A stretch of 64,000 nucleotides of DNA from Acetohalobium arabaticum DSM 5501 (GTDB taxonomy: Bacteria; Bacillota; Halanaerobiia; Halobacteroidales; Acetohalobiaceae), in assembly GCF_000144695.1 (NCBI RefSeq), contig NC_014378.1, positions 2,008,043-2,072,042 of the forward strand. Direction: 5' to 3'. How positions within the stretch are numbered: the stretch's first letter is position 1; the number at the start of each line of letters is the position of its first letter. This document shows, piece after piece, positions 1-64,000 of this stretch. Made by a program: the position numbers and the translations under genes. The notes beneath the pieces are model-generated. The model had not been told where the DNA came from. It was given only the letters and a program-made list of their open reading frames with translations, and did not search any database.

Positions 1-584
1 ACTTTATAAGTTAAGATTACCTTATAAGTATCATCGCTTAAAGGTTTAAACTCAATTCTAGTAGTTGAGTTAAGAACATCTCTATTACTGGATAACAGCT
101 CATTAGGCACTCTTATCCATAAGAATTTGTTGGTAATAGAGTATTCCTCTTTTAGATACTTTTTTAACTGTTTAGGAATAGATAATCTTAACTTACCATC
201 AATAATTTTAAAACCATTATTGAGATAACGGAAGTTAAATTTGCTGTCTTTAGGTTTATAGTTAGGTGGATTAGGCTCACCGTTATATTTATCAGAATTA
301 TCTTGATAATCCTCCATACTTTGATAAAAACTATCCCAGTTATCAGATAAAATTTTAAGTGTTTCCTGTGCTGTCTGGGAGGGTAAGTTTTTATACCAAA
401 AGTTAGTTTTTAATTGCTTTTTTTGTTTATACCAATCAGGATAATCTTTAGCACTATCTTTAGACCAGTTTTTACGTTGATAATTACCGATATTATATAA
501 TCTAGCACTAGCATAGGCTAAACAACCTAATACAATTTGTTGGGTTTGATTAGTTTTATGGATAAAATACTTAGCTAGCTTCAA
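1..584 (-). CDS. tnpB: TnpB RNA-guided nuclease, N-terminal part (runs off the window)
   Basis: About 194 codons of the tnpB reading frame are visible, open throughout, matching the first 45% of the intact gene at 42635-43936 with scattered substitutions. The start is TTG at 584, preceded by an AAGGAGGTG ribosome site. The RuvC catalytic part lies outside the window, so whether this copy is active cannot be judged. TnpB proteins are guide-RNA-directed DNA nucleases that help the element persist after transposition; that is family knowledge. Confidence 0.85.
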   Translation of the reverse strand, partial: MKLAKYFIHKTNQTQQIVLGCLAYASARLYNIGNYQRKNWSKDSAKDYPDWYKQKKQLKTNFWYKNLPSQTAQETLKILSDNWDSFYQSMEDYQDNSDKYNGEPNPPNYKPKDSKFNFRYLNNGFKIIDGKLRLSIPKQLKKYLKEEYSITNKFLWIRVPNELLSSNRDVLNSTTRIEFKPLSDDTYKVILTYK

Positions 585-659
585 TTAGTTCACCTCCTTA
601 TGATAGCCAACATTATAAACAGATGTTCCAATATGAATTAGATTATTTTGGTTACTCAA
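585..659 (-). pseudogene. TnpA (Y1 transposase) remnant, 24 codons
   Basis: A 24-codon frame (TTG start, TAA stop) sits immediately upstream of tnpB and is the same as 42560-42634 in copy B. Its end, with SIYNVGYH, resembles the start of IS200-type TnpA proteins just before their conserved YHxxW segment, where it stops abruptly. I read it as a tnpA that lost everything after about 20 residues, leaving its ribosome site and start. The catalytic HUH motif and tyrosine are gone. Confidence 0.5.
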
Positions 660-760
660 TTGTTATCACCTTTTATATATAGTATATCATATAATGCCTT
701 AGATAGCAATAATATCAAGACTTAATACAATTACATATAGTTAATATTTAAACAAAAAAT

Positions 761-795
761 AACCTATTCTTTAATATTGAATCAAAGAATAGGTT
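761..795. repeat. Left-end palindrome of IS605-type copy A
   Basis: Perfect 12-bp inverted repeat (AACCTATTCTTT and its complement) around an 11-base loop, about 50 bases inside the left boundary. Subterminal hairpins like this are the sites TnpA recognises on single-stranded ends in IS200/IS605 elements. The same hairpin is at 42424-42458. Confidence 0.8.
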
Positions 796-844
796 AGTAA
801 ATTCATCACCCATATAAATAAGGGTGGGTTCTTTACTTTTTGTC

Positions 845-1600
845 CTAAAAACTCCATTGAATTTAATCTTTTCTGCTTTGCAGATGTTAAATTCTGCTCA
901 AAAGAATAAATCCAAAGAAGGCAACGAAAAAATTGAAAGATATACCAATATTATTGAACAGAATAGTCAAAGGTTATTGAGATTAGTAAATAATATAGTA
1001 GATATTACTAAAATAGAAGCTGGTTCTTTCACTTTGAATCTCCAAAACTATGATATAGTCAAACTGATTAAATCCATTACTTATTCAGTTAGGGAATATA
1101 TAGAACATAAAAATAAGATATTGGAGTTTAATACAGATAGCGAACATAAAGTAATTGCCTGTGACGCTGTTAATATTGAACGCATTATGTTAAATCTGTT
1201 ATCTAATGCCGTAAAATTCACAGATGAAGGAGATAAAATCACAGTAAGTCTTGATGATAAAGAAGATTCAATATTAATTTCAATTAAAGATACAGGAATA
1301 GGTATTGAAGAAGAAAAACAGGAAATAATCTTTCAACAATTTGGACAAGCCAATAAATCTTTTGACCGAAATAATGAAGGCAGCGGAATTGGATTATCAA
1401 TTGTTAAATCATTAGTAGAATTACATGACGGCGAAATCAGATTAAATAGTGAATACAGTGCAGGAAGCGAATTTATTATTGAATTACCAGCTAAAAAGAT
1501 TTCTGAGAAGGATAATTCAACCGCTAATTCTAATAAACATCAAACTCAAAATCTCACTAATAAGATAAATATAGAATTTTCGGATATCTACGAATTATAA
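845..1600 (+). pseudogene. Sensor histidine kinase, C-terminal fragment cut by IS605-type element
   Basis: The reading frame from 845 begins exactly inside an H-box: LKTPLNLIFSALQML corresponds to the residues following the phospho-accepting histidine of a HisKA domain. A HATPase_c domain follows, with an N-box (ERIMLNLLSNAVKFT), G1 (KDTGIGIEEE) and G2 (GSGIGLSIV). The catalytic histidine and all sensor domains are missing, since the element at 1-844 separates them; they may lie left of the window. An ATG at 824 inside the element could start a 258-residue product, but without the histidine it could not autophosphorylate. No response regulator is adjacent. Confidence 0.8.
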
Positions 1601-1606
1601 AAAGCC

Positions 1607-1629
1607 GAAGATAGCAAGTAGCTATCTTC
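1607..1629 (+). terminator. Hairpin after the kinase fragment
   Basis: GAAGATAGC, a five-base loop, then the exact complement GCTATCTTC, 6 bases after the kinase stop codon. There is no clear T-run, so it may be a weak terminator or a 3'-end stabiliser. Confidence 0.5.
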
Positions 1630-1663
1630 AACCTGCTAAATTCAAACCTTAAAGCTACATTAT

Positions 1664-1819
1664 TTATACATCTATCTGCTTTACTAACTTTTTATTCAAA
1701 TACTCTGAAACTTCATCCAGGCGGTCAGCTAAACTGGCTATCTTTTCTGCTATCATATCTACATTGCTGACTATATTATTAAATCTATCTTCAGTCGATA
1801 GAATCAAGTCTTTACTAGA
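1664..1819 (-). pseudogene. C-terminal fragment of a helical protein
   Basis: A minus-strand frame of 51 codons with no acceptable start reads as a continuous amphipathic helix (STEDRFNNIVSNVDMIAEKI and on) ending in a stop. The spacing of hydrophobic residues resembles the cytoplasmic coiled coil of chemotaxis receptors, but I cannot assign a family. Its upstream part is absent, so it is a remnant. The rest of 1630-1923 shows only the leader of the next gene. Confidence 0.3.
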
Positions 1820-1923
1820 AAAAAATTAAGTAACTATTTTTTAATATTCATATATTTATTTAACACTTTTATCGATTCCCTAATATAATATTTATAAATT
1901 TTTGTGAAAAAGGAGGGAAGTAA

Positions 1924-2598
1924 ATGGCTAACCAGCAACAAAATGATACACCGAGAGCCTGTCTGCCGCAGATCGGCGCTGAAGCTCCAGGTTTTACAGC
2001 AATGACTACCTTCGGCGAAAGATCACTTTCCGACTACCGCGGCAACTGGCTTGTATTTTTTGCGCACCCTGGCGACTTTACACCAGTCTGAACTACTGAA
2101 TTTATTGCCTTTGCAGAGGCATACGATAAATTCCAAGAACGGGGAGCTGAATTATTGGGCCTAAGCATCGGTTCGATTCCATCCCATTTAGCCTGGGTTT
2201 ATGATATCTATGAAGAAACCGGAGTAGAGATTCCGTTTCCTATCATTGCTGACGTCAACCAACAAATTGCCAAGCTTTACGGTATGATCTCCGAAGAAGC
2301 CAGCACTACTACTACCGTCAGACCTGTCTTTATTATCGACCCCCAGGGCATAGTTAGACTTATCCTCTACTATCCGCTGGAAGTAGGCCGTTCAATTCCA
2401 GAAATCCTGCGCACTCTCGATGCTTTACAGACTGCTGACCGTAAAAATGCTGCTACGCCGGCCAACTGGCAGCCTGGTGATCCGCTTGTACTACCTGTGC
2501 CAAAGACGTATCAAGAACTGCTGGATAGAGTGGAAAACCGCCCCGGCTATGACTGTATCGACTGGTATCTATGTTATATGGATTATAATAATCGGTAA
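1924..2598 (+). CDS. prxU: Selenocysteine-containing peroxiredoxin (in-frame UGA at codon 56)
   Basis: A 224-residue peroxiredoxin that reduces hydrogen peroxide and organic peroxides in the cytoplasm. ATG at 1924 follows AAAGGAGGGAAGTAA. The frame is open to 2598 except for TGA at 2089-2091. That codon falls in HPGDFTPV-TGA-TTEF, exactly where the family has its peroxidatic cysteine (PVCTTE), and homology continues unbroken on both sides, so it is read as selenocysteine. The protein follows the Prx6-like/archaeal thioredoxin-peroxidase layout: thioredoxin fold, then PANWQPGDP, then a C-terminal pair of cysteines (YDCIDWYLC) that can act as resolving residues. A hairpin 14 bases after the UGA could be the bacterial SECIS. 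A terminator follows. The gene stands alone. A plain nonsense mutation is the alternative, but it would have had to hit the single residue most often replaced by Sec. Confidence 0.9.
2089..2121 (+). promoter_or_regulatory. UGA selenocysteine codon and candidate bacterial SECIS hairpin
   Basis: UGA at 2089-2091 is followed at 2106-2121 by a perfect 5-bp stem (TGCCT/AGGCA) with loop TTGCAG. The loop guanine lies 22 bases after the UGA, within the 16-37 base range usual for bacterial SECIS elements, which lie inside the coding region and bind SelB. The stem is short; its role is inferred from position. Confidence 0.6.
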
Positions 2599-2602
2599 AA
2601 TA

Positions 2603-2638
2603 AAAAAGTCCCTCATTCTGTAGTGAGGGGCTTTTTAT
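2603..2638 (+). terminator. Rho-independent terminator of prxU
   Basis: Nine-base-pair stem (AGTCCCTCA with AGTCCCTCA's complement via one G-T pair), loop TTCTGTAG, then CTTTTTATTT, directly after the prxU stop. It supports a single-gene transcript ending at full-length prxU. Confidence 0.85.
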
Positions 2639-2794
2639 TTAAGTTCATTTATCTCTATCTTAATCCTTTGCTCGTTTTTATTAATCTCTTAACTCCTTCT
2701 TTTAGTTTTATAGTTTTGCCTAACTTAATATTATTGAAACTACCTTCTTAAAAAATATTTAAAATGATTTATATTCATTTTTTAAACAACTAAC

Positions 2795-2950
2795 AATTTA
2801 AACTTATCCTATTAATAAATCATTACAACATTAAATTTTTTTCTCTAAAGAATAACTTATTAGCGCAAATTTCTGTTAACATATAAATGATTCCAACTGC
2901 TTAAAAGCTAGAACTTTAATTTCATTGTATCATAAGATAAAAATTTATTC
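2795..2950 (-). repeat. Diverged dispersed repeat, copy 1
   Basis: Read on the minus strand, this AT-rich stretch aligns with 24175-24320 and, at its end, with 27545-27600 (shared words such as TTGTAATGATGTAATAGGACAAG, in varied form). All three are intergenic and in the same orientation. No open frame survives in this copy. The remaining bases of 2641-2794 hold nothing I recognise. Confidence 0.45.
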
Positions 2951-2964
2951 TAGATAATTCTAAA

Positions 2965-3097
2965 TCAATAAACTTTCCTAATTAACTCTTGATATCTATT
3001 AATTAATTTATCTGCCGTACCACTTTTAAAAATTTTATATTATCTAAATTTAAAATAATTACATAATGCTTTTATTGCAACTTTTTCTATATCAAGT
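2965..3097 (-). pseudogene. Fragment of a small unknown gene, 3' side of IS4-like insertion
   Basis: A minus-strand frame starting at the element edge reads LDIEKVAIKALCNYFKFR, hits one TAA, then continues in the same frame to a second stop (KSGTADKLINRYQELIRKVY). The codon pattern looks genuinely coding. Together with 4355-4396 across the element it may be one small gene split by the insertion and then mutated. Family unknown. Confidence 0.3.
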
Positions 3098-4354
3098 CAC
3101 TATCGTTGCATTGTTAAAAATGACCAATGATTATTCGGATACTAGAATTGAAATCTTAAATCAAAAATCACATGTGAATTTTGATTCAAACCATCTATGT
3201 AGTTTGAGTCCAAAATATTTTAATTTGATTTACCATTAAAGCATTTTAATCCAATATATGGTGATTATTTCGGTGAATAGCTAAACTGACCCTATAAATC
3301 AATCAAAAATATTTTTAGCTAAAGCTATGACACCAGTCTTTCCAATTAAACGTATGTGGAACAGTCATTAAAATAGAATATTTGATTCTTCTTGTTAAAT
3401 TAAGCAGTCTACCATTAAATTTTGATTTCTGTTTGATTAGTTTTAAAAGTAGATATAAGATTATTGCACTGTAAATTTGAATTAAAACAGCATTTTCATT
3501 ATGCCCAAAGAATCTCTTAATCTTAAGATGCTGCTTGATCCATTTAAAGAATAACTCTATTTCCCAGCGTTCTTTATATAGCTGAGCTATTTGGTGGGCT
3601 GGTAAATCAAAGCGATTAGTTATAATTTCAATCTCTTTTTCATTACCTTGTCGGTCAGTAGTTTTAACTTTAATTAACCGTAATTTGTGTTTCATTCTTT
3701 TATCTGTAGAACCTAAAATAACATCAGCATCAAGTAAAATGTTAGCTTCTTTATCATCTTTAGTAGGCTCTAAAGTTCTAACAACTTCAATTTTAGTATT
3801 AGACTTAGTTCTAGTAACAAAATAGATATCATTTTCAATGAAGTCATCGAATTTTTGATAATCTATATAGGCTCTATCGAAGATATAAGTACAACCAGAA
3901 TCAAAAGTTAAATTATCGAATATCTCTTTATCATGAACTATAGCATTAGTAACAATTATATTTTCTGGTGCTCCACTTTCTGCATCATATAAGGTATGGA
4001 GTTTAATTCCACCTTTACTTTTTCTAAATTTAGCCCAAGCAAAAAGAGATAAGCATAAACTAATAATAGAGGAATCAATTATTTTTATTGATCCGATATC
4101 TTTTATAGTTTCTTTAAAGCCCTGTTTGTTCTTAAGTTTATCAAATAAATGAGAAAAAATATCAGCAAAAATTTGATAGCTTCTATTCTCATTTTTACGA
4201 GACAGCTGAGAAACACTAATTTGAGGTAATTCCTTTTTTAAATTTGAATCAACTTTTAGATTGACTACAAAATCTGCTAGACTCTTTTTCTCAGTTAAAG
4301 GAGTTTTCTTTTTGCAAAGGTAGTTTTAGCTAAAATTTCGATGCAACGCTAGTG
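3098..4354 (-). mobile_element. IS4-like insertion sequence, copy 1 (internally deleted)
   Basis: Ends are CACTATCGTTGCAT and the complement of CACTAGCGTTGCAT (13 of 14 matching), identical to those of the intact copy at 21023-22487. About 200 bp carrying the transposase start is missing: the sequence jumps from CAGTTAAA to GGAGTTTTC where the intact copy has the intervening segment. No target duplication is visible at the borders. Confidence 0.9.
3315..4300 (-). pseudogene. IS4-family transposase lacking its N-terminus
   Basis: The frame matches residues from about 50 to the end of the 376-residue transposase at 21240-22370 with very few differences (for example one K/E change before LRLIKVKTTD). 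It keeps the catalytic region including YKERWEIELFFKWIK but has lost the start codon, ribosome site and first 50 or so residues. The first methionine left is at 3695, giving only 126 residues without the first catalytic aspartates, so it cannot make active transposase. Confidence 0.9.
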
Positions 4355-4396
4355 AGATAAATTAATGATTTTCCCTAAAATTGCTTCCTTATTCAT
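4355..4396 (-). pseudogene. Start of a gene truncated by the IS4-like element
   Basis: An AAGGAGGATAAGTTT ribosome site and ATG at 4396 begin a frame MNKEAILGKIINLS that runs directly into the element's right end and stops. It may be the 5' part of the fragment at 2965-3097. Function unknown. Confidence 0.35.
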
Positions 4397-4407
4397 AAAC
4401 TTATCCT

Positions 4408-5680
4408 CCTTGTATATAGCTATACAAGTAGTCTATCCTATTTTGTTATTAATCTTTAGCACTTTACGAGGAGTTGATTCTAGTGACTAAACTAAAACAG
4501 ATACTCACTATTCTTCTCATCTGCTGTTTAGCAACTGTTGTCAGCGGCTGCTGGAGCAGTAGAGAATTTGATTCTCTTGCTTTAGTAAAAGGTATCGGAG
4601 TAGACTTAGCTAAAGAAGAAGATCGCGTTAAATTCACTGTTCAACTGAGCAAACCCCAAGAACAACAAGGTGGAGGACAGAGTGGAGGTGCTGCACAGCA
4701 ATTCTGGACTACTAGCTCTACCGGTTATAGTATCTTTGAAGCTAACCGTAATTTAGTCAAAACAGTAGGCCGTCAACCCTTCTATTCCCACAGTGAAGTA
4801 GTTATTATCGGTGAAGAGCTGGCCCGACAGGGTATTAAACCCTATATTGACCTCTTTAACCGCGATCCTGAACTGCGTCGACGGTCCTATATAGCTATCG
4901 CTCGAGGGGAAGAGGCAGAAAAGATCCTACAGAGTTCCCATGGAATTGAGTCGCTTTCAGCTATTGCAGTTAAACAAATTATCAACGGTCAGAGTGTAAC
5001 TGAAACTATCTTTGCCAGTGATCTGCGTGAATTCACAATTTCAATACTCAGTGATACTAAGGATACAGTCACTGCTCCTATCCAGTTAAAAGAAGGAGGA
5101 CCTAAAGAAAAAGAATCGAAAGGAAAAGAACTTACTTTATATTAATGGCGGAGCAGTCTTTAGAGATGATAAACTAGTTGGTTGGTTAACCCGCAAAGAA
5201 ACTCGAGGACTTAACTGGGTACTTAAACCTAACGAAGTAGTCGGCGGAATTTTAATCAAAGCTCCCAATGAAGAAACAAAGATTACTATTGAAACAGTCC
5301 AAGCTAAATCCCAAGTAGAAGCCCAACTAGAAGATAACCGCTTCAAAATAAAGTTGAAAATAGATGTTGAGGGTGATATCGCTGAAGATTTAAGCCGCAA
5401 TTATAATATCACTCGCGCAGCTAATATTGCTCAATTAAATAAGCGTTTTGCTCAAGTAATTAAAAACGAAATCATTAATGCGCTCAAAAAGATCCAAAAG
5501 TATAAAGCAGATATCTTCGGTTTTGGTGAAAAAATTAATGAAGAGTATCCACAGGAATTTAAGAAAAGAGTGGATAACTGGGACGAAATCTATGCTAAGC
5601 TTCCCGTAAAGATTGAAGTTACAGCCAATATTAGACGGCCAGGATTAATTGAAGAAGGGATTGGAACTTATAAGTAAGAG
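4408..5680 (+). repeat. Duplicated segment: end of gerAB plus gerAC
   Basis: This block is almost identical to 49632-50906 (end of gerAB, whole gerAC). Identity begins at CCTTGTATATAGC, inside gerAB with no intact gene upstream, and ends at the gerAC stop codon. It is therefore a copy of part of the plus-strand gerA operon, not an independent operon. Confidence 0.9.
4483..5677 (+). pseudogene. gerAC: Germination lipoprotein GerAC, duplicate with a frameshift
   Basis: Starting at the same GTG as the intact copy (SD GAGGAG, 9-base spacing), the frame encodes a lipoprotein signal (LAT VVSGCW lipobox) and the GerAC fold up to residue about 215. There a lysine/glutamate-rich linker differs: two bases are missing relative to 50328-50360, so the frame ends at 5145. 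The original frame resumes near 5134 and stays open to 5677 (GIGTYK end). Apart from this shift the two copies differ only by scattered substitutions. No gerAA or gerAB accompanies it, so it is probably a dead copy. Confidence 0.85.
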
Positions 5681-5725
5681 AAGATAGGAACTCCATTTGC
5701 AAAAGCAGCCTTTCGATTCTCTAAA

Positions 5726-7147
5726 TTAGCAGGTAGGTAAAGTAATGATTATTTCTGTACCTTTATTTAATTCACTATTAGCTTCTATCCTGCCCTGCTG
5801 GCTCTCTACTATCCATTTAGCAATAGATAAACCCAATCCTGCTCCCCCGGTCTTACTAGTCCGTGACTCATCAACGCGATAGAAACGATCGAAAATTCTG
5901 TCAAGCTCCTCTTTACCAATACCTCTACCAGTGTCTTTAATAACAATCCTGACCTGCTCCTCCTCCCTTCTCTGTTGGGAAGTAATAGTAATTCGGCCGC
6001 CGGACTCAGTATACTTTATACTATTATCGATAATTATCCGCAGCATCTGTTTTATTGCTTTTGCATCTCCCCTAATTTCTACCTGATCATTCTGGGCTAA
6101 AGTAATTTCATGTTCATCATCGATAAGCTCAAATTCCTGATAGACTTCGGCAATTAATTCACTCAAATCAAACGTTTTATGCTCAAACTTATACTGGCCC
6201 TTATCACTCCGGGCTAAAAAGAGCAGCTGTTCTAATAGTTTCTTCATACTTGTTGTCTCAGCCTGAATTGCCTCTATAGCCTCTTCTAAAACCTCCTTAT
6301 CCTCCTTCCCCCAGCGATCCAGCAGATCTATATAACCTTGAATTACAGAAATCGGAGTCCTCAGTTCATGAGAAGCATCGGATACAAACTGTTTCTGTTT
6401 TTCAATTGAAGCCTGCAGACGATCAATCATATTATTAAAAGTTAGAGCCAACTTCTTTAATTCATCATCAGCTCCACTAGTATCTATTCGTTTATCTAAA
6501 TCATTAATCGTTATCTTTTGCGCAGTAGCAGTAATCTCGCCTATCGGCCGCAGCATCTTTTTGGCAATATAATTCCCCACTACTATAGAAGATAGGATTC
6601 CAATAATACTTGTTATCGATAGTATCAATAGTAGAGTATTGAAGATACTATCTCTCCCGCGTAGTGGAAAGTCCACCTGTAGATAGAAGAGCTGATTATT
6701 ATACTCAATCTTTCTATTTAAGTATAATGCCTTCTTTTCGCCGCTGCTGTCCCGCCAGACAGAAATAGAACCTAAATTCGATTTCATATTAATTTCTAGT
6801 CGATGCTGCCCTTTCTTGCTATGCAGCACATGCCAGTCATTACTTAATACTAAGTCTCCAGCTCGATTATAGATTCTAAAATCAACCGGTCCCCGCAGAT
6901 CAATCTCCTGTAGTAAACTCTTATCTAGTGCTTTACCTGCCTTAATATAGTTTGCAATCTCCCGACTGGTATCCCTAACTTCCTCCTTGAAATTCTGCCA
7001 GCCGAGATACTTCATAATTTTAAAAGTAGCGGTACTGCTGATGACTATCATCAGCGAAAAAATGAAGGCATAGATTAAAGTCAACTTTAAATAGATAGGA
7101 ATATTCATTCTTTCCCACAACTTATTCAGCTTTGATAACATAGCCAA
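5726..7147 (-). CDS. Membrane sensor histidine kinase of an OmpR-type system
   Basis: 473 residues. Two transmembrane segments (about 20-40 and 171-192) flank an extracytoplasmic sensor region; a HAMP domain (193-245) is followed by the H-box SDASHELRTPIS with the phosphorylated histidine at 260 and an ATPase domain with N-box (IIIDNSIKYTES), G1 (DTGRGIG) and G2 (GAGLGLSIAKW). It would phosphorylate the response regulator encoded just upstream, with which it overlaps by 26 bases. Being last in the operon that starts with the TolC/MacAB genes, it probably senses the pump's substrate or envelope stress; this is inferred from context. Confidence 0.9.
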   Translation of the reverse strand: MAMLSKLNKLWERMNIPIYLKLTLIYAFIFSLMIVISSTATFKIMKYLGWQNFKEEVRDTSREIANYIKAGKALDKSLLQEIDLRGPVDFRIYNRAGDLVLSNDWHVLHSKKGQHRLEINMKSNLGSISVWRDSSGEKKALYLNRKIEYNNQLFYLQVDFPLRGRDSIFNTLLLILSITSIIGILSSIVVGNYIAKKMLRPIGEITATAQKITINDLDKRIDTSGADDELKKLALTFNNMIDRLQASIEKQKQFVSDASHELRTPISVIQGYIDLLDRWGKEDKEVLEEAIEAIQAETTSMKKLLEQLLFLARSDKGQYKFEHKTFDLSELIAEVYQEFELIDDEHEITLAQNDQVEIRGDAKAIKQMLRIIIDNSIKYTESGGRITITSQQRREEEQVRIVIKDTGRGIGKEELDRIFDRFYRVDESRTSKTGGAGLGLSIAKWIVESQQGRIEANSELNKGTEIIITLPTC

Positions 7148-7805
7148 CCCCTCTTACTGTTTCAATATAAGTTTCTTTACATTCATCATCGATTTTAGAC
7201 CGGAGATACCTGATATAGACATCGACGATATTGGTATCACCGGGGTAATCATAACCCCAGACATCTTCGATTATCTGTTCTCTACTCAAAACGATTCCCT
7301 TATTTTTCAGTAGATATAGCAGCAGATTATATTCTTTCTTAGTCAATTCTACTACCTCATCATTAACTCTCACTTCTCGTGTCTCTTGATTCAATACTAA
7401 ATTCTTTACTCTAAGGATACTATCCATTCCAGCATCCCGCTTATTCCTGCGTAAAACCCCTCTCATCCTGGCCAATAATTCTTCAATAGCAAAAGGTTTA
7501 GTTATGTAATCATGAGCACCTAAATCTAAACCCATTACTTTATCAGTAGTATCATCCTTAGCCGTCAGCATAATAATTGGAATCTCTGATTCCTTCCTTA
7601 CCCGCCGACAGATCTCCATTCCGCTCAGTCCAGGCAGCATGATATCTAACAATACTAAGTCAAAATCACCTTCTATAATAGCTTCTAGTCCTTCTTCACC
7701 ATTATAAACAGCTTCAACCTCATATCCTTCATGCTCTAACTCCAACTCTAAAAACCGGGCAATCTTCTCTTCATCTTCTATAATTAATACTTGATAGTCT
7801 CCCAT
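7122..7805 (-). CDS. OmpR/PhoB-family response regulator
   Basis: 227 residues: receiver domain with acidic pocket (EDEE), phospho-acceptor aspartate in DLVLLDIMLPG, threonine in IMLTAKDD and lysine in YITKPF; then a winged-helix DNA-binding domain ending VETVRGVGYVIKAE, the usual OmpR-type signature. It is translated from ATG at 7805 and overlaps the kinase gene. It likely controls the export operon upstream and perhaps its own transcription. The 185 bases before it (7806-7990) show no terminator, consistent with read-through from the permease gene. Confidence 0.92.
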   Translation of the reverse strand: MGDYQVLIIEDEEKIARFLELELEHEGYEVEAVYNGEEGLEAIIEGDFDLVLLDIMLPGLSGMEICRRVRKESEIPIIMLTAKDDTTDKVMGLDLGAHDYITKPFAIEELLARMRGVLRRNKRDAGMDSILRVKNLVLNQETREVRVNDEVVELTKKEYNLLLYLLKNKGIVLSREQIIEDVWGYDYPGDTNIVDVYIRYLRSKIDDECKETYIETVRGVGYVIKAE

Positions 7806-7990
7806 ACTATCCCCTCCAGCAGACTATATCTTTTGAATATCAATCGTAACACATTGAGATTAAGACTTAATCCTATTAATTATCTAACCTACTTCTTAAT
7901 TACTAGATTAAAGATCCACTCTCCTTCACCTATGAATGATTACCATAAATTAAGTAATTATCGTTAATTCCACTACCACCGAACCTACCT

Positions 7991-9205
7991 TTATTCATAA
8001 CTTAGTGCATCAACTGGCTCTAACTTAGCTGCCTTTAAAGCTGGATAGATCCCAAAAAAGAGTCCAATCAACAGCGAAAAACTGAAAGCAATAACCACTG
8101 ACAGCGGCGAGATAACAAAAGGCCAGCCTCCTACTTTAGAAATAATATAACCGCCTCCATAGCCTAAACCGATCCCCAAAACTCCGCCGGTACCGCTTAA
8201 ACTGAGTGATTCAATCATAAATTGAGCCAAAATATCCCGCTTTTTGGCTCCTAGAGCTTTCCGAATGCCGATCTCTCTCGTCCGCTCTGTTACCGAAACT
8301 AACATAATATTCATAATGCCGATCCCGCCAACTACCAATGATATAGCAGCAATTCCGCCTAACATCAGACTCAGCGACTTAGTAACGCCGGTAATCGTGT
8401 CTAAAATCTGATCCTGACTCATAATTCTAAATTCATCTTGATTACCGATACGCTGAGTAAGAAAGTATTCAATCTGGCTGACTGCCTTAGAAGCTACCTG
8501 AGAAGACTCAGCCTGAGCCTTAAAGCCGCTGACATAATTAGTGTTAGCTAGCTTATTAAGATAAGTAGTAATCGGAATATAAGCCTGATCATTTAGGTCA
8601 CCCAGCGGCCCGCCGGTACTCTTCTCTTCCATGACTCCCACTACAGTAAATAAAAAAGTATGATTCTGATAATTAAAATTCACCCTTTCTCCTAGCGGAT
8701 TAGCAGCAGGAAATAATTCCTCGACTAACTCAGAACCTAAAATTATTATATTACCGGCTGTTTCAATATCCACCTGATCAATGAATTTGCCCTGCTTAGG
8801 ATAGTAATCATTGATCTCCTGATAAGCAGCTTCAGTCCCAATTAGTGATGCTTGAAGATTATTCTCTCCTTTAATCAAGAGCCCCTGACTTTGAGCACTG
8901 GGAATCACCTGTTTTACATCGGGACAGCTAGCCTCAATAGCATCAGCCATCTCTAGTGTGAAGACATCAGTAGACTGAGAGCTAACACTACCGCCCCGAC
9001 CGCGGCTAAAGCCCTGACTGATCTCAATTAGGTTCGAACCTAAACTGGAGATATTGGAAGTAACCTGCTTTTGGGCTCCGGTACCAATCGAGACAATAGC
9101 AATCACTGCCCCTACTCCGATGATAATCCCCAACATCGAGAGGAAGGTCCGCAGTTTATTGGCTTGAAGGCTCTTTAATGCAATAGTAAATACTTCAAAG
9201 ATCAT
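7991..9205 (-). CDS. MacB-type ABC permease (FtsX domain)
   Basis: 404 residues. An N-terminal transmembrane helix (LRTFLSMLGIIIGVGAVIAI) leads to a large extracytoplasmic MacB_PCD domain and three C-terminal helices of the FtsX fold (IAAISLVVGGIGIMNIMLVS, then ERTREIGIRKALGA, the cytoplasmic coupling segment). It ends in the family pattern AAKLEPVDALSYE. It is the membrane part of a mechanotransmission exporter that does not pass substrate through the inner membrane but drives the periplasmic adaptor and TolC channel. It overlaps the ATPase gene by 4 bases. Confidence 0.92.
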   Translation of the reverse strand: MIFEVFTIALKSLQANKLRTFLSMLGIIIGVGAVIAIVSIGTGAQKQVTSNISSLGSNLIEISQGFSRGRGGSVSSQSTDVFTLEMADAIEASCPDVKQVIPSAQSQGLLIKGENNLQASLIGTEAAYQEINDYYPKQGKFIDQVDIETAGNIIILGSELVEELFPAANPLGERVNFNYQNHTFLFTVVGVMEEKSTGGPLGDLNDQAYIPITTYLNKLANTNYVSGFKAQAESSQVASKAVSQIEYFLTQRIGNQDEFRIMSQDQILDTITGVTKSLSLMLGGIAAISLVVGGIGIMNIMLVSVTERTREIGIRKALGAKKRDILAQFMIESLSLSGTGGVLGIGLGYGGGYIISKVGGWPFVISPLSVVIAFSFSLLIGLFFGIYPALKAAKLEPVDALSYE

Positions 9206-9882
9206 ACTACCACCTCATCTTCGATCAATCTACCGTCGAGCAGATGTAGAATCCGCTGGGCATGGCGGCCGATCTTCTCTGAATGAGTAACTAAGATAAT
9301 AGTATGGCCCTCTTCATTTAAGTTATGGAAGATATCCATAATCTCTGCTTCTGTTTCTGAGTCGAGATTCCCCGTCGGCTCATCAGCCAAGATTAGAGAC
9401 GGATTATTAGCTAACGCCCGAGCAATAGCCACCCGCTGCTTCTGACCGCCGGAGATCTCGGTAGGATAGTGATCTAGGCGATGTCCTAAGCCTACTTCTT
9501 CTAATAAATCTCTAGCTCTCTGCCGCCGCTGTTTACGGCTAACTCCAGCATAGATTAAAGGTACTTCTACATTATAAAGCACCGACATTTTAGCCAGTAA
9601 GTTAAACTGCTGAAAGATAAAGCCGACTTGCTGATTTCTAATCTCAGCCAGTTGATTATCGCCGGCTAAACTGACATCTTCACCGTCTAAAAAGTACTTC
9701 CCCTCCGTCGGTTGGTCCAGACAGCCGATTAAGTGCATCAGTGTCGACTTACCAGAACCAGAAGGTCCCATAATGGCTACCATCTCCCCTGCTTCAACTC
9801 TAAAGGAGACGCTATCTAAGGCCCGCACTGCTACTTCCTCTCCGCTGCGGAAAACTTTAGTCAAATCTTTTACTTCTAACAT
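9202..9882 (-). CDS. MacB/LolD-type ABC transporter ATPase
   Basis: 226 residues with Walker A GPSGSGKST, Q-loop FQQFNLL, signature ISGGQKQRVAIARA, Walker B LILADEPTGNLD and switch histidine LVTHSE. This is the nucleotide-binding subunit for the permease encoded next; here the two parts that are fused in MacB of Proteobacteria are separate genes. Its start ATG overlaps the stop of the adaptor gene by one base, so the three are translationally linked. Confidence 0.94.
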   Translation of the reverse strand: MLEVKDLTKVFRSGEEVAVRALDSVSFRVEAGEMVAIMGPSGSGKSTLMHLIGCLDQPTEGKYFLDGEDVSLAGDNQLAEIRNQQVGFIFQQFNLLAKMSVLYNVEVPLIYAGVSRKQRRQRARDLLEEVGLGHRLDHYPTEISGGQKQRVAIARALANNPSLILADEPTGNLDSETEAEIMDIFHNLNEEGHTIILVTHSEKIGRHAQRILHLLDGRLIEDEVVV

Positions 9883-10940
9883 TAACGACCGCCCCCTCTC
9901 ATCATTCTGCCGCCGGGAATCATTCCACCCTTTGACTGCTCTGTTCCATCTTTGGTACCGCTGTTAGCAAATTGATATGTATTAATCAAGATCTTATCGC
10001 CGGACTTTAATCCTTCTTCAACCACAACCTGCTTTCCATTAGTAATTCCGGTTTCGACATCAACAACAGTTGGCCGGCCGTCAATAATCTGTACTGCTTT
10101 TGTCGTTCCTTGTTTACTAAAGATAGCTGTAATTGGTACCACTAATCTATCCTCTATCTTATTAACTATAATCTCTACATCAGCCGAAAAACCGGGCTTG
10201 ATAAAGTTAGGCTTTTCGGTAATCGAAACTGTAACCGGCAGCGTAACTATACCGCTCTCGCTTTCAGCATTAGCACCAATATCGACTACTTTACCAGCAA
10301 ACTCTCGGCCCGGCAGTGCTTCGAGAGTAATTCGGGCCGGCTGACCCAAGGATAACTGGCGGGAGTCACTTTCATCGACATTAACCTCCACTTGATAACT
10401 ACTGTCATCTATTATCTTGGCCACAATCTTACCCTGATCCAATTCAGTATAGCTGTCCTCTTCAACGCCGATCTCATTAACTATTCCACTAAAAGGAGCC
10501 TTGAGTTTAGTCTCTTCTAGCTTATCTTCAGCTATCTTGAGATTCAATTTAGCTTCTTCAACTTCAGATTGGGTACCATTAATCACAGCCCGTTCATACT
10601 CATTCTTAGCCTTATAATATTCCAGCCGCTGCTTATCATTATCCAGCTCCATTAAAACCTGCCCCTCACTTACTTTGGCCCCTTCGGCGATATTAATCGA
10701 TTTAATTGTACCGTTAGTCTTAAAGTAAAGCTCCTGACTCTCAATCGATTCTACTACTCCACTGGCTATTATACTCTTGACTAGATTACCTTTTTTTAGA
10801 GTCATCACCATCTTAGGACGTATTTGTTGAGTTAGATTACTGCTAGAAGCTGACTGCTGTCTAAAGAACTTATTCCAGCCTACTATTCCTCCCCCGATTA
10901 TTAAGACTACTGCTAAGCCGATACTGATCCATTTCTTCAC
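9882..10940 (-). CDS. MacA-like periplasmic adaptor (HlyD/RND membrane fusion family)
   Basis: 352 residues. One N-terminal membrane anchor (ISIGLAVVLIIGGGIVGW), then the split biotinyl-lipoyl domain (KTNGTIKSINIAEGAKVSEG and KLKAPFSGIVNEIGVEEDS) around a short alpha-helical hairpin, a beta-barrel (ARITLEALPGREFAGKVVDI) and a membrane-proximal domain. The C-terminus is glycine/methionine-rich. It would bridge the MacB permease and a TolC channel across the periplasm. Its presence with TolC-like genes argues for an outer membrane. Confidence 0.92.
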   Translation of the reverse strand: MKKWISIGLAVVLIIGGGIVGWNKFFRQQSASSSNLTQQIRPKMVMTLKKGNLVKSIIASGVVESIESQELYFKTNGTIKSINIAEGAKVSEGQVLMELDNDKQRLEYYKAKNEYERAVINGTQSEVEEAKLNLKIAEDKLEETKLKAPFSGIVNEIGVEEDSYTELDQGKIVAKIIDDSSYQVEVNVDESDSRQLSLGQPARITLEALPGREFAGKVVDIGANAESESGIVTLPVTVSITEKPNFIKPGFSADVEIIVNKIEDRLVVPITAIFSKQGTTKAVQIIDGRPTVVDVETGITNGKQVVVEEGLKSGDKILINTYQFANSGTKDGTEQSKGGMIPGGRMMRGGGR

Positions 10941-10954
10941 TTAGGCTTCCCTCC

Positions 10955-12367
10955 CTACAAACTAATCTGGCTTACATACTCAATCAATTCTAATTTAGTA
11001 ATTAATAATTCATCCTCTGCTGCCTGCAGATTAATCTTGGCTTCCTGAAGAGCTAATGCTTCTGCTCTAAATTCCAGTTGATCGATTAATCCCTGCTCTA
11101 GCTGCTTCTTAGCTACTGCCTTTTCTAATTCAGCTTTAGCTAAACTGAATTCAGCTCCTTCTAAATCAGCCTGCTTAGCTGGTATCCGGCTGCTTAAGTC
11201 AGCTACTTCAAGCTTAATATCTTTAATTAACTGCTCTTCTTCCCGCTTAAAAGTAGCTGCTTCTTCTCTTAAATTCTCAACCTCTAGCTCCTGTCGGCCG
11301 CTGTCAAAGAGGTTATAGGTTACAACTACTCCCGCCTGCCACTCCTCAGCTGCTGAATCATAGCTTCCCTTTAGATCAATCTCAGGCTTATCTTCTAACT
11401 TCTTCCATTCCAGTTTATGTTCTGCACTTCTAATATCCAACTTTTTAGCCGTTAATTCCACACTATTATCTACAGCTAAATTAATTAATGCAGTCTTGTT
11501 AGTTAAGTCAATTGGAAATGAAGCTGCAATCTCTTTTAACTCTGTTAAGTAGTTAGTCTTATTAGCTAAAACTAACTTATCTCCGTCACTAAGACCTAAT
11601 TCATCGGCCAAAGCCTGCCTGGCCTGCTGATAATCATTCTCTGCTGTCTTCAAATTATACTCTCTTTCTTTTAGCTCTGCCTGCGCCCTCAATAATTCTA
11701 TCTTGCCAGCTTCACCTATCTCCTGTTGGGCTACAGCTTCAGCTAACTCCTGCTCAGCTACTTGATGGTTCTTCTGGGCCAGTTGATAGCTCTTTTGCAG
11801 CCTCAATAATTCAAGATAGTCAGCTGTCCAGTTAATTACTTTATTATTCTGCTCTTCTGCTAATCTAGTTTCAGCCTTTTCTATTTCTAACTTCTGCTGA
11901 ATATAGTCCTGTTCTGCTGCTGTCGGTACCTGCGGATAGATATCTTGGACAGCACTAAAATCAAACTCTAAACTATCTTGGGCAGCCTTCTCCAATAAAT
12001 CAGCCTGCTGATAATCTAAATCAGTTTCTAGAACCAACCCCGACCAATAAGTCTTACTTCCTGTTAAAGTTAATTCTAACTCATCAAGCTCATCCTCAGA
12101 CTCACCATTAGCTAAGAAGTTATCGCCAGAATTATTGATTTCTGTATCAGCATCTACCTGCCAATCAGAGCCGGCCTTAATTATTTTTAGCTCCCGCTGT
12201 AATTGATGAAGATTACTTCTGCTTTTAACAAGCTCGAGATTATTCTTTAAGCCCTGCTTAACTGCTTCTTTAAAGGTTATCTCTTTAGCTAATACTGTCG
12301 TAGCTGATGCTGTAACTAAGAATAGACTTATTACTAAAACTAATAATTTATTTCTCGGGTAAAGCAT
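10955..12367 (-). CDS. TolC-like outer membrane efflux protein
   Basis: 470 residues with a signal peptide (KLLVLVISLFLVTASATTVLA) and the duplicated long-helix pattern of the outer membrane efflux protein family: alternating beta segments and 60-70 residue coiled coils rich in Ala, Glu, Leu and Gln (for example ELAEAVAQQEIGEAGKIELL). Its first 20 bases overlap the end of another TolC-like gene, so the two are co-translated. It should form the exit duct of the MacAB pump. Sequence is divergent from proteobacterial TolC, as usual for diderm Firmicutes. Confidence 0.82.
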   Translation of the reverse strand: MLYPRNKLLVLVISLFLVTASATTVLAKEITFKEAVKQGLKNNLELVKSRSNLHQLQRELKIIKAGSDWQVDADTEINNSGDNFLANGESEDELDELELTLTGSKTYWSGLVLETDLDYQQADLLEKAAQDSLEFDFSAVQDIYPQVPTAAEQDYIQQKLEIEKAETRLAEEQNNKVINWTADYLELLRLQKSYQLAQKNHQVAEQELAEAVAQQEIGEAGKIELLRAQAELKEREYNLKTAENDYQQARQALADELGLSDGDKLVLANKTNYLTELKEIAASFPIDLTNKTALINLAVDNSVELTAKKLDIRSAEHKLEWKKLEDKPEIDLKGSYDSAAEEWQAGVVVTYNLFDSGRQELEVENLREEAATFKREEEQLIKDIKLEVADLSSRIPAKQADLEGAEFSLAKAELEKAVAKKQLEQGLIDQLEFRAEALALQEAKINLQAAEDELLITKLELIEYVSQISL

Positions 12368-13433
12368 CGAGTAATCCCTCCACTTCTTCCTGCATAGCCA
12401 CCTTTAACTCCAACTGCCAACTGTAGTAATCAACTACTGCTGACTGATAATCATACTTAGCCTGCAGCAGCTGTACTTCTACTGCCAGTAATTCTTCTCG
12501 AGAGGCCAGCCCTTTCTTCTGTTGTTGAGCAATGCGTTTCTGATTTTCTCTAACTTCACTTAAATTTTCTGCCCTTAAGTTAAGCTGCTTAATCATATGC
12601 TTAAAGTCATCATAATTACTATACAGTGCAGTCTTAACTTCTCTTTTTATGCTGTTCTTATCTAACTTAGCAATCTGCAGCTCATTTTCTGCTGTTTTTA
12701 ACTCCAGTTTAGGAGTTGCTATCTGCTTAAGTTTAGTTAACTTCTGCTTAGCTGCAGCTATCCGTTCTGCTGCTAACTTCAGCTCTAAACTACTTTCTAG
12801 CCCGCACTGCAGTACCTCCTGTTCGGTAATCTGCCATAGCTCTACCGCTGTTAAAGGCTGTAACTCTAAATTCTTCTCTTCATTGTAATTAATAATAAAT
12901 TTAAGCTCCCGCAGAGCCTGTTGATAAGTATCCTCTGCTTGGTTGAAATTAACTTCAACATCCTGATACTCATTCATCTGTTCTATTAAGTCTAGATTAT
13001 TCTTATGACCCTGTTTGAGCTGAGTTTTAATCTTATCTAACCTAAGCTTTTCTAGCCTTTTTTCTGTCTGCTTAACTGCTATATTCTGTTTAGCTAATCT
13101 AACTGCACCATACTTAGTTAAACCTTCCTTAATTAAGTCCGCCTGGGTTTCATAGTATTGATTCTGAGCCTGCAGCAGATTAGCCTTAGCCTCTAATTCT
13201 GCAGCTCTAGATTGAGCAGTTAAATTATTAGCTTGGCTCTTTTGGTATTCAATCTCAGCATTAGCCAGTTCCAATTTAGCAATCTGTAATTCATGATTCT
13301 CTTTTAAGACTAAATTTATAGTTTCTATTACGTTCAGCTTCTCACCGCTGCCGGCCAGTACTAAGTTTGAGATTAGTACTAACAAAGTTAGACAGATTAT
13401 CACTATTATTAATCCTTTTCTTTTACGCCTCAC
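12348..13433 (-). CDS. Second TolC-like efflux protein, first gene of the operon
   Basis: 361 residues, shorter than typical TolC (about 430-470). It has a signal peptide (IVIICLTLLVLISNLVLAGS) and long helical coiled coils with the same composition as its neighbour, including LNVIETINLVLKENHELQIA, the usual N-terminal motif of this family, and EVRENQKRIAQQQKKGLASREEL. Part of one beta/coil repeat appears to be missing, so it may form a hetero-oligomer with the longer partner or be a specialised subunit. Expression should start in the 180 bases between it and marR. Confidence 0.75.
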   Translation of the reverse strand: MRRKRKGLIIVIICLTLLVLISNLVLAGSGEKLNVIETINLVLKENHELQIAKLELANAEIEYQKSQANNLTAQSRAAELEAKANLLQAQNQYYETQADLIKEGLTKYGAVRLAKQNIAVKQTEKRLEKLRLDKIKTQLKQGHKNNLDLIEQMNEYQDVEVNFNQAEDTYQQALRELKFIINYNEEKNLELQPLTAVELWQITEQEVLQCGLESSLELKLAAERIAAAKQKLTKLKQIATPKLELKTAENELQIAKLDKNSIKREVKTALYSNYDDFKHMIKQLNLRAENLSEVRENQKRIAQQQKKGLASREELLAVEVQLLQAKYDYQSAVVDYYSWQLELKVAMQEEVEGLLDALPEK

Positions 13434-13548
13434 TTTACCCCCTCCTTATCCAGTTTTAAGTATAGTATAACTAATTAAAATTAACTCTTTCTTAAAGAAA
13501 GATTAAAATTTGATTAGAAAAAATAAATAAACATAAAAACTAATACTG

Positions 13549-13604
13549 TTGACAAATCAACTATAATCTTATACAATATCTAATAGTTGATGAATCAACT
13601 ATTA
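13549..13604 (+). promoter_or_regulatory. Promoter and palindromic operator of marR
   Basis: TTGACA (13549-13554), a 17-base spacer and TACAAT (13572-13577) make a near-consensus promoter. TAATAGTTGA and its exact complement TCAACTATTA lie at 13581-13590 and 13595-13604 around TGAA, just after the -10 box and before the ribosome site. A further half-site AATCAACTATAA sits in the spacer. This is the expected layout for MarR autorepression. Confidence 0.75.
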
Positions 13605-13615
13605 GGAGGGGTAAT

Positions 13616-14050
13616 ATGACACAAGAACATATTGGAAAGTATTTAAGTATAGCCCGCCGAGCTCATTCATCACTATTGGACCAAAAACTAAAACCTTACG
13701 ATATTAGCCACGGACAAGTGCTACTCTTAATTGCTCTATATAGAAACGATGGAATCTGCCAGCAAACTATATCTGAAATCTATAATCTCAATAAAGCTGC
13801 TGTTGGCAGAGGAATTAAGAAGCTAAAAAGTATCGGATTCATTACTAAAGAGACTGACCCTGAAGATAGGCGCAGACAGTTAATATACTTAACTGCTAAA
13901 GCTAAAGAATTTCAACCTAAATTAAAAGAAATTTTAAGTTCAGTAGAAGCTGAAATGAAACAGGACCTAACTAAAAAAGAAGTTGAAACCTTCTTTAAAG
14001 TAATCAAAAAAATCTGTAACAACTTAGATGTTGAAATTAACAATAAATAA
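13616..14050 (+). CDS. MarR-family transcriptional regulator
   Basis: 144 residues. A winged-helix protein with the helix-turn-helix CQQTISEIYNLNKAAVGRGIKKL and the wing DPEDRRRQLIYLT, flanked by helices for dimerisation. ATG at 13616 follows AGGAGGGG. It is 44 bases upstream of, and in line with, a MATE exporter, and divergent from the MacAB-TolC operon, so it likely represses one or both until a ligand binds. The operator at 13581-13604 suggests autoregulation. Confidence 0.9.
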   Translation: MTQEHIGKYLSIARRAHSSLLDQKLKPYDISHGQVLLLIALYRNDGICQQTISEIYNLNKAAVGRGIKKLKSIGFITKETDPEDRRRQLIYLTAKAKEFQPKLKEILSSVEAEMKQDLTKKEVETFFKVIKKICNNLDVEINNK

Positions 14051-14094
14051 ATATAAAAAGATCATTTTAATTCTGCACAGTAGGAGGATGAAGT

Positions 14095-15468
14095 ATGGAA
14101 CTTACAGAGAAAGCTGATAGACTCGGCACAGAAGCAATTATTCCCTTATTAATTAAACTATCAATTCCGTCCATTATTGGCATGGGAGTTCAGGCTTTAT
14201 ATAACATAGTAGACAGCATTTATGTAGGACGTTTAAGTACCGAAGCACTATCTGCCCTATCACTGGCCTTTCCTATTCAACTGATTTTAGTTGCTCTCGG
14301 TGTAGGAACCGGAGTAGGAACTAGTTCTTTAATCTCCCGGTTACTGGGTAAAAGCGAAGGCGCTCGGGCCAATAATGCCGCAGAACATGTTATCTTAATT
14401 TCTCTAGGTTATGGATTAATAATAGGATTAATCGGTTTCTTCTTTGCTGATGATTTAATTCACTTATTTACTACTGATACTCTCTTAATTGACTTAGGCC
14501 AAAGATATATAAGAATAATTATGGTTGGCTCCCTGGCAATCTTTATTCCTATGATCTTTAATAATATTCTGCGCGGTGAAGGCAACACCTTCCTTCCGAT
14601 GTTAACTATGTTAATCGGAGCAGGATTAAATATTATCTTAGATCCTTTTTTGATCTTTGGAATAGGCATCTTTCCTCAATTAGGAGTCGACGGTGCAGCT
14701 TATGCTACTGTCTTTTCCCGTTTAGTCAGCGGTATATTCATTACAGCTGTTCTCTTCAGCGACCAAAACCAGATTCAATTAAGGTTCTCCGAATTTAAAT
14801 TCGATTTTCAAATCATTAAAGAAATCTATCAGGTTGGTTTTCCGGCCATGATCATGCGTTTACTGGCCAGCATCATGGTTTTAGGCATGAACAAGATTGT
14901 AGGTAACTATAGCACAACCGCTATTGCTGTGGTAGGTATCTTCTTCCGCTTACAGACCTTTGTTTTACTGCCGGTCTTTGGATTCAACCAGGGCTTCTTA
15001 CCTATTGTTGGTTATAATTACGGCCATAATAATCCTAAGCGTATGAAGAAGACAATAACATATGGAATGCTAAGTGCTTTCTGCTTTACCTTACTTGGAT
15101 TCCTCATCTTCCGATTATTTCCTGGATACTTAATTAAGCTCTTCAATCAAGATCCAAAATTGATCAGCATGGGTACTACTGCTTTAAAGAAGATCAGTTT
15201 TGCCTATCTACTGGCCGGAATCAATATTGTCGGTTCAGCAACCTTTCAGGCTCTCGGTGATGGTCTACCCAGCCTCTGCATCTCTTTTTTACGCCAGATA
15301 ATTTTAATACTACCTCTGATGTATCTGTTAGGTGAATTTTACGGCTTAAATACTGTCTGGTTTGCTATTCCAATTGCTGAGGTATTTTCTTTTCTTTTAT
15401 TAACAGTCTGGCTGATGTCAACCTTGAAGAAGGCATTTTCGAATATGAAAGAGCAGAATTTTGTTTAA
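14095..15468 (+). CDS. MATE-family multidrug/cation antiporter
   Basis: 457 residues with about 12 hydrophobic segments arranged as two similar halves, starting KLSIPSIIGMGVQALYNIVDSIYVG and with the family pattern RGEGNTFLPMLTMLIGAGLNIILDP. Such proteins expel drugs or metabolites in exchange for Na+ or H+. ATG at 14095 follows TAGGAGGATGAAGT. It is the second gene after marR and probably its target. Two hairpins follow. Confidence 0.92.
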   Translation: MELTEKADRLGTEAIIPLLIKLSIPSIIGMGVQALYNIVDSIYVGRLSTEALSALSLAFPIQLILVALGVGTGVGTSSLISRLLGKSEGARANNAAEHVILISLGYGLIIGLIGFFFADDLIHLFTTDTLLIDLGQRYIRIIMVGSLAIFIPMIFNNILRGEGNTFLPMLTMLIGAGLNIILDPFLIFGIGIFPQLGVDGAAYATVFSRLVSGIFITAVLFSDQNQIQLRFSEFKFDFQIIKEIYQVGFPAMIMRLLASIMVLGMNKIVGNYSTTAIAVVGIFFRLQTFVLLPVFGFNQGFLPIVGYNYGHNNPKRMKKTITYGMLSAFCFTLLGFLIFRLFPGYLIKLFNQDPKLISMGTTALKKISFAYLLAGINIVGSATFQALGDGLPSLCISFLRQIILILPLMYLLGEFYGLNTVWFAIPIAEVFSFLLLTVWLMSTLKKAFSNMKEQNFV

Positions 15469-15493
15469 GCTAAAGGCCTGGGAACTTCCTAAC

Positions 15494-15524
15494 AATAACA
15501 TCTGGAGGTTACTCCAGCTGTTAT
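15494..15524 (+). terminator. Hairpin downstream of the MATE gene
   Basis: ATAACA-T-CTGGAG, loop GTTA, CTCCAG-C-TGTTAT: an 12-bp stem with one mismatch. The T-tract is weak (CTTATCTGG), so termination may be shared with the next hairpin. Confidence 0.5.
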
Positions 15525-15569
15525 CTTATCTGGCTTCAATAAAAATATTATTGCTATATTTTTAATGAA

Positions 15570-15609
15570 ACAAGCCACCCCTTTAATGATCATTCTAGGA
15601 ATGGCTTGT
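15570..15609 (+). terminator. Second hairpin, likely terminator
   Basis: ACAAGCCA and its complement TGGCTTGT enclose a 24-base loop and are followed by CTATTTTATAT. It could end MATE transcription. Confidence 0.45.
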
Positions 15610-15620
15610 CTATTTTATAT

Positions 15621-15724
15621 CTAGCTACTTAGTACAACTAAGAAGCCGGCACCAGCTAATACGTTGATCTCTCTAACTGTAATCTCAAAACTCATCTTCT
15701 CTTGACAGGCTTCATACTTAACCT
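15621..15724 (-). pseudogene. C-terminal fragment resembling formate-tetrahydrofolate ligase
   Basis: Directly after ilvD on the same strand, a frame without a start codon reads SFEITVREINVLAGAGFLVVLSS then stops. This matches the conserved near-C-terminal segment of formate-tetrahydrofolate ligase (pattern GFTITVRDVRLSAGAGFVVVLTG from family memory), but the following MTMPGLPK segment is missing. It is a remnant; about 95% of the gene is absent. It hints that a C1-folate gene once lay here. Confidence 0.5.
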
Positions 15725-15729
15725 TAGCT

Positions 15730-17412
15730 TTATTCTAATTTTAAAATAGCTCCATCAGAAGCTGAAGAGGCAAGCTTAGCATACAAGCTTAAGTAACCTC
15801 TTTTTCTGCTTAGTCCTGGTCTTTCCCACTCTTTGAGTCTATCTTCAATTACTTCTTCATCTACCTCAAGGGATATCTCTCTTTCTGGAATATCTATTGT
15901 AATTACATCTCCGTCTTTTACTGCAGCTAATGGTCCACCCTCAGCAGCCTCAGGGGAAATATGTCCAACAAAACATCCATTATTAGTACCAGAGAATCTG
16001 CCGTCAGTAACAAGAGCTACTGACTCAGCTAGGCCTTTCCCCATTAAAAGCTTCATTGGTTTAAACATTTCAGGCATTCCTGGTCCTCCTTTAGGACCCT
16101 CATAGCGGATAACAACTACCTGTCCAGCACTAATTTCATTATCTAAGATTGCATCGATTGCTTCTTGTTCACTATTAAATACTCTCGCTTCCCCAGTAAA
16201 CTCAAACATCTCATCCTTTATAGCTGCTGGTTTAGTTATGCCGCCTTCTGGAGCTAAATTACCTTCTAAAACTGCAACTCCTCCTTCTTCGTGAACTGGG
16301 GCATCTGTAGTTTTGATCACTTCTCTTCTTCTAGTCTCTGCTAGCTTAATATTCTCCTCAACAGTCTTACTTGTGACTGTCAATGCATCTTCATTTAATA
16401 AAGTTGATAATTCTTTCATTACGGCAGGGACTCCACCGGCTTCATATAAGTCTACTACATCATACTTGCTGGCAGGCATTATACTAGCAATATGCGGCGT
16501 TGATTTGCTTAATTCATCCAGTTTATTGATATCAAATTCTACCTCTGCCTCATAAGCTATGGCTGGAAGGTGTAAAGCAATATTAGTAGAACCTCCAATA
16601 GCTAAACTGACACGAGTTGCATTCTCTATTGATTTATTATTTATGATTTCTTTGGCAGTAATATCTTTTTCTACTAGCTCCATAATCTGTTTACCAGTTT
16701 TATAAGCAATATGCATTCTTTTACTATAAGGAGCAGGAACCATTGCACTTCCTGGTAATGACATCCCAAGAGCTTCAGCAAGACAGCACATAGTATTGGC
16801 GGTTCCCATATAAGCACAAGAACCATAAGTAGGACATGCATTATTTTCTAACTCTAAAGATTTATCCATATCAATCTTCTCATCTTTCAGTAAACTATAA
16901 CTCTCCTGAACAGCAGCAGCATCTACATGTTCTTCATACGGCTCTAAAGGAATATCTACAGCTCCAGGAAGCATAGTTCCTCCATTGACTAAGATTGTCG
17001 GCAGGTCTAAACGCGCTGCTGCCATCAACATTCCCGGAACAATCTTATCACAGGAAGCAAGTAAAACAACTGCATCTAATTGATGAGCCTCAATCATTAA
17101 TTCTATATCATTAGCAATTTGATCCCTGGTAGGCAGTATAAATCTCATTCCATCATTACCTTGAGCAATTCCATCACAAGCACCAATAACTCCAAATTCT
17201 AGCGGAGTACCTCCTGCAGCTGTGACACCTCTTCTTACTGAATCTGCTACCTGTTTTAAGTTAAAGTTACCTGGACAGATTTCATTCCATGAATTTGCAA
17301 TTCCAATTAATGGCTTGGACAAATCATCATCAGTAAAGCCCATAGATTTATATAATGATCTATTCATAGACCATTCAGGACGTTCCAAAATAGATGAACT
17401 TCTTGTTTTCAA
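15730..17412 (-). CDS. ilvD: Dihydroxy-acid dehydratase family (IlvD/Edd)
   Basis: About 560 residues from TTG at 17412, chosen because AAGGAG lies 9 bases upstream; an ATG at 17421 abuts the ribosome site and an upstream TTG at 17448 has none. Iron-sulfur ligand motifs are present: CDKIVPGMLMA, NACPTYGSCAYMGTAN, and the substrate/Mg loop near VTDGRFSGTNNGCFVGHISPEA. IlvD converts 2,3-dihydroxyisovalerate to 2-ketoisovalerate, but sugar-acid dehydratases share the fold. The next gene upstream is panB-like, whose classical substrate is 2-ketoisovalerate, yet the GntP permease and GntR regulator suggest catabolism of an imported acid. Substrate is therefore open. Confidence 0.88.
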   Translation of the reverse strand: MKTRSSSILERPEWSMNRSLYKSMGFTDDDLSKPLIGIANSWNEICPGNFNLKQVADSVRRGVTAAGGTPLEFGVIGACDGIAQGNDGMRFILPTRDQIANDIELMIEAHQLDAVVLLASCDKIVPGMLMAAARLDLPTILVNGGTMLPGAVDIPLEPYEEHVDAAAVQESYSLLKDEKIDMDKSLELENNACPTYGSCAYMGTANTMCCLAEALGMSLPGSAMVPAPYSKRMHIAYKTGKQIMELVEKDITAKEIINNKSIENATRVSLAIGGSTNIALHLPAIAYEAEVEFDINKLDELSKSTPHIASIMPASKYDVVDLYEAGGVPAVMKELSTLLNEDALTVTSKTVEENIKLAETRRREVIKTTDAPVHEEGGVAVLEGNLAPEGGITKPAAIKDEMFEFTGEARVFNSEQEAIDAILDNEISAGQVVVIRYEGPKGGPGMPEMFKPMKLLMGKGLAESVALVTDGRFSGTNNGCFVGHISPEAAEGGPLAAVKDGDVITIDIPEREISLEVDEEVIEDRLKEWERPGLSRKRGYLSLYAKLASSASDGAILKLE

Positions 17413-17448
17413 TTCCACCATCTCCTTTTTGAAATTTACAGAAATCAA

Positions 17449-18300
17449 TTACTCAAATTCTTTAAATAATTTATCGAACTTGGCTTGGCTTTCTTGAATA
17501 TGATAGACATGTTCATCCTTAGGGAACTCTTCATTCTTTACTTCCTTAACATACTCTTCGAAGCCAGCCACTGCATCTTCAGCTATGCTAGCATACTGCT
17601 TAACAAACTTCGGTGTAAAGGCCTGGAACATACCGAGCATATCGCCGCAGATAAGTAACTGTCCATCACACGGTAGGCCGGCGCCGATACTATAGACCGG
17701 AATATCTAACTTCTCAGTAATAAATTCTGTTACTTCCGGCGGTACAGCCTCTACTAATAACATCTTTGCTCCTGCTTCTTGGACAGCAACAGCATCTTTG
17801 ATTAATTCTCGAGCACTATCAACTGTTAACCCCTGGGCCTTGAATCCACCCAACTGGCCAGAACTCTGTGGAGTTAAGCCAATATGCCCACAAACAACGA
17901 TTCCCGCGTCAGTAATTGCTTCAATCTGGTCAGTAACTCGTCGGCCGCCCTCTAACTTAACGGCATCCATATCGGCTTCCTTAAGGAAGCGTCCTGCATT
18001 GGCCACTGCTTCCTTAGGAGAGGTTTGATAAGACATGAAAGGTAAATCTCCAATACAGAAGGTATTAGGAGCTCCTCTTCTAACTGCCTGACAATGAGAA
18101 ATACAGTCCTCCATAGTTACCGGTACAGTACCATCATATCCCAAAACTACCATTCCTAATGAATCTCCAACAAGGATCATATCCATTCCTGCCTGTTCAG
18201 CAAAGGATGCCATCGGATAATCATAAGCCGTTACCCAGGCAACCTTTTCACCATTTTCTTTCATTTCCATAAAATCAAGAATACTCTTCTTTTTAGCCAT
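17449..18300 (-). CDS. panB: Ketopantoate hydroxymethyltransferase family (PanB)
   Basis: 283 residues from ATG at 18300 (GAGGAG 9 bases upstream; an ATG at 18309 abuts it). A TIM barrel with family motifs VTAYDYPMASFAEQAGMDMI, LVGDSLGMVVLGYDGT (Mg2+ ligands), KLEGGRR and CGHIGLTPQS, and the general-base glutamate region VEAVPPEV. PanB adds a hydroxymethyl group from methylene-tetrahydrofolate to 2-ketoisovalerate. No panC or panD is near, and the neighbours are a GntP permease and GntR regulator, so the enzyme may act on a related keto acid or in reverse. The gene ends 37 bases before ilvD. Confidence 0.88.
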   Translation of the reverse strand: MAKKKSILDFMEMKENGEKVAWVTAYDYPMASFAEQAGMDMILVGDSLGMVVLGYDGTVPVTMEDCISHCQAVRRGAPNTFCIGDLPFMSYQTSPKEAVANAGRFLKEADMDAVKLEGGRRVTDQIEAITDAGIVVCGHIGLTPQSSGQLGGFKAQGLTVDSARELIKDAVAVQEAGAKMLLVEAVPPEVTEFITEKLDIPVYSIGAGLPCDGQLLICGDMLGMFQAFTPKFVKQYASIAEDAVAGFEEYVKEVKNEEFPKDEHVYHIQESQAKFDKLFKEFE

Positions 18301-18414
18301 TTCTATCATCTCCTCTTAAAAATAATTTTATTATATCCTGTGAAGTTTAGATTCCTCCCCTTCTTAAGAAGGAAAGGAAATATTATTTCTAATTCTAAGC
18401 TAAACACAACTACT

Positions 18415-19770
18415 CTAAATTAATGGGAATAATCTAGACATAATTAATGTCATTATTATCCCTGTTATTGACATAACCGGATTAAGAAAAGACCAAACTT
18501 TAAAGGTTTCTGATTCATTCAATCCTGCAACCTTATTAATAATCCAAAAACCGCTATCATTAAACCAAGAGAACATCATTCCTCCAGTTCCAATGGCTGT
18601 AATTAAGTAAACCGGATGGCAGGACAGCTGCGAAGCAAAAGGGGCCATAATAGAAGAAGTAGTTAATAAAGCTACTGTTGTTGAGCCCTGTGCTATCTTA
18701 ATTAACCCTGTAATTAACCAGGCTGAAACTATCAAAGGTATTCCTAGTTCACTTAAGCCTCCGGCAATTGCTTGTCCAACTCCGGCTGCTTTCAATATAC
18801 CACCAAAAGCACCACCAGCAGCAGTAATAGCTACAATTATACCACCGCTTTCTAAGCTCCGCTCTAGACTTTCAGCTAACTCTTCAGTAGAAAATCCTTT
18901 CTGCATAGCCAAGATTGATGCAGCAATAAGAGCAGCAATAGTTAAAGCAAAGGTAGGATTACCAATAAATGATGTCAATCCTCCAACACTTTCACTAACC
19001 CCTATAGCCTTAGTTATAGTATCTGAACCTACAAAGATAACAGGTAGTATAATTGGTAATAATGAAACTCCTAAACCAGGCAGTTCTTCCAATGGTTTAT
19101 TGGCTACCTGCTCCAAGCTTTCCTTTGTCGAACCCATGGTTTCTCTTAAGGGAATATCAAGTCGTTTATCAATCCAGCGACCGTAGACTAATCCTCCTAC
19201 TACAGAACAAGGTATCGCTACAATTATACCAACTATCATAACCATTCCTACATCAACACCAATATTAGAAGCCATAGCCAATGGTCCAGGAGTAGGCGGC
19301 ACTAAAGTATGAGTAACAAGAGCCCCAGCCGAAATACAGGCTATATAAAGCGGATACTTAATCTTAGTTCTAGCTTTCATTGCTCTAGCTAAAGGAGCTA
19401 ATAGATAAAAAACATTATCGAAAAAGACAGGAATTGACAACAGATAAGAACTACCTAACAGACTGAGTTCCGATTTCTCTTCACCAGTAACATTGAGAAA
19501 TCCTCTGACTATCCTGATTGCTGCTCCACTATCCATCAGTGACTTACCAACAACTGAAGCCATCAGAATCGGAATTCCAATCCCAGTCATTGTATTCCCA
19601 AAGATAGTAGCAATCTGTGCTGGAACTTCTGCAAAAGGAATTTCTGGAGTCACTATTCCAACAATAAATGCTGACAATGTCAGTCCAATAAATGCAGGCA
19701 GTTTCAACCTAATAACAAAAAAGACTATAGCAAAAACACCAATTACAAATGCTAATAATGGCAATAACAT
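18415..19770 (-). CDS. GntP-family sugar-acid/proton symporter
   Basis: 451 residues with about 12-14 membrane segments and GntP family traits: FIGLTLSAFIVGIVTPEIP near the N-terminus, SIPVFFDNVFYLLAPLARAM and ALVTHTLVPPTPGPLAMASN in the middle, and MMFSWFNDSGFWIINK near the end. Known members carry gluconate, glycerate, fructuronate or related hydroxy acids. It is the first gene of the panB/ilvD unit, with three copies of the TAATCGATTA operator in front. The ligand cannot be told from sequence. Confidence 0.9.
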   Translation of the reverse strand: MLLPLLAFVIGVFAIVFFVIRLKLPAFIGLTLSAFIVGIVTPEIPFAEVPAQIATIFGNTMTGIGIPILMASVVGKSLMDSGAAIRIVRGFLNVTGEEKSELSLLGSSYLLSIPVFFDNVFYLLAPLARAMKARTKIKYPLYIACISAGALVTHTLVPPTPGPLAMASNIGVDVGMVMIVGIIVAIPCSVVGGLVYGRWIDKRLDIPLRETMGSTKESLEQVANKPLEELPGLGVSLLPIILPVIFVGSDTITKAIGVSESVGGLTSFIGNPTFALTIAALIAASILAMQKGFSTEELAESLERSLESGGIIVAITAAGGAFGGILKAAGVGQAIAGGLSELGIPLIVSAWLITGLIKIAQGSTTVALLTTSSIMAPFASQLSCHPVYLITAIGTGGMMFSWFNDSGFWIINKVAGLNESETFKVWSFLNPVMSITGIIMTLIMSRLFPLI

Positions 19771-19961
19771 TTTATCCCCCCTGAATATTAATTAAATCCC
19801 CTATTACAACTCCTATATTATCAACTATACTATCAACCCCATCCTTTACCATGTTTGATCAGATTACTCTATCAGCAATACTCAAACTGAATCATATTAA
19901 TCCCTCCTATTGCCTTAATAATAAACAAAAATATGTAATCTTTTAATAGGATGCTGAACTA

Positions 19962-20111
19962 GTAATCAATAATCGATTACTCAAAATTCAAATAATTAAT
20001 AATCGATTATATATGGTATAACTTTAATCATTTTTATATTTTTAATGATATGTAAAAATTAGAGTTAATTAAGGAAGATTCATCTCTGGATCAGTAATCA
20101 ATAATCGATTA
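19962..20111. promoter_or_regulatory. Three GntR-type operators upstream of the gntP operon
   Basis: The perfect palindrome TAATCGATTA occurs at 19970-19979, 20000-20009 and 20102-20111, each preceded by a similar ATCAA or ATTAA half-site, giving GTAATCAATAATCGATTAC at the first and third. They lie in the 386-base gap between gntP and the GntR gene. With two more copies at 20869-20899 they are the evident binding sites of the GntR regulator. Confidence 0.8.
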
Positions 20112-20156
20112 CCTAACCTTTAAATACCAATTAATCAATAATAACGTAATATGGAA

Positions 20157-20822
20157 TTACTCTTCATTATTCTTTATTTGCTCAATTAATTCTCCTGGGA
20201 AGTGGTCTTCAATGATAAGTTCAGCCTTTTGAGAATCTTCATTTTTTATGGCCTCATATATAGCTTGGTGTCTATCAACTTGGTCCTTAAAATTATATAA
20301 TTGATTTTCTTTTAAGAACTTAAGCCCCTGCCATGTCCAGTATTCAATGCCTAACTTATCCCAAACTTTTTTTAACATACTATTTTGAGAAGCTTCAACA
20401 ATAATATTATGAAATCTTCTATCTAACTTTGTAAACTGTAAGTAGTCTTCATTCTCAATACAATTAGTCATTTCAGCAACAATCGATTCCATTTCATTCA
20501 GTTCTTCTTCTGTTATATATTGAATTGCCTGTTTAACAGCAATTCTTTCTAATGCTACTCTAATTTCATAAACTTCTTTTAGTTCCTTATCGGACATCTG
20601 CTTAATATAACTACCTTTATAAGGCTCACTTTCAACAAATCCCATCATTTTTAAATCTTTAATAGCATCCCTAACAGGAGCCTGACTGATATTTAACTCC
20701 TTTGCTATCTGTGTTTCTATTATCTTATCTCCAGGTTTATACTCTGATTTATTTAAAATACAATCTAATAAATAATGTTTAACTTTTTCTCCTTTAGTTT
20801 CATGTTCTAATACCCTCTTCAT
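20157..20822 (-). CDS. GntR-family regulator, FadR/FCD subfamily
   Basis: 221 residues: winged helix at the N-terminus (ETQIAKELNISQAPVRDAIKDL, wing GFVESEPYKGSYIK) and an all-helical FCD ligand domain carrying likely metal-binding residues in KLDRRFHNI, VDRHQAI and IIEDHFP. Such proteins bind carboxylic acids or sugar acids through the metal and lose DNA binding. Operators both downstream (before gntP) and upstream (20869-20899) point to control of the gntP-panB-ilvD unit and of itself. Confidence 0.92.
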   Translation of the reverse strand: MKRVLEHETKGEKVKHYLLDCILNKSEYKPGDKIIETQIAKELNISQAPVRDAIKDLKMMGFVESEPYKGSYIKQMSDKELKEVYEIRVALERIAVKQAIQYITEEELNEMESIVAEMTNCIENEDYLQFTKLDRRFHNIIVEASQNSMLKKVWDKLGIEYWTWQGLKFLKENQLYNFKDQVDRHQAIYEAIKNEDSQKAELIIEDHFPGELIEQIKNNEE

Positions 20823-20868
20823 AATTGCAGCCTCCCAGCATTAAAAAGCCATACTTGCCGATAAACAA

Positions 20869-20899
20869 TAATCGATTATCTATAACGTATAATTGATTA
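20869..20899. promoter_or_regulatory. GntR-type operators before the regulator gene
   Basis: TAATCGATTA at 20869-20878 and TAATTGATTA at 20890-20899 (one change), 47-77 bases before the GntR start codon. Their position suggests autoregulation. 20900-21022 is AT-rich and otherwise featureless. Confidence 0.75.
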
Positions 20900-21022
20900 T
20901 AACAATTTTCAGATTATTTGTCAACTATTATCTCTTTAAAACTTCAATCTTTTAAATAATGTCTTAAAATTCATTATCTTCAATTAAAATACTTTATTTT
21001 TTACTATTATATTATTACAATA

Positions 21023-22487
21023 CACTATCGTTGCATTGTTAAAAATGACCAATGATTATTCGGATACTAGAATTGAAATCTTAAATCAAAAATCACATGT
21101 GAATTTTGATTCAAACCATCTATGTAGTTTAAGTCCAAAATATTTTAATTTGATTTACCATTAAAGCATTTTAATCCAATATATGGTGATTATTTCGGTG
21201 AATAGCTAAACTGACCCTATAAATCAATCAAAAATATTTTTAGCTAAAGCTATGACACCAGTCTTTCCAATTAAACGTATGTGGAACAGTCATTAAAATA
21301 GAATATTTGATTCTTCTTGTTAAATTAAGCAGTCTACCATTAAATTTTGATTTCTGTTTGATTAGTTTTAAAAGTAGATATAAGATTATTGTACTGTAAA
21401 TTTGAATTAAAACAGCATTTTCATTATGCCCAAAGAATCTCTTAATCTTAAGATGCTGCTTGATCCATTTAAAGAATAACTCTATTTCCCAGCGTTCTTT
21501 ATATAGCTGAGCTATTTGGTGGGCTGGTAAATCAAAGCGATTAGTTATAATTTCAATCTCTTTTTCATTACCTTGGCGGTCAGTAGTTTTAACTTTAATT
21601 AACCGTAATTCGTGTTTCATTCTTTTATCTGTAGAACCTAAAATAACATCAGCATCAAGTAAAATATTAGCTTCTTTATCATCTTTAGTAGGCTCTAAAG
21701 TTCTAACAACTTCAATTTTAGTATTAGACTTAGTTCTAGTAACAAAATAAATATCATTTTCAATGAAGTCATCGAATTTTTGATAATCTATATAGGCTCT
21801 ATCGAAGATATAAGTACAACCAGAATCAAAAGTTAAGTTATCGAATATCTCTTTATCATGAACTATAGCATTAGTAACAATTATATTTTCTGGTGCTCCA
21901 CTTTCTGCATCATATAAGGTATGGAGTTTAATTCCACCTTTACTTTTTCTAAATTTAGCCCAAGCAAAAAGAGATAAGCATAAACTAATAATAGAGGAAT
22001 CAATTATTTTTATTGATCCGATATCTTTTATAGTTTCTTTAAAGCCCTGTTTGTTCTTAAGTTTATCAAATAAATGAGAAAAAATATCAGCAAAAATTTG
22101 ATAGCTTCTATTCTCATTTTTACGAGACAGCTGAGAAACACTAATTTGAGGTAATTCCTTTTTTAAATTTGAATCAACTTTTAGATTGACTACAAAATCT
22201 GCTAGACTCTTTTTCTCAGTTAAATGAAAGTAGAGTAGATATAATAGATGGACTTTAGTTGTAAGTTTATGAACCTTATAGTCAGCATTATATTTATCTA
22301 CCACTTTATCCAAAAAGTTTATATCAATTACCTCTAGTAATTTGTTTAAAAGCATGGTACAATTATTCATGAATTTTAGCTCCTTTGATTTATGGATTTG
22401 TGCTGTGTGAGGTGCTCTTCCATTTAATCAAAGGAGTTTTCTTTTTGCAAAGGTAGTTTTAGCTAAAATTTCGATGCAACGCTAGTG
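21023..22487 (-). mobile_element. IS4-like insertion sequence, copy 2 (intact, 1465 bp)
   Basis: Terminal inverted repeats CACTATCGTTGCAT and CACTAGCGTTGCAT (as complement) border a complete transposase gene. It differs from copy 1 (3098-4354) at only a few bases over their shared length. No target duplication can be seen in the flanks (ATTACAATA on the left, CTGAAAACT on the right). Confidence 0.92.
21240..22370 (-). CDS. IS4-family DDE transposase
   Basis: 376 residues. The N-terminal helical region is of the DUF4372 type found in IS4-like enzymes. The catalytic triad is visible as D in IKIIDSSII, D in YIFDRAYIDY and E in the YREK-like YKERWEIELFFKWIKQHLKIK. Start ATG at 22370 follows AAAGGAGCTAAAATTC. 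It is complete, so it could mobilise both its own element and the defective copy 1. Confidence 0.93.
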   Translation of the reverse strand: MNNCTMLLNKLLEVIDINFLDKVVDKYNADYKVHKLTTKVHLLYLLYFHLTEKKSLADFVVNLKVDSNLKKELPQISVSQLSRKNENRSYQIFADIFSHLFDKLKNKQGFKETIKDIGSIKIIDSSIISLCLSLFAWAKFRKSKGGIKLHTLYDAESGAPENIIVTNAIVHDKEIFDNLTFDSGCTYIFDRAYIDYQKFDDFIENDIYFVTRTKSNTKIEVVRTLEPTKDDKEANILLDADVILGSTDKRMKHELRLIKVKTTDRQGNEKEIEIITNRFDLPAHQIAQLYKERWEIELFFKWIKQHLKIKRFFGHNENAVLIQIYSTIILYLLLKLIKQKSKFNGRLLNLTRRIKYSILMTVPHTFNWKDWCHSFS

Positions 22488-22528
22488 CTGAAAACTAATT
22501 AAAACATATTAAGCTTTAATTAATATTT

Positions 22529-24016
22529 TCAATTTCCAATTGCAGAAATAACCCCGGATTCCATTGTAAATTCATCATCATATGGACTTGGAGTTTCTTC
22601 TCCAGCCATATTCCCTACTCCAAACCAATTCATTTTCCAAAACCAAGTAGAATTTCTATGTATATTCATACATTGCTTAATTTTATAATTAGATGCTCTT
22701 GCCCCTATAACCCCATTATTATTAGCAGGAATATCATATTTCATTGACCAAAAATACCATGTAGTAGCATAATTATGTTCTTTTCTAAACTTTGTTAATT
22801 TTTTCAAGTAATCTAAAAAACCAGCATTTACTCTGTACACTGCTGCTATATCTTGTAAAGCATAATTTAGATCTCCAATTAATGTCGATGTTTTTGTAGT
22901 TCGATAATTCTCTATTACTACATCATTTTTAGTTGCCATCTCCATTGCATAATCACTTATTACATTCGCAATACTTTTTCCATTACTAAAATGTGAATTA
23001 CTCCAGTAAGGATCAAGTAACGCTATTCTCTTAGGCATATAATGAGAGTCTAAGTTATTTTCTTTAATATTATTACTTATTTTATGCGCCAAAGTAATTA
23101 CAACTTGGTTCCCTATAGAATGACCAACAAGTCTAATATTTTCATTAGTATTATTTCTTAAAGCTTTAATATAAGTATCATAAAAAATTTCATGTACACT
23201 TTTCTTTTGATTAAAATATCTATAACTTCCATTTCTCACCTTGTATCTTATATTTTTATCAAACCAAATTTTAGCCTCTGCATCTTCTACTCTAATAATT
23301 TCATCTTCTAAGAAACCTTCAGCAGCAAACTGTCCCCACATCCATGCTCCAATATTATAACCTTTTTTGCGCCATATCTTTCCAGTATTTATGCTATAAT
23401 TATGTGTACTTCTAATATATGGTTGATCTTGAGTAAAAGTACTTTCATATAAACCAGGTTGCCATCCATGAGAATAAATTACTACTGGCTTTTGTGGATC
23501 ATAATATTCATTTTTTCTTCCATCAACGTATTTCTCACATTCCCCATTTGGGCCAAACCAATATAAGCCATAATCTAAATCTGAAGTTTTAAATTCAAAA
23601 CTATGATTCTCTTTTAAACTATTTCCTGAATCATCTTTAATATCATCCTTAATAAAGATTTGATATTCTAATCCTGTTTTTACTCCTCTCAGTACAATTT
23701 TATTTCCTATATCAACATATTTTCTCTTTGGATCGAGAGTGATAACCTTATTTTTATATGAAACATCAGCTTCCATTACCTTACCAGTATCTTTGCGAAT
23801 CAATAAAATTGAAGATTTAATTGAATTCTCAGCTAATTTTTCATTGAAATATACTTTAATTTCACTACTAATATCAACATCCTTTGCTCCATCTGTTGGC
23901 TGTACTTTTACTATTTTAGGTGGTGTTTCATCTTTAAAATTTTTAAGTATTGAAGAACATCCACTCAATAGAAAAATTAATAATAAAATTAGTATAATAA
24001 TAAATTTTCTTTTCAT
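22529..24016 (-). CDS. Lipoprotein with Ig-like and lipase-type alpha/beta-hydrolase domains
   Basis: About 495 residues from ATG at 24016 (SD GAGGTG; a GTG at 24028 overlaps the SD). A lipoprotein signal (ILLLIFLLSGC) anchors it outside the membrane. Residues about 35-150 form a Big_5/SbsA-type Ig-like domain (VQPTDGAKDVDISSEIKVYF). The rest is an alpha/beta hydrolase with PVVIYSHGWQPG (oxyanion loop) and the nucleophile elbow GHSIG, followed by an acid/histidine region I cannot pin down (DPYWSNSHF, HNYATTWYFW). Probably an extracellular esterase or lipase; the substrate is unknown. It stands alone next to the IS4-like element. Confidence 0.75.
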   Translation of the reverse strand: MKRKFIIILILLLIFLLSGCSSILKNFKDETPPKIVKVQPTDGAKDVDISSEIKVYFNEKLAENSIKSSILLIRKDTGKVMEADVSYKNKVITLDPKRKYVDIGNKIVLRGVKTGLEYQIFIKDDIKDDSGNSLKENHSFEFKTSDLDYGLYWFGPNGECEKYVDGRKNEYYDPQKPVVIYSHGWQPGLYESTFTQDQPYIRSTHNYSINTGKIWRKKGYNIGAWMWGQFAAEGFLEDEIIRVEDAEAKIWFDKNIRYKVRNGSYRYFNQKKSVHEIFYDTYIKALRNNTNENIRLVGHSIGNQVVITLAHKISNNIKENNLDSHYMPKRIALLDPYWSNSHFSNGKSIANVISDYAMEMATKNDVVIENYRTTKTSTLIGDLNYALQDIAAVYRVNAGFLDYLKKLTKFRKEHNYATTWYFWSMKYDIPANNNGVIGARASNYKIKQCMNIHRNSTWFWKMNWFGVGNMAGEETPSPYDDEFTMESGVISAIGN

Positions 24017-24508
24017 TTCATTTTTCACCTCTATATTAACAATAGCTTTAAACTATATTTATCACTATATCACTTTCATATTTCTTAATTTTTTATTTGC
24101 CCAACGCTTATAATGAAATCAAATATAATATTATTGAATAATATCATAAGCATTCATCAACTACAATTAAAACTACTTTAAGCTTGTCCTATTACATCAT
24201 TACGACAAAAGGAATAATTTCCCTCCAAAGGATATTCTCTATGAATGTAATTCCTATTAAAACACAAATAACTCCAGCTGTTTAGCTAAAACCTTAATTC
24301 CATCATACAATCTAAAATCCTCCTCTATTTATCCCCAATAAAAATAATATAACACTTACTTTAGTCACTTATATTTTAATATAAATATAGATAAATAATT
24401 AAATATAAAGAAATTTAAACATAATATTTTAAAATCAAACAGGAATTTTATATTTTTTATCTAAATATATGGGATAAGTCCATAATATTATGAAAAGGAG
24501 AAAAATAA
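24017..24508. other. Intergenic stretch between lipoprotein and agr genes
   Basis: AT-rich. 24017-24174 shows only the lipoprotein leader. 24175-24320 is a dispersed repeat listed separately. 24321-24508 contains A/T-only runs and the AAAAGGAG ribosome site of the next gene; I could not fix a promoter. Confidence 0.5.
24175..24320 (-). repeat. Diverged dispersed repeat, copy 2
   Basis: Aligns with 2795-2950 and partly with 27545-27600 in the same orientation. On the minus strand this copy ends in a short open stretch (YIHREYPLEGNYSFCRNDVI then GQA and stop) that is not open in copy 1, so coding is unlikely. It may be an old mobile element end or a noncoding repeat. Confidence 0.45.
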
Positions 24509-24973
24509 ATGCAGCAGACTCAATTAATTTTATCAATCTTCCAATTTATTCTTGAAGGAATAGCACTTTCTTTTTCTACTGCAATATTTCTTAAAATAAA
24601 AATTGATAATAAAAAAATTTTAATTATTGGACTTATAAGTGCCCTACTAGGATTCTTTTTTAGAAAGCTGCCGATAGTTTTTGGATTCCACAGCATATTA
24701 TCTATTTTGCTTTTTACAATACTCTTGAATTTGTTTTATAAAAAAGAAATTGTAAAATGCTTTATAGCAGTAGCAAAGGCTTTTATTTTATTATCAGTTT
24801 TTGAAATCTTAACTGGAAATATTTTTATTTATTTAACTAACAAAACAGTAAAAGAAATTATCAACAATCCTTACTTAAAAACTCTAGCTGTTCTACCTCA
24901 AAGTATTTTATTATTTTTATTAGGATTTATTATGCTGCAAATAAGAAAAAGGAGAGATAAAGTTGAGTTATAA
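24509..24973 (+). CDS. Small polytopic membrane protein of the agr locus
   Basis: 154 residues with five probable transmembrane helices (starting ILSIFQFILEGIALSFSTAI) and a basic C-terminus (QIRKRRDKVEL). It resembles the sensor half of AgrC-type receptors without the kinase part, but I cannot confirm homology. ATG at 24509 follows GAAAAGGAGAAAAATAA. It overlaps agrB by 11 bases, so the two are translationally coupled. A role in binding or relaying the peptide signal is inferred from position. Confidence 0.65.
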   Translation: MQQTQLILSIFQFILEGIALSFSTAIFLKIKIDNKKILIIGLISALLGFFFRKLPIVFGFHSILSILLFTILLNLFYKKEIVKCFIAVAKAFILLSVFEILTGNIFIYLTNKTVKEIINNPYLKTLAVLPQSILLFLLGFIMLQIRKRRDKVEL

Positions 24974-25586
24974 ACAGGCAATTCAAACTTTAAGCAGCTA
25001 TATTGCTGAAGAATTAAATTTACCAGATAAAAAACAAGATAGAATCAGATTTGGGCTTGAACTATTAGTGTCAACACTTATGTCGCTTTCAACTTCTTTA
25101 ATTTTAGCCAAATTACTGGGGATTTTTAATTCTGTACTATTTATTCTGTTTGCAAGTGCAGTATTAAAATCAGTTTCAGGTGGAATTCATTTAAAAACTC
25201 CCTGGGAATGTGCTCTATTTGGTGCACTTTTCTTTAATATATTAGGATTGACTGCTGTTGTAATGAAAACATCTATTTATAATAATTGGGTATTATTTTT
25301 GATTATTAGTTCTCTTTACATATTCATTTCATTACTTTTATGGAGCCCAGCAGATGTTGAAGAAAAACCTATAAAGGGAGACAAGAAAAGAAAAACTTTG
25401 AAAATGATTTCTGTAATACTTTCTTCCATTCTGCTAGTATTAGTGGCAGTTTCATTTTTTGTCTATGAAGAACAATTTGCTTTATTTAATATAAGTGTAA
25501 TTTTAGGATTATTATTTCAATCTTCTACAATTAGTCCAGCAGCTTATAAATTGCTTGAATTTTATTATCAAGTAAGAAAGCTTTAA
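24963..25586 (+). CDS. agrB: AgrB-like signal peptide processing membrane protease
   Basis: 207 residues from TTG at 24963 (AAGGAG 8 bases before). Multi-spanning membrane protein with the AgrB catalytic pair in SGGIHLKTPWECALFG: a histidine and a cysteine seven residues apart, as in AgrB His77/Cys84. AgrB cleaves the C-terminal tail of AgrD and helps form the thiolactone ring. An AgrD-like gene lies 67 bases downstream. Length and hydropathy fit the family. Confidence 0.9.
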   Translation: MSYKQAIQTLSSYIAEELNLPDKKQDRIRFGLELLVSTLMSLSTSLILAKLLGIFNSVLFILFASAVLKSVSGGIHLKTPWECALFGALFFNILGLTAVVMKTSIYNNWVLFLIISSLYIFISLLLWSPADVEEKPIKGDKKRKTLKMISVILSSILLVLVAVSFFVYEEQFALFNISVILGLLFQSSTISPAAYKLLEFYYQVRKL

Positions 25587-25653
25587 TATACATATAAAAT
25601 TTATTCAATCAAATATTTATTAAAAATTATTAATTAAAAGGAGGTGTCAATCA

Positions 25654-25782
25654 GTGAAAAAATTAATGAAAAAATTAGCTATGAATAGTCTAGCTACTGT
25701 TCTACTAGTTATTGCAACAGTAGGAGTTATTGGCCCTACATGCTTCATGGGATTCTATCAGCCTGAACTACCAGAGGAATAA
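25654..25782 (+). CDS. agrD: AgrD-like cyclic (thio)lactone autoinducer precursor, 42 residues
   Basis: GTG at 25654 after AAAAGGAGGTGTCAATCA. The peptide has a basic amphipathic N-terminus (KKLMKKLAMNSLATVLLVIA), a candidate signal core with one cysteine (GPTCFMGFY) and an acidic tail (QPELPEE), the three-part layout of AgrD precursors. The cysteine would form the thiolactone with a residue four or so positions later; GPTCFMGF is the likely region. The AgrB gene upstream supports this. Confidence 0.85.
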   Translation: MKKLMKKLAMNSLATVLLVIATVGVIGPTCFMGFYQPELPEE

Positions 25783-25799
25783 TTTTAAATATGTATAAC

Positions 25800-25838
25800 A
25801 TCAGTAAAAGGTAGTTTCTCTCACTACCTTTTACTGAT
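25800..25838 (+). terminator. Strong hairpin between agrD and the GGDEF/HD-GYP gene
   Basis: A perfect 15-bp stem (ATCAGTAAAAGGTAG and its complement) with a 9-base loop, 17 bases after agrD. Only TTTCT follows, so it is a partial terminator or a transcript processing/attenuation point that sets expression of the next gene, whose start is 18 bases on. Confidence 0.7.
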
Positions 25839-25856
25839 TTCTATGGAGGGATATAG

Positions 25857-27518
25857 TTGGATCATAAAAACTTTGACTGGCAAAAATTAAGACAAAATAA
25901 AATCAAAAATTATACAATCTTTAGTTATGTTATGGCTTTATTATTACTGGGAATGATTGTTCTAGAATTTTTTTCTTGCTCTAATTTTGGTGTTTTCCCA
26001 TATCTTACTGTGTCAATTCCTGCACTTATATTAATTACTTGTTTTATTTCAAAATATTTAAATAATAAAACTATAATAAGTTCCCCTCGAAAGAATAATT
26101 ATTTTCTATTTATTTTATTTGTCTCTTTAATTACTATTTTAGTTCTCAAAAATATAACTTTTGATAAACATCTGTTAAAGATATACTATCTCATCCCTAT
26201 TATTTTATCTGCAATTAATTACAGCCAATCTTTAGGATTTTTTACAGCTGGTTATTCTAGTTTAAATTTACTAATGCTAAATTATTTATTAAATGATTTT
26301 TCAAAGCTTGATTTTGATATAATAATTATTATTTTATTCTTTTGGGTTGCCTGGTTAATTGGAGGCTTTATAGATTTAGAACAAAAAGTACAAGAACAGC
26401 TAGAAAAAATAGCTGTTACAGATAACTTGACTTCACTGCCTAATTACGCTAATTTTCAAACTACATTGGATTCATGGCTAGAAAAAGCTAAAGATGAACA
26501 GATTCCCCTCAGCTTAGCATTAATGGACTTAGATAATTTTAAATTTTTTAATGATTCATTAGGCCATCAAAAAGGAGATGAATTATTAAAACAGACAGCA
26601 ACATTAGTCAAAGAACAAATAGATGAAGATATCTTTTTTGCTCGTTATGGTGGAGATGAATTTGCCTTTTTATTTCTTGGTCATAACCAAGAAACTGCCT
26701 TAAAAAAAATTAAAAAAATCAAAAAAGTAGTTCAGAAAAAAATAACTATTCCTTATGAAGATTTTTTAGAAGAAAAACCTACTTTTTCTTTAGGAGTAGC
26801 TTCTTATCCAGACCAAGCCCTAACAAAGCAGGAACTAATTGATATGGCAGACTATGCATTATATCAAGCTAAGACAACTCAAAAAGATCAAGTTGAAATT
26901 TATCATAAGGCTTTAAATGAATTAGCAGATGAACTTGAAGAATCAGAAAGAGAATCATTTAATTCAATACGTACTTTATTGAGTATAATTAATGCCAAGG
27001 ATAAGTATACCTATGCACATTCAGAACGTATAGCAAACTATGCCAAGAAATTTGCTAAAGAATTAAAGTTATCAGAAGAAGAAACAAAAAGATTGGTCTA
27101 TGGAGCTTTTCTCCATGATATTGGCAAAATTGAAGTTGAACGCGAAATATTAATGAAACAAGAAAAATTAGATGAATCAGAATGGAAAATGATTAAAAAA
27201 CATCCAAAAATAGGAAATAAAATTCTTGCTCCACTTCAATTCAGTCAAGAAATTAAACCGATAGTCCTTTACCATCATGAAAATTTCGATGGAACAGGTT
27301 ATCCGGAAGGATTAAAAGGAAATGAAATTCCTTTTTATGCTAGAATATTAAGAATTCTAGATAGTTTTGATGCAATAACAACTAACAGGCCATATAGCTC
27401 TGCTGCTAGTAAACAAGAAGCTCTAAAAGAATTAAAAAAGGAAACTGGTAAACAATTTGATCCGCAGTTAGTAAAAGTATTTTTAAAAGTAGCCAAAAAA
27501 GATATTAAACTAAATTAA
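25857..27518 (+). CDS. Membrane-bound c-di-GMP protein with GGDEF and HD-GYP domains
   Basis: 553 residues from TTG at 25857 (GGAGGGATATAG). Residues 1-175 form about six membrane helices. A GGDEF domain follows (about 190-345) with an intact FARYGGDEFAF active site, so synthesis of c-di-GMP is possible. Then an HD-GYP phosphodiesterase domain (about 370-545) with HDIGKIEVE, KHPKIG, HHENFDGTGYPEGL. Having both intact suggests that input from the membrane part decides which activity dominates. The location right after agrBD, in the place usually taken by agrC/agrA, suggests that peptide signalling feeds into c-di-GMP. That link is inference. Confidence 0.88.
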   Translation: MDHKNFDWQKLRQNKIKNYTIFSYVMALLLLGMIVLEFFSCSNFGVFPYLTVSIPALILITCFISKYLNNKTIISSPRKNNYFLFILFVSLITILVLKNITFDKHLLKIYYLIPIILSAINYSQSLGFFTAGYSSLNLLMLNYLLNDFSKLDFDIIIIILFFWVAWLIGGFIDLEQKVQEQLEKIAVTDNLTSLPNYANFQTTLDSWLEKAKDEQIPLSLALMDLDNFKFFNDSLGHQKGDELLKQTATLVKEQIDEDIFFARYGGDEFAFLFLGHNQETALKKIKKIKKVVQKKITIPYEDFLEEKPTFSLGVASYPDQALTKQELIDMADYALYQAKTTQKDQVEIYHKALNELADELEESERESFNSIRTLLSIINAKDKYTYAHSERIANYAKKFAKELKLSEEETKRLVYGAFLHDIGKIEVEREILMKQEKLDESEWKMIKKHPKIGNKILAPLQFSQEIKPIVLYHHENFDGTGYPEGLKGNEIPFYARILRILDSFDAITTNRPYSSAASKQEALKELKKETGKQFDPQLVKVFLKVAKKDIKLN

Positions 27519-27544
27519 TCTTTAGCTTTGCACCTCCACTTTCA

Positions 27545-27600
27545 ACAAACTTGTCCTATCAAACCACTACAACATAGAAAACCATCCGCTCTAAACAAGA
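27545..27600 (-). repeat. Diverged dispersed repeat, copy 3 (short)
   Basis: On the minus strand it shares TGTTGTAGTGGTTTGATAGG with the ends of copies at 2795-2950 and 24175-24320, in varied form. Only about 55 bases are alignable. Confidence 0.35.
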
Positions 27601-27614
27601 AGATAATCAAAAAA

Positions 27615-27639
27615 AGACTCCATCATCATAATGGAGTCT
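27615..27639 (-). terminator. Terminator of hutG
   Basis: AGACTCCAT and ATGGAGTCT enclose 7 bases; on the minus strand the stem is followed by a T-run (complement of AAAAAA at 27609-27614). It ends the hutG transcript 13 bases after the stop and could also act on the convergent GGDEF gene. Confidence 0.8.
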
Positions 27640-27651
27640 CAGAAATTCTAT

Positions 27652-28674
27652 CTATTCCCTTCCTACTAAAGTATTAATAATTGCAAAAATAATTATGGCT
27701 GCCAGTTTAGCTGTAGAGTTGTCAAGGTCAAATCTAGGAGAAACCTCAGCAATATCACAGCTTATAACCTTGTTAGACTTCATTATATGCTTAATCAGAT
27801 TTAGGGCAATCTCTGGCTCAATGCCTAGAGGCTGAATTGAACTCACTCCCGGGGCAAAGGCCGATGAAAATACATCAGAACAAATAGTAAGATAGATATA
27901 GTCATTCTGATTAATATAACTATCTAATTTATTCAATATATCTAAAATATTAAACTCAGTTATATCTTCCGCTAGTATATAGTCTACTCCTAATTCATCA
28001 GCCGTCTTAAAGAGACTGACTGTATTGCCACACTTTTGAATTCCGACAGCTAAATAAGAATAGTCAATTCCACTTGATTGGCATTGATCAGCAATCTGTC
28101 TAAACATTGTTCCTGAATTTCCGCCATCAGGATAAGGACGTAGATCAAAGTGAGCATCGAAGTTAATAATTCCTATTTTAGGCTTCTGATCATTGTTAAT
28201 CTTCGACTTCAATAGACCATTATAATGGCCTAAAGCTATTTCATGTCCTCCACCTAACAGAAGCGGAAATAGATCTAAATCGATTATCTTCTTGATTGCT
28301 AACGCTAAAGCCTCTTGCTGAATCTCCATTGAAGCATCAGAAGAACTAATATTACCAGCATCAAATAATTTAGTCTCACGATCAAATCTTACCGGCAGAT
28401 TGGCTAACTCCCTTCTGATGCTTATAGGCCCCTTGGCTGCGCCAGGCCGTCCTCCATTCCGTTTTACTCCTTGATCACCGCGGAAGCCTAAAAAACAGAA
28501 ACCCTGCTTCTTATCTACAATAGGATTTAAATTCTCATCAGTTAGATCTATCAATTCTATCCATTGATGCCACCTAAAAGCAGTAAAATCATCAGTATCA
28601 TCAATTCTTCCCTGCCAGATTTCTTTATCTACTGGCTGATAGCATTTATTGAAAATCATATATACATTCATCAT
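27652..28674 (-). CDS. hutG: Formimidoylglutamase (arginase/agmatinase fold)
   Basis: 340 residues of the ureohydrolase family with binuclear manganese motifs GGGHEIALGHY, INFDAHFDLRPY and TICSDVFSSAFAPGVS. HutG hydrolyses N-formimidoyl-glutamate to glutamate and formamide, the last step of one histidine pathway. It has its own promoter with SARP-type repeats (28708-28739) and a terminator. Two adjacent ATGs (28674, 28671) follow GAGGAG very closely, so the exact start is uncertain. Agmatinase is the alternative, but the hut context favours HutG. Confidence 0.88.
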   Translation of the reverse strand: MMNVYMIFNKCYQPVDKEIWQGRIDDTDDFTAFRWHQWIELIDLTDENLNPIVDKKQGFCFLGFRGDQGVKRNGGRPGAAKGPISIRRELANLPVRFDRETKLFDAGNISSSDASMEIQQEALALAIKKIIDLDLFPLLLGGGHEIALGHYNGLLKSKINNDQKPKIGIINFDAHFDLRPYPDGGNSGTMFRQIADQCQSSGIDYSYLAVGIQKCGNTVSLFKTADELGVDYILAEDITEFNILDILNKLDSYINQNDYIYLTICSDVFSSAFAPGVSSIQPLGIEPEIALNLIKHIMKSNKVISCDIAEVSPRFDLDNSTAKLAAIIIFAIINTLVGRE

Positions 28675-28707
28675 CTCCTCGCTTTAAAGTAAGTCCCTAA
28701 CGAATTT

Positions 28708-28739
28708 ATTCTAGATCATAACCGTCAAAAAATGGTCAA
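28708..28739 (-). promoter_or_regulatory. hutG promoter with SARP-type direct repeats
   Basis: On the minus strand: TTGACC, then TTGACG exactly 11 bp later (28734-28739 and 28723-28728), then 9 bases, then -10 TAGAAT (28708-28713). Counting the repeat as the heptamer TTGACGG leaves 8 bp to the -10. The upstream repeat is 20 bases from the -10, too far to be an ordinary -35. The same layout occurs at 33781, 42171 and 46702. Confidence 0.8.
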
Positions 28740-28927
28740 AATTATAATCACTTTAAATTATATAATAACTCTACATTAAGTTTTGTTATAAATCCCATAC
28801 CTCATCCTATTATAAGTGTCAATTATTTTATTTTCATTCCATTAATACTTTAATTTAATAAAGGAATTTAACTAAAAGTATAGAATAAATTAATTAAAAG
28901 TCCTTAAACGATAAAGGAGGGATACTA

Positions 28928-29110
28928 GTGTCTCAATGCGAAGAAATAAAGGGCACAGATGACAAGCTTCATCAACAAACTATAGAAATACTTAACAATA
29001 TCGGAGTTAACCCCTCTACTGCTAACTACTCCAAGTCATATACTAAAGTTTATAATTTACTAAATGAAAGATACAATAAAAAAATTGATGTCTCTTCCTA
29101 TGGCTGTTAA
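28928..29110 (+). CDS. Small protein of unknown function, 60 residues
   Basis: GTG at 28928 after AAAGGAGGGATACTA, a strong ribosome site, and a 14-bp hairpin right after the stop argue that it is expressed. The sequence is hydrophilic with two cysteines near the ends (MSQCEE and SSYGC) and a middle that could fold as helices (KLHQQTIEILNNIGVNPSTA). I recognise no family. It lies between hutG and the M20 gene but on the opposite strand. Confidence 0.6.
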   Translation: MSQCEEIKGTDDKLHQQTIEILNNIGVNPSTANYSKSYTKVYNLLNERYNKKIDVSSYGC

Positions 29111-29126
29111 CCTGATAACTATTAAT

Positions 29127-29165
29127 GCCGCCCTTAATAAGAAATAGAGTTTTATTAAGGGTGGC
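29127..29165 (+). terminator. Terminator of the 60-residue protein gene
   Basis: GCCGCCCTTAATAA pairs with TTATTAAGGGTGGC (14 bp, one G-T pair) across an 11-base loop. A second shorter hairpin (TGGTGAC/GTCACCA) follows near 29179-29201. Confidence 0.7.
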
Positions 29166-29254
29166 TAAAATAAAAAAATGGTGACTGTTTTATGGTCACC
29201 AAAATCAAAGCTCCACCAATCATAAAATAAATTATACTATTTCAAATTAGAAAT

Positions 29255-29283
29255 ATTCAGGAGTATAAGTTATACTCCTGAAT
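29255..29283 (-). terminator. Palindrome downstream of the M20 amidohydrolase gene
   Basis: ATTCAGGAGTATAA and its exact complement around a single central base, 28 bases after the amidohydrolase stop. Likely the end of the yfcC-hutH-M20 transcript, though the T-run is imperfect. Confidence 0.55.
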
Positions 29284-29310
29284 AAAGTAAAGCAATTAAA
29301 AAACCATTTT

Positions 29311-30486
29311 TTATTTTTCATCATTTAAGTATTTCAGGACATTTTCACATATAAGTTCTACACCTGACGATAAAACATCCTCATCTATATTGAATTTTGG
29401 ATTATGTAGAGGATGAATTAATCCTTTATCTAGATTACGAATACCTAGTAGCACATATGCTCCAGAAACTTCTTCAAGGAAATATCCAAAATCCTCACTT
29501 CCCATAGATGGTTCATCTATCATGAAATTACTACCAGGATTCATATTTTCATTAACTTCTTTAATCATTTCAATAAACTCGGGATCGCTCGATGTTACCG
29601 GCATTTGACAGATATATTCTAATTCATAATCTGCTTTCATAGCTTGAGTAACATTTTCAATTACCTCTTCTATTCTATCTTTAAGATAACAGCGAAGCTC
29701 TGGATCTAGAGTTCGTAAAGTACCTAATATTTCTGCTCTATCAGGAATAATATTGCAGGCATCACCTGACTTGAAAGCTCCAATGCTTAATACTGCTGAT
29801 TTAAGAGCCTTTATTTCTCGGCTAATCAATTGCTGCAGTGACATTATAATATTTGAACCTATAGTAATCGGATCGACACCCTCATGTGGCTGGGCTCCGT
29901 GAGTTCCATGGCCTTTAATTGTCAATTTGAAGTCATCGGCGCTAGCCATAATCGGTCCTGGTTTTAATCCTATTTTACCAGAAGGAACTTCAGGAGCAAC
30001 ATGCATTCCAAAGATTGCATCTACTGTTGGATTGTTTAATACCCCCTCTTCAATTAACGGTTCAGCTCCACCAGCACCCTCCTCGGCAGGTTGAAAGATA
30101 AATTTAACATTACCGGAAAGAAGATGTCGATACTTGGACAATACTTTTGCTGCTCCTAGAGCCATAGCTGTATGCGCATCGTGACCACAAGCATGCATTT
30201 TTCCTTCTTCTTGTGATTTATATTCAACATCATTTTTTTCAGTAATAGGTAAAGCATCCATATCTGCTCTAATTGCTATAGTTTTTCCTTCTTCCTCCCC
30301 TTCTAGTAATCCGATAACACCTGTCCTAGCCATTCTTTCTGTCTCTAATCCCCACTCTGTCAATAAATTTTCTACTATATTAGAAGTCCTCTCTTCCTCA
30401 AAGGGTAATTCCGGATGTTTATGAAAATCTCGTCGCCATTCTATTATTTCATTATTAATACTCTCTACTTCTTCTTTCAAGTTCAT
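29311..30486 (-). CDS. M20D-family amidohydrolase (N-acyl amino acid hydrolase type)
   Basis: About 391 residues from ATG at 30486 (GGGGGG spaced 4-9 bases). Metal-binding and catalytic motifs are complete: MHACGHDAHTAMALG, FIFQPAEEGAGGA, GMHVAPEVPSG, and SMGSEDFGYF, with a dimerisation lid in between (GHGTHGAQPHEGVDP). Such enzymes remove acyl groups from amino acids. It is the third gene of the yfcC-hutH unit, so it may release histidine or glutamate from an N-acyl or peptide form; the substrate is unknown. Confidence 0.88.
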   Translation of the reverse strand: MNLKEEVESINNEIIEWRRDFHKHPELPFEEERTSNIVENLLTEWGLETERMARTGVIGLLEGEEEGKTIAIRADMDALPITEKNDVEYKSQEEGKMHACGHDAHTAMALGAAKVLSKYRHLLSGNVKFIFQPAEEGAGGAEPLIEEGVLNNPTVDAIFGMHVAPEVPSGKIGLKPGPIMASADDFKLTIKGHGTHGAQPHEGVDPITIGSNIIMSLQQLISREIKALKSAVLSIGAFKSGDACNIIPDRAEILGTLRTLDPELRCYLKDRIEEVIENVTQAMKADYELEYICQMPVTSSDPEFIEMIKEVNENMNPGSNFMIDEPSMGSEDFGYFLEEVSGAYVLLGIRNLDKGLIHPLHNPKFNIDEDVLSSGVELICENVLKYLNDEK

Positions 30487-30537
30487 TCCATCCCCCCCTT
30501 TAATGTTCAACTTGATCTCTAGTTTATTACTTCTCTT

Positions 30538-32079
30538 TTATAATTCCTTATTTAATTCTCCTATTTCTTGTTCTACTGCTTGTATTATCTTCTCTTCTTT
30601 AATTAAATCAACACTTTGATTAATATCTTCATACATTACTCTATCTTCGTCTAATTTATCAATTTTTTCTCTAACTTTTTGATAGGCAGCGGCTGTTCCT
30701 TTACCTAAATTCTTACCATCAGGATTAACTAAATCGATTGCTTGAACTGCAGCTAATAATTCAATTGCTAATACTCTACTAGTATTATATAGAATATCTT
30801 TTGCTTTACGAGCAGCAATAGTACCCATACTTACATGATCTTCTTGATTAGCAGAAGAAGGTATTGAATCGACACTAGCAGGATGAGCTGATACTTTATT
30901 TTCAGATACTAAAGAAGCTGCTACATATTGAGTAATCATAAAACCAGAATTTACACCTTCATTATTAACTAAAAAAGCCGGCAAACCGCTTAAATTAGGA
31001 TTTACTAATCGTTCAATTCTCCGTTCCGACACATTTGCTAATTCTGCTATTGCTGTACCTAAAAAGTCAAATCCTAAAGCCATAGGTTGTCCATGGAAAT
31101 TACCACCTGAAATAACATCCTCTTCCTCGACAAAAATCAAAGGATTATCGGTAGCAGAATTCATCTCGATATCAACCTTCTTTTTTACATACTCAATAGC
31201 ATCTTTGGAAGCACCATGAATCTGAGGAAGACATCTTAATGTATAAGCATCTTGAACCCGCAGCTCACCTTGTCTAGTTGTCAAATCACTTCCTTCTGTA
31301 AGACGTAATAAGTCCCGAGCTGTAGTCATTTGATACTTGTGAGAACGCACTTCATGTACTCGTTTATCGAAAGGATCAGTTATTCCTTTCAGCGCCTCTA
31401 AAGTTAGTGCAGCAGAAATATCAGCCATTTTAGCCAAATTAATAGCATCATAAACAACTAATGCTCCTACAGCCGTCATAACTTGTGTACCATTAATTAG
31501 AGCCAATCCCTCTTTAGCTTTAAGCTGTACCGGTTCTATACCTGCCTGCTCCATAGCTTCTTTACCAGTTATTCGTTCTCCCTGATAGAAAGCTTCTCCT
31601 CTATTAATCATGACTAATACCATATGAGCTAACGGTGCCAAGTCTCCACTGGCCCCTAAAGACCCTTTTTCAGGAATAACCGGATGCACTCCTTCATTAA
31701 TCATATTTATTAATAATTGTAAAGTATCCAATCTAATTCCTGATACACCTTTAGCTAAAGCATTAGCCCTCAATAACATAATAGTTCTAACTACTTCTTC
31801 TTCAAAACAATCCCCTACTCCACAAGAATGACTACAGATTAAATTCTCCTGTAGTTCTTCTGTCTTATCTTTAGCAATAAAGACTTCACTTAATTCTCCA
31901 AAACCTGTAGTAATTCCATAAACAACTTCTTCTCGTTCTACAAATTTATCTACTACTGCTCTTGAACTCTTTACTCTCTCTTTTGCTTCATCATCTAATT
32001 TTACTGGTTTATGATTCCTAGCAACTTCTATAACATCATATAAACTTAATCTACTTCCATCAAGAATAACTTCTTTCAC
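30538..32079 (-). CDS. hutH: Histidine ammonia-lyase
   Basis: 513 residues. It removes ammonia from histidine to give urocanate. The tripeptide that forms the MIO cofactor is in GSLGASGDLAPLAHM; other hallmarks are YGITTGFGEL near the N-terminus, QDAYTLRCLPQIHGA, NSATDNPLIF and NQEDHVSMGTIAAR. All expected active-site residues are visible. Start ATG at 32079 follows GGAGGGATAAGAG. It lies 142 bases after the YfcC-type transporter gene and has no SARP-type promoter of its own, so it is probably read from 33781. Confidence 0.96.
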   Translation of the reverse strand: MKEVILDGSRLSLYDVIEVARNHKPVKLDDEAKERVKSSRAVVDKFVEREEVVYGITTGFGELSEVFIAKDKTEELQENLICSHSCGVGDCFEEEVVRTIMLLRANALAKGVSGIRLDTLQLLINMINEGVHPVIPEKGSLGASGDLAPLAHMVLVMINRGEAFYQGERITGKEAMEQAGIEPVQLKAKEGLALINGTQVMTAVGALVVYDAINLAKMADISAALTLEALKGITDPFDKRVHEVRSHKYQMTTARDLLRLTEGSDLTTRQGELRVQDAYTLRCLPQIHGASKDAIEYVKKKVDIEMNSATDNPLIFVEEEDVISGGNFHGQPMALGFDFLGTAIAELANVSERRIERLVNPNLSGLPAFLVNNEGVNSGFMITQYVAASLVSENKVSAHPASVDSIPSSANQEDHVSMGTIAARKAKDILYNTSRVLAIELLAAVQAIDLVNPDGKNLGKGTAAAYQKVREKIDKLDEDRVMYEDINQSVDLIKEEKIIQAVEQEIGELNKEL

Positions 32080-32221
32080 TCTTATCCCTCCAAATGATAA
32101 TCACAGTTATAATTTATTTAGTAGGATGGAATACACTGTAGCTTTGTAATATCATGTACTCCCCCCTTTTTCATCTTTCAATCCTGTTTATAAGGTTTTG
32201 AAGATATTCTTTGCTAATTTA

Positions 32222-33643
32222 TTAAAATGACATTTTAACAGCTATAAACATAAATATTGAAGCTAAGGAAACCCAAATCATAAATAACGGTGCAAACCAT
32301 TTTATCCATTTCCCCCAAGGTATTTTTCCTATTGCCAGCGCTGCCATTAAAGCCCCTGAAGTTGGAGTAACTAAATTAGTAATTCCATCTCCAAATTGGA
32401 ATGCAAGTACTGCAGTTTGTCTTGTGAGTTCAAATACATCTGCTAATGGAGCCATAATAGGCATGCTTAATACAGCTTGCCCACTACCTGAAGATACAAA
32501 TAAATTTATTACCATTTGTAGAAAGAACATTCCTACAGCACTCAAACTTTTAGGAAGACCTGACATCATACTTGCCATACCATGAATGATTACATCTAAT
32601 ATTTTACCATCTGACATAACAACTGTAATTGCCCTTGCAAACCCAACTACTATTGATGCATAAAGTAAATTATGAGCACCTTCAACAAATCCATCAACAA
32701 TTTCATTAATATCCAGGCCACCAACGATTCCCATCATAGCCCCCATACCAACAAATACGGCTGCAATTTTTGTTAAGTAGAATCCATGTTGCATCACTCC
32801 GTAAATTAATACACCTATACCCAAGATAAATACAGTTAATACTAATTTATGTTTTGTTGTAAATCCTACTTCTTCATCATGAAGATCACTATCTATATAA
32901 GGACTGTCTTTATCAATTTCATAAACTGGACTCAATTCAGGATTATCTTTAATCTTTCCGGCATATCTATAAAGATAAATAATAGTCACTGCTACAAAGG
33001 TTATAAACACTACTGCTCTGAATCCAACCCCACTAAACATAGGCACACCTGCAATTTCTTGTGCAATCCCTACAGTAAATGGATTTAATATCGCCGCTAC
33101 ATATCCTACACCAACACCACATAAAGCTAGAGCAACACCTAATATAGAATCAAATCCTAATGCTAACGTAAGTGTTATTTGCAGTGGTATAAAAGCTAAA
33201 CTTTCTTCAAAATTTCCAATTATAGCTCCCCCTAAAGCCCACGCCGTCAATATTACAGGGACTACTAACCTTTCTTTACCCTTTAATTTATTAATGGCCA
33301 AACTCATCAATTTTTCAATACTTCCTGTCGCTTCTAATATCCCAAATATACCTCCGATAATCAGCAAGAAATTTATAATTGATGCAGCTTTATTCATCCC
33401 CTTTGGTATTGATTGTAGTAATCCCCAGGCAGATACTGCTCTATCTGCTACTTGATGATAACTACCTACTTCAACAATCTTTCTTCCTGTTTCAGGATCG
33501 ACAATTCTATTATATTCTCCAGCTGGCAATAGATAAGTAAAAATAGATGTTACTATTAACAATGCTACAATTAATACAATTGCATCTGGTGCCTTGAATT
33601 TTTTCTCATTTTCATTTTTTTCTACTACCCCTTCATTTGCCAT
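32222..33643 (-). CDS. YfcC-family (DcuC/ion transporter superfamily) permease
   Basis: 473 residues with 12 or so membrane helices. The N-terminus PDAIVLIVALLIVTSIFTYL followed by LPAGEYNR is typical of the YfcC group, as are GGIFGILEATGSIEKLM and SGSGQAVLSMPIMAPLADV. Members move amino acids or dicarboxylates. Being first in an operon with hutH, and carrying the hut-type promoter, it probably imports histidine (or exchanges it for a product). A strong ribosome site (AAGGGGGAATTATT) precedes ATG at 33643. Confidence 0.85.
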   Translation of the reverse strand: MANEGVVEKNENEKKFKAPDAIVLIVALLIVTSIFTYLLPAGEYNRIVDPETGRKIVEVGSYHQVADRAVSAWGLLQSIPKGMNKAASIINFLLIIGGIFGILEATGSIEKLMSLAINKLKGKERLVVPVILTAWALGGAIIGNFEESLAFIPLQITLTLALGFDSILGVALALCGVGVGYVAAILNPFTVGIAQEIAGVPMFSGVGFRAVVFITFVAVTIIYLYRYAGKIKDNPELSPVYEIDKDSPYIDSDLHDEEVGFTTKHKLVLTVFILGIGVLIYGVMQHGFYLTKIAAVFVGMGAMMGIVGGLDINEIVDGFVEGAHNLLYASIVVGFARAITVVMSDGKILDVIIHGMASMMSGLPKSLSAVGMFFLQMVINLFVSSGSGQAVLSMPIMAPLADVFELTRQTAVLAFQFGDGITNLVTPTSGALMAALAIGKIPWGKWIKWFAPLFMIWVSLASIFMFIAVKMSF

Positions 33644-33780
33644 AATAATTCCCCCTTATAATTTTTTAAATTTCAGACTTCTAACAATTAAACGCTATTA
33701 CCTTACCTCTTTCTTAATTTTGCCCTCCTTTCATTGTTATTCTCAATCATAAAATTTTCTGATAATTCGACTTTTATTTT

Positions 33781-33812
33781 ATTATAAAATATTTCCGTCA
33801 AAATAGCGTCTA
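33781..33812 (-). promoter_or_regulatory. yfcC-hutH promoter with SARP-type direct repeats
   Basis: Minus strand: TAGACG (33807-33812), TTGACG 11 bp later (33796-33801), 9 bases, then TATAAT (33781-33786). Geometry is identical to 28708 and 42171. A leader of about 130 bases separates it from the transporter start. Confidence 0.8.
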
Positions 33813-33856
33813 TTTAACCAGAGAATTTTTACAATTTTGAATTGTCTGATTTATAT

Positions 33857-34018
33857 TTAATTTAACTCTGCTCCCATATTAATTATTTCATCACCTAATA
33901 CAGTTAAATTTTGAATCTCCAGTTTCAGTAACCTTTCCATCTTCATTTCTTAACACTAGATTATCTGCTGGATAATAGGCCAATACTGTTTCTGTATCAG
34001 TGATTTTAACTCTTATCT
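33857..34018 (-). pseudogene. Remnant of an unidentified coding sequence
   Basis: Directly after the regulator gene, same strand, a frame without start reads RVKITDTETVLAYYPADNLV and continues to a frameshift after GKVT, after which another frame reads LEIQNLTVLGDEIINMGAEL and stops. The two pieces look like one eroded protein end. I do not recognise the family. The rest of 33644-34020 is the transporter leader and promoter. Confidence 0.35.
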
Positions 34019-34020
34019 CT

Positions 34021-37000
34021 TTATAACTTTTTCATTAACTCTACTTCATAATCTGCACCTATCGCTTCAAATATATCTAAAGCCTGTTGTGCGTACTTAC
34101 GATAATCTAAATCCAATCTATCACTAAAGACCTCTCTTAATTGATTATCATTATTCATCTGTTTAGCAATTTCCGCCTTACTTCGTAGTAAAATCCCAGC
34201 CCAATATCGTTTATAACATTGTTCTATAATTGCATCACTATTTACTATATAATCATAAGCTTCTTTATAACTTCCTGTTTGAATGGAAAGCAAAGCCATA
34301 AAACTATTAGCAATAACTGAATAACCCCATATAGTCCGTAGTTGTTGAAATATCTTTAATGACTGAAAAAAGTAATTCTGTGCTTTTTTATAATTCTCTA
34401 ATTTATAAAACATCTGACCAGCATTAACATAAAAAATACCTACTCCACTAAGAATATCTTGATTTTCACAAAGATCAATGCTATGTTGATAAAAATTAAT
34501 TGCTTGCTCAAATTCTCCTTGATATCTCTTCACTTCACCCAAATAATTATAGACTGTTGCAATTCCCAAAGTATACTTCTTCCGCACAGTTTCAGCTTCC
34601 TTAAATACATCTAATGCTTGATTAAATAATTCTTCTGCTTTACTATACTGTCGTTGATAAAGCCGAACAATTCCTAAAAATCTTAAAGCAATTCCTTCTT
34701 TTACATTTGCCTTCTGTTTTTTAGCCAGATCATACATCTCAACTGCATTTTTTTCAATTAAATTAGTATTTTCTTTTTGAATACCTAAACTCGCCATTTT
34801 TTCATAAGCTTCTAATAAAATTCCATAATCATTGATCAACTTTGCCTCATTAATTAATTTTTCTATTTGATCAATGGCAGCCTCATAATCACCCTGAGCA
34901 ATTAAAAAATGAGACTGTAAATTCAAAAACTTAACTTCCATTTTTCGTAATTCAAAACTATTATCAGATTTCCATTCTATTTCTTTTAATAAATCTTCTA
35001 CTTTAGATAGATAATACTGCGGCCATTCTTGATTAAATGATAAGATATTATCTTTAGCTAACCTTCGATCACTTATAATTGGAAAGAGCTCATGTGTATA
35101 ATAAAAATACATTTCTGCTTCTTTTATCAAGTACGTTAAATGTTTAAACTTGTCGCCAGCCTGTGAATAATGATGAATTAACTTGGAATAGTAATTTCTA
35201 CTCCTTGCTGTTTCCTGCAACTGTTCCTCAAAAAATTGAGCAATTCGCCTATGTAAAAGACGAACTCTAGATCTAGACTGTTGTTCATAGATAAACTCAC
35301 GTAATTTAGAATGAGTAAAACGATAAGTAAGACCTTCTCTTTGATTAACTGACAATTCTTCAATTAAATAATAATTCTGTAGTTCTTCTAGAATTTCTAT
35401 TAGCTCCAAATCATTCTTATCACTAATAGCCGCCAATAACTCATAACTGAAGTTATCAAAACAGATAGAAGCAAGTCGTAAAATCTTCTGTGCTTCTTTT
35501 GAAACTGATAAAACACGATTCCGCAAGATATTCTTACTCTTTACGGTTAATAAATTAGCTAAGGCTTCTTCTTTACCGTCCTCTGCTAAAAGGTTAAGCA
35601 ATTCTACTAAGAAGAAAATATTGCCCTCAGTTTCTTGGTGAATCTTAATTAATAAATCTTTTGAAAATTGATAATCAGGTAGAGTCTTTTGGGCAAAATC
35701 TTTGACTTCAGATAAATTTAATCTATTTAAGGTTATTTCTGTAAGTAAATCATGTCTTTTTAAATCAGCAAAAAACTCTTCCACCCTTTCTCTACGCTGA
35801 TTGCGGGAAGTAGCTAAAACTAAAATATTATTATTTTCGTTCTCTCTAATTAAATTTCTCAATAAGAGTAGACTTCTATCATCACACCACTGTAGATCTT
35901 CAAAAACAAGAACCAATTTCTGCTCCTTAGCAATTTCAGACACTAAAAACAGAAGGGCTTCTACTGCAGACTGGTATTGAATCGAATCACAATTAACCAA
36001 TTCATCCAGTGCAGACTCATCATCTTCAGTTAAAATCGAAGGAAACAAGAAGGATATAGCCCTCTTCCACAGTGGAGGTAAATCTATATTAGCAAGATTA
36101 ATCTGTTCTTTTAATTGCTGTAAAATATTCTTCCAGGGCTTAAAGATATACCGCTCTTCTGCTTGATAACAGTTAGTTTTCACTACTAAACAGTTCTCAA
36201 GTCTAACTGAAGCTAATGCCTGCCGGACCAATTCAGTCTTCCCAATACCTGCTTCTCCAAATACAAAACAAGAGTGGTTTTGAGCCCCAGCAGTAAACCG
36301 ATAAAGAAGATTCATTACTGCTTCTAATTCTTCTTCCCTACCTATAAACTCCTTATCAATTGAATTATCTTCTTCTATATTAGCCGAGATATTCTCTTTA
36401 ATATTCTGTAACAGTTCAACCGTCTTTTTATCAGGGGTAATACCTAATTTTGTCTCCAGTTGGTCCTCCAATAATTTATAAGTTTCAATCGCTTTAGCGA
36501 TATTTCCCTGTTCAGAATAAAACTCCATTAAATCTCGATAAGCTATTTCATCAAATTCATTCACCTCAAGTAAGGTTTCCAAATAGGAAATACCCTGCTG
36601 GAGCTGACCTGCTGCTTTGCATTCCTTAATCTGCTGCTTCAATAATTTAATATATAGCTGTTCACAATAATTCATCTGTTCAAAAACCCAATCATTAAAC
36701 TCTGAAGCATTCTTAACTAAAAAATCATTTAAAAATTCACCTTCATAAAGTTTAATTGAACTTGCATCTTTGTTAGCTAAAAATTCATCCAAATCTAACT
36801 GCAAATCACAGTTATCATCAAGAGTAACAATAAAACGATCAGGAGTCTCAATCACCTGGTCCCCGACTGTCTTCTTTAATTGGTATAAAGCATTACGTAA
36901 ATTCTTCTTTGCCTTACTTTCTTCCATATCCCCCCACAATAGAGAAGCTAACTTATTCCTTCTGGTCTTCTTTTTAACCACTAGATAATAAAGCAGAGCT

Positions 37001-37086
37001 TCAACCTTTTTATAAGGAAAATCAATCGGCTTTCCATCCAATTCTACCACCGGTGTCCCTAATACAGTTACTTCTAATTTCGGCAT
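34021..37086 (-). CDS. SARP-type transcriptional activator with AAA ATPase and TPR domains
   Basis: 1021 residues. An OmpR-like winged helix (about 1-95; KKVEALLYYLVVKKKTRRNK, then LASLLWGDMEESKAKKNLRN) and a bacterial transcriptional activation domain (about 100-240) define the SARP class. An AAA/STAND ATPase follows, with P-loop FGEAGIGKTEL near 277-287 and Walker B LVLVFEDLQWCDD. The last 350 residues are TPR repeats (for example AEELFNQALDVFKEA, AINFYQHSIDLCEN). It sits between hutH/yfcC and hutI, in the same direction. SARPs bind heptamer repeats 11 bp apart placed 8 bp before the -10, exactly what three hut promoters show, so it is the likely hut activator, with histidine or urocanate perhaps sensed by the C-terminal part. 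Confidence 0.88.
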   Translation of the reverse strand: MPKLEVTVLGTPVVELDGKPIDFPYKKVEALLYYLVVKKKTRRNKLASLLWGDMEESKAKKNLRNALYQLKKTVGDQVIETPDRFIVTLDDNCDLQLDLDEFLANKDASSIKLYEGEFLNDFLVKNASEFNDWVFEQMNYCEQLYIKLLKQQIKECKAAGQLQQGISYLETLLEVNEFDEIAYRDLMEFYSEQGNIAKAIETYKLLEDQLETKLGITPDKKTVELLQNIKENISANIEEDNSIDKEFIGREEELEAVMNLLYRFTAGAQNHSCFVFGEAGIGKTELVRQALASVRLENCLVVKTNCYQAEERYIFKPWKNILQQLKEQINLANIDLPPLWKRAISFLFPSILTEDDESALDELVNCDSIQYQSAVEALLFLVSEIAKEQKLVLVFEDLQWCDDRSLLLLRNLIRENENNNILVLATSRNQRRERVEEFFADLKRHDLLTEITLNRLNLSEVKDFAQKTLPDYQFSKDLLIKIHQETEGNIFFLVELLNLLAEDGKEEALANLLTVKSKNILRNRVLSVSKEAQKILRLASICFDNFSYELLAAISDKNDLELIEILEELQNYYLIEELSVNQREGLTYRFTHSKLREFIYEQQSRSRVRLLHRRIAQFFEEQLQETARSRNYYSKLIHHYSQAGDKFKHLTYLIKEAEMYFYYTHELFPIISDRRLAKDNILSFNQEWPQYYLSKVEDLLKEIEWKSDNSFELRKMEVKFLNLQSHFLIAQGDYEAAIDQIEKLINEAKLINDYGILLEAYEKMASLGIQKENTNLIEKNAVEMYDLAKKQKANVKEGIALRFLGIVRLYQRQYSKAEELFNQALDVFKEAETVRKKYTLGIATVYNYLGEVKRYQGEFEQAINFYQHSIDLCENQDILSGVGIFYVNAGQMFYKLENYKKAQNYFFQSLKIFQQLRTIWGYSVIANSFMALLSIQTGSYKEAYDYIVNSDAIIEQCYKRYWAGILLRSKAEIAKQMNNDNQLREVFSDRLDLDYRKYAQQALDIFEAIGADYEVELMKKL

Positions 37087-37165
37087 AGTCTCCCCCCTAT
37101 TGGAAAGCCAAAATTATTACTAAAAACTTGAGACTCCCATAAAAATAATTGCTTTAAAAATAATG

Positions 37166-38410
37166 CTAGTTAACTACTACTTCTCCAGCTTTAACCACCT
37201 TATCAACACTATTAACTCCAATATGATAGGCTAAATGAGTATAAGATGGAGCATCCAAGATTACTACATCGCCTCTTTTGCCTACTTCCAGACTGCCGAC
37301 CTGCTCAGCTCTATCGACTGCTGCTGCACCATTAATAGTTAAAGCCGTTACAGCCTCCTCAATAGTTAACTCCATATATAATGTAGCCAGTGCAAATAAA
37401 AGTGGAATCGATTCTGAATAACAGCTGCCTGGATTGAGGTCAGTAGCCAAAGCTACTGACATTCCATTATCAATCATATATCTACCTCGAGCATACTCTT
37501 CTTTTAGACTGAAAGCTGTAATCGGTAGTAAAGTTCCTACAACTTTTCCCTCAGCCATCCGTTCAATACCACAATCCGATGCCTTGAGTAGATGATCAGC
37601 CGAAACAGCCCCTATCTCAGCAGCCAGTTCTGCACCACCTATCTGTGCAATCTCATCAGCATGGAGCTTGGACTTAAGACCTAACTTCTGTCCGGCCAAT
37701 AGAATTTTACGGGCCTCCTTTACTGAAAAGATGCCCTGATCACAGAATACATCACAGAAATCAACAGCTGTTTCCTTAACTACTACCGGCATAACCTCTT
37801 CTATTAAGTAATCGATGAAATCAGCCGAACGGTCTTCATATTCAGCAGGGATGGCATGGGCACCTAAAAAAGTTGAAACAATATCTACAGCATGTTCATG
37901 ATTAAGCTCCTCCATTACCTTAAGCTGCTTCAACTCAGTCTCCAGATCAAGACCATAACCGCTCTTTCCTTCAACAGTAGTTATTCCAAAGGAAAGCATA
38001 GAATCAAGCCGGTTCTGGGCATCTTCCTTTAAATCTGCTGGGGAAGCCTGACGAGTAGATTCTACTGAGTTAACAATTCCGCCGCCGCGTTCCATTATCT
38101 CAGTATAAGGCATACCCTGCAGCCGCCAATTAAATTCATCAGCCCGATATCCACCAAAAACAAAGTGAGTATGGGAATCGATGAATCCAGGCAGTACCGC
38201 CTGCCCAGAAGCATCGATAACTTCAAACTCCGCTTCATCTATTTCTGATATTATCTCCTTGGTCTTCCCCACCTGAGTAATAATACCGTCCTCAATTCTT
38301 AATGCTCCATCGGTAATGATCTCCAATTCATTCATTTTAGCTCCAGTCTTTGGAGCCCGGCCTTTACAGGTTACTAATTCTTTAGCATTCTTAATTAATA
38401 GCTTAGACAT
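37166..38410 (-). CDS. hutI: Imidazolonepropionase
   Basis: 414 residues of the amidohydrolase superfamily. It opens the imidazolone ring to give N-formimidoyl-glutamate. Metal-site motifs are present: IDSHTHFVFGG, FLGAHAIPAEY, LHADEI, SADHLLKAS and ATDLNPGSCYSESIPLL. It ends one base inside the formimidoyltransferase gene order, with the latter's stop overlapping this start, so the two are coupled. Confidence 0.96.
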   Translation of the reverse strand: MSKLLIKNAKELVTCKGRAPKTGAKMNELEIITDGALRIEDGIITQVGKTKEIISEIDEAEFEVIDASGQAVLPGFIDSHTHFVFGGYRADEFNWRLQGMPYTEIMERGGGIVNSVESTRQASPADLKEDAQNRLDSMLSFGITTVEGKSGYGLDLETELKQLKVMEELNHEHAVDIVSTFLGAHAIPAEYEDRSADFIDYLIEEVMPVVVKETAVDFCDVFCDQGIFSVKEARKILLAGQKLGLKSKLHADEIAQIGGAELAAEIGAVSADHLLKASDCGIERMAEGKVVGTLLPITAFSLKEEYARGRYMIDNGMSVALATDLNPGSCYSESIPLLFALATLYMELTIEEAVTALTINGAAAVDRAEQVGSLEVGKRGDVVILDAPSYTHLAYHIGVNSVDKVVKAGEVVVN

Positions 38411-39312
38411 TATAGCTCCTCCAATAGTCTATTTTCCATAATCTGATCACCAGAAAAATCTTCAACTCCTAAGTAGTATTCAGCAACATCGAATAATGCC
38501 TGAGCCGGCAGAAGTCCAATTAGTTCACTACCAATAACATCGACGCCGTAACGCTCAGCCTCGAACTTAACCATTTCATAAGACTGATAGAGAGCAGTCT
38601 TAGTATAATCAGTCATATTCATTGATACCTGTGTAATACCGCGTTCATTCAAATCAATTCCAATTGCTTTACAGTACCGCAGTCCGCCGCCCGAGTGGCG
38701 CACCTTGCGGGCAATCTCATTGGCAATCTCTAAATCATCAGTATCGAGATTAACATTAAAAGCAACTAACGGCATTCTAGCTCCTATTACTGATGCCCCT
38801 GCTGTAGAATGAAGTTCAGCCGGTCCATAATCCGGCTTCCATTCCGGCTGTTGAATCTTATCAGCAAAGCCTTCAAATTCTCCACGTCTAATATCGGCTA
38901 AGTTCTTTCTTTCTGGAGTAGTAGCTGCTTCCTCATAAAGATAGATAGGCAACTCCATCTTCTCAGATGCTTCCTGGGCCACCTCGTTAGCCAACTCCAC
39001 TGCTTCTTCCATAGTTACACCCCGAACTGGAGTAAAAGGAACTACATCTACTGCTCCCATGCGTGGATGCTCTCCCGCATGTTCATTCATATCTATTAAA
39101 TCAACAGCAATCTCCATTGCTTCTAATACTGATTTCTTCAAAGCATCTGGACTACCAATCATAGTTACTACTAATCTATTGTGATCCTTATCGGCCGAAT
39201 AATCCAGCAGTTTCACACCTGATATATCCTTAAAAGGCTGTACAATCTTTTCAATCTTTTCTTCATCCTGACCTTCACTAAAGTTAGGAATACATTCCAA
39301 TATCTGAGCCAT
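38410..39312 (-). CDS. ftcD: Glutamate formimidoyltransferase
   Basis: About 300 residues from ATG at 39312, with GGGGG 9 bases upstream (an in-frame TTG at 39318 is less well placed). It moves the formimidoyl group from N-formimidoyl-glutamate to tetrahydrofolate. Family traits: ILECIPNFSEG at the N-terminus, KLLDYSADKDHNRLVVTMIG, HPRMGAVDVVPFTPV and GARMPLVAFNVNLDT. In vertebrates this domain is fused with the cyclodeaminase; here the two are separate genes 136 bases apart. Confidence 0.94.
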   Translation of the reverse strand: MAQILECIPNFSEGQDEEKIEKIVQPFKDISGVKLLDYSADKDHNRLVVTMIGSPDALKKSVLEAMEIAVDLIDMNEHAGEHPRMGAVDVVPFTPVRGVTMEEAVELANEVAQEASEKMELPIYLYEEAATTPERKNLADIRRGEFEGFADKIQQPEWKPDYGPAELHSTAGASVIGARMPLVAFNVNLDTDDLEIANEIARKVRHSGGGLRYCKAIGIDLNERGITQVSMNMTDYTKTALYQSYEMVKFEAERYGVDVIGSELIGLLPAQALFDVAEYYLGVEDFSGDQIMENRLLEEL

Positions 39313-39448
39313 AATCAATATCCCCCTTCTAATCTAGTTATAATTAACACCTTTTGAATAAATTATCAATATTTCGTGTTTTTTGTCGTTATATGTTTAT
39401 AATATCACAATTTAATTCTGATATCTATTAAGATTAATTACCATTTTC

Positions 39449-40057
39449 TTAGCCCAAAATCCTCTCTTCAGCAATCCTTTCAATCTCAGCTGCTAATTCT
39501 TCTGCTTCTGCTAATATCTCTTCTGACTTATCCTTCAATTCTCCAGCATCAGCTTCATCAGTTAAGGATTCAGCATTGATTAACACATTATATCGGCCGC
39601 CTTTAACAGCATCCAAGGCCAACAGACCTGCTACTCCTGCATCAGAAACAGCATTAGCATTGCCTTCTCTAACTACTTTTACAGCAATCTTAAGCAGCTC
39701 CAATCCCAGCTTCATCGTTTCTAAGGGAGTTATTGCTGCCTCCTTCATTGCTTCTTGAATTGCTCTGCTGCGCTTTTCCTGCTCTTCTTCAGTCTCTTTA
39801 GGAAGCTTAAAGGCAGCCATCACTTGATCAAAGCTTTCAGAATCTTCATCAATCAGCTCTAAAGCTTCAATCTGTAGTTCTTCTAATTCTGCAGTATCAT
39901 GATCCAAATCATTTTCTTTAGTTAATCTGATCACCATAGCAATTAAACTGGCACTCAGTGAGCCGCATAACCCGGCTACACTACCTCCGCCAGGAGTAGC
40001 AGCATCACTGGCTAACTCTGCTGTAAACTCATCAATACTATAATCGGCAAAACTCAT
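39449..40057 (-). CDS. fchA: Formimidoyltetrahydrofolate cyclodeaminase
   Basis: 202 residues. All-helical cyclodeaminase that converts 5-formimidoyl-tetrahydrofolate to 5,10-methenyl-tetrahydrofolate and ammonia. Motifs: STATPGGGSVAG-like segment ASDAATPGGGSVAGLCGSLS, a kinase-like insert-free core and GNANAVSDAGVAGLLAL. It sits 33 bases after hutU. Together with the formimidoyltransferase it sends the one-carbon unit of histidine into folate metabolism. Confidence 0.94.
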   Translation of the reverse strand: MSFADYSIDEFTAELASDAATPGGGSVAGLCGSLSASLIAMVIRLTKENDLDHDTAELEELQIEALELIDEDSESFDQVMAAFKLPKETEEEQEKRSRAIQEAMKEAAITPLETMKLGLELLKIAVKVVREGNANAVSDAGVAGLLALDAVKGGRYNVLINAESLTDEADAGELKDKSEEILAEAEELAAEIERIAEERILG

Positions 40058-40090
40058 ATCTTTATCCTCCTTATAATTTATTATTTGCTA

Positions 40091-42118
40091 CTAATTCTGC
40101 TCCTTTAAAGAATTAGCAACAGTATCCTCTACTAATCCTTCCTCAGGCTGATAAGGAAGTGTTGCATGGCCTTTAGCTCCATGTTCTTTATTCCAGTCCA
40201 TCATTGTCTCAATTGCATTTTCATTTCTCGCCCAGGCTCTACGTGCTACACCGCTGTGAACATCCCAATCAAGGGCTGACTTAATAATTTCATCTACCCG
40301 CTTACTGCCGTCAAGTACTAAACCGAATCCACCGTTAAAGGCTTTACCAATTCCAACACCGCCGCCGTTACTCTCTACAGCTAATGTCATACCGCGAGCA
40401 CAGTTACCAGCAAAACAGTGAACGGACATTTCAGCCATAATATTACTACCATCTTTAATATTAGCAGTTTCTCTAAATGGTGAGTCTGTACCGCTGACAT
40501 CATGGTGATCACGGCCTAACATAACAGGACCAATCTCACCTTCCCTTACTAATTCATTGAATTTAAGAGCAATCTCAACTCGACCTGGACCATCAGCATA
40601 TAGAATTCGGGCTTTAGAACCAACAACAAGCTCATTCTCCTCAGCATCAGCAATCCACTGATAATTATCATAATCCTGAGCTCTGCGATCAGGATCGATA
40701 CATTCCATAGCAGCCTGATCTGTCTTTCTTAAATCTTCATCCTTACCGCTCAAGCAGACCCAGCGGAAAGGTCCATATCCGTAATCAAAACAGATCGGCC
40801 CCATAACATCTTCTACATAGGATGGGAAGATAAATCCTTGAGTAGGATCATCCTCATTCTTAGCTATCTCCTTAACTCCAGCATCATAAACTGCCTTCAT
40901 AAAGCTGTTACCGTAATCAAAGAAGTAAGCACCGCGGTCTACAAGCTTTTTAATCAAACTATAATGCTTCCTTAATGACTTATCAACTTCTTTTCTGAAC
41001 TCTTCAGGCTTATTATTTAGTAGCTCACGTCCCTCTTCAAATGTAAAACCAACAGGGTTATAGCCTCCAGTATAAGGCTCATGGCAGGAAGTCTGATCAG
41101 ATAAAAGATCGACTTCAATATCATTCTCTACTACATAATCCAATAAATCAACAACATTACCGTGATAAGCTATAGATACAGCTTCACCGCTCTGTTGATA
41201 CTCTGCTACCCAGTCAAAGATCTCATCTAAGTCATCAGAAATCTTGCTTAACCAGCCCTGCTCATGTCTAGTCTCAATTCTGGATTCATCAACTTCAGCA
41301 ATTACACCGATACCACCGGCAATCTCAACTGCCTTAGCCTGGGCACCGCTCATACCTCCTAAACCGGAAGTAATATATAACTGTCCAGATAGATCCTCAT
41401 CTAAATCATTATCCAAAAACTTACGTCCGGCATTAAGTAAAGTATTATAGGTACCGTGAACGATTCCTTGCGGTCCGATATACATCCAGCCTCCAGCTGT
41501 CATCTGACCATAGTTGGCTACACCTAAAGCAGCAGCCTTATTGAAGTTCTCTAAATTATCATACATACCCACCATTAAGCCATTAGTCGAAATTACACGT
41601 GGCGCTTCAGGCTTAGATGGGAATAGACCTAAAGGATGGCCGGACTGGACTACCAATGTCTGATCCTGAGTCATCTCCTGTAGATACTTCTTAATTAGTC
41701 GATACTGCATCCAGTTCTGACAAACCTGGCCTGTCTCTCCATAGGTTACTAATTCATAAGGATATAGGGCTACATCGAAGTCCAGATTATTATCGATCAT
41801 TAACTGTAAAGCCTTGCCTTCTAATGTCTTTCCCTTATACTCATGGATCGGCTTAGCCTTAATCTCACCCTCTGGACGATAGCGGTAACCATAGATTCGA
41901 CCATGTGTTAACAGCTCGTCCATAAATTCTGGTGCTAACTCTTCATGCAGCTTAGGCGGTATATACCGCAGAGCATTCTTTAAAGCAAGCTCCATCTCCT
42001 CCTGGCTTAGATTCAACTCCCGCCTTGGGGCCCGTCTAATTCCTTCTTTAAATTCAGTCTTTTCTGGCAATTCATCGGATAACTTAATCTTCATTGCCTT
42101 AGATACATCAAATTCCAT
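40091..42118 (-). CDS. hutU: Urocanate hydratase (long form)
   Basis: 675 residues, about 115 longer than the best-known 555-residue enzymes and like the long type of fermentative anaerobes. It adds water to urocanate using tightly bound NAD+. Motifs include QNWMQYRLIKKYLQEMTQDQ, TAGGWMYIGPQGIVHGTYNT, the NAD site GGMSGAQAKAVEIAGG, DQTSCHEPYTGGYNPVG, and GRDHHDVSGTDSPFRET. It is the first gene of the hutU-fchA-ftcD-hutI run and has the hut-type promoter 53 bases upstream. Confidence 0.96.
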   Translation of the reverse strand: MEFDVSKAMKIKLSDELPEKTEFKEGIRRAPRRELNLSQEEMELALKNALRYIPPKLHEELAPEFMDELLTHGRIYGYRYRPEGEIKAKPIHEYKGKTLEGKALQLMIDNNLDFDVALYPYELVTYGETGQVCQNWMQYRLIKKYLQEMTQDQTLVVQSGHPLGLFPSKPEAPRVISTNGLMVGMYDNLENFNKAAALGVANYGQMTAGGWMYIGPQGIVHGTYNTLLNAGRKFLDNDLDEDLSGQLYITSGLGGMSGAQAKAVEIAGGIGVIAEVDESRIETRHEQGWLSKISDDLDEIFDWVAEYQQSGEAVSIAYHGNVVDLLDYVVENDIEVDLLSDQTSCHEPYTGGYNPVGFTFEEGRELLNNKPEEFRKEVDKSLRKHYSLIKKLVDRGAYFFDYGNSFMKAVYDAGVKEIAKNEDDPTQGFIFPSYVEDVMGPICFDYGYGPFRWVCLSGKDEDLRKTDQAAMECIDPDRRAQDYDNYQWIADAEENELVVGSKARILYADGPGRVEIALKFNELVREGEIGPVMLGRDHHDVSGTDSPFRETANIKDGSNIMAEMSVHCFAGNCARGMTLAVESNGGGVGIGKAFNGGFGLVLDGSKRVDEIIKSALDWDVHSGVARRAWARNENAIETMMDWNKEHGAKGHATLPYQPEEGLVEDTVANSLKEQN

Positions 42119-42170
42119 ATTATAATCCTCCCTTATTATTTATCCTAATCAAATATTTATTTGCATCTTC

Positions 42171-42202
42171 ATTATATAGAGCTACCGTCAAAAAAGAGTC
42201 AA
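42171..42202 (-). promoter_or_regulatory. hutU promoter with SARP-type direct repeats
   Basis: Minus strand: TTGACT (42197-42202), TTGACG 11 bp later (42186-42191), 9 bases, then TATAAT (42171-42176). It is the cleanest of the four such promoters and expected to drive hutU, fchA, ftcD and hutI. Confidence 0.85.
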
Positions 42203-42273
42203 CATTGCTAAAATTCTGCTCTATTATTTTATAAATTTTATTTGATTCAAAATAAAACTGAGAAATTAAAATT

Positions 42274-42374
42274 TTATGTCGAGATTCCAATCCGTCTAAT
42301 ATTAACTGTTACCTTAATCTCTGTCTCGGCCTGCTTAAAATACTGCGGCCAATCTTCTACATTAAATTTTTTAG
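42274..42374 (-). pseudogene. gerAC: GerAC 3' fragment, separated by the IS605-type element
   Basis: The minus-strand frame PKKFNVEDWPQYFKQ to VTVNIRRIGIST and stop is the C-terminal end of a GerAC protein. Its missing upstream part is at 44081-45077 beyond the element. Removing 42375-44080 joins the two in frame (VKVKD followed by PKKFN). Confidence 0.85.
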
Positions 42375-42423
42375 GACAAAAAGTAAAGAACCCACCCTTA
42401 TTTATATGGGTGATGAATTTACT

Positions 42424-42458
42424 AACCTATTCTTTGATTCAATATTAAAGAATAGGTT
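42424..42458. repeat. Left-end palindrome of IS605-type copy B
   Basis: AACCTATTCTTT and its complement around 11 bases, 49 bases inside the left boundary; identical stem in copy A. Confidence 0.8.
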
Positions 42459-42559
42459 ATTTTTTGTTTAAATATTAACTATATGTAATTGTATTAAGCC
42501 TTGATATTATTGCTATCTAAGGCATTATATGATATACTATATATAAAAGGTGATAACAA

Positions 42560-42634
42560 TTGAGTAACCAAAATAATCTAATTCATATTGGAACATCTAT
42601 TTATAATGTTGGCTATCATAAGGAGGTGAACTAA
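42560..42634 (+). pseudogene. TnpA (Y1 transposase) remnant, 24 codons
   Basis: TTG at 42560 after AAAGGTGATAACAA; the frame ends SIYNVGYHKEVN and stop, directly before tnpB. Up to YH it looks like the beginning of an IS200-type TnpA. Conservation in both copies shows the deletion preceded their spread. It may still serve for translational coupling to tnpB, since its stop is next to the tnpB start. Confidence 0.5.
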
Positions 42635-43936
42635 TTGAAGTTAGCTAAATATTTTATTCATAAACCTAATCAAACCCAACAAATTGTATTAGGTTGTTTA
42701 GCTTATGCTAGTGCTAGGTTATATAATATCGGCAATTATCAACGTAAAAATTGGTCTAAAGATAGTGATAAAGAGTATCCTGATTGGTATAAACAAAAAA
42801 AGCAATTAAAAGAAAATTTTTGGTATAAAAATTTACCTTCTCAAACAGCACAGGAAACACTTAAAATTTTAGCTGATAACTGGGATAGTTTTTATCAAAG
42901 TAAAAAAGATTATCAAAATAATCCTGATAAATATACTGGTGAACCTAATCCACCTAATTATAAACCTAAAGACAGTAAATTTAACTTCCGTTATCTCAAT
43001 AATGGTTTTAAAATTATTGATGGTAAGTTAAGATTATCTATTCCTAAACAGTTAAAAAAGTATCTAAAAGAGGAATACTCTATTACCAACAAATTCTTAT
43101 GGATAAGAGTGCCTAATGAGCTGTTATCCAGTAATAGAGATGTCCTTAACTCAACTACTAGAATTGAGTTTAAACCTTTAAGCGATGATACTTATAAGGT
43201 AATCTTAACTTATAAAGTAGATACTCCTACTATTAAAGAAGATAACGGTAATTATTTAAGTATTGATCTAGGCATTAATAATCTAATGACTTGTTACAGT
43301 AATCAAAATCAGGAAAGCTTTATTATTGACGGTGGACAATATTTAGCTATTAATCGTTATTTTGATAAAAAAATCAAACATTATCAATCTATTTTGAATG
43401 GTCAAGGTAAAAAGACTTCTAAACGTATCCAACAATTATATAAAAAACGACGCAAGCAGCTGTTTCATTTAATCCATAGTGCAACTAAAAAAGTAGTTGA
43501 CTATTGTATTAAACATAATATATCTAGAGTAATCGTTGGTGATATAAAAAATATTCGTGATGATGCTGACCTAGGTAAACAGAACAATCAAAAACTCCAT
43601 AAACTACCTTTTGATATTATCTATCACCAACTAGAGTATAAACTTAATTTACAGGGGATTACTTTAATCAAGAAGAGTGAAAAATATACCAGTCAATGCA
43701 GCCCTTACAGTAAAAAAGTAACTAAGAAATATGGTGATAAGTCTAATCGTATTAAACGCGGCTTATATGTGGACAAAAATAATAATCAAGCCTTTAATGC
43801 CGATAGTGTAGGTTCATTTAATATCTTACGCAAATACTTACAGCAGCGACGTAAAGGAAAAGATATTACTTTGCAGGTTAAAGGTTTATCAAATCCAGTT
43901 AAATATAGCTGGAATGATCATCAATTTGCAGCTTAA
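42635..43936 (+). CDS. tnpB: TnpB RNA-guided nuclease (IS1341-type)
   Basis: 433 residues from TTG at 42635 (AAGGAGGTGAACTAA). A helical N-terminal region is followed by a RuvC-like nuclease: first aspartate in YLSIDLGINNL, acidic residue in RVIVGDIKNI, last aspartate in AFNADSVGSFNIL. The region that is a CxxC zinc ribbon in many TnpBs reads YTSQCSPYSKKVTKKYGD and has lost the paired cysteines, as in a known zinc-finger-less clade. TnpB uses an RNA made from the element's right end to cut DNA next to the target motif. Confidence 0.92.
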   Translation: MKLAKYFIHKPNQTQQIVLGCLAYASARLYNIGNYQRKNWSKDSDKEYPDWYKQKKQLKENFWYKNLPSQTAQETLKILADNWDSFYQSKKDYQNNPDKYTGEPNPPNYKPKDSKFNFRYLNNGFKIIDGKLRLSIPKQLKKYLKEEYSITNKFLWIRVPNELLSSNRDVLNSTTRIEFKPLSDDTYKVILTYKVDTPTIKEDNGNYLSIDLGINNLMTCYSNQNQESFIIDGGQYLAINRYFDKKIKHYQSILNGQGKKTSKRIQQLYKKRRKQLFHLIHSATKKVVDYCIKHNISRVIVGDIKNIRDDADLGKQNNQKLHKLPFDIIYHQLEYKLNLQGITLIKKSEKYTSQCSPYSKKVTKKYGDKSNRIKRGLYVDKNNNQAFNADSVGSFNILRKYLQQRRKGKDITLQVKGLSNPVKYSWNDHQFAA

Positions 43937-44080
43937 AAGTAACTCCAAGTCCAGTCAGTATTAACTGGATAGGAGTAGTGGCGTTGGACACGCCGAATGG
44001 GTAACTTGCTTGATGTTACGGGTAACTCCCATAAAAGCAGGCGACCATGAAGCTCGGTATTTCAATGCCGAGTAGTTCAC
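43937..44080 (+). ncRNA. Element right end, probable TnpB guide RNA (omega/reRNA) scaffold
   Basis: From the tnpB stop to the boundary the sequence folds into successive hairpins: CCAGT/ACTGG, GGCGT/ACGCC, GTAAC/GTTAC and, last, CTCGGTA/TGCCGAG followed by TAGTTCAC. TnpB guide RNAs come from this region and carry the guide from the adjacent host DNA, here starting GGTCTTTCACTTTTAC. The 5' end probably lies within tnpB. Assignment is by position and fold. Confidence 0.65.
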
Positions 44081-45077
44081 GGTCTTTCACTTTTACTCTT
44101 CGACCGATTCCGATGGCATCACTCTTATATTTCTGTAATTCAGTAAATAAGTTATCAATCTCCTTCTTAAGAGCTGATTCTAAGTGACGTTCCATATTAG
44201 CTAAGGCTGTTTTATTATCAGTTAGTCGTTTAGATGATGTATTCTCTACTACATCAACATCCAGTTCTAGATTAATATTAAAAGTGAATTTGCCGTCATG
44301 ATAACTGGGTTTAATTTGAGAATTAGTCTGTTGAACATAGTAAGTAACTATATGATTATCAACTTTGAGTGCAATTTCTCCTTTACTAAAGTTTTCTTTC
44401 AGTAGTGCTAAGGATCTAGTCTCCGGTACTTGTAGCTTCCCTATCATCTTATCCTTCCTAAATAGAGCAGTGCCTATAATCTTGATATCAGTCTTACCAT
44501 ACTTGATTATTGGAATCACAGGTTCAATACCTGTAGTCTTTAAGTTGCTAAAGAAATTGGTTAGATTTCTCTCTGGCAGCAAAGTATTACGCGAGGTAGT
44601 TCTAAATAGTAGATCAAGATATTGGCCTCGATTTTCCGTAGTAGGAACTTTAACTTTTTTAATTTTAGCAGCTTGCTTAGGAGTAATAGCAAGTAAGACT
44701 GAGCCTGGGATCAGCGGATTACGCCACAGAGCATCAATTTGAGGCAGCAGTCCCTCTTTGGCAACTTCCTTACTAAAGATAATTGTCTTTAGCATCCCTA
44801 ATGAGATAACACCAACACTCCTATTCTGTAGATTATTGATAGCATTCTCAATTGAATAGGCTGTCACTGATAGATTATTAACCTTTTTAGGCGCCTTAGG
44901 ACGTAAAATTGGAAATTGGAGTGAGTATAAGTAAGGGGCTGCGACCTCCTCTTTAGCCTTATCAACTGTTATATAACTTGGAAATTGGGTCTGTTCTATT
45001 TCTCGAATATCCCAGCAGCCTGTTAAAGGCAGTACAGTAAAAATTAGAATCAACAGAATTAAAATCTTTTTAATCAT
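44081..45077 (-). pseudogene. gerAC: GerAC 5' fragment of the decayed minus-strand gerA operon
   Basis: About 330 codons from ATG at 45077 (SD GAGGTG; earlier in-frame codons lack one). Lipoprotein signal with lipobox LPLTGCWD, then the two GerAC domains up to SDAIGIGRRVKVKD, where the IS605-type element interrupts. A product would read 10-15 residues into the element (ending MVACFYGSYP). The sequence is otherwise unbroken, and excision of the element would restore it together with 42274-42374. It is a paralogue, not a recent copy, of the gerAC at 49707. Confidence 0.88.
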
Positions 45078-46058
45078 GCCGTTGATCACCTCTAACCCCT
45101 CTCCATTTAGCAATTAATAATATTAAGATTGGAACCCCAAAGACTAAAACAGTTCCCGTTTGGGCTACGAAATTAATATAATCAAAGACTTCTAACACAT
45201 TATCCGGTAAAAAGGCAATCCCGATAAGCAGCGGAAATAGAATTAGATTGCTACGCCGATGATCTTCCCACTTAAATAGCTGGGTTAAGCTGTAACTGGC
45301 CATATGAGAGTAGGCCTGTACACTTGTAAAGGCTACTGCAATCCATAAGAAGAGAAAGATAAATTCCAGACGGCCGAATACTTAAAGGCTTTTCTTTTCT
45401 GTTTGATAAAGGGAAAGATTAATAACAGAATCTCCGGTCCTATATAACTGAACGTAGCATTAAAACTCCCCTTAATTATAGTCTTGATTCCTGTTCCAAA
45501 GACCGGCTGCAGATTTAATAGATCGATTTCAAAACCGGCAGGTACTAAAAGTAAGAAAGCAGGAGCTAAGGCAAAAAATAAGAACTGGTGAAGTCGGGCC
45601 ATAGTTTTAAAGCCCATATTGGCTGAGTAAAGAGCAACTAGAATTAATATAGTCAGATTAACTAATATAGGAGTCTGAGGTAGAACAAAACTAGTTAAGA
45701 TAGTAGTAAAGTGGCGGGCAATAATAGCTGCTGTTGAGGCGCTATAGAGAAAATAACTGACACTAATTAAACTACCAAAATATTTACCTAGGATCTGCGG
45801 GCTATATTCAATAATTGTCTGCCGGGGAAAACGGCTGGCCAGACGATACATAATAAATAGTGCTAAGACCCACATAAATCCACTAATTATAATTGCCAAC
45901 CAGCTATCCTGCCGAGCAGTTTCCGAAATAGTCCGTGGTAGAACAAGAATTGCTGATCCTACACAGATTTGAATTATAATAAAGACTAATTGACTACTGG
46001 AAAGCTGGTACTTCTTAATCTCTTCACTCCTCATCTGTTTGATCTCCTCCATTATCAT
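45070..46058 (-). pseudogene. gerAB: GerAB germination permease, broken
   Basis: The first part (45366-46058) encodes about 228 residues of a GerAB-type amino acid permease (SSSQLVFIIIQICVGSAILV, IGPEILLLIFPFI). After KQKRKAF the frame jumps: homology resumes in another frame as FGRLEFIFLFLWIAVAFTSV and runs to 45070. Relative to the family (about 360 residues) some 40-50 residues are missing at the junction, so a deletion has removed part of the gene and shifted the frame. Either piece alone would be non-functional. Confidence 0.88.
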
Positions 46059-46590
46059 AATCTCCTTCTCGATCCTGCTGGTCCTGCTGTTGAGTTGGTA
46101 TCGATCTAGGACGTGTTGACATTAGTCTAAGTGGTGCTCGCAGAACTGTATCTTTAAGATCTGACCACTTTATTGGACCAAAGGGAGCAAAGTAAGGCTG
46201 GCCGAGACTCTCTAAACTACAGAGATGAATCAAGATCAACAGCCAGCCGACCATGATTCCATAAACGCTGAATAGAGCTGAAAGAATCATCATCGGAAAA
46301 CGCAGTAATCGCAACGGAATTGCTGCTGAATAACTAGGGATAACAAAGGTAGCAATCGCCGTCAAGGCAACTACAATCACCATCGGCGGACTGACTAAAC
46401 CGGCACTAACGGCTGCATCACCCAGGATAACCCCCCTACTACACCGATAGTCTGACCAATGGGGCCTGGTAGTCTGATTCCTGCTTCCCGCAGAAGCTCT
46501 AGACTGAACTCCATAATAAAGGATTCTAAGTAAGAAAGGAACAGATAAAAGAAAGAATCTATAAATAATTTCAGATTGAAATTAAATGTT
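46024..46590 (-). pseudogene. gerAA: GerAA germination protein, C-terminal remnant
   Basis: Residues from [20 protein letters not shown] to the C-terminus (about 180 codons of the usual 500) remain, including the motif [11 protein letters not shown] and [20 protein letters not shown]. Between these two pieces a run of six G (near 46430) is one base short of the frame, so the homologous product starts only at 46383. The 5' two-thirds is missing; an 88-base inverted repeat (46593-46680) lies at the broken end. Confidence 0.88.
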
Positions 46591-46592
46591 AG

Positions 46593-46680
46593 CCTTGCCC
46601 AAAATATTTTCAGTATCCTAACTGCTATCTTATGCTAGTAAGATGATTACATTAGGCTACCTTAAAAGTTTTGAGCAAGG
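46593..46680. repeat. 88-base imperfect inverted repeat
   Basis: CCTTGCCCAAAATATTTT at one end faces AAAAGTTTTGAGCAAGG at the other; inner arms CCTAA/TTAGG and ATCTTA/TAAGAT continue the pairing to a 6-base loop. It could be a small MITE that truncated gerAA, or a hairpin RNA expressed from the promoter at 46702-46733 just upstream on the minus strand. Confidence 0.6.
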
Positions 46681-46701
46681 AATAAAATCTGTAGTGATTT
46701 A

Positions 46702-46733
46702 ATTATACGAAATCAACGTCAAAGTAGAGTCAA
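46702..46733 (-). promoter_or_regulatory. Orphan promoter with SARP-type direct repeats
   Basis: Minus strand: TTGACT (46728-46733), TTGACG 11 bp later (46717-46722), 9 bases, TATAAT (46702-46707). The layout equals the three hut promoters, yet no intact gene lies downstream, only the 88-base hairpin and a gerAA remnant. Confidence 0.7.
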
Positions 46734-46775
46734 AAATAAAGTTTAACCCTGGTTATATAGTAACAGCCAGGCTTC

Positions 46776-46901
46776 TTAGGCCTCTACCATAGCTACTAAT
46801 CGGATATTAATACTGGAAGCAGCCAGCTCCTGGACTCCTAAAACTGTTGGGCCATCATCAATTAATTCATTATACTCCGATTTAATTTCTTCACATAACA
46901 T
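46776..46901 (-). pseudogene. MscS-type mechanosensitive channel, C-terminal fragment
   Basis: 41 codons: LIDDGPTVLGVQELAASSIN followed by IRLVAMVEA is the beta-domain of small-conductance mechanosensitive channels (pattern PxxLGVxxLxxSSVNIRV). An ATG at 46901 with AGGATTGAAT before it could start a peptide, but the pore helices are missing. It is a remnant between the two ger operons. 46902-47013 is the leader of gerAA. Confidence 0.6.
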
Positions 46902-47013
46902 ATTCAATCCTCCACTAGACTATCATGTTATAATTTTATGGAAACAATGTATATATTTTACTTTAATGCTAAAAATATTAATGATTGATAAGAACTAATA
47001 AGGAGGATACAGT

Positions 47014-48639
47014 ATGTGGCGCTACTTAAAAAACTGGATTAAAGATATGTATACTCTACAACAGAATAAACGAGGAACTACTAAAGAAAAATTCTTTAAT
47101 GACTTAACTAGAAATGAAGAATTATTAACTAATAAATTTCAAAATATCGATGATATTAAATTTCGCCATCTTAAACTAACTAACGAATCTAATCAGCAAA
47201 TCGATGCTACCCTTGTTTATATTACTAATTTAATAGATAAAGAAATAATCAATAATAACATTATAAAACCACTCTTATCTGAAGACAACCAGAATTTATC
47301 ACTTGCAGAAAAAGATACAGAAACTATTAGCAGTAAAATTATAGATGCTGAAAATATAGAAAGAATAGATAAAGTAAATAAAGCAGTTAATGATATTTTA
47401 GCCGGTAAATCCATCTTATTAGTTGACCAAAGCTCTCATGTGCTCAGTATTTCCACTCAAGGCTGGGAAGAAAGAAGTGTTGAACGGCCAATAACTGAAC
47501 GTACTGTCCGCGGACCCAGCGATGGGTTTACTGAAAATATCAAAACTAATACTGGGCTAATCCGGCGTAGAATCAAAGATAAACAATTAAAGGTCGAATC
47601 CTTTACTAAAGGCAGCTATACTAATACCCAGATTAATGTACTATATGCTGAAGATATAGTAAATTCTAAAATCGTTGCTGAAGTCAAAAAGAGACTAAAC
47701 AGTATTAATGTAGATCAAATTACAGGGCCTAGACATATCATGGAGTTAATTGAGGATAACCCTCTTTCTCCTTTCGATACAATTTATGAAACTGAACGCC
47801 CTGATATAGCAACGGCAGGAATGTTAGAAGGAAGAGTGACTATTTTAATCGACGGCTATCCCACAGCTTTAGTAGCACCTATGTTATTTATGGAAAATTT
47901 AGTCAGCCCTGAAGACTACTATTACAACTTCTACTATACTCTGGGAGCTAGAGCAATTAGATTCTTAGGCTTTCTAGTTAGTGCTCTGCTGCCGGCAATC
48001 TATATTGCAATTTTGGCCTTTCACCAGGAGGTATTGCCTATCACCCTAGTTAATAAGATCTATTCAGCCCGGGAAGGAGTTCCTTTTCCGATTGCTATAG
48101 AAATGATTATCTTTGGTGCTTTCTTTGAAGGAATTAAAGAAGCAGGAGCCCGCATTCCCCAAGCTTTAGGCCCTTCAGTAACTATTGTCGGAGCCTTAAT
48201 CTTAGGCGAAGCGGCCATTAATGCTGGATTGTTAAGTCCTGATAGCGTAATTATCGGTTCAATAACCGGAATCTCTATCTTCTTGATGCCGACAACAGAG
48301 TTTAATAATACTCTACTGTTAATTAGATTACTATTCGTCCTAGGTGCTGCTACTAGCGGTTTCTTCGGTATAACGCTAGCTGTACTATGGATTACAATGC
48401 ATTTAACTAATTTAAGATCTTTTGGAATACCATTTATGAGACCAGTAGCCCCACTTCAGCTGCAGGATCTAAAGGATTTCTTTATGCGGGTACCCTATCT
48501 AGTAATGAATACCCGCCCTAAATCACTAGAAACTGAAGAAGTAAACCGCCAGAATAATCAGCCGATAAAAAGATTCTTCTTTAAGTACGATTTACAGGAA
48601 CAGGATACTAAAAACGAGGTGACAGATAATGAAAACTAG
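47014..48639 (+). CDS. gerAA: Spore germination receptor subunit GerAA
   Basis: 541 residues, first gene of an intact gerA-type operon. A cytosolic N-terminal domain (to about 300, including SILLVDQSSHVLSISTQGWEERSVERPITER) and five or six membrane helices (starting RAIRFLGFLVSALLPAIYIA), then a cytosolic tail with RPVAPLQLQDLKDFFMRVPY. GerA receptors sit in the spore inner membrane and trigger germination on nutrients. ATG at 47014 follows AAGGAGGATACAGT. It overlaps gerAB by 11 bases. Confidence 0.94.
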   Translation: MWRYLKNWIKDMYTLQQNKRGTTKEKFFNDLTRNEELLTNKFQNIDDIKFRHLKLTNESNQQIDATLVYITNLIDKEIINNNIIKPLLSEDNQNLSLAEKDTETISSKIIDAENIERIDKVNKAVNDILAGKSILLVDQSSHVLSISTQGWEERSVERPITERTVRGPSDGFTENIKTNTGLIRRRIKDKQLKVESFTKGSYTNTQINVLYAEDIVNSKIVAEVKKRLNSINVDQITGPRHIMELIEDNPLSPFDTIYETERPDIATAGMLEGRVTILIDGYPTALVAPMLFMENLVSPEDYYYNFYYTLGARAIRFLGFLVSALLPAIYIAILAFHQEVLPITLVNKIYSAREGVPFPIAIEMIIFGAFFEGIKEAGARIPQALGPSVTIVGALILGEAAINAGLLSPDSVIIGSITGISIFLMPTTEFNNTLLLIRLLFVLGAATSGFFGITLAVLWITMHLTNLRSFGIPFMRPVAPLQLQDLKDFFMRVPYLVMNTRPKSLETEEVNRQNNQPIKRFFFKYDLQEQDTKNEVTDNEN

Positions 48640-49714
48640 AATTTCTCCTTACCAGGCAACTCTATTATTAGTATCAACTATTATAGGTACTGCCATAGTA
48701 CTACTGCCTACATTAATAGTTCAGGATGCTAAGCAGGATGCCTGGCTGTCAGGAATTATCTTAATTGCTTTTGCTCTCATTATTTCTATTATCTATTCTC
48801 TAATCGCTAATAGAATGGAGCGTACCGACTTAATAGCCTTTAGCCGCCAGACCTTTGGTCAGATTATAACTACTATCTTAACTGGAGGCTTAGTTATCTA
48901 TTTTGTAATTACTAGCGGCACTGTAACCCGACAGATATCTGAAATTATGGTCAGTACCTATCTTCCAGAAACTCCACTCTGGTTTTTAAATTTAAATATT
49001 ATTTTAACTGCGGCTGCCTTTGTTTACTACGGTCTGGAAGTTACAGCTCGTGTACTGGAAATTATCTTTTATCTCTTTTTAGTTACTTTTTTAATAGCAA
49101 TTATAATCTTAACTAAGGATATGTCGCCGGCTTTTCTACAGCCTGTATTAAGCGAAGGCTTTAAACCTATATTAAAGAGCATCTATCCGGGACTAGTAAT
49201 CTTTGGTGAATTCTTTATAGTTTTAATCTTTGCTCCGCAGATAGCAGAACCGAATAAAGTCTATAAATCCTTAGTTAGTTCAATAGCAATTAGCGGCGTT
49301 TTAATGATGATTGTTATTCTTTCAACATTGATGATTTTTGGACCGGGAATGACAGCTAATCTAACTTTTCCGCTCTTATCGGCTCATAGATATGCTCAGG
49401 CTTTAGGTGTTATTGAACGATTAGATCCGCTATTTATCTTTTACTGGGTTGGAGGAGGAGTATTAAAAGCAGCTATTTTCTTTTACGGTGCTGTCTATAC
49501 TATTCAAAAGTTATTTCGTTTATCTACTTATTATATAATAATTCCCTTTACAATACCGCCTATCTTCTATATCTCATCCTATTACTTTAAAAATGTAAGG
49601 GAATTAGCAGACTTTCTACATCAAATGGTGCCCTTGTATATAGCTATACAAGTAGTCTATCCTATTTTATTATTAATCTTTAGTACCTTACGAGGAGTTG
49701 ATTCTAGTGACTAA
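48629..49714 (+). CDS. gerAB: Spore germination receptor subunit GerAB (APC-type permease)
   Basis: 361 residues with about ten membrane helices, normal family length. Begins RISPYQATLLLVSTIIGTAI and contains IYPGLVIFGEFFIVLIFAPQ. This subunit binds the germinant in known receptors. Its start lies inside gerAA and its end overlaps gerAC by 8 bases, so the three are translationally linked. The last 83 bases are duplicated at 4408-4490. Confidence 0.94.
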   Translation: MKTRISPYQATLLLVSTIIGTAIVLLPTLIVQDAKQDAWLSGIILIAFALIISIIYSLIANRMERTDLIAFSRQTFGQIITTILTGGLVIYFVITSGTVTRQISEIMVSTYLPETPLWFLNLNIILTAAAFVYYGLEVTARVLEIIFYLFLVTFLIAIIILTKDMSPAFLQPVLSEGFKPILKSIYPGLVIFGEFFIVLIFAPQIAEPNKVYKSLVSSIAISGVLMMIVILSTLMIFGPGMTANLTFPLLSAHRYAQALGVIERLDPLFIFYWVGGGVLKAAIFFYGAVYTIQKLFRLSTYYIIIPFTIPPIFYISSYYFKNVRELADFLHQMVPLYIAIQVVYPILLLIFSTLRGVDSSD

Positions 49715-50903
49715 ACTAAAACAGATACTCACTATTCTTCTCATCTGCTGTTTAGCAACTATTGTCAGCGGCTGCTGGAGCAGTAGAGAATTTGATTCTC
49801 TTGCTTTAGTAAAAGGTATCGGAGTAGACTTAGCTAAAGAAGAAGACCGCGTTAAATTCACTGTTCAACTGAGCAAACCCCAAGAACAACAAGGTGGAGG
49901 ACAGAGTGGAGGTGCTGCACAGCAATTCTGGACTACTAGCTCTACCGGTTATAGTATCTTTGAAGCTAACCGTAATTTAGTCAAAACAGTAGGCCGTCAA
50001 CCCTTCTATTCCCACAGTGAAGTAGTTATTATCGGTGAAGAGCTGGCCCGACAGGGTATTAAACCCTATATTGACCTCTTTAACCGCGATCCTGAACTGC
50101 GTCGGCGGGCCTATATAGCTATTGCCCGGGGCGAGGAAGCAGAAAAGATCCTACAGAGTTCCCATGGAATTGAGCCGCTTTCAGCTATTGCAGTTAAACA
50201 AATCATCAACGGTCAGAGTATAACTGGGACTATCTTTGCCAGTGATCTGCGTGAATTCACAATTTCAATGCTCAGTGATACTAAGGATACAGTTACTGCT
50301 CCTATCCAGTTAAAAGAAGGAGGACCTAAAGAAGAGTCGAAAGAAGAAGAAAAGAACTTACTTTATATTAATGGCGGAGCAGTCTTTAGAGATGATAAAC
50401 TAGTTGGTTGGTTAACCCGTAAAGAAACTCGAGGGCTTAACTGGGTGCTTAAACCTAACGAAGTAACCGGCGGGATTTTAATCAAAGCCCCCGATGAAGA
50501 AGAAAAGATTACTATTGAAACAGTCCATGCTAAATCCCAAGTAGAAGCCCAATTAGAAGATAACCACTTCAAAATAAAATTAAAAATAGATGCTGAAGGT
50601 AGTATCGCTGAAGATTTAAGCCGCAATTATAATATCACTCGCGAAGCTAATATTTCTCAATTAAATAAGCGTTTTGCTCAAGTAATTAACAACGAAATCA
50701 TTAATGCGCTCAAGAAGAGCCAAAAGTATAAAGCAGATATCTTCGGTTTTGGTGAAAAAATTAATGAAGAGTATCCACAGGAATTTAAGAAAAGAGTGGA
50801 TAACTGGGACAAAATCTATGCTAAGCTTCCCGTAAAAATTGAAGTTACAGCAAATATTAGACGGCCAGGGTTAATTGAAGAAGGAATTGGAACTTATAAG
50901 TAA
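49707..50903 (+). CDS. gerAC: Spore germination receptor lipoprotein GerAC
   Basis: 398 residues from GTG at 49707 (GAGGAG 9 bases upstream; the in-frame TTG at 49698 abuts the SD). Lipobox IVSGCW anchors it to the outer face of the spore inner membrane. Conserved parts include SLALVKGIGVDLAKEEDRVK, SHSEVVIIGEELARQG and the C-terminal EVTANIRRPG. A low-complexity linker PKEESKEEEK is intact here but shifted in the copy at 4483. Ends the operon; there is no clear terminator. Confidence 0.94.
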   Translation: MTKLKQILTILLICCLATIVSGCWSSREFDSLALVKGIGVDLAKEEDRVKFTVQLSKPQEQQGGGQSGGAAQQFWTTSSTGYSIFEANRNLVKTVGRQPFYSHSEVVIIGEELARQGIKPYIDLFNRDPELRRRAYIAIARGEEAEKILQSSHGIEPLSAIAVKQIINGQSITGTIFASDLREFTISMLSDTKDTVTAPIQLKEGGPKEESKEEEKNLLYINGGAVFRDDKLVGWLTRKETRGLNWVLKPNEVTGGILIKAPDEEEKITIETVHAKSQVEAQLEDNHFKIKLKIDAEGSIAEDLSRNYNITREANISQLNKRFAQVINNEIINALKKSQKYKADIFGFGEKINEEYPQEFKKRVDNWDKIYAKLPVKIEVTANIRRPGLIEEGIGTYK

Positions 50904-50909
50904 AGTTTG

Positions 50910-51203
50910 TATTTTAAGTTTCCTCTACAAAAGTAAATTACCTTATTCACTATGGTGGGTTCACAACACTATTATCCCTTACCATACCAAACGGTTTGGG
51001 ACTACATTTGACTTACGAACCCTGAATATTTTACACGAACAAGGATTGGTGTTCGTAACCTCCAATATTCACTTGTGCAATTAACAAGGGGTCGAACCCA
51101 CTAATGGTGAGTTGACATTACCGAATTCATGGAAAGAAAACCCCGTTAATATTAAATCGGCGGGGATGAATTTCCATAAACTATACTTAAAAGTATAGTT
51201 CAC
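50910..51203 (+). other. Non-coding structured element, possible IS605-derived remnant
   Basis: Nearly 300 bases with nested complementarity and no convincing gene: GTGGGTTC (near 50955) with GAACCCAC (near 51093); TTACGAACC with GGTGTTCGTAA; CCCCG with CGGGG around TTAATATTAAAT; and a terminal hairpin AACTATACTT/AAGTATAGTT followed by CAC. The last part resembles the right end of the IS605-type element here (hairpin then TAGTTCAC). It begins just after gerAC and ends where a larE-like gene is cut, so it behaves as an inserted element. It may be a tnpB/iscB-less derivative carrying a guide-RNA scaffold; this is inference. Confidence 0.5.
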
Positions 51204-51275
51204 TTATGTTATTAAACTCCCTAATTCAGCTAAGTAATCCTTTAAAGCAGTATATTTTTCTTCTACATGATCCAT
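51204..51275 (-). pseudogene. Start of a LarE-like sulfur transferase gene, truncated
   Basis: ATG at 51275 after GGAGGGATAAAATC begins MDHVEEKYTALKDYLAELGS, like the N-terminus of LarE/ExsB-type PP-loop proteins (typically followed by VVVAFSGGVDS). After LI the frame runs into the element ending at 51203 and stops. The remainder of the gene is not in the window. 51276-51399 shows nothing else. Confidence 0.5.
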
Positions 51276-51399
51276 GATTTTATCCCTCCACTAATATCAT
51301 TTATATCACCTGCATTAGTCAAACAGCTAACCAACATACTTAAAGCAGGTACTACTCCTGGGCTGGTACAGATCTATTCTTGGTTAATATTCCATATAA

Positions 51400-53214
51400 T
51401 TATGGTTTGAAGATGATTTCCTGCTCCTGTAATAATCCTTTAATCTTACCTGCTGCTTCTTTCTCAGACTCAAACTCCGGTATATGCAAATCATAATTAA
51501 TATCCGTAGTTACATTCTTTCCTAACCAGACTGTCTTTATCTTATCAGGATTCACAGTAGTCTTAATCAACTCTAAATCATCCTGAGTTAACTCCACAGC
51601 AGTTACAGCTAAAATCGCTCCTGCATCGAGCATAATATTCGATACTTCCGCCAGTCTCCTCAAGTGCTCCTTCCGGTGATTATTCTCTTCTGTTCCTTTA
51701 ATATCCGCATCCACACCATATAAGACATTACCGATTCCTAAAAAGTAAACTATCTTACTGTCATTGAATAGTCGCTTCTCCAAAGCCTTAGCCGTCGGCT
51801 TCTTACCTACATCTTCTTCGCCGGTAATTAAGACTAAAGTAGACTTCTGATTATACTTCTCAGCCCGTTCATCATTAGTAATATGACTCTTCTCCCACTT
51901 ATAATTTCTGAGCATTACCTTCTCTCGAATCCAGCTCTGTTTATCTTCTAGGGCTTCTTGTACTATACCGCCACCGGCAATCTCATGCTCATCTACAATT
52001 ACAAACCGGCTGGTTTCAGCTATTTCATTGGCTAAATCAAAAGCAATTGCTTTATCCAGCTTCAAGATGCATTCCGCTACATCATGTCTTTCTATCCTAT
52101 CTTTTGCTTCATTCTGACTCAAATCCGAAGCATCGATTACTCGTTCAATCTCTTCTATTCTAGCTCTTACTTTAGCTGTACCGAGCTTTAAGTAATACTC
52201 CTTATCTTTAGTCATTTCCTTTCTACCTAGCCAAAAGATATTGGCTTTAATTCGAGATGTAGATTCTGGCTGTGGCTCATCATCAATAGTAGCTACTTCA
52301 CCGCGGGTAATATAGATCTGTTCCTCCAGAGTAAAGCCGGTAGACTCTCCTACACTGGCACTTACTGTTGTTGGTCTGTTAAAACCTTCAATCGACTTAA
52401 CCGTACTCTTCTTACCCGAAGGATAAAAGACTACCTCATCACCAACATTGACCTGACCAGAAGTTATTGTCCCGGCTATAATCCGGCGATCATCACCGCC
52501 TTTAGTAAACTTATAGACATCCTGCACCGGCATTCTAAAGGGTTGATCCATCGGTAACTCTTCCGCAGCAAAGCTGTCCAGCACTTCCAATACAGTCTCA
52601 TCTTCATACCACGGCGTATTATCAGATAGACTAGCGATATTATCGCCTTCCATACCGCTGACCGGCAGAAAAGTCTCCGGCTGTATATCTATCTCATGTA
52701 AAAACTCCGTATAATCCTCCACAATTTCATCATAAATTTCCTGATTATAATCAACTAAATCCATCTTATTAACCAACACAACTATCTGATCAATACCTAG
52801 CATCGACAACATATAGCCGTGCCGCTTAGAATTCTCCTGGATTCCTTCATCAGCATCAATCACCAACAGAGCAGCCTCAGCTCTAGCCGCTCCCGTCACC
52901 ATATTCTTCAAAAACTCAATATGCCCCGGCGCATCAAGAATAATATACTCCCGCTTCTCCGTCTCAAAGAAACACCGCGCCGAATCTATAGTAATTCCCT
53001 GCGACTGTTCATCCTTTAATGCATCAAGTAAGAAAGCATACTCAAACGGCTTAGAATTCTTGCGGCAGGTCTTCTTGACCTGTTCAAGCTTACCTTCAGG
53101 TAACGAATCCGTATCAGCCAGTAACCTACCGATAATCGTACTCTTACCATGATCAACATGACCAGCAATCACTATATTCAAATCTTCCTTCTGTTCAGCC
53201 AATTCCGTAGTCAT
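51400..53214 (-). CDS. cysN: Sulfate adenylyltransferase GTPase subunit with C-terminal CysC-like domain
   Basis: 604 residues from ATG at 53214 (GAGGAG 8 bases before; the frame extends upstream without a ribosome site). The GTPase part has G1 [10 protein letters not shown]2/G3 GITID and DAPGHIEF, G4 NKMD, followed by two beta-barrels. With CysD it makes adenylylsulfate (APS) from sulfate and ATP. Residues after about 455 align with APS kinase, but the P-loop reads GEEDVGKKP, lacking the serine/threonine after GK, and the usual DGDN reads LGIGN. The kinase domain is probably inactive. A structured RNA candidate lies between this gene and cysD. Confidence 0.92.
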
Positions 53215-53349
53215 TAACGACTCTCCTCTACTAGTAAATATTCTTTTGACACTAGACTTACACGAGACTGTACACCAGACTATTTTCATCATAACATTTC
53301 CTTAACTTAATATTCAATACTTCTCATTATCTATAATATCTTACTACAA

Positions 53350-53476
53350 ATAGTCAACATTTCTCTGGAGCGACTCTTAAATTAGCCCGAAGCCAAGGAT
53401 GGCGAGAGGGCTAACTTTGAGAATGAGTGAGACAGGACGTCGAATGAATGGCAAGCGTAAGAGATTTGTTGACTAT
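53350..53476 (-). ncRNA. Candidate structured RNA between cysD and cysN
   Basis: ATAGTCAACA (53350-53359) pairs exactly with TGTTGACTAT (53467-53476), and CTC/GAG just inside extends it. Within, CTCTTAAATTAGCCC pairs with GGGCTAACTTTGAG, ending in a small CCA-AGGA-TGG hairpin with asymmetric internal loops. GC content is well above its AT-rich surroundings, and no frame is open. Strand cannot be decided; minus is given because both neighbours are on it. It could be the cysN leader (a riboswitch) or a mobile RNA element. I do not recognise a known family. Confidence 0.6.
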
Positions 53477-53505
53477 AAACTACAATATATTAGTATGCAC
53501 TAATC

Positions 53506-54387
53506 TTACATATATCCTTCTTTACGAAGTTCCTCGAGACCTCCACCGTCCTCTTCATCTTGTTTCCTCCCAGCACGTTCAGCAATATTAGAAAATTTAC
53601 CACTCTCTAATTCCTTAACTATCTCCTGCGGTGTACTGGCCGTCGACTCCACCGGGTCAGTACAGGGGGCACAGCCTAATGACCGATATCTAGTTCCGTC
53701 CCCTTGATCATAATAGAGTGAAACCATCGGAATATTCTCCCGCTCAATATAGCGCCAGATATCTACTTCTTTCCAGTCTAACAATGGATGAATCCGTACA
53801 TGAGTCCCCGGCGCAAAATCAGTCTTATACTGGTCCCAAAACTCCGGCGGCTGATCACCGAGATCCCAATCATTATTCGTATCCCGCGGCGAGAAGTATC
53901 GCTCCTTGGAACGAGTACCCTCCTCATCAGCTCTGACACCGACAATTACACCAGTATACGGTTCAGGATTCTCTTCTACCTCATACTTACCAGTATTATG
54001 ATTCATTCTATACCGCGGCCAGGTGCCGTTTAATGTCTTCTTTAATGCTTCCGACTTCAGATTCTTACAGCACTCTATCCGCGTAGTATTGCCGTCAGGA
54101 AAAGTCTCCTTATTCTCTAAAGCAGCTTCATTCTGGCCGTAAATCATATCCAGCTCCCATTCTTTAGCCAATCTATCTCTATGTTCAATCATTTCTGGAA
54201 TCTTATAATCAGTATCTATATGGACTAAAGGGAGCGGTACATGACCAAAGAAGGCCTTTCGGGCTAACCATAATAAGACTGTACTATCCTTGCCAATCGA
54301 CCATAACATTGATAAGTTATTAAATTCACTATAAGCCTCTCGGATAATATGAATACTCTTATTCTCCAAACGATCCAGATGATCCAT
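53506..54387 (-). CDS. cysD: Sulfate adenylyltransferase small subunit
   Basis: 293 residues. PP-loop ATP pyrophosphatase that adenylates sulfate, driven by the GTPase CysN. Motifs: [20 protein letters not shown] (SxGKDS loop), [36 protein letters not shown] and [17 protein letters not shown]. Length is typical. ATG at 54387 follows AAGGAGGTATTAAGTT. The aprA-like gene upstream, which should use the product APS, is broken. Confidence 0.95.
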
Positions 54388-54416
54388 AACTTAATACCTC
54401 CTTAGAATAGTTTCTG

Positions 54417-55680
54417 CTACAGATTCAAATTAAACTGTAACTTATTCTCAATCGTAAACTTCTCTACTGAACCACCTACCTCTACAGGCTGTCGTTCAAT
54501 AATTTCAATTTCCTCTGAATCTTTATCATAACTGGAATTAACAAACTTAAGCCAGTTCTTATCATCCTTAGTAGGATAGTCGACTCTTTGTTGATAACCT
54601 CTCCAGCGCGTTTCCTTTCTATACAGTAAATGTTCAACTAAGACCTGAGCCCCCAGGTACGGTCAATCACTTCGTGTAGCTTTAACAGTTAGTGCTTATT
54701 TTCAGTTTTAGCATCACTTAAATCCTGTTTAAATCTCGCTAATAATTGCCTAGCCTGCAATAACTTTTCTTCATAAATTCGATAATCAGTACTTAAGCCT
54801 CCAGCATATTCATCCATTATCTTCTGTAATCGTTCTTCTAAGTCTTGAGGTTTAAATCCACCCTCATTTTCAAGTGGAGCCCAGACCCGTCTAAACTCCT
54901 TAGTGATCAAATCCTGGCTTAATTCAGCAAAGTCAACTCCTTCAATATATTCTAAAGCACTTAAACCAGCAATCTCTCCTTCTACCATACAGCCAGTGGC
55001 ATACTTCTTAGGTGCCCCTCCAGCTACATCTCCGGCTGCATATAACCCGTCAAGCGTTGTCTTCCGATCCACATCAATCCAGTAACCTGATTGGGAATGT
55101 CCTCCCACTATATACGGCTCAGTGCCATATATCTCTATCGGTTCTTCCTGTGGTTCTATCTCTTCATCGGCCCACTTTAGAATAATATCTGGCGACATAT
55201 TTAGAAACGAGGATTTTAATCTCTGTCCCTCCTCATCACTGAGATGAGTAATATCTAAATAACAGGGGCCTCTCCCGGCTCTAATTCCCATAGCATAACC
55301 AGCTCCAGCATTAAAGGGCGGATACCACATCTTATGCCGGGCCTGACCGGGATTATTAGGCCTATAAATTCCTGAGGCACCACCGGTAGCAACTATGACT
55401 GCTTTAGCCTGAATAAGATAAAACTTATTCTCTCTAACCGAAAATCCAAAAGCACCACGAACTTTACCATCTACTACTATATAATTAGTGATATTAACTC
55501 TATTTAATACATTTACGCCGCTTCTTTCTACTGCCTCGGCTATAATCGGTTTAATATGTTCTCCATTAATCTTAATACTGCGGTCACCTTTAGAAACATA
55601 ATTACCTAATAACATCCAGCTGCTCCACCACCGATAATTAAAATATCAGTCTTTAACTTAACCGTTTCAATCTCATCCAT
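54417..55680 (-). pseudogene. aprA: AprA-like adenylylsulfate reductase alpha subunit, multiply broken
   Basis: The start is intact (ATG at 55680, KLKTDILIIGGGAAGC, the FAD-binding motif), then about 110 codons are deleted and the frame stops at 55606. Homology resumes in another frame at GNYVSKGDRSIKINGEHIKP and runs to 54689, with GGHSQSGYWIDVDRKTTLDG, LYAAGDVAGGAPKKYATG. There a TAA replaces an expected sense codon after KTENKH; the next part (LLKLHEVIDRTWG) then shifts frame in a run of G near 54655, and the true C-terminus (AQVLVEHLLYRKETRWRGYQ onward) continues to 54417. Three independent lesions show that it is dead. It would have reduced APS to sulfite. Confidence 0.88.
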
Positions 55681-55749
55681 CTTAACCACCTTACTAACTA
55701 TTTTTACTACTACTGAGTGCTTGAGCGAAATCCTGTTTAAGTTAGGTGT

Positions 55750-56010
55750 CTAATTCTTTTTAACTCTCAACACATAATGCCCCTCTGCTGTCTTATGTTG
55801 GTCCAAAATTTCATGTCCTTCGGAAGCCAAGCTATCCGGCACGTTGGCGATAGGTTCTCCCTGGTCAAGATAAATCTCTAAAACTTTTCCTTCATCCAAC
55901 GGTGCCATAGCTACCTTGGCCTTGACAAAATTCATTGGACACTCAACCCCTCTTAAATCAATAACTTCTATGTCTCCATTCTCTTCTTTATCTATTAATA
56001 AATTTAACAA
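55750..56010 (-). CDS. TusA/SirA-family sulfur carrier protein
   Basis: 86 residues. TusA-like fold with RGVECPMNFVKAKVAM: the sulfur-accepting cysteine lies in CPMNFVK, a variant of the usual CPxP motif seen in versions tied to sulfate assimilation genes. C-terminal GHYVLRVKKN. It lies 69 bases before the broken aprA and in line with cysDN, so it probably carried sulfur or sulfite intermediates in that pathway. It appears intact. Confidence 0.85.
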   Translation of the reverse strand: MLNLLIDKEENGDIEVIDLRGVECPMNFVKAKVAMAPLDEGKVLEIYLDQGEPIANVPDSLASEGHEILDQHKTAEGHYVLRVKKN

Positions 56011-56023
56011 TAATCTTTATCAT

Positions 56024-58294
56024 TTATTTTTCTAAGTACCTCGGCTGCACATCAACTCGACGTAATAAGTTTGCATTAGTAACTACACTAATAGAGCTAG
56101 TTGCCATTGCTGCTTCAGCTATAATTGGATGTAATAATCCCAAAATCGCCACTGGAATAGCAATTGTATTGTAGATAAAGGCCCAGAATAGATTCTGCTT
56201 AATCTTTCTAAAGGTAGCCCGAGATAACTTAATAGCTGTAATTACTGAAGATAGATTTCCTCTAACTAAAGTAACATCAGAAGATTCAATCGCAATATCT
56301 GTCCCTGTTCCAATGGCAATTCCTACATTAGCTTGAGTTAAAGCTGGAGCATCATTAATGCCATCTCCTACCATGGCAACTGTTCCAAATTCATCCTGTA
56401 ACTTCATAATCTCATCTACCTTGCCATCAGGTAAGACTTCGGCTACTACATGATCAATTCCTACTTCCTGAGCAATTGCCTTAGCAGTTCGTTCATTATC
56501 TCCTGTAATCATTGCTGTCTCTAAACCTAAATCTCTTAGTTCAGCAATTGCTTGTTTAGAATCTTCTTTTAGAGGGTCAGCTACTGCTATAATTCCTGCT
56601 AATTGATTATCAACTCCAATTAACATAGCAGTTTTGGCTTCTTCCTCCAATGTTTTCATTCTGTCTTCTACTGGAGAAACATCTATATCTTGTTCATCCA
56701 TTAATCTTCTACTTCCTACAAACACTTGACTATCACCGACCTGGGCCTGCACCCCTTTACCAGTAATTGCTTCAAAACCAGATATATCATCTATTGTTAA
56801 ATCATCTTCTTGGGCTCTTCTGACTATTGCTTCTCCTAAGGGATGTTCAGAACCTGCTTCTACACTAGCAGCTAACTGTAATAGTTCTGCTTCACTAAAG
56901 CCCTCACTAGGTACTAAATCAGTTACTGCCGGATGGCCTTCAGTTATAGTCCCGGTCTTATCAAAGACAATGGTATGGACTTCTTTTAAAGTCTGAATTG
57001 CTTCGCCTTTTCTAATTAAGACACCATTTTCTGCCCCCATTCCTGTACCAACCATTAGAGCAGTTGGAGTTGCCAATCCTAAAGCACAAGGACAAGCAAT
57101 TACTAAAACGGCTATAGTAGCAAAGATAGCTCCTGTAATCAAGCCCAAGTTAGGATTAACCCACGGTAGATAAGCTGCTGCCCAGGTAGTAACTTCTCTC
57201 AAAGTCTCAGGGAATAATAGCCATAAACCAAAAGTTACAGCTGCTATAATTAATACTGTAGGTACAAAAATACTTGTTACTCTATCGGCAAATTCTTGGA
57301 TAGGCACCTTAGTGCCCTGCGCTTCTTCCACCATCTTAATCACTTGGGATAAAAAGGTATCCTTACCAACCTTAGTAGCCTTAACTTTAATTAAGCCTCG
57401 CTGGTTAATCGTAGCTCCGATCACTTCATCTCCTACTGTCTTTTTTACCGGCATTGACTCTCCGGTAGCCATTGATTCATCTATAGCACTCTCTCCTTCA
57501 ATAATTTCTCCATCAGTAGGAACCTTTTCTCCTGGCTTAATAACCATTATATCTCCCACTTGAACTTCATCAACTGGAACTTCTACTTCTTCTCCCTCAC
57601 GAACTACTGTTGCTGTCTTGGCACCTAGTTCTAATAACTTCTTAATTGCCTGGGAAGCTCTACCTTTAGCTTTGGTTTCAATATAGCGGCCTGTTAAGTG
57701 AAAAGTCATAATCATCCCGGCTACTCCAGCGTAATCTGCTAATGGGGTGAAGAAACTAGCCGGTCCAGTTATAAAGGCTGCTCCAGTTCCCATCGCAATC
57801 AAGACATCCATATTGGCACTACCATGAGAGATAGCTTTATAAGCTGTATAATAAGTCTTTCGTCCTACCAATAATAGAATCGGAGTAGCTAAAGCAATCA
57901 TTCCCAGATGATAAACTGTCTCTGTCGGCCAAGCAATCCCCAAAAACATCTCGGGAATCATCCATAAGATAATCGGAATCGTCAGTCCCCAACTCCATAA
58001 CATCTTACTACGTGCTTTTGCAATCTTTTGTTGGTCTTCATCTTGCTCTTCTACTTCTGTTTTCTCCTCTTCAACTACTTCATATCCTGTATCCTCTACT
58101 ATTTGCTTTAAATCATAGTCACTAACTTGGGCTGGATTGAATTCAACAGTTGCCTTTTCAGCTGCAAAGTTAACTGTTGCGTCTATAACTCCTTCAGTAT
58201 TATCCAAAGCACTTTCTACACGCTGTGCGCAACTAGCGCAGGTCATATCAGCAATCTTTAAAGTACTTCTCTCTAATTGTTGTGCCTGCTCCAT
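56024..58294 (-). CDS. copA: Copper-exporting P1B-type ATPase
   Basis: 756 residues. One N-terminal heavy-metal domain with ADMTCASCAQRVESAL, eight membrane helices including the transport motif CPCALGLATP, the phosphorylation site VFDKTGTITEG, the HP motif SVEAGSEHPLGEAIV and the hinge MVGDGINDAPAL. The CPC motif with YN in helix 7 (FWAFIYNTIAIPVA) and MxxSS in helix 8 (MATSSISVV) indicate Cu(I) export. Start ATG at 58294 after AAGGAGGGATAGTA. A palindrome upstream may bind a copper sensor. It ends 14 bases before the TusA-like gene. Confidence 0.95.
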   Translation of the reverse strand: MEQAQQLERSTLKIADMTCASCAQRVESALDNTEGVIDATVNFAAEKATVEFNPAQVSDYDLKQIVEDTGYEVVEEEKTEVEEQDEDQQKIAKARSKMLWSWGLTIPIILWMIPEMFLGIAWPTETVYHLGMIALATPILLLVGRKTYYTAYKAISHGSANMDVLIAMGTGAAFITGPASFFTPLADYAGVAGMIMTFHLTGRYIETKAKGRASQAIKKLLELGAKTATVVREGEEVEVPVDEVQVGDIMVIKPGEKVPTDGEIIEGESAIDESMATGESMPVKKTVGDEVIGATINQRGLIKVKATKVGKDTFLSQVIKMVEEAQGTKVPIQEFADRVTSIFVPTVLIIAAVTFGLWLLFPETLREVTTWAAAYLPWVNPNLGLITGAIFATIAVLVIACPCALGLATPTALMVGTGMGAENGVLIRKGEAIQTLKEVHTIVFDKTGTITEGHPAVTDLVPSEGFSEAELLQLAASVEAGSEHPLGEAIVRRAQEDDLTIDDISGFEAITGKGVQAQVGDSQVFVGSRRLMDEQDIDVSPVEDRMKTLEEEAKTAMLIGVDNQLAGIIAVADPLKEDSKQAIAELRDLGLETAMITGDNERTAKAIAQEVGIDHVVAEVLPDGKVDEIMKLQDEFGTVAMVGDGINDAPALTQANVGIAIGTGTDIAIESSDVTLVRGNLSSVITAIKLSRATFRKIKQNLFWAFIYNTIAIPVAILGLLHPIIAEAAMATSSISVVTNANLLRRVDVQPRYLEK

Positions 58295-58365
58295 TACTAT
58301 CCCTCCTTAATCCTCTATTATTATAATCTACTTATTGGAAATTACTATACTTTATTATTATACGT

Positions 58366-58382
58366 ATACCCCGCATAGGTAT
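58366..58382. promoter_or_regulatory. Possible metal-sensor operator upstream of copA
   Basis: ATACC-CCGCATA-GGTAT, about 72 bases before the copA start, is the only GC-rich palindrome in an AT-rich leader. MerR/CueR-type and CsoR-type sensors use comparable ACC/GGT dyads. No sensor gene is in the window. Confidence 0.4.
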
Positions 58383-58458
58383 TATCTCATGAAAAATGAT
58401 ACCATATTATATTCAGCTTGTCAAGCATGATAAAAATTTATCATAGCAGAGAATAAAA

Positions 58459-58497
58459 AAGAGAGCTACCAGTTTCCAGACTGATTATAGCTCTCTT
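58459..58497 (-). terminator. Terminator after the ccdA unit
   Basis: AAGAGAGCTA and TAGCTCTCTT form a 10-bp stem; read on the minus strand it ends in a T-run (complement of AAAAAA at 58455-58460). Confidence 0.75.
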
Positions 58498-58548
58498 ATA
58501 AAATATTCAATTAATATCTACTGCTTTAGAGATTAACCCCCGTTTAAC

Positions 58549-58653
58549 CTACAAAATTTTACCAGCAGGACCGATAAAATATGGAGTAGGAATAGCAGAA
58601 ATATGATATATTGTAGAAATCTCTTTGGTCGGATCCAATAAGATCTGATTCAT
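58549..58653 (-). pseudogene. Thioredoxin-like (TlpA/ResA-type) fragment after ccdA
   Basis: ATG at 58653 with GAGGAAATTAAT before it opens a 34-codon frame ending YHISAIPTPYFIGPAGKIL. The segment with cis-proline IPTPYFIGPAGKI is the typical middle of TlpA-like reductases; the CxxC active site is missing. It lies 27 bases after ccdA, whose partner it would have been. Remnant, though a small peptide could be made. Confidence 0.55.
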
Positions 58654-58680
58654 ATTAATTTCCTCTTCTAGTAATTAATG

Positions 58681-59361
58681 CTACCAATAAAAATACTGAC
58701 TCAACTTCTGAATCTGATTTAAATAAAGTAGTATTCCAAAGATAATCATCACTACTCCACTAACCTTAGAAATCAAGGGCAGATACTTATTAATCTTATT
58801 TGATAATGAAGTAAACTTATTAATAAAGACTGCAGTTAAAATAAAAGGAATTCCTAAACCTAAAGAATAAACCGTTAATAACAAGACCCCTGTTACCACT
58901 GTGGTAGATGAACCTGCATATAACAGGATAGAAGCCAAAACAGTTCCTACACAGGGCGTCCAACCAGCTGCAAAAGCCATCCCCATTAAGATTGAACTAA
59001 ACCAGTTAGTTGCTTGTTGGGGCCCCTTAAATCTAACCTCTTTATATAATAAATCGAATTTAAGTATCCCTACCATCTGCAGACCAAAGACAATAATTAA
59101 AATTCCACTTATCTTAGTAAATATAGACTGATACCGAGCAAACAGCTGGCCTAAATAACTGGCTGAAGCCCCCATTAAAATAAATATAATTGAAAAACCA
59201 ATTACAAATCCTATAGCTCTAACTAAAGTAAATAGCCTTCCTTTTTGGGCCGCACTACCTGTTATATAGCTTACATAGGCCGGAACTAATGGTAAAACAC
59301 AAGGCGAAACAAAAGAAGTTATTCCAGCTAATAAAGCAACAATGATCGAAACCTCCTGCAT
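58681..59361 (-). CDS. ccdA: CcdA-type thiol-disulfide transport membrane protein
   Basis: 226 residues with six membrane helices. Redox-active cysteines are in SFVSPCVLPLVPAYVS (helix 1) and AFAAGWTPCVGTVLAS (helix 4), the two positions used to pass electrons from cytoplasmic thioredoxin to proteins outside. Family length is normal. Its usual partner, a TlpA/ResA-like protein, survives only as a fragment just downstream. Confidence 0.92.
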   Translation of the reverse strand: MQEVSIIVALLAGITSFVSPCVLPLVPAYVSYITGSAAQKGRLFTLVRAIGFVIGFSIIFILMGASASYLGQLFARYQSIFTKISGILIIVFGLQMVGILKFDLLYKEVRFKGPQQATNWFSSILMGMAFAAGWTPCVGTVLASILLYAGSSTTVVTGVLLLTVYSLGLGIPFILTAVFINKFTSLSNKINKYLPLISKVSGVVMIIFGILLYLNQIQKLSQYFYW

Positions 59362-59415
59362 AATCTCCTCCCCCCTTAAGTCATTAAAGATACCAGCAAA
59401 TTAATTTTAACTAAA

Positions 59416-59451
59416 TAATAATAGGGATGGCAATTGCCATCCCTATTATTA
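59416..59451. terminator. Perfect 36-base palindrome between feo and ccdA genes
   Basis: TAATAATAGGGATGGCAA and its exact complement without a loop. Placed between the zinc-ribbon gene end and ccdA start, it likely terminates the feo transcript. 59362-59522 holds nothing else. Confidence 0.7.
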
Positions 59452-59522
59452 TCAAATCTATATGCTTAGTTAGATTCGAAAACCCTATAGTATCTGCATT
59501 ATAATCTGCATTTAACTTAAAA

Positions 59523-59666
59523 TCAAGTAAAACTACATTTATTGCATTCTGAACACTTCTTAAGTAATATCTTATTACAGCGCGGACATCTCAACACTTC
59601 TTTATCAGTTACTTCATATCTGCACTGTGGACAAAACCGTACTGCTTTATCAGTATCACATTCCAC
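59523..59666 (-). CDS. Small zinc-ribbon protein downstream of feoB
   Basis: 47 residues from GTG at 59666 (AGGTGATAAA). Three cysteine pairs (FCPQCRYEV, RCPRCNKIL, KCSECNKC) predict two zinc ribbons or one elaborated ribbon. It follows feoB by 49 bases on the same strand and precedes the terminator palindrome, so it is probably the last gene of the feo unit. A role in iron uptake, such as a FeoC-like stabiliser, is only a guess from position. Confidence 0.65.
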   Translation of the reverse strand: MECDTDKAVRFCPQCRYEVTDKEVLRCPRCNKILLKKCSECNKCSFT

Positions 59667-59715
59667 TTTATCACCTACTTATAAGCAATTGCTAATACAG
59701 AATTAATAGTTAATA

Positions 59716-61554
59716 TTATAATATTTTTGCTACAATTCCACCAACAACAAAGGCCGTAATCCAGCTTCCGAACCAGATAGCCAGAGATTCTTTCCAGTTT
59801 CTTTCTTTGATCATGATCATCATCGCTGCAATGCAGGGCACAAATAGAGTAATAGTAATCAGTGAAACTATCGTCTGTACCGGAGTCATTGCTAAATCAG
59901 TCAATCCTGCAGCTCCAAAGTCTCGACGAACAATTCCCATAATGAAAGCAGTAGCTGCTTCTTTTGGTAGTTCCAGCCATCCCACAGTAATTGGAGCTAC
60001 TAATTCTTGAATTGCTGTCAAGATACCAAAATTCTGCATTACCGTTACTACTGCTGCTCCTATTACAAAGATCGGTCCTGCTTCTTTAATAAATGACTTC
60101 GACTTAATATAGGTCTTACGGAGTATATTACTTAATTTAGGCCATCTAAGCGGCGGTAAATCTATTAGTAAATCAGTAGACTTACCAGGCATTACTCGAT
60201 TTAAAAACGTTCCACTTAAGATATAAACCACAGCAATAGTAGCTACATAAATCATAAAGTATTTCGCTCCCAGTGGAGCAATCAAACCTACAATCACTCC
60301 CAACTGAGCCGAACATGGAATAGCCAAGCCCAATAAGAAGACCGCAATAATCCGCTCTCGCTTAGAACCCAACAATCTGGTGGTGATAGTCGCCATTGTT
60401 ACACAGCCAAATCCTAATAACATAGGAATAATAGCCCGTCCATTCATTCCCAACGAAGTAAGTACTCTATCCACTAACACAGCAACCCGGGGCAAGTAAC
60501 CTGAATCTTCCAGTAAAGATAAAAATAAATAAAACCCAATTACTAACGGAAGCAATAAACCAAAGGTATAAGTTACAGCCATTGTTAATATTCCAAACTG
60601 ACCAACTAATAATTTCCCCAACAGAGAATCAATAGCTACTAAATTTCCCACAATGCCCTTAATAAATGGTTCATAGGTTTCAGCAAATACAGCTCCCTCA
60701 GTAAAATCAACTATTGTCTGGGCTACAAAAACTCCAATAAATTCATATAAACCATACAGCACTGCCAACAACATCGGAATTCCTGTAATTGGTCTAACCA
60801 TCCATCGTCCTAATTTAACCTTAAAATTAGTATCTTCTGTAGCTTGACTAAGCACTTTATCAGTAATTTCATTTACTCGTTCCCGCCGCTGCCGATAAAT
60901 TTCTTCTTTCTTATCTGTAGGTTCTAGATTATTTCTATTAGCTACATTAACATCGCCTTCTAACACCAATAATCCCTCACGGCGGTTAAGCTCCATCTCA
61001 TTCAAGTCAGCTTCTACTTCTTCAGTTAAACTAACCTCTCCTTTTTGAGCAGTATCAATAACTCGTTTTACTTCTTCTAATCCTTTGCCTTCAGGAGCTA
61101 CAGTAGGAATAACTGGTACTCCAAGCTCTCTGCTTAACTTATCCACATCAATATCTAAGCCATTCTCCTGAGCTTCATCCATCATATTCAGTGCTATCAC
61201 TACTGGAATACCCATATCTATAATCTGCTGCGTTAAAAATAAATCCCGCTCTAAGTGCACAGCATCTACAATATTAACTACTACATCAGCCGATAAAATT
61301 ACATCCCGAGCTACTCTTTCTTCATCATTAAAAGATGATACTCCATAAACTCCCGGCGTATCAAGGACTACTTTATCATTGTACTTTCCAGAACTAATAT
61401 CCAGTGTTGTTCCGGGATAGTTGGATACATCTACATAGACTCCCGTGAAATCATTAAAGAAAATAGACTTACCTACATTTGGATTTCCTGCTAATACTAC
61501 TTTTTGAGCCTTTTCAGGTATATCAATTTGATGAGTAATATCACAACAGTCCAT
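59716..61554 (-). CDS. feoB: Ferrous iron transporter FeoB
   Basis: 612 residues. N-terminal G-protein domain: G1 GNPNVGKSIFFND, G3 DTPGVYG, G4 NMMDE, then a GDI-like helical region, and a membrane domain with two Gate segments (FGCVTMATITTR, and VPCIAAMMIMIKERNWK) and the cysteine in AIPCSAQLG. The protein drives GTP-dependent Fe2+ uptake. It is somewhat shorter than E. coli FeoB (773) but typical of Firmicutes. ATG at 61554 lies 2 bases after feoA. Confidence 0.95.
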   Translation of the reverse strand: MDCCDITHQIDIPEKAQKVVLAGNPNVGKSIFFNDFTGVYVDVSNYPGTTLDISSGKYNDKVVLDTPGVYGVSSFNDEERVARDVILSADVVVNIVDAVHLERDLFLTQQIIDMGIPVVIALNMMDEAQENGLDIDVDKLSRELGVPVIPTVAPEGKGLEEVKRVIDTAQKGEVSLTEEVEADLNEMELNRREGLLVLEGDVNVANRNNLEPTDKKEEIYRQRRERVNEITDKVLSQATEDTNFKVKLGRWMVRPITGIPMLLAVLYGLYEFIGVFVAQTIVDFTEGAVFAETYEPFIKGIVGNLVAIDSLLGKLLVGQFGILTMAVTYTFGLLLPLVIGFYLFLSLLEDSGYLPRVAVLVDRVLTSLGMNGRAIIPMLLGFGCVTMATITTRLLGSKRERIIAVFLLGLAIPCSAQLGVIVGLIAPLGAKYFMIYVATIAVVYILSGTFLNRVMPGKSTDLLIDLPPLRWPKLSNILRKTYIKSKSFIKEAGPIFVIGAAVVTVMQNFGILTAIQELVAPITVGWLELPKEAATAFIMGIVRRDFGAAGLTDLAMTPVQTIVSLITITLFVPCIAAMMIMIKERNWKESLAIWFGSWITAFVVGGIVAKIL

Positions 61555-61556
61555 AG

Positions 61557-61799
61557 TTATCTATCCTCTCTCCCCTGTAATTCAACTGCTATCTGTTCTG
61601 CTAAGTTTCTTCCTACAGCTATCTCCTGCAAATTTCTAGCTACAATAACTGGTCCTCCAGGTACTTTTTCCGCACAAGAAACTTCTGATCCTTCCGAAAT
61701 CCCGAATCTCAATGCCTGAGCCCGTACATTCTCCTCAGGAATAGTAGTAATTTGAAATTCATCTCCTCGTTTGACATCAGCTAAAGTCATTGCTATCAA
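61557..61799 (-). CDS. feoA: FeoA-family SH3-like protein
   Basis: 80 residues with the FeoA fold: LADVKRGDEFQITTI, ALRFGISEGSEVSC, GGPVIVARNLQEIAVGRNLA. FeoA supports FeoB in Fe2+ uptake. First gene of the unit, preceded by two Fur-like boxes. Confidence 0.93.
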   Translation of the reverse strand: MIAMTLADVKRGDEFQITTIPEENVRAQALRFGISEGSEVSCAEKVPGGPVIVARNLQEIAVGRNLAEQIAVELQGREDR

Positions 61800-61834
61800 C
61801 CCCTTTTTTGTTAATAGTCATTTTAAAATAAAAC

Positions 61835-61933
61835 GAAAATCATTTTCAATGAACTGCAAAAAAATTCCCTTTCCATAGAGACCTACAATTTTTCTATATG
61901 AACTTCAACCTTCTTATATGAAAATGATTTTCA
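61835..61933. promoter_or_regulatory. Two Fur-like boxes upstream of feoAB
   Basis: GAAAATCATTTTC (61835-61847) and TGAAAATGATTTTCA (61919-61933) are palindromes close to the Fur consensus GATAATGATAATCATTATC. They bracket the region where the minus-strand feo promoter must lie, indicating iron repression. Confidence 0.75.
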
Positions 61934-61995
61934 TCATCACTTATATGATAACAATAATCCCTTCTATTGTCAAGATCTTACCAACTGAAATCTAA

Positions 61996-62023
61996 TAAGT
62001 AAGAACATTATTGATCTTACTTA
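61996..62023 (-). terminator. Hairpin after mnmA
   Basis: TAAGTAAGA and TCTTACTTA around a 10-base loop, next to the mnmA stop. It overlaps the last codons' downstream region by a few bases only; T-run is modest. Confidence 0.5.
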
Positions 62024-62026
62024 AAT

Positions 62027-63112
62027 TTATTCTTTAATTACTCCACCACCTACTACTATGTTCTGGTTATAAAACACTGCAGATTGGCCGGGAGTAATTG
62101 CACGTTGAGGCTCAGCAAAGACTACTTTAGCTACATTTTCCTCCACAGGATATATAGTAGCTTCAGCTGCCGGAGAATTATATCTTATCTTAGCTTGTAC
62201 TTCCTTAGGTTCAGTTAACTTCTCAATTGAAATCCAGTTTATCTCTTCTACAATCAGTTCTTTAGCAAATACATCTTCATTATCTCCTACAATCAAGGCG
62301 TTTCGCTCTGGGTCCATATCTACTACATATAACTTTTTATTATTCTCTAATCCTAAACCTCTACGCTGCCCAATAGTGTAAAAGGGCAGTCCTTTATGCT
62401 CACCCAGTTTATTTCCTTCTACATCCAGTATCGGCCCAGGCTCAATAATTTCTGGATGGTTTTCTTGTAGAAATCTTCTATAATCATCATCGGGAATAAA
62501 ACAGATCTCCTGGCTTTCAGGTTTATCATATACTTTTAGATCATAATCTTTTGCTAACTCCCTTGTCTGCTGCTTAGTATATTCAGCTAAAGGAAAAATA
62601 GTATGCTTTAACTGTTCCTGGGTCAGATTATACAACATATATGTTTGGTCTTTATCCGGAGCAGCAGATTTTTTCAATAGATATCTTCCATCTTCATTTT
62701 GGATTATTTTTGCATAATGTCCAGTAGCCATATAATATGCTCCCAGTTCTTTTGCTTTATTTAAGAAAGCATTAAACTTAATTACTTTATTACAGACCAC
62801 ACAAGGATTAGGTGTTCGAGCCTGGGCATACTCATTTTTGAAATTTTGAATTACTGTTCTTTTAAATAAATCTTCAAAATTGATAACATAGAATGGAATA
62901 TCTAATTTATAAGCTACTCTTCTGGCATCATTTACAGCCGACAGAGAACAACAACCATTCTCGTTATCAACAGGTGTTTCTTCGGAAGGCCAAATCTTCA
63001 TTGTAATTCCAATAACCTCATATCCTTCTTTCTTCAATATCGCTGCTGCTAGTGAGCTATCTACCCCGCCACTCATTGCTACTACTACTCTATTTTGATC
63101 TAGACCTAACAT
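62027..63112 (-). CDS. mnmA: tRNA-specific 2-thiouridylase MnmA
   Basis: 361 residues. PP-loop SGGVDSSLAAAIL, catalytic cysteines in TPNPCVVCNKVIKF and SQEICFIPDD, and GHYAKI, KDQTYMLYNL, PFYTIGQRRGLGL complete the family pattern. It makes the 2-thio group on wobble uridine 34 of Lys, Glu and Gln tRNAs using sulfur from a cysteine desulfurase. ATG at 63112 after AAGGAGGAAGGAA. It follows the Rrf2 gene by 20 bases; the cysteine desulfurase often found between them is absent here. Confidence 0.95.
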   Translation of the reverse strand: MLGLDQNRVVVAMSGGVDSSLAAAILKKEGYEVIGITMKIWPSEETPVDNENGCCSLSAVNDARRVAYKLDIPFYVINFEDLFKRTVIQNFKNEYAQARTPNPCVVCNKVIKFNAFLNKAKELGAYYMATGHYAKIIQNEDGRYLLKKSAAPDKDQTYMLYNLTQEQLKHTIFPLAEYTKQQTRELAKDYDLKVYDKPESQEICFIPDDDYRRFLQENHPEIIEPGPILDVEGNKLGEHKGLPFYTIGQRRGLGLENNKKLYVVDMDPERNALIVGDNEDVFAKELIVEEINWISIEKLTEPKEVQAKIRYNSPAAEATIYPVEENVAKVVFAEPQRAITPGQSAVFYNQNIVVGGGVIKE

Positions 63113-63132
63113 TTCCTTCCTCCTTTATTCCT

Positions 63133-63582
63133 TTATATATAATACATATATCCATGTTGTTTATCATCTTGTTGAGCATTAGCTGCCTCCTGTAATAAAT
63201 CCTCTAAAGTAATTGAATCTAATATATCATCAATTTCTTTTTTAACCTTTTGCCAGATTAATTCTACTATACAGTTATCTTCAAATTCACAACTTCTACC
63301 TCCTACACAATCAGCAAGGTCAATTGGCCCTTCTAAGGCTCTAATAATATCTCCAATAGATATTTCTTCTGGCGGTTTGGCCAATAAATATCCGCCATAA
63401 GCTCCCCGAACACTCTCTACTAGCCTGTTATTCTTTAAAACGGCAATCAACTGTTCCAGATAATTGTCGGATATTTTCTGTCTTTCAGCAATCTCTTTAA
63501 GAGGAATAGGGCCTTCTTTTTGCTGAAGAGCCAAATCGAACATAGCCCGCACCCCATATCTTCCTTTAGTGGAGAGCTGCAT
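63133..63582 (-). CDS. Rrf2-family regulator, IscR type
   Basis: 149 residues from ATG at 63582 (AAAGGAGGAGTAAAC; an ATG at 63600 precedes the SD). Winged helix: QLSTKGRYGVRAMFDLALQQ and ISDNYLEQLIAVLKNNRLVE, SVRGAYGGYLLAKPPEEISI. Three cysteines spaced C-x5-C-x5-C (DCVGGRSCEFEDNC) match the [2Fe-2S] ligand spacing of IscR; CymR-type members usually lack this. It likely senses Fe-S status and controls cysK/mnmA or Fe-S genes. The ribosome site overlaps the end of cysK. Confidence 0.9.
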   Translation of the reverse strand: MQLSTKGRYGVRAMFDLALQQKEGPIPLKEIAERQKISDNYLEQLIAVLKNNRLVESVRGAYGGYLLAKPPEEISIGDIIRALEGPIDLADCVGGRSCEFEDNCIVELIWQKVKKEIDDILDSITLEDLLQEAANAQQDDKQHGYMYYI

Positions 63583-63596
63583 GTTTACTCCTCCTT

Positions 63597-64000
63597 TCAT
63601 TCCTCATCTTCAAATAATGTAGTACTTAAATATCTTTCGCCGGTATCAGGAGCAATAGCCACTACCCTATTATCCGGACCTAAACGTTTAGCTACTTCAA
63701 TAGCTACCGCCACTGCTGCTCCAGAAGAAACTCCTACAAAAATCCCTTCTTCAGCAGCTAATTTTCGGGCTGTAATTTCAGCGTCTTTATCTTTAATCGT
63801 AACTACTTCATCTAATATCTCTGTATTCAATACTTCAGGCACAAAACCAGCTCCAATACCTTGAATACTGTGAGGCCCTGGTTGGCCTCCATTTAAAACT
63901 GGAGAATCAGCTGGTTCTACAGCTATAATCTCTACTTCATCAACCTTTGACTTCAAAACTTCACCTATTCCGGTAATTGTTCCTCCTGTACCCACACCAG
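63597..64000 (-). CDS. cysK: Cysteine synthase (O-acetylserine sulfhydrylase), C-terminal part
   Basis: 134 residues visible, the 5' end lies beyond the window. PLP-enzyme motifs: GTGGTITGIGEVLK (phosphate loop), QGIGAGFVPEVLN, and EEGIFVGVSSGAAVAVA. It makes cysteine from O-acetylserine and sulfide. Its stop (TGA at 63597-63599) is followed within the same bases by the Rrf2 ribosome site, indicating an operon cysK-rrf2-mnmA. Confidence 0.93.
   Translation of the reverse strand, partial: GVGTGGTITGIGEVLKSKVDEVEIIAVEPADSPVLNGGQPGPHSIQGIGAGFVPEVLNTEILDEVVTIKDKDAEITARKLAAEEGIFVGVSSGAAVAVAIEVAKRLGPDNRVVAIAPDTGERYLSTTLFEDEE

Follow-up and report, generated by a model that had tools for sequence, protein, structure and literature searches.

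The genome of Acetohalobium arabaticum DSM 5501 carries four genes in one direction, in the order ORF1–agrB–agrD–hairpin–6-TM GGDEF/HD-GYP gene, within the 64,000-nucleotide stretch of contig NC_014378.1 that was analyzed here (the window; positions 2,008,043 to 2,072,042). Every gene of the operon is preceded by a Shine-Dalgarno-like sequence, and ORF1, which comes first, overlaps agrB by 11 bp (Table 1). A preliminary description of this DNA had listed AgrB, a 42-residue AgrD-like precursor, a small polytopic protein and, after a 15-bp hairpin, a six-helix GGDEF/HD-GYP protein at the position where agrC and agrA would normally stand. All of these genes are in place, but the small polytopic gene lies ahead of agrB, and the hairpin, which does fall between agrD and the enzyme gene, has a stem of 16 bp. 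Peptide signaling of the agr type is known as a kinase-regulator system. The signal-making half of the present operon is agr by every test, whereas the tests for an AgrC kinase and for AgrA fail: the operon contains neither a gene for a histidine kinase, ORF1 corresponding to the sensor part only, nor one for a LytTR regulator. The output half is new.

Table 1. Features of the operon, numbered from the first base of the window
Feature	Position	Strand	Basis
ORF1, 5-TM protein of 154 aa; AgrC-type sensor domain without kinase, proposed subunit of the peptide receptor	24509..24973	+	homology to S1/S2 and to fused-kinase N-termini
agrB, peptide-processing membrane protease	24963..25586	+	PF04647, 121 bits vs cut-off 23, residues 8-189
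agrD, 42-aa cyclic peptide precursor	25654..25782	+	TIGR04223, 34.7 bits vs cut-off 19, E 1.4e-8
Codons for the predicted thiolactone ring of 5 residues (C30-F-M-G-F34), with cleavage before Y35-QPELPEE	25741..25755	+	spacing of C/S to YQP
Hairpin, 16 bp, between agrD and enzyme gene; possible partial terminator or 3' stabilizer	25800..25838	+	
Membrane GGDEF/HD-GYP enzyme, 553 aa	25857..27518	+	PF00990, PF13487
6-TM N-terminal domain ('DGCN'), aa 8-187, common to agr-linked histidine kinases	25878..26417	+	model, profile
GGDEF domain (aa 186-344) with intact motif, lacking the RxxD inhibitory site	26412..26888	+	PF00990, 124.5 bits
HD-GYP domain, aa 374-538, all motifs intact	26976..27470	+	PF13487, 146.7 bits

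The peptide signal and the c-di-GMP enzyme

The identities first given to AgrB, AgrD and the enzyme were borne out by profile searches. AgrB contains the accessory gene regulator B domain across its full length (PF04647, E 5e-35), and AgrD passes the cut-off of TIGR04223 (E 1e-8), lies by agrB and, when precursors are aligned, shows the leader, the C/S ring segment and the conserved acidic tail. The precursor, MKKLMKKLAMNSLATVLLVIATVGVIGPTCFMGFYQPELPEE, follows the agr pattern, with a five-residue ring, CFMGF, and then a recognition tail, YQPELPEE. The thiolactone structure is a prediction that fits the motif spacing. A lactone peptide of Clostridium thermocellum confirmed by mass spectrometry has the same ring size and ends before a Tyr at the same place (PMC5322536). 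The arrangement of a Cys or Ser and four residues before a YQP-type motif (C/S-xxxx-[YH][QE]P) recurs in 39 of 43 comparable loci; the gene caller missed agrD in some loci, where a direct motif scan usually recovered it. Across loci the ring varies and the tail is constant, as expected for a peptide that determines specificity.

The enzyme matches PF00990 (4e-36) and PF13487 (8e-43). Its YGGDEF sequence satisfies the GG[DE]EF motif of diguanylate cyclases, and its HDIGK and HHENFDGTGYP sequences satisfy the pattern of HD-GYP phosphodiesterases (HD, HDxGK, HHExxDGxGYP); catalytic activity is inferred. The RxxD I-site is absent from this enzyme and from all 49 homologues compared. The earlier impression that both c-di-GMP domains look active holds for the motifs of the window protein but does not extend to the group, since the GGDEF motif is lost in 18 of 49 homologues. 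Because 48 of 49 enzymes retain the HD-GYP motifs, as against 31 of 49 for GGDEF, the conserved output is probably c-di-GMP hydrolysis by the HD-GYP domain, for which no enzyme data exist. Where the GGDEF domain is degenerate, it may serve as a regulatory site, which is again an inference. With both domains intact in the A. arabaticum enzyme, the net sign of its effect on c-di-GMP cannot be predicted. The six N-terminal helices that had been described also appear in a structural model, which was built from only three sequences and is of low confidence (pLDDT 62, pTM 0.43). This 6-TM domain falls below the MASE1 cut-off (15.4 bits vs 29.8), and that of a homologous locus, L086, falls below the cut-offs for 6TM_PilS (20.8 bits vs 27) and DUF4118 (17.5 vs 28.4).

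The hairpin between agrD and the enzyme gene is strong (-23.1 kcal/mol, z -4.2) and has no match in Rfam. A hairpin with z<-2 follows agrD in 18 of 26 loci of the c-di-GMP type, compared with 20 of 120 control gene ends, and many kinase-type loci have one there as well. Most simply, we infer a partial terminator or 3' stabilizer, such that agrBD and the enzyme are made in different amounts.

ORF1 and the exchangeable outputs of the 6-TM domain

ORF1 belongs to no family in Pfam or NCBIfam. Its AlphaFold model is fairly confident (pLDDT 84) and consists of five long helices, with which Foldseek returned no match at E<=0.001 (the best, at Z 6.5, was a helix bundle of MprF and tells little about ORF1); this fold search found no solved AgrC sensor for comparison. 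Relatives of ORF1 were found closer to home. A second agrBD lies at 636-639 kb of the same genome, 1.4 Mb from the window operon, together with two small membrane proteins (S1 and S2) beside a split AgrC-like kinase, which has 281 residues and two TM helices. Homology of ORF1 to S1 and S2 extends along the whole of ORF1, at 25% identity. A profile seeded with these three proteins and then iterated detected the domain in 89 proteins of agr loci. Some of these are fusions with a kinase, about 450 residues long; in the others the domain stands by itself, next to either a split kinase or a c-di-GMP enzyme. The N-termini of the fused kinases from canonical agr loci fall in the same HMM family as ORF1, and several of the fusions adjoin AgrB, AgrD and a LytTR regulator (L099, L120, L130, L131). 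The Staphylococcus AgrC model NF046015 spans the membrane and kinase parts of both fusions tested, nearly at full length (profile positions 12-395 for L099 and 49-395 for L131). On the strength of these alignments, ORF1 is a member of the AgrC sensor family that lacks the kinase. That it binds peptide is inferred without binding data.

Since the small polytopic protein corresponds to a detached AgrC-type sensor domain, the receptor is probably formed by ORF1 together with the 6-TM domain of the enzyme; the contact between the two and the binding of peptide remain inferences. The receptor unit gains support from loci in which agrB is missing and ORF1 nevertheless stays with a 6-TM protein (L170, L176, L184, L187, with L179 also counted). 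The 6-TM domain is not confined to c-di-GMP enzymes. In other agr loci it is fused to histidine kinases, with or without a receiver (L096, L100, L109, L113, L126, L173, L188), so the output is interchangeable, and ORF1 adjoins such a 6TM-HK or 6TM-HK-REC protein in L100, L109, L113 and L126. A further variant is seen in L137, where the gene that ORF1 overlaps encodes two TM helices and an HD-GYP domain and takes the position of the split kinase. Some 6-TM kinases have no adjoining agr genes (L178, L181, L182, with L179 again counted), and therefore the 6-TM domain by itself is no proof of peptide sensing. We lean, with some reserve, toward a widespread class of one-step systems in Bacillota in which a detached AgrC sensor, paired with a 6-TM transmitter domain whose cytoplasmic output is exchangeable, senses cyclic peptides of the AgrD type, and c-di-GMP is set directly. 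The outputs included in this class are c-di-GMP turnover, a kinase and a hybrid kinase, and no phosphotransfer would intervene between cell density and c-di-GMP.

Conservation of the linkage and competing explanations

One check proposed in the preliminary description was whether relatives keep agrBD next to the c-di-GMP gene, and they do. We searched 398 Bacillota genomes with an AgrB profile and, separately, with a profile of the 6-TM domain, and the neighborhoods were then read. Among the 150 agrB matches listed, 51 contigs carry a 6-TM domain within 4 kb. The 6-TM search was blind to location and every hit with E below 1e-20 was checked, so the linkage cannot be put down to selection by agrB; because the seeds of the profile came from agr loci, a more distant subfamily free of agr may have been missed. 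This search and its follow-up yielded 51 distinct genes that join the 6-TM domain to GGDEF/HD-GYP. Both ORF1 and agrB lie within 3.5 kb of 42 of these genes, agrB only near 3 and ORF1 only near another 3. The last 3 have neither neighbor, and their contigs end 1, 2 and 243 bases upstream. All 48 assessable enzyme genes are thus found with agrB and/or ORF1, usually in the order ORF1-agrB-(agrD)-enzyme and with consistent strands in 60 of the 61 loci that have such neighbors. Members come from roughly twenty family-level groups of Bacillota. In a genome from another family of the same order (L036), the gene order of the window is retained, at identities of 47% for ORF1, 59% for AgrB and 63% for the enzyme. 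Output type also follows the AgrB tree (7 changes vs 32 in shuffles), in which the window AgrB groups with those of two loci of the c-di-GMP type, L036 and L188. The linkage of the agr genes and the c-di-GMP enzyme is real. Within the order, AgrB is present in 12 of 13 genomes, nearly all of them with the split-kinase type, and the module in only 2 of 13, a patchiness which suggests mobility or loss of the operon; transfer itself is untested. A first scan of contigs, with two-row N-terminal patterns, gave no match, and a second turned up Clostridiales bacterium PH28_bin88 and a Clostridia MAG, each with agrB, agrD and the enzyme.

We consider it probable that the locus is a quorum-sensing operon of the agr peptide type, with a membrane c-di-GMP enzyme in place of the kinase-regulator pair. 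AgrB would cut and cyclize AgrD, giving the ring predicted as Cys-Phe-Met-Gly-Phe, and the secreted peptide would be sensed at the membrane by ORF1 together with the 6-TM domain of the enzyme. The GGDEF/HD-GYP output would then change in activity, most likely in its HD-GYP phosphodiesterase, so that cell density would change c-di-GMP without phosphotransfer. The weak point of this explanation is that there are no binding, enzyme or expression data. In this salt-loving anaerobe and many other Bacillota, the agr peptide genes travel with a detached receptor piece and a membrane enzyme for making or destroying c-di-GMP, an arrangement which suggests that bacteria translate cell density straight into a second messenger, bypassing the usual kinase and regulator.

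A dedicated AgrC/AgrA pair elsewhere in the genome, tied to the window agrBD, would have refuted this proposal. The genome search did recover an AgrC-like kinase, the split one at the second locus, but no LytTR regulator beside agr genes; the only LytTR regulator of the genome sits at 1.117 Mb, by LytS and CstA. The second locus does not qualify as the missing pair, since it comes with an agrBD of its own, the AgrB of which belongs to a separate branch of the AgrB tree. Its kinase leaves room for another explanation, in which the enzyme is a co-regulated target or a passenger of the operon that answers some other signal through its own 6-TM domain, and a different protein, such as the split kinase at 636 kb, senses the peptide. 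We regard this as unlikely. The second locus does possess both a sensor and a kinase, 6-TM kinases without agr genes do exist, and the strong hairpin between agrD and the enzyme gene makes unequal or separate expression possible. A mere passenger is hard to reconcile, however, with 48 of 48 assessable enzymes sitting with agrB and/or ORF1, with the lack of any kinase in the operon for ORF1, a relative of the AgrC sensor, to serve, or with the separate branches of the two AgrBs and the absence of the module from most genomes that carry the second type of locus. The ring predicted for the precursor of the second locus, SGIAY, is not the same, and this speaks against cross-talk of the split kinase with the window peptide without excluding it.

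Less credible still is that ORF1 helps AgrB in maturation or export of the peptide and that the 6-TM domain of the enzyme is the receptor by itself. The overlap of ORF1 with agrB, and its place almost always directly upstream in operons of the c-di-GMP type, would suit a helper, but ORF1-type domains serve as the AgrC sensor when fused to kinases, are duplicated beside the split kinase (L028, L034) and accompany 6-TM proteins in the absence of agrB. A chance neighborhood in one genome, to which the occurrence of the module in just two genomes of the order might point, is ruled out by the 48 of 48 count, and the recurrence of the same order in so many families and the presence of only 7 GGDEF-domain matches in the whole A. 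arabaticum genome, which makes a chance GGDEF neighbor improbable, also speak against it.

Relation to known systems and readout of c-di-GMP

Compared with canonical agr (AgrB/AgrD/AgrC/AgrA), the operon shares genuine AgrB and AgrD members and, in ORF1, a relative of the AgrC sensor part, and sister loci in the same AgrB tree carry a full AgrC with a LytTR regulator. The difference lies in the output, a GGDEF/HD-GYP enzyme in place of kinase and regulator. Quorum signals are also known to end in an HD-GYP phosphodiesterase in RpfC/RpfG. That endpoint is similar, whereas the route there involves a kinase and phosphorylation of an HD-GYP response regulator. A comparable chain in Clostridioides difficile R20291 is transcriptional: phosphodiesterase genes are under the influence of agr, as is the flagellar operon, in front of which lies the c-di-GMP riboswitch Cd1, and inactivation of agrA alters the transcript levels of phosphodiesterase genes (PMC3754575). 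In A. arabaticum, by contrast, the enzyme itself is encoded with agrBD, and the operon would shorten such a chain by placing the enzyme inside the agr operon.

Direct sensing of quorum molecules by c-di-GMP enzymes has precedents of other kinds. RpfR of Burkholderia cenocepacia binds BDSF itself, which raises its phosphodiesterase activity (PMC8846402), and the membrane diguanylate cyclase rpHK1S-Z16 is stimulated directly by AI-2 (PMC7584622). The former differs in its fatty-acid signal, PAS sensor and proteobacterial host, and the latter in its dCACHE sensor and AI-2; neither responds to a peptide. A review of c-di-GMP sensing names two direct receptors of quorum molecules, RpfR and the AI-2-binding cyclase, and we found no peptide receptor in it (PMC8846402). 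Full-text searches, which did not cover most subscription papers or bioRxiv, found no report that links agrBD with a GGDEF/HD-GYP gene. If the proposal is correct, many Bacillota would have one more quorum route, in which a conserved operon couples a c-di-GMP enzyme to a cyclic peptide that is secreted, and the AgrC sensor would be a separable module with exchangeable outputs. In laboratory hosts, the parts could then be used as an orthogonal c-di-GMP switch under peptide control.

Receptors for c-di-GMP are present in A. arabaticum, through which a change in its level could be read. The genome contains two class I c-di-GMP riboswitches, one in front of the flagellar operon flgB-flgC-fliE-fliF-fliG-fliH-fliI and the other in front of a degS-like kinase gene, a Flp-type pilin gene and Tad genes, and this placement before flagellar and pilus operons provides a testable prediction for motility and attachment. 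The genome also encodes one PilZ protein, next to flhF/ylxH/cheC/cheD-like genes; the names of the genes near the riboswitches and the PilZ gene were assigned by reading their sequences.

Second agr locus and split kinases

A. arabaticum carries a second agr locus, in which AgrC is split: a 281-aa kinase with two TM helices and two separate small sensor proteins are encoded divergently from agrB-agrD; no LytTR regulator is present at this locus, and the ring of its AgrD peptide is predicted to be S-G-I-A-Y. This split-AgrC type is present in most genomes of the order, with up to four copies of the sensor gene in some (as at L028). Separately, an inserted 422-aa ORF appears to interrupt the split kinase gene of one relative (L035).

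Apparently exchanged and possibly doubled outputs

At L137, a 307-aa protein combining two TM helices with HD-GYP is encoded where the split kinase would be expected, its gene overlapped by that of an ORF1-type sensor, apparently an independent swap to c-di-GMP output. At each of the agr loci L173 and L188, a 6-TM histidine kinase is encoded alongside a 6-TM GGDEF/HD-GYP protein, a pairing that may give one peptide two readouts.

c-di-GMP riboswitches and neighboring genes

Two A. arabaticum operons are preceded by class I c-di-GMP riboswitches. Within the window, the lipoprotein gene is divergent from the agr operon, and its product possibly contains an alpha/beta-hydrolase region.

Feature coordinates (L, extracted loci, local numbering)
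Feature	Position	Strand	Remark
DDE transposase	window 21240-22370	-	DUF4372/DDE_Tnp_1
Second DDE transposase copy	window 3315-3695	-	C-terminal fragment, nearly identical
Lipoprotein	window 22529-24028	-	N-terminal Big_5 domain
Second agr locus	L012:5734-8744		split AgrC; genome about 636-639 kb
Riboswitch	L213:6746-6837		flagellar operon
Riboswitch	L214:2058-2141		degS-like/Flp/Tad pilus operon
HD-GYP locus	L137:5841-7269
Double-output agr locus (possible)	L173:3051-7528
Double-output agr locus (possible)	L188:2919-7138
Split agr kinase, apparently interrupted	L035:5617-7969
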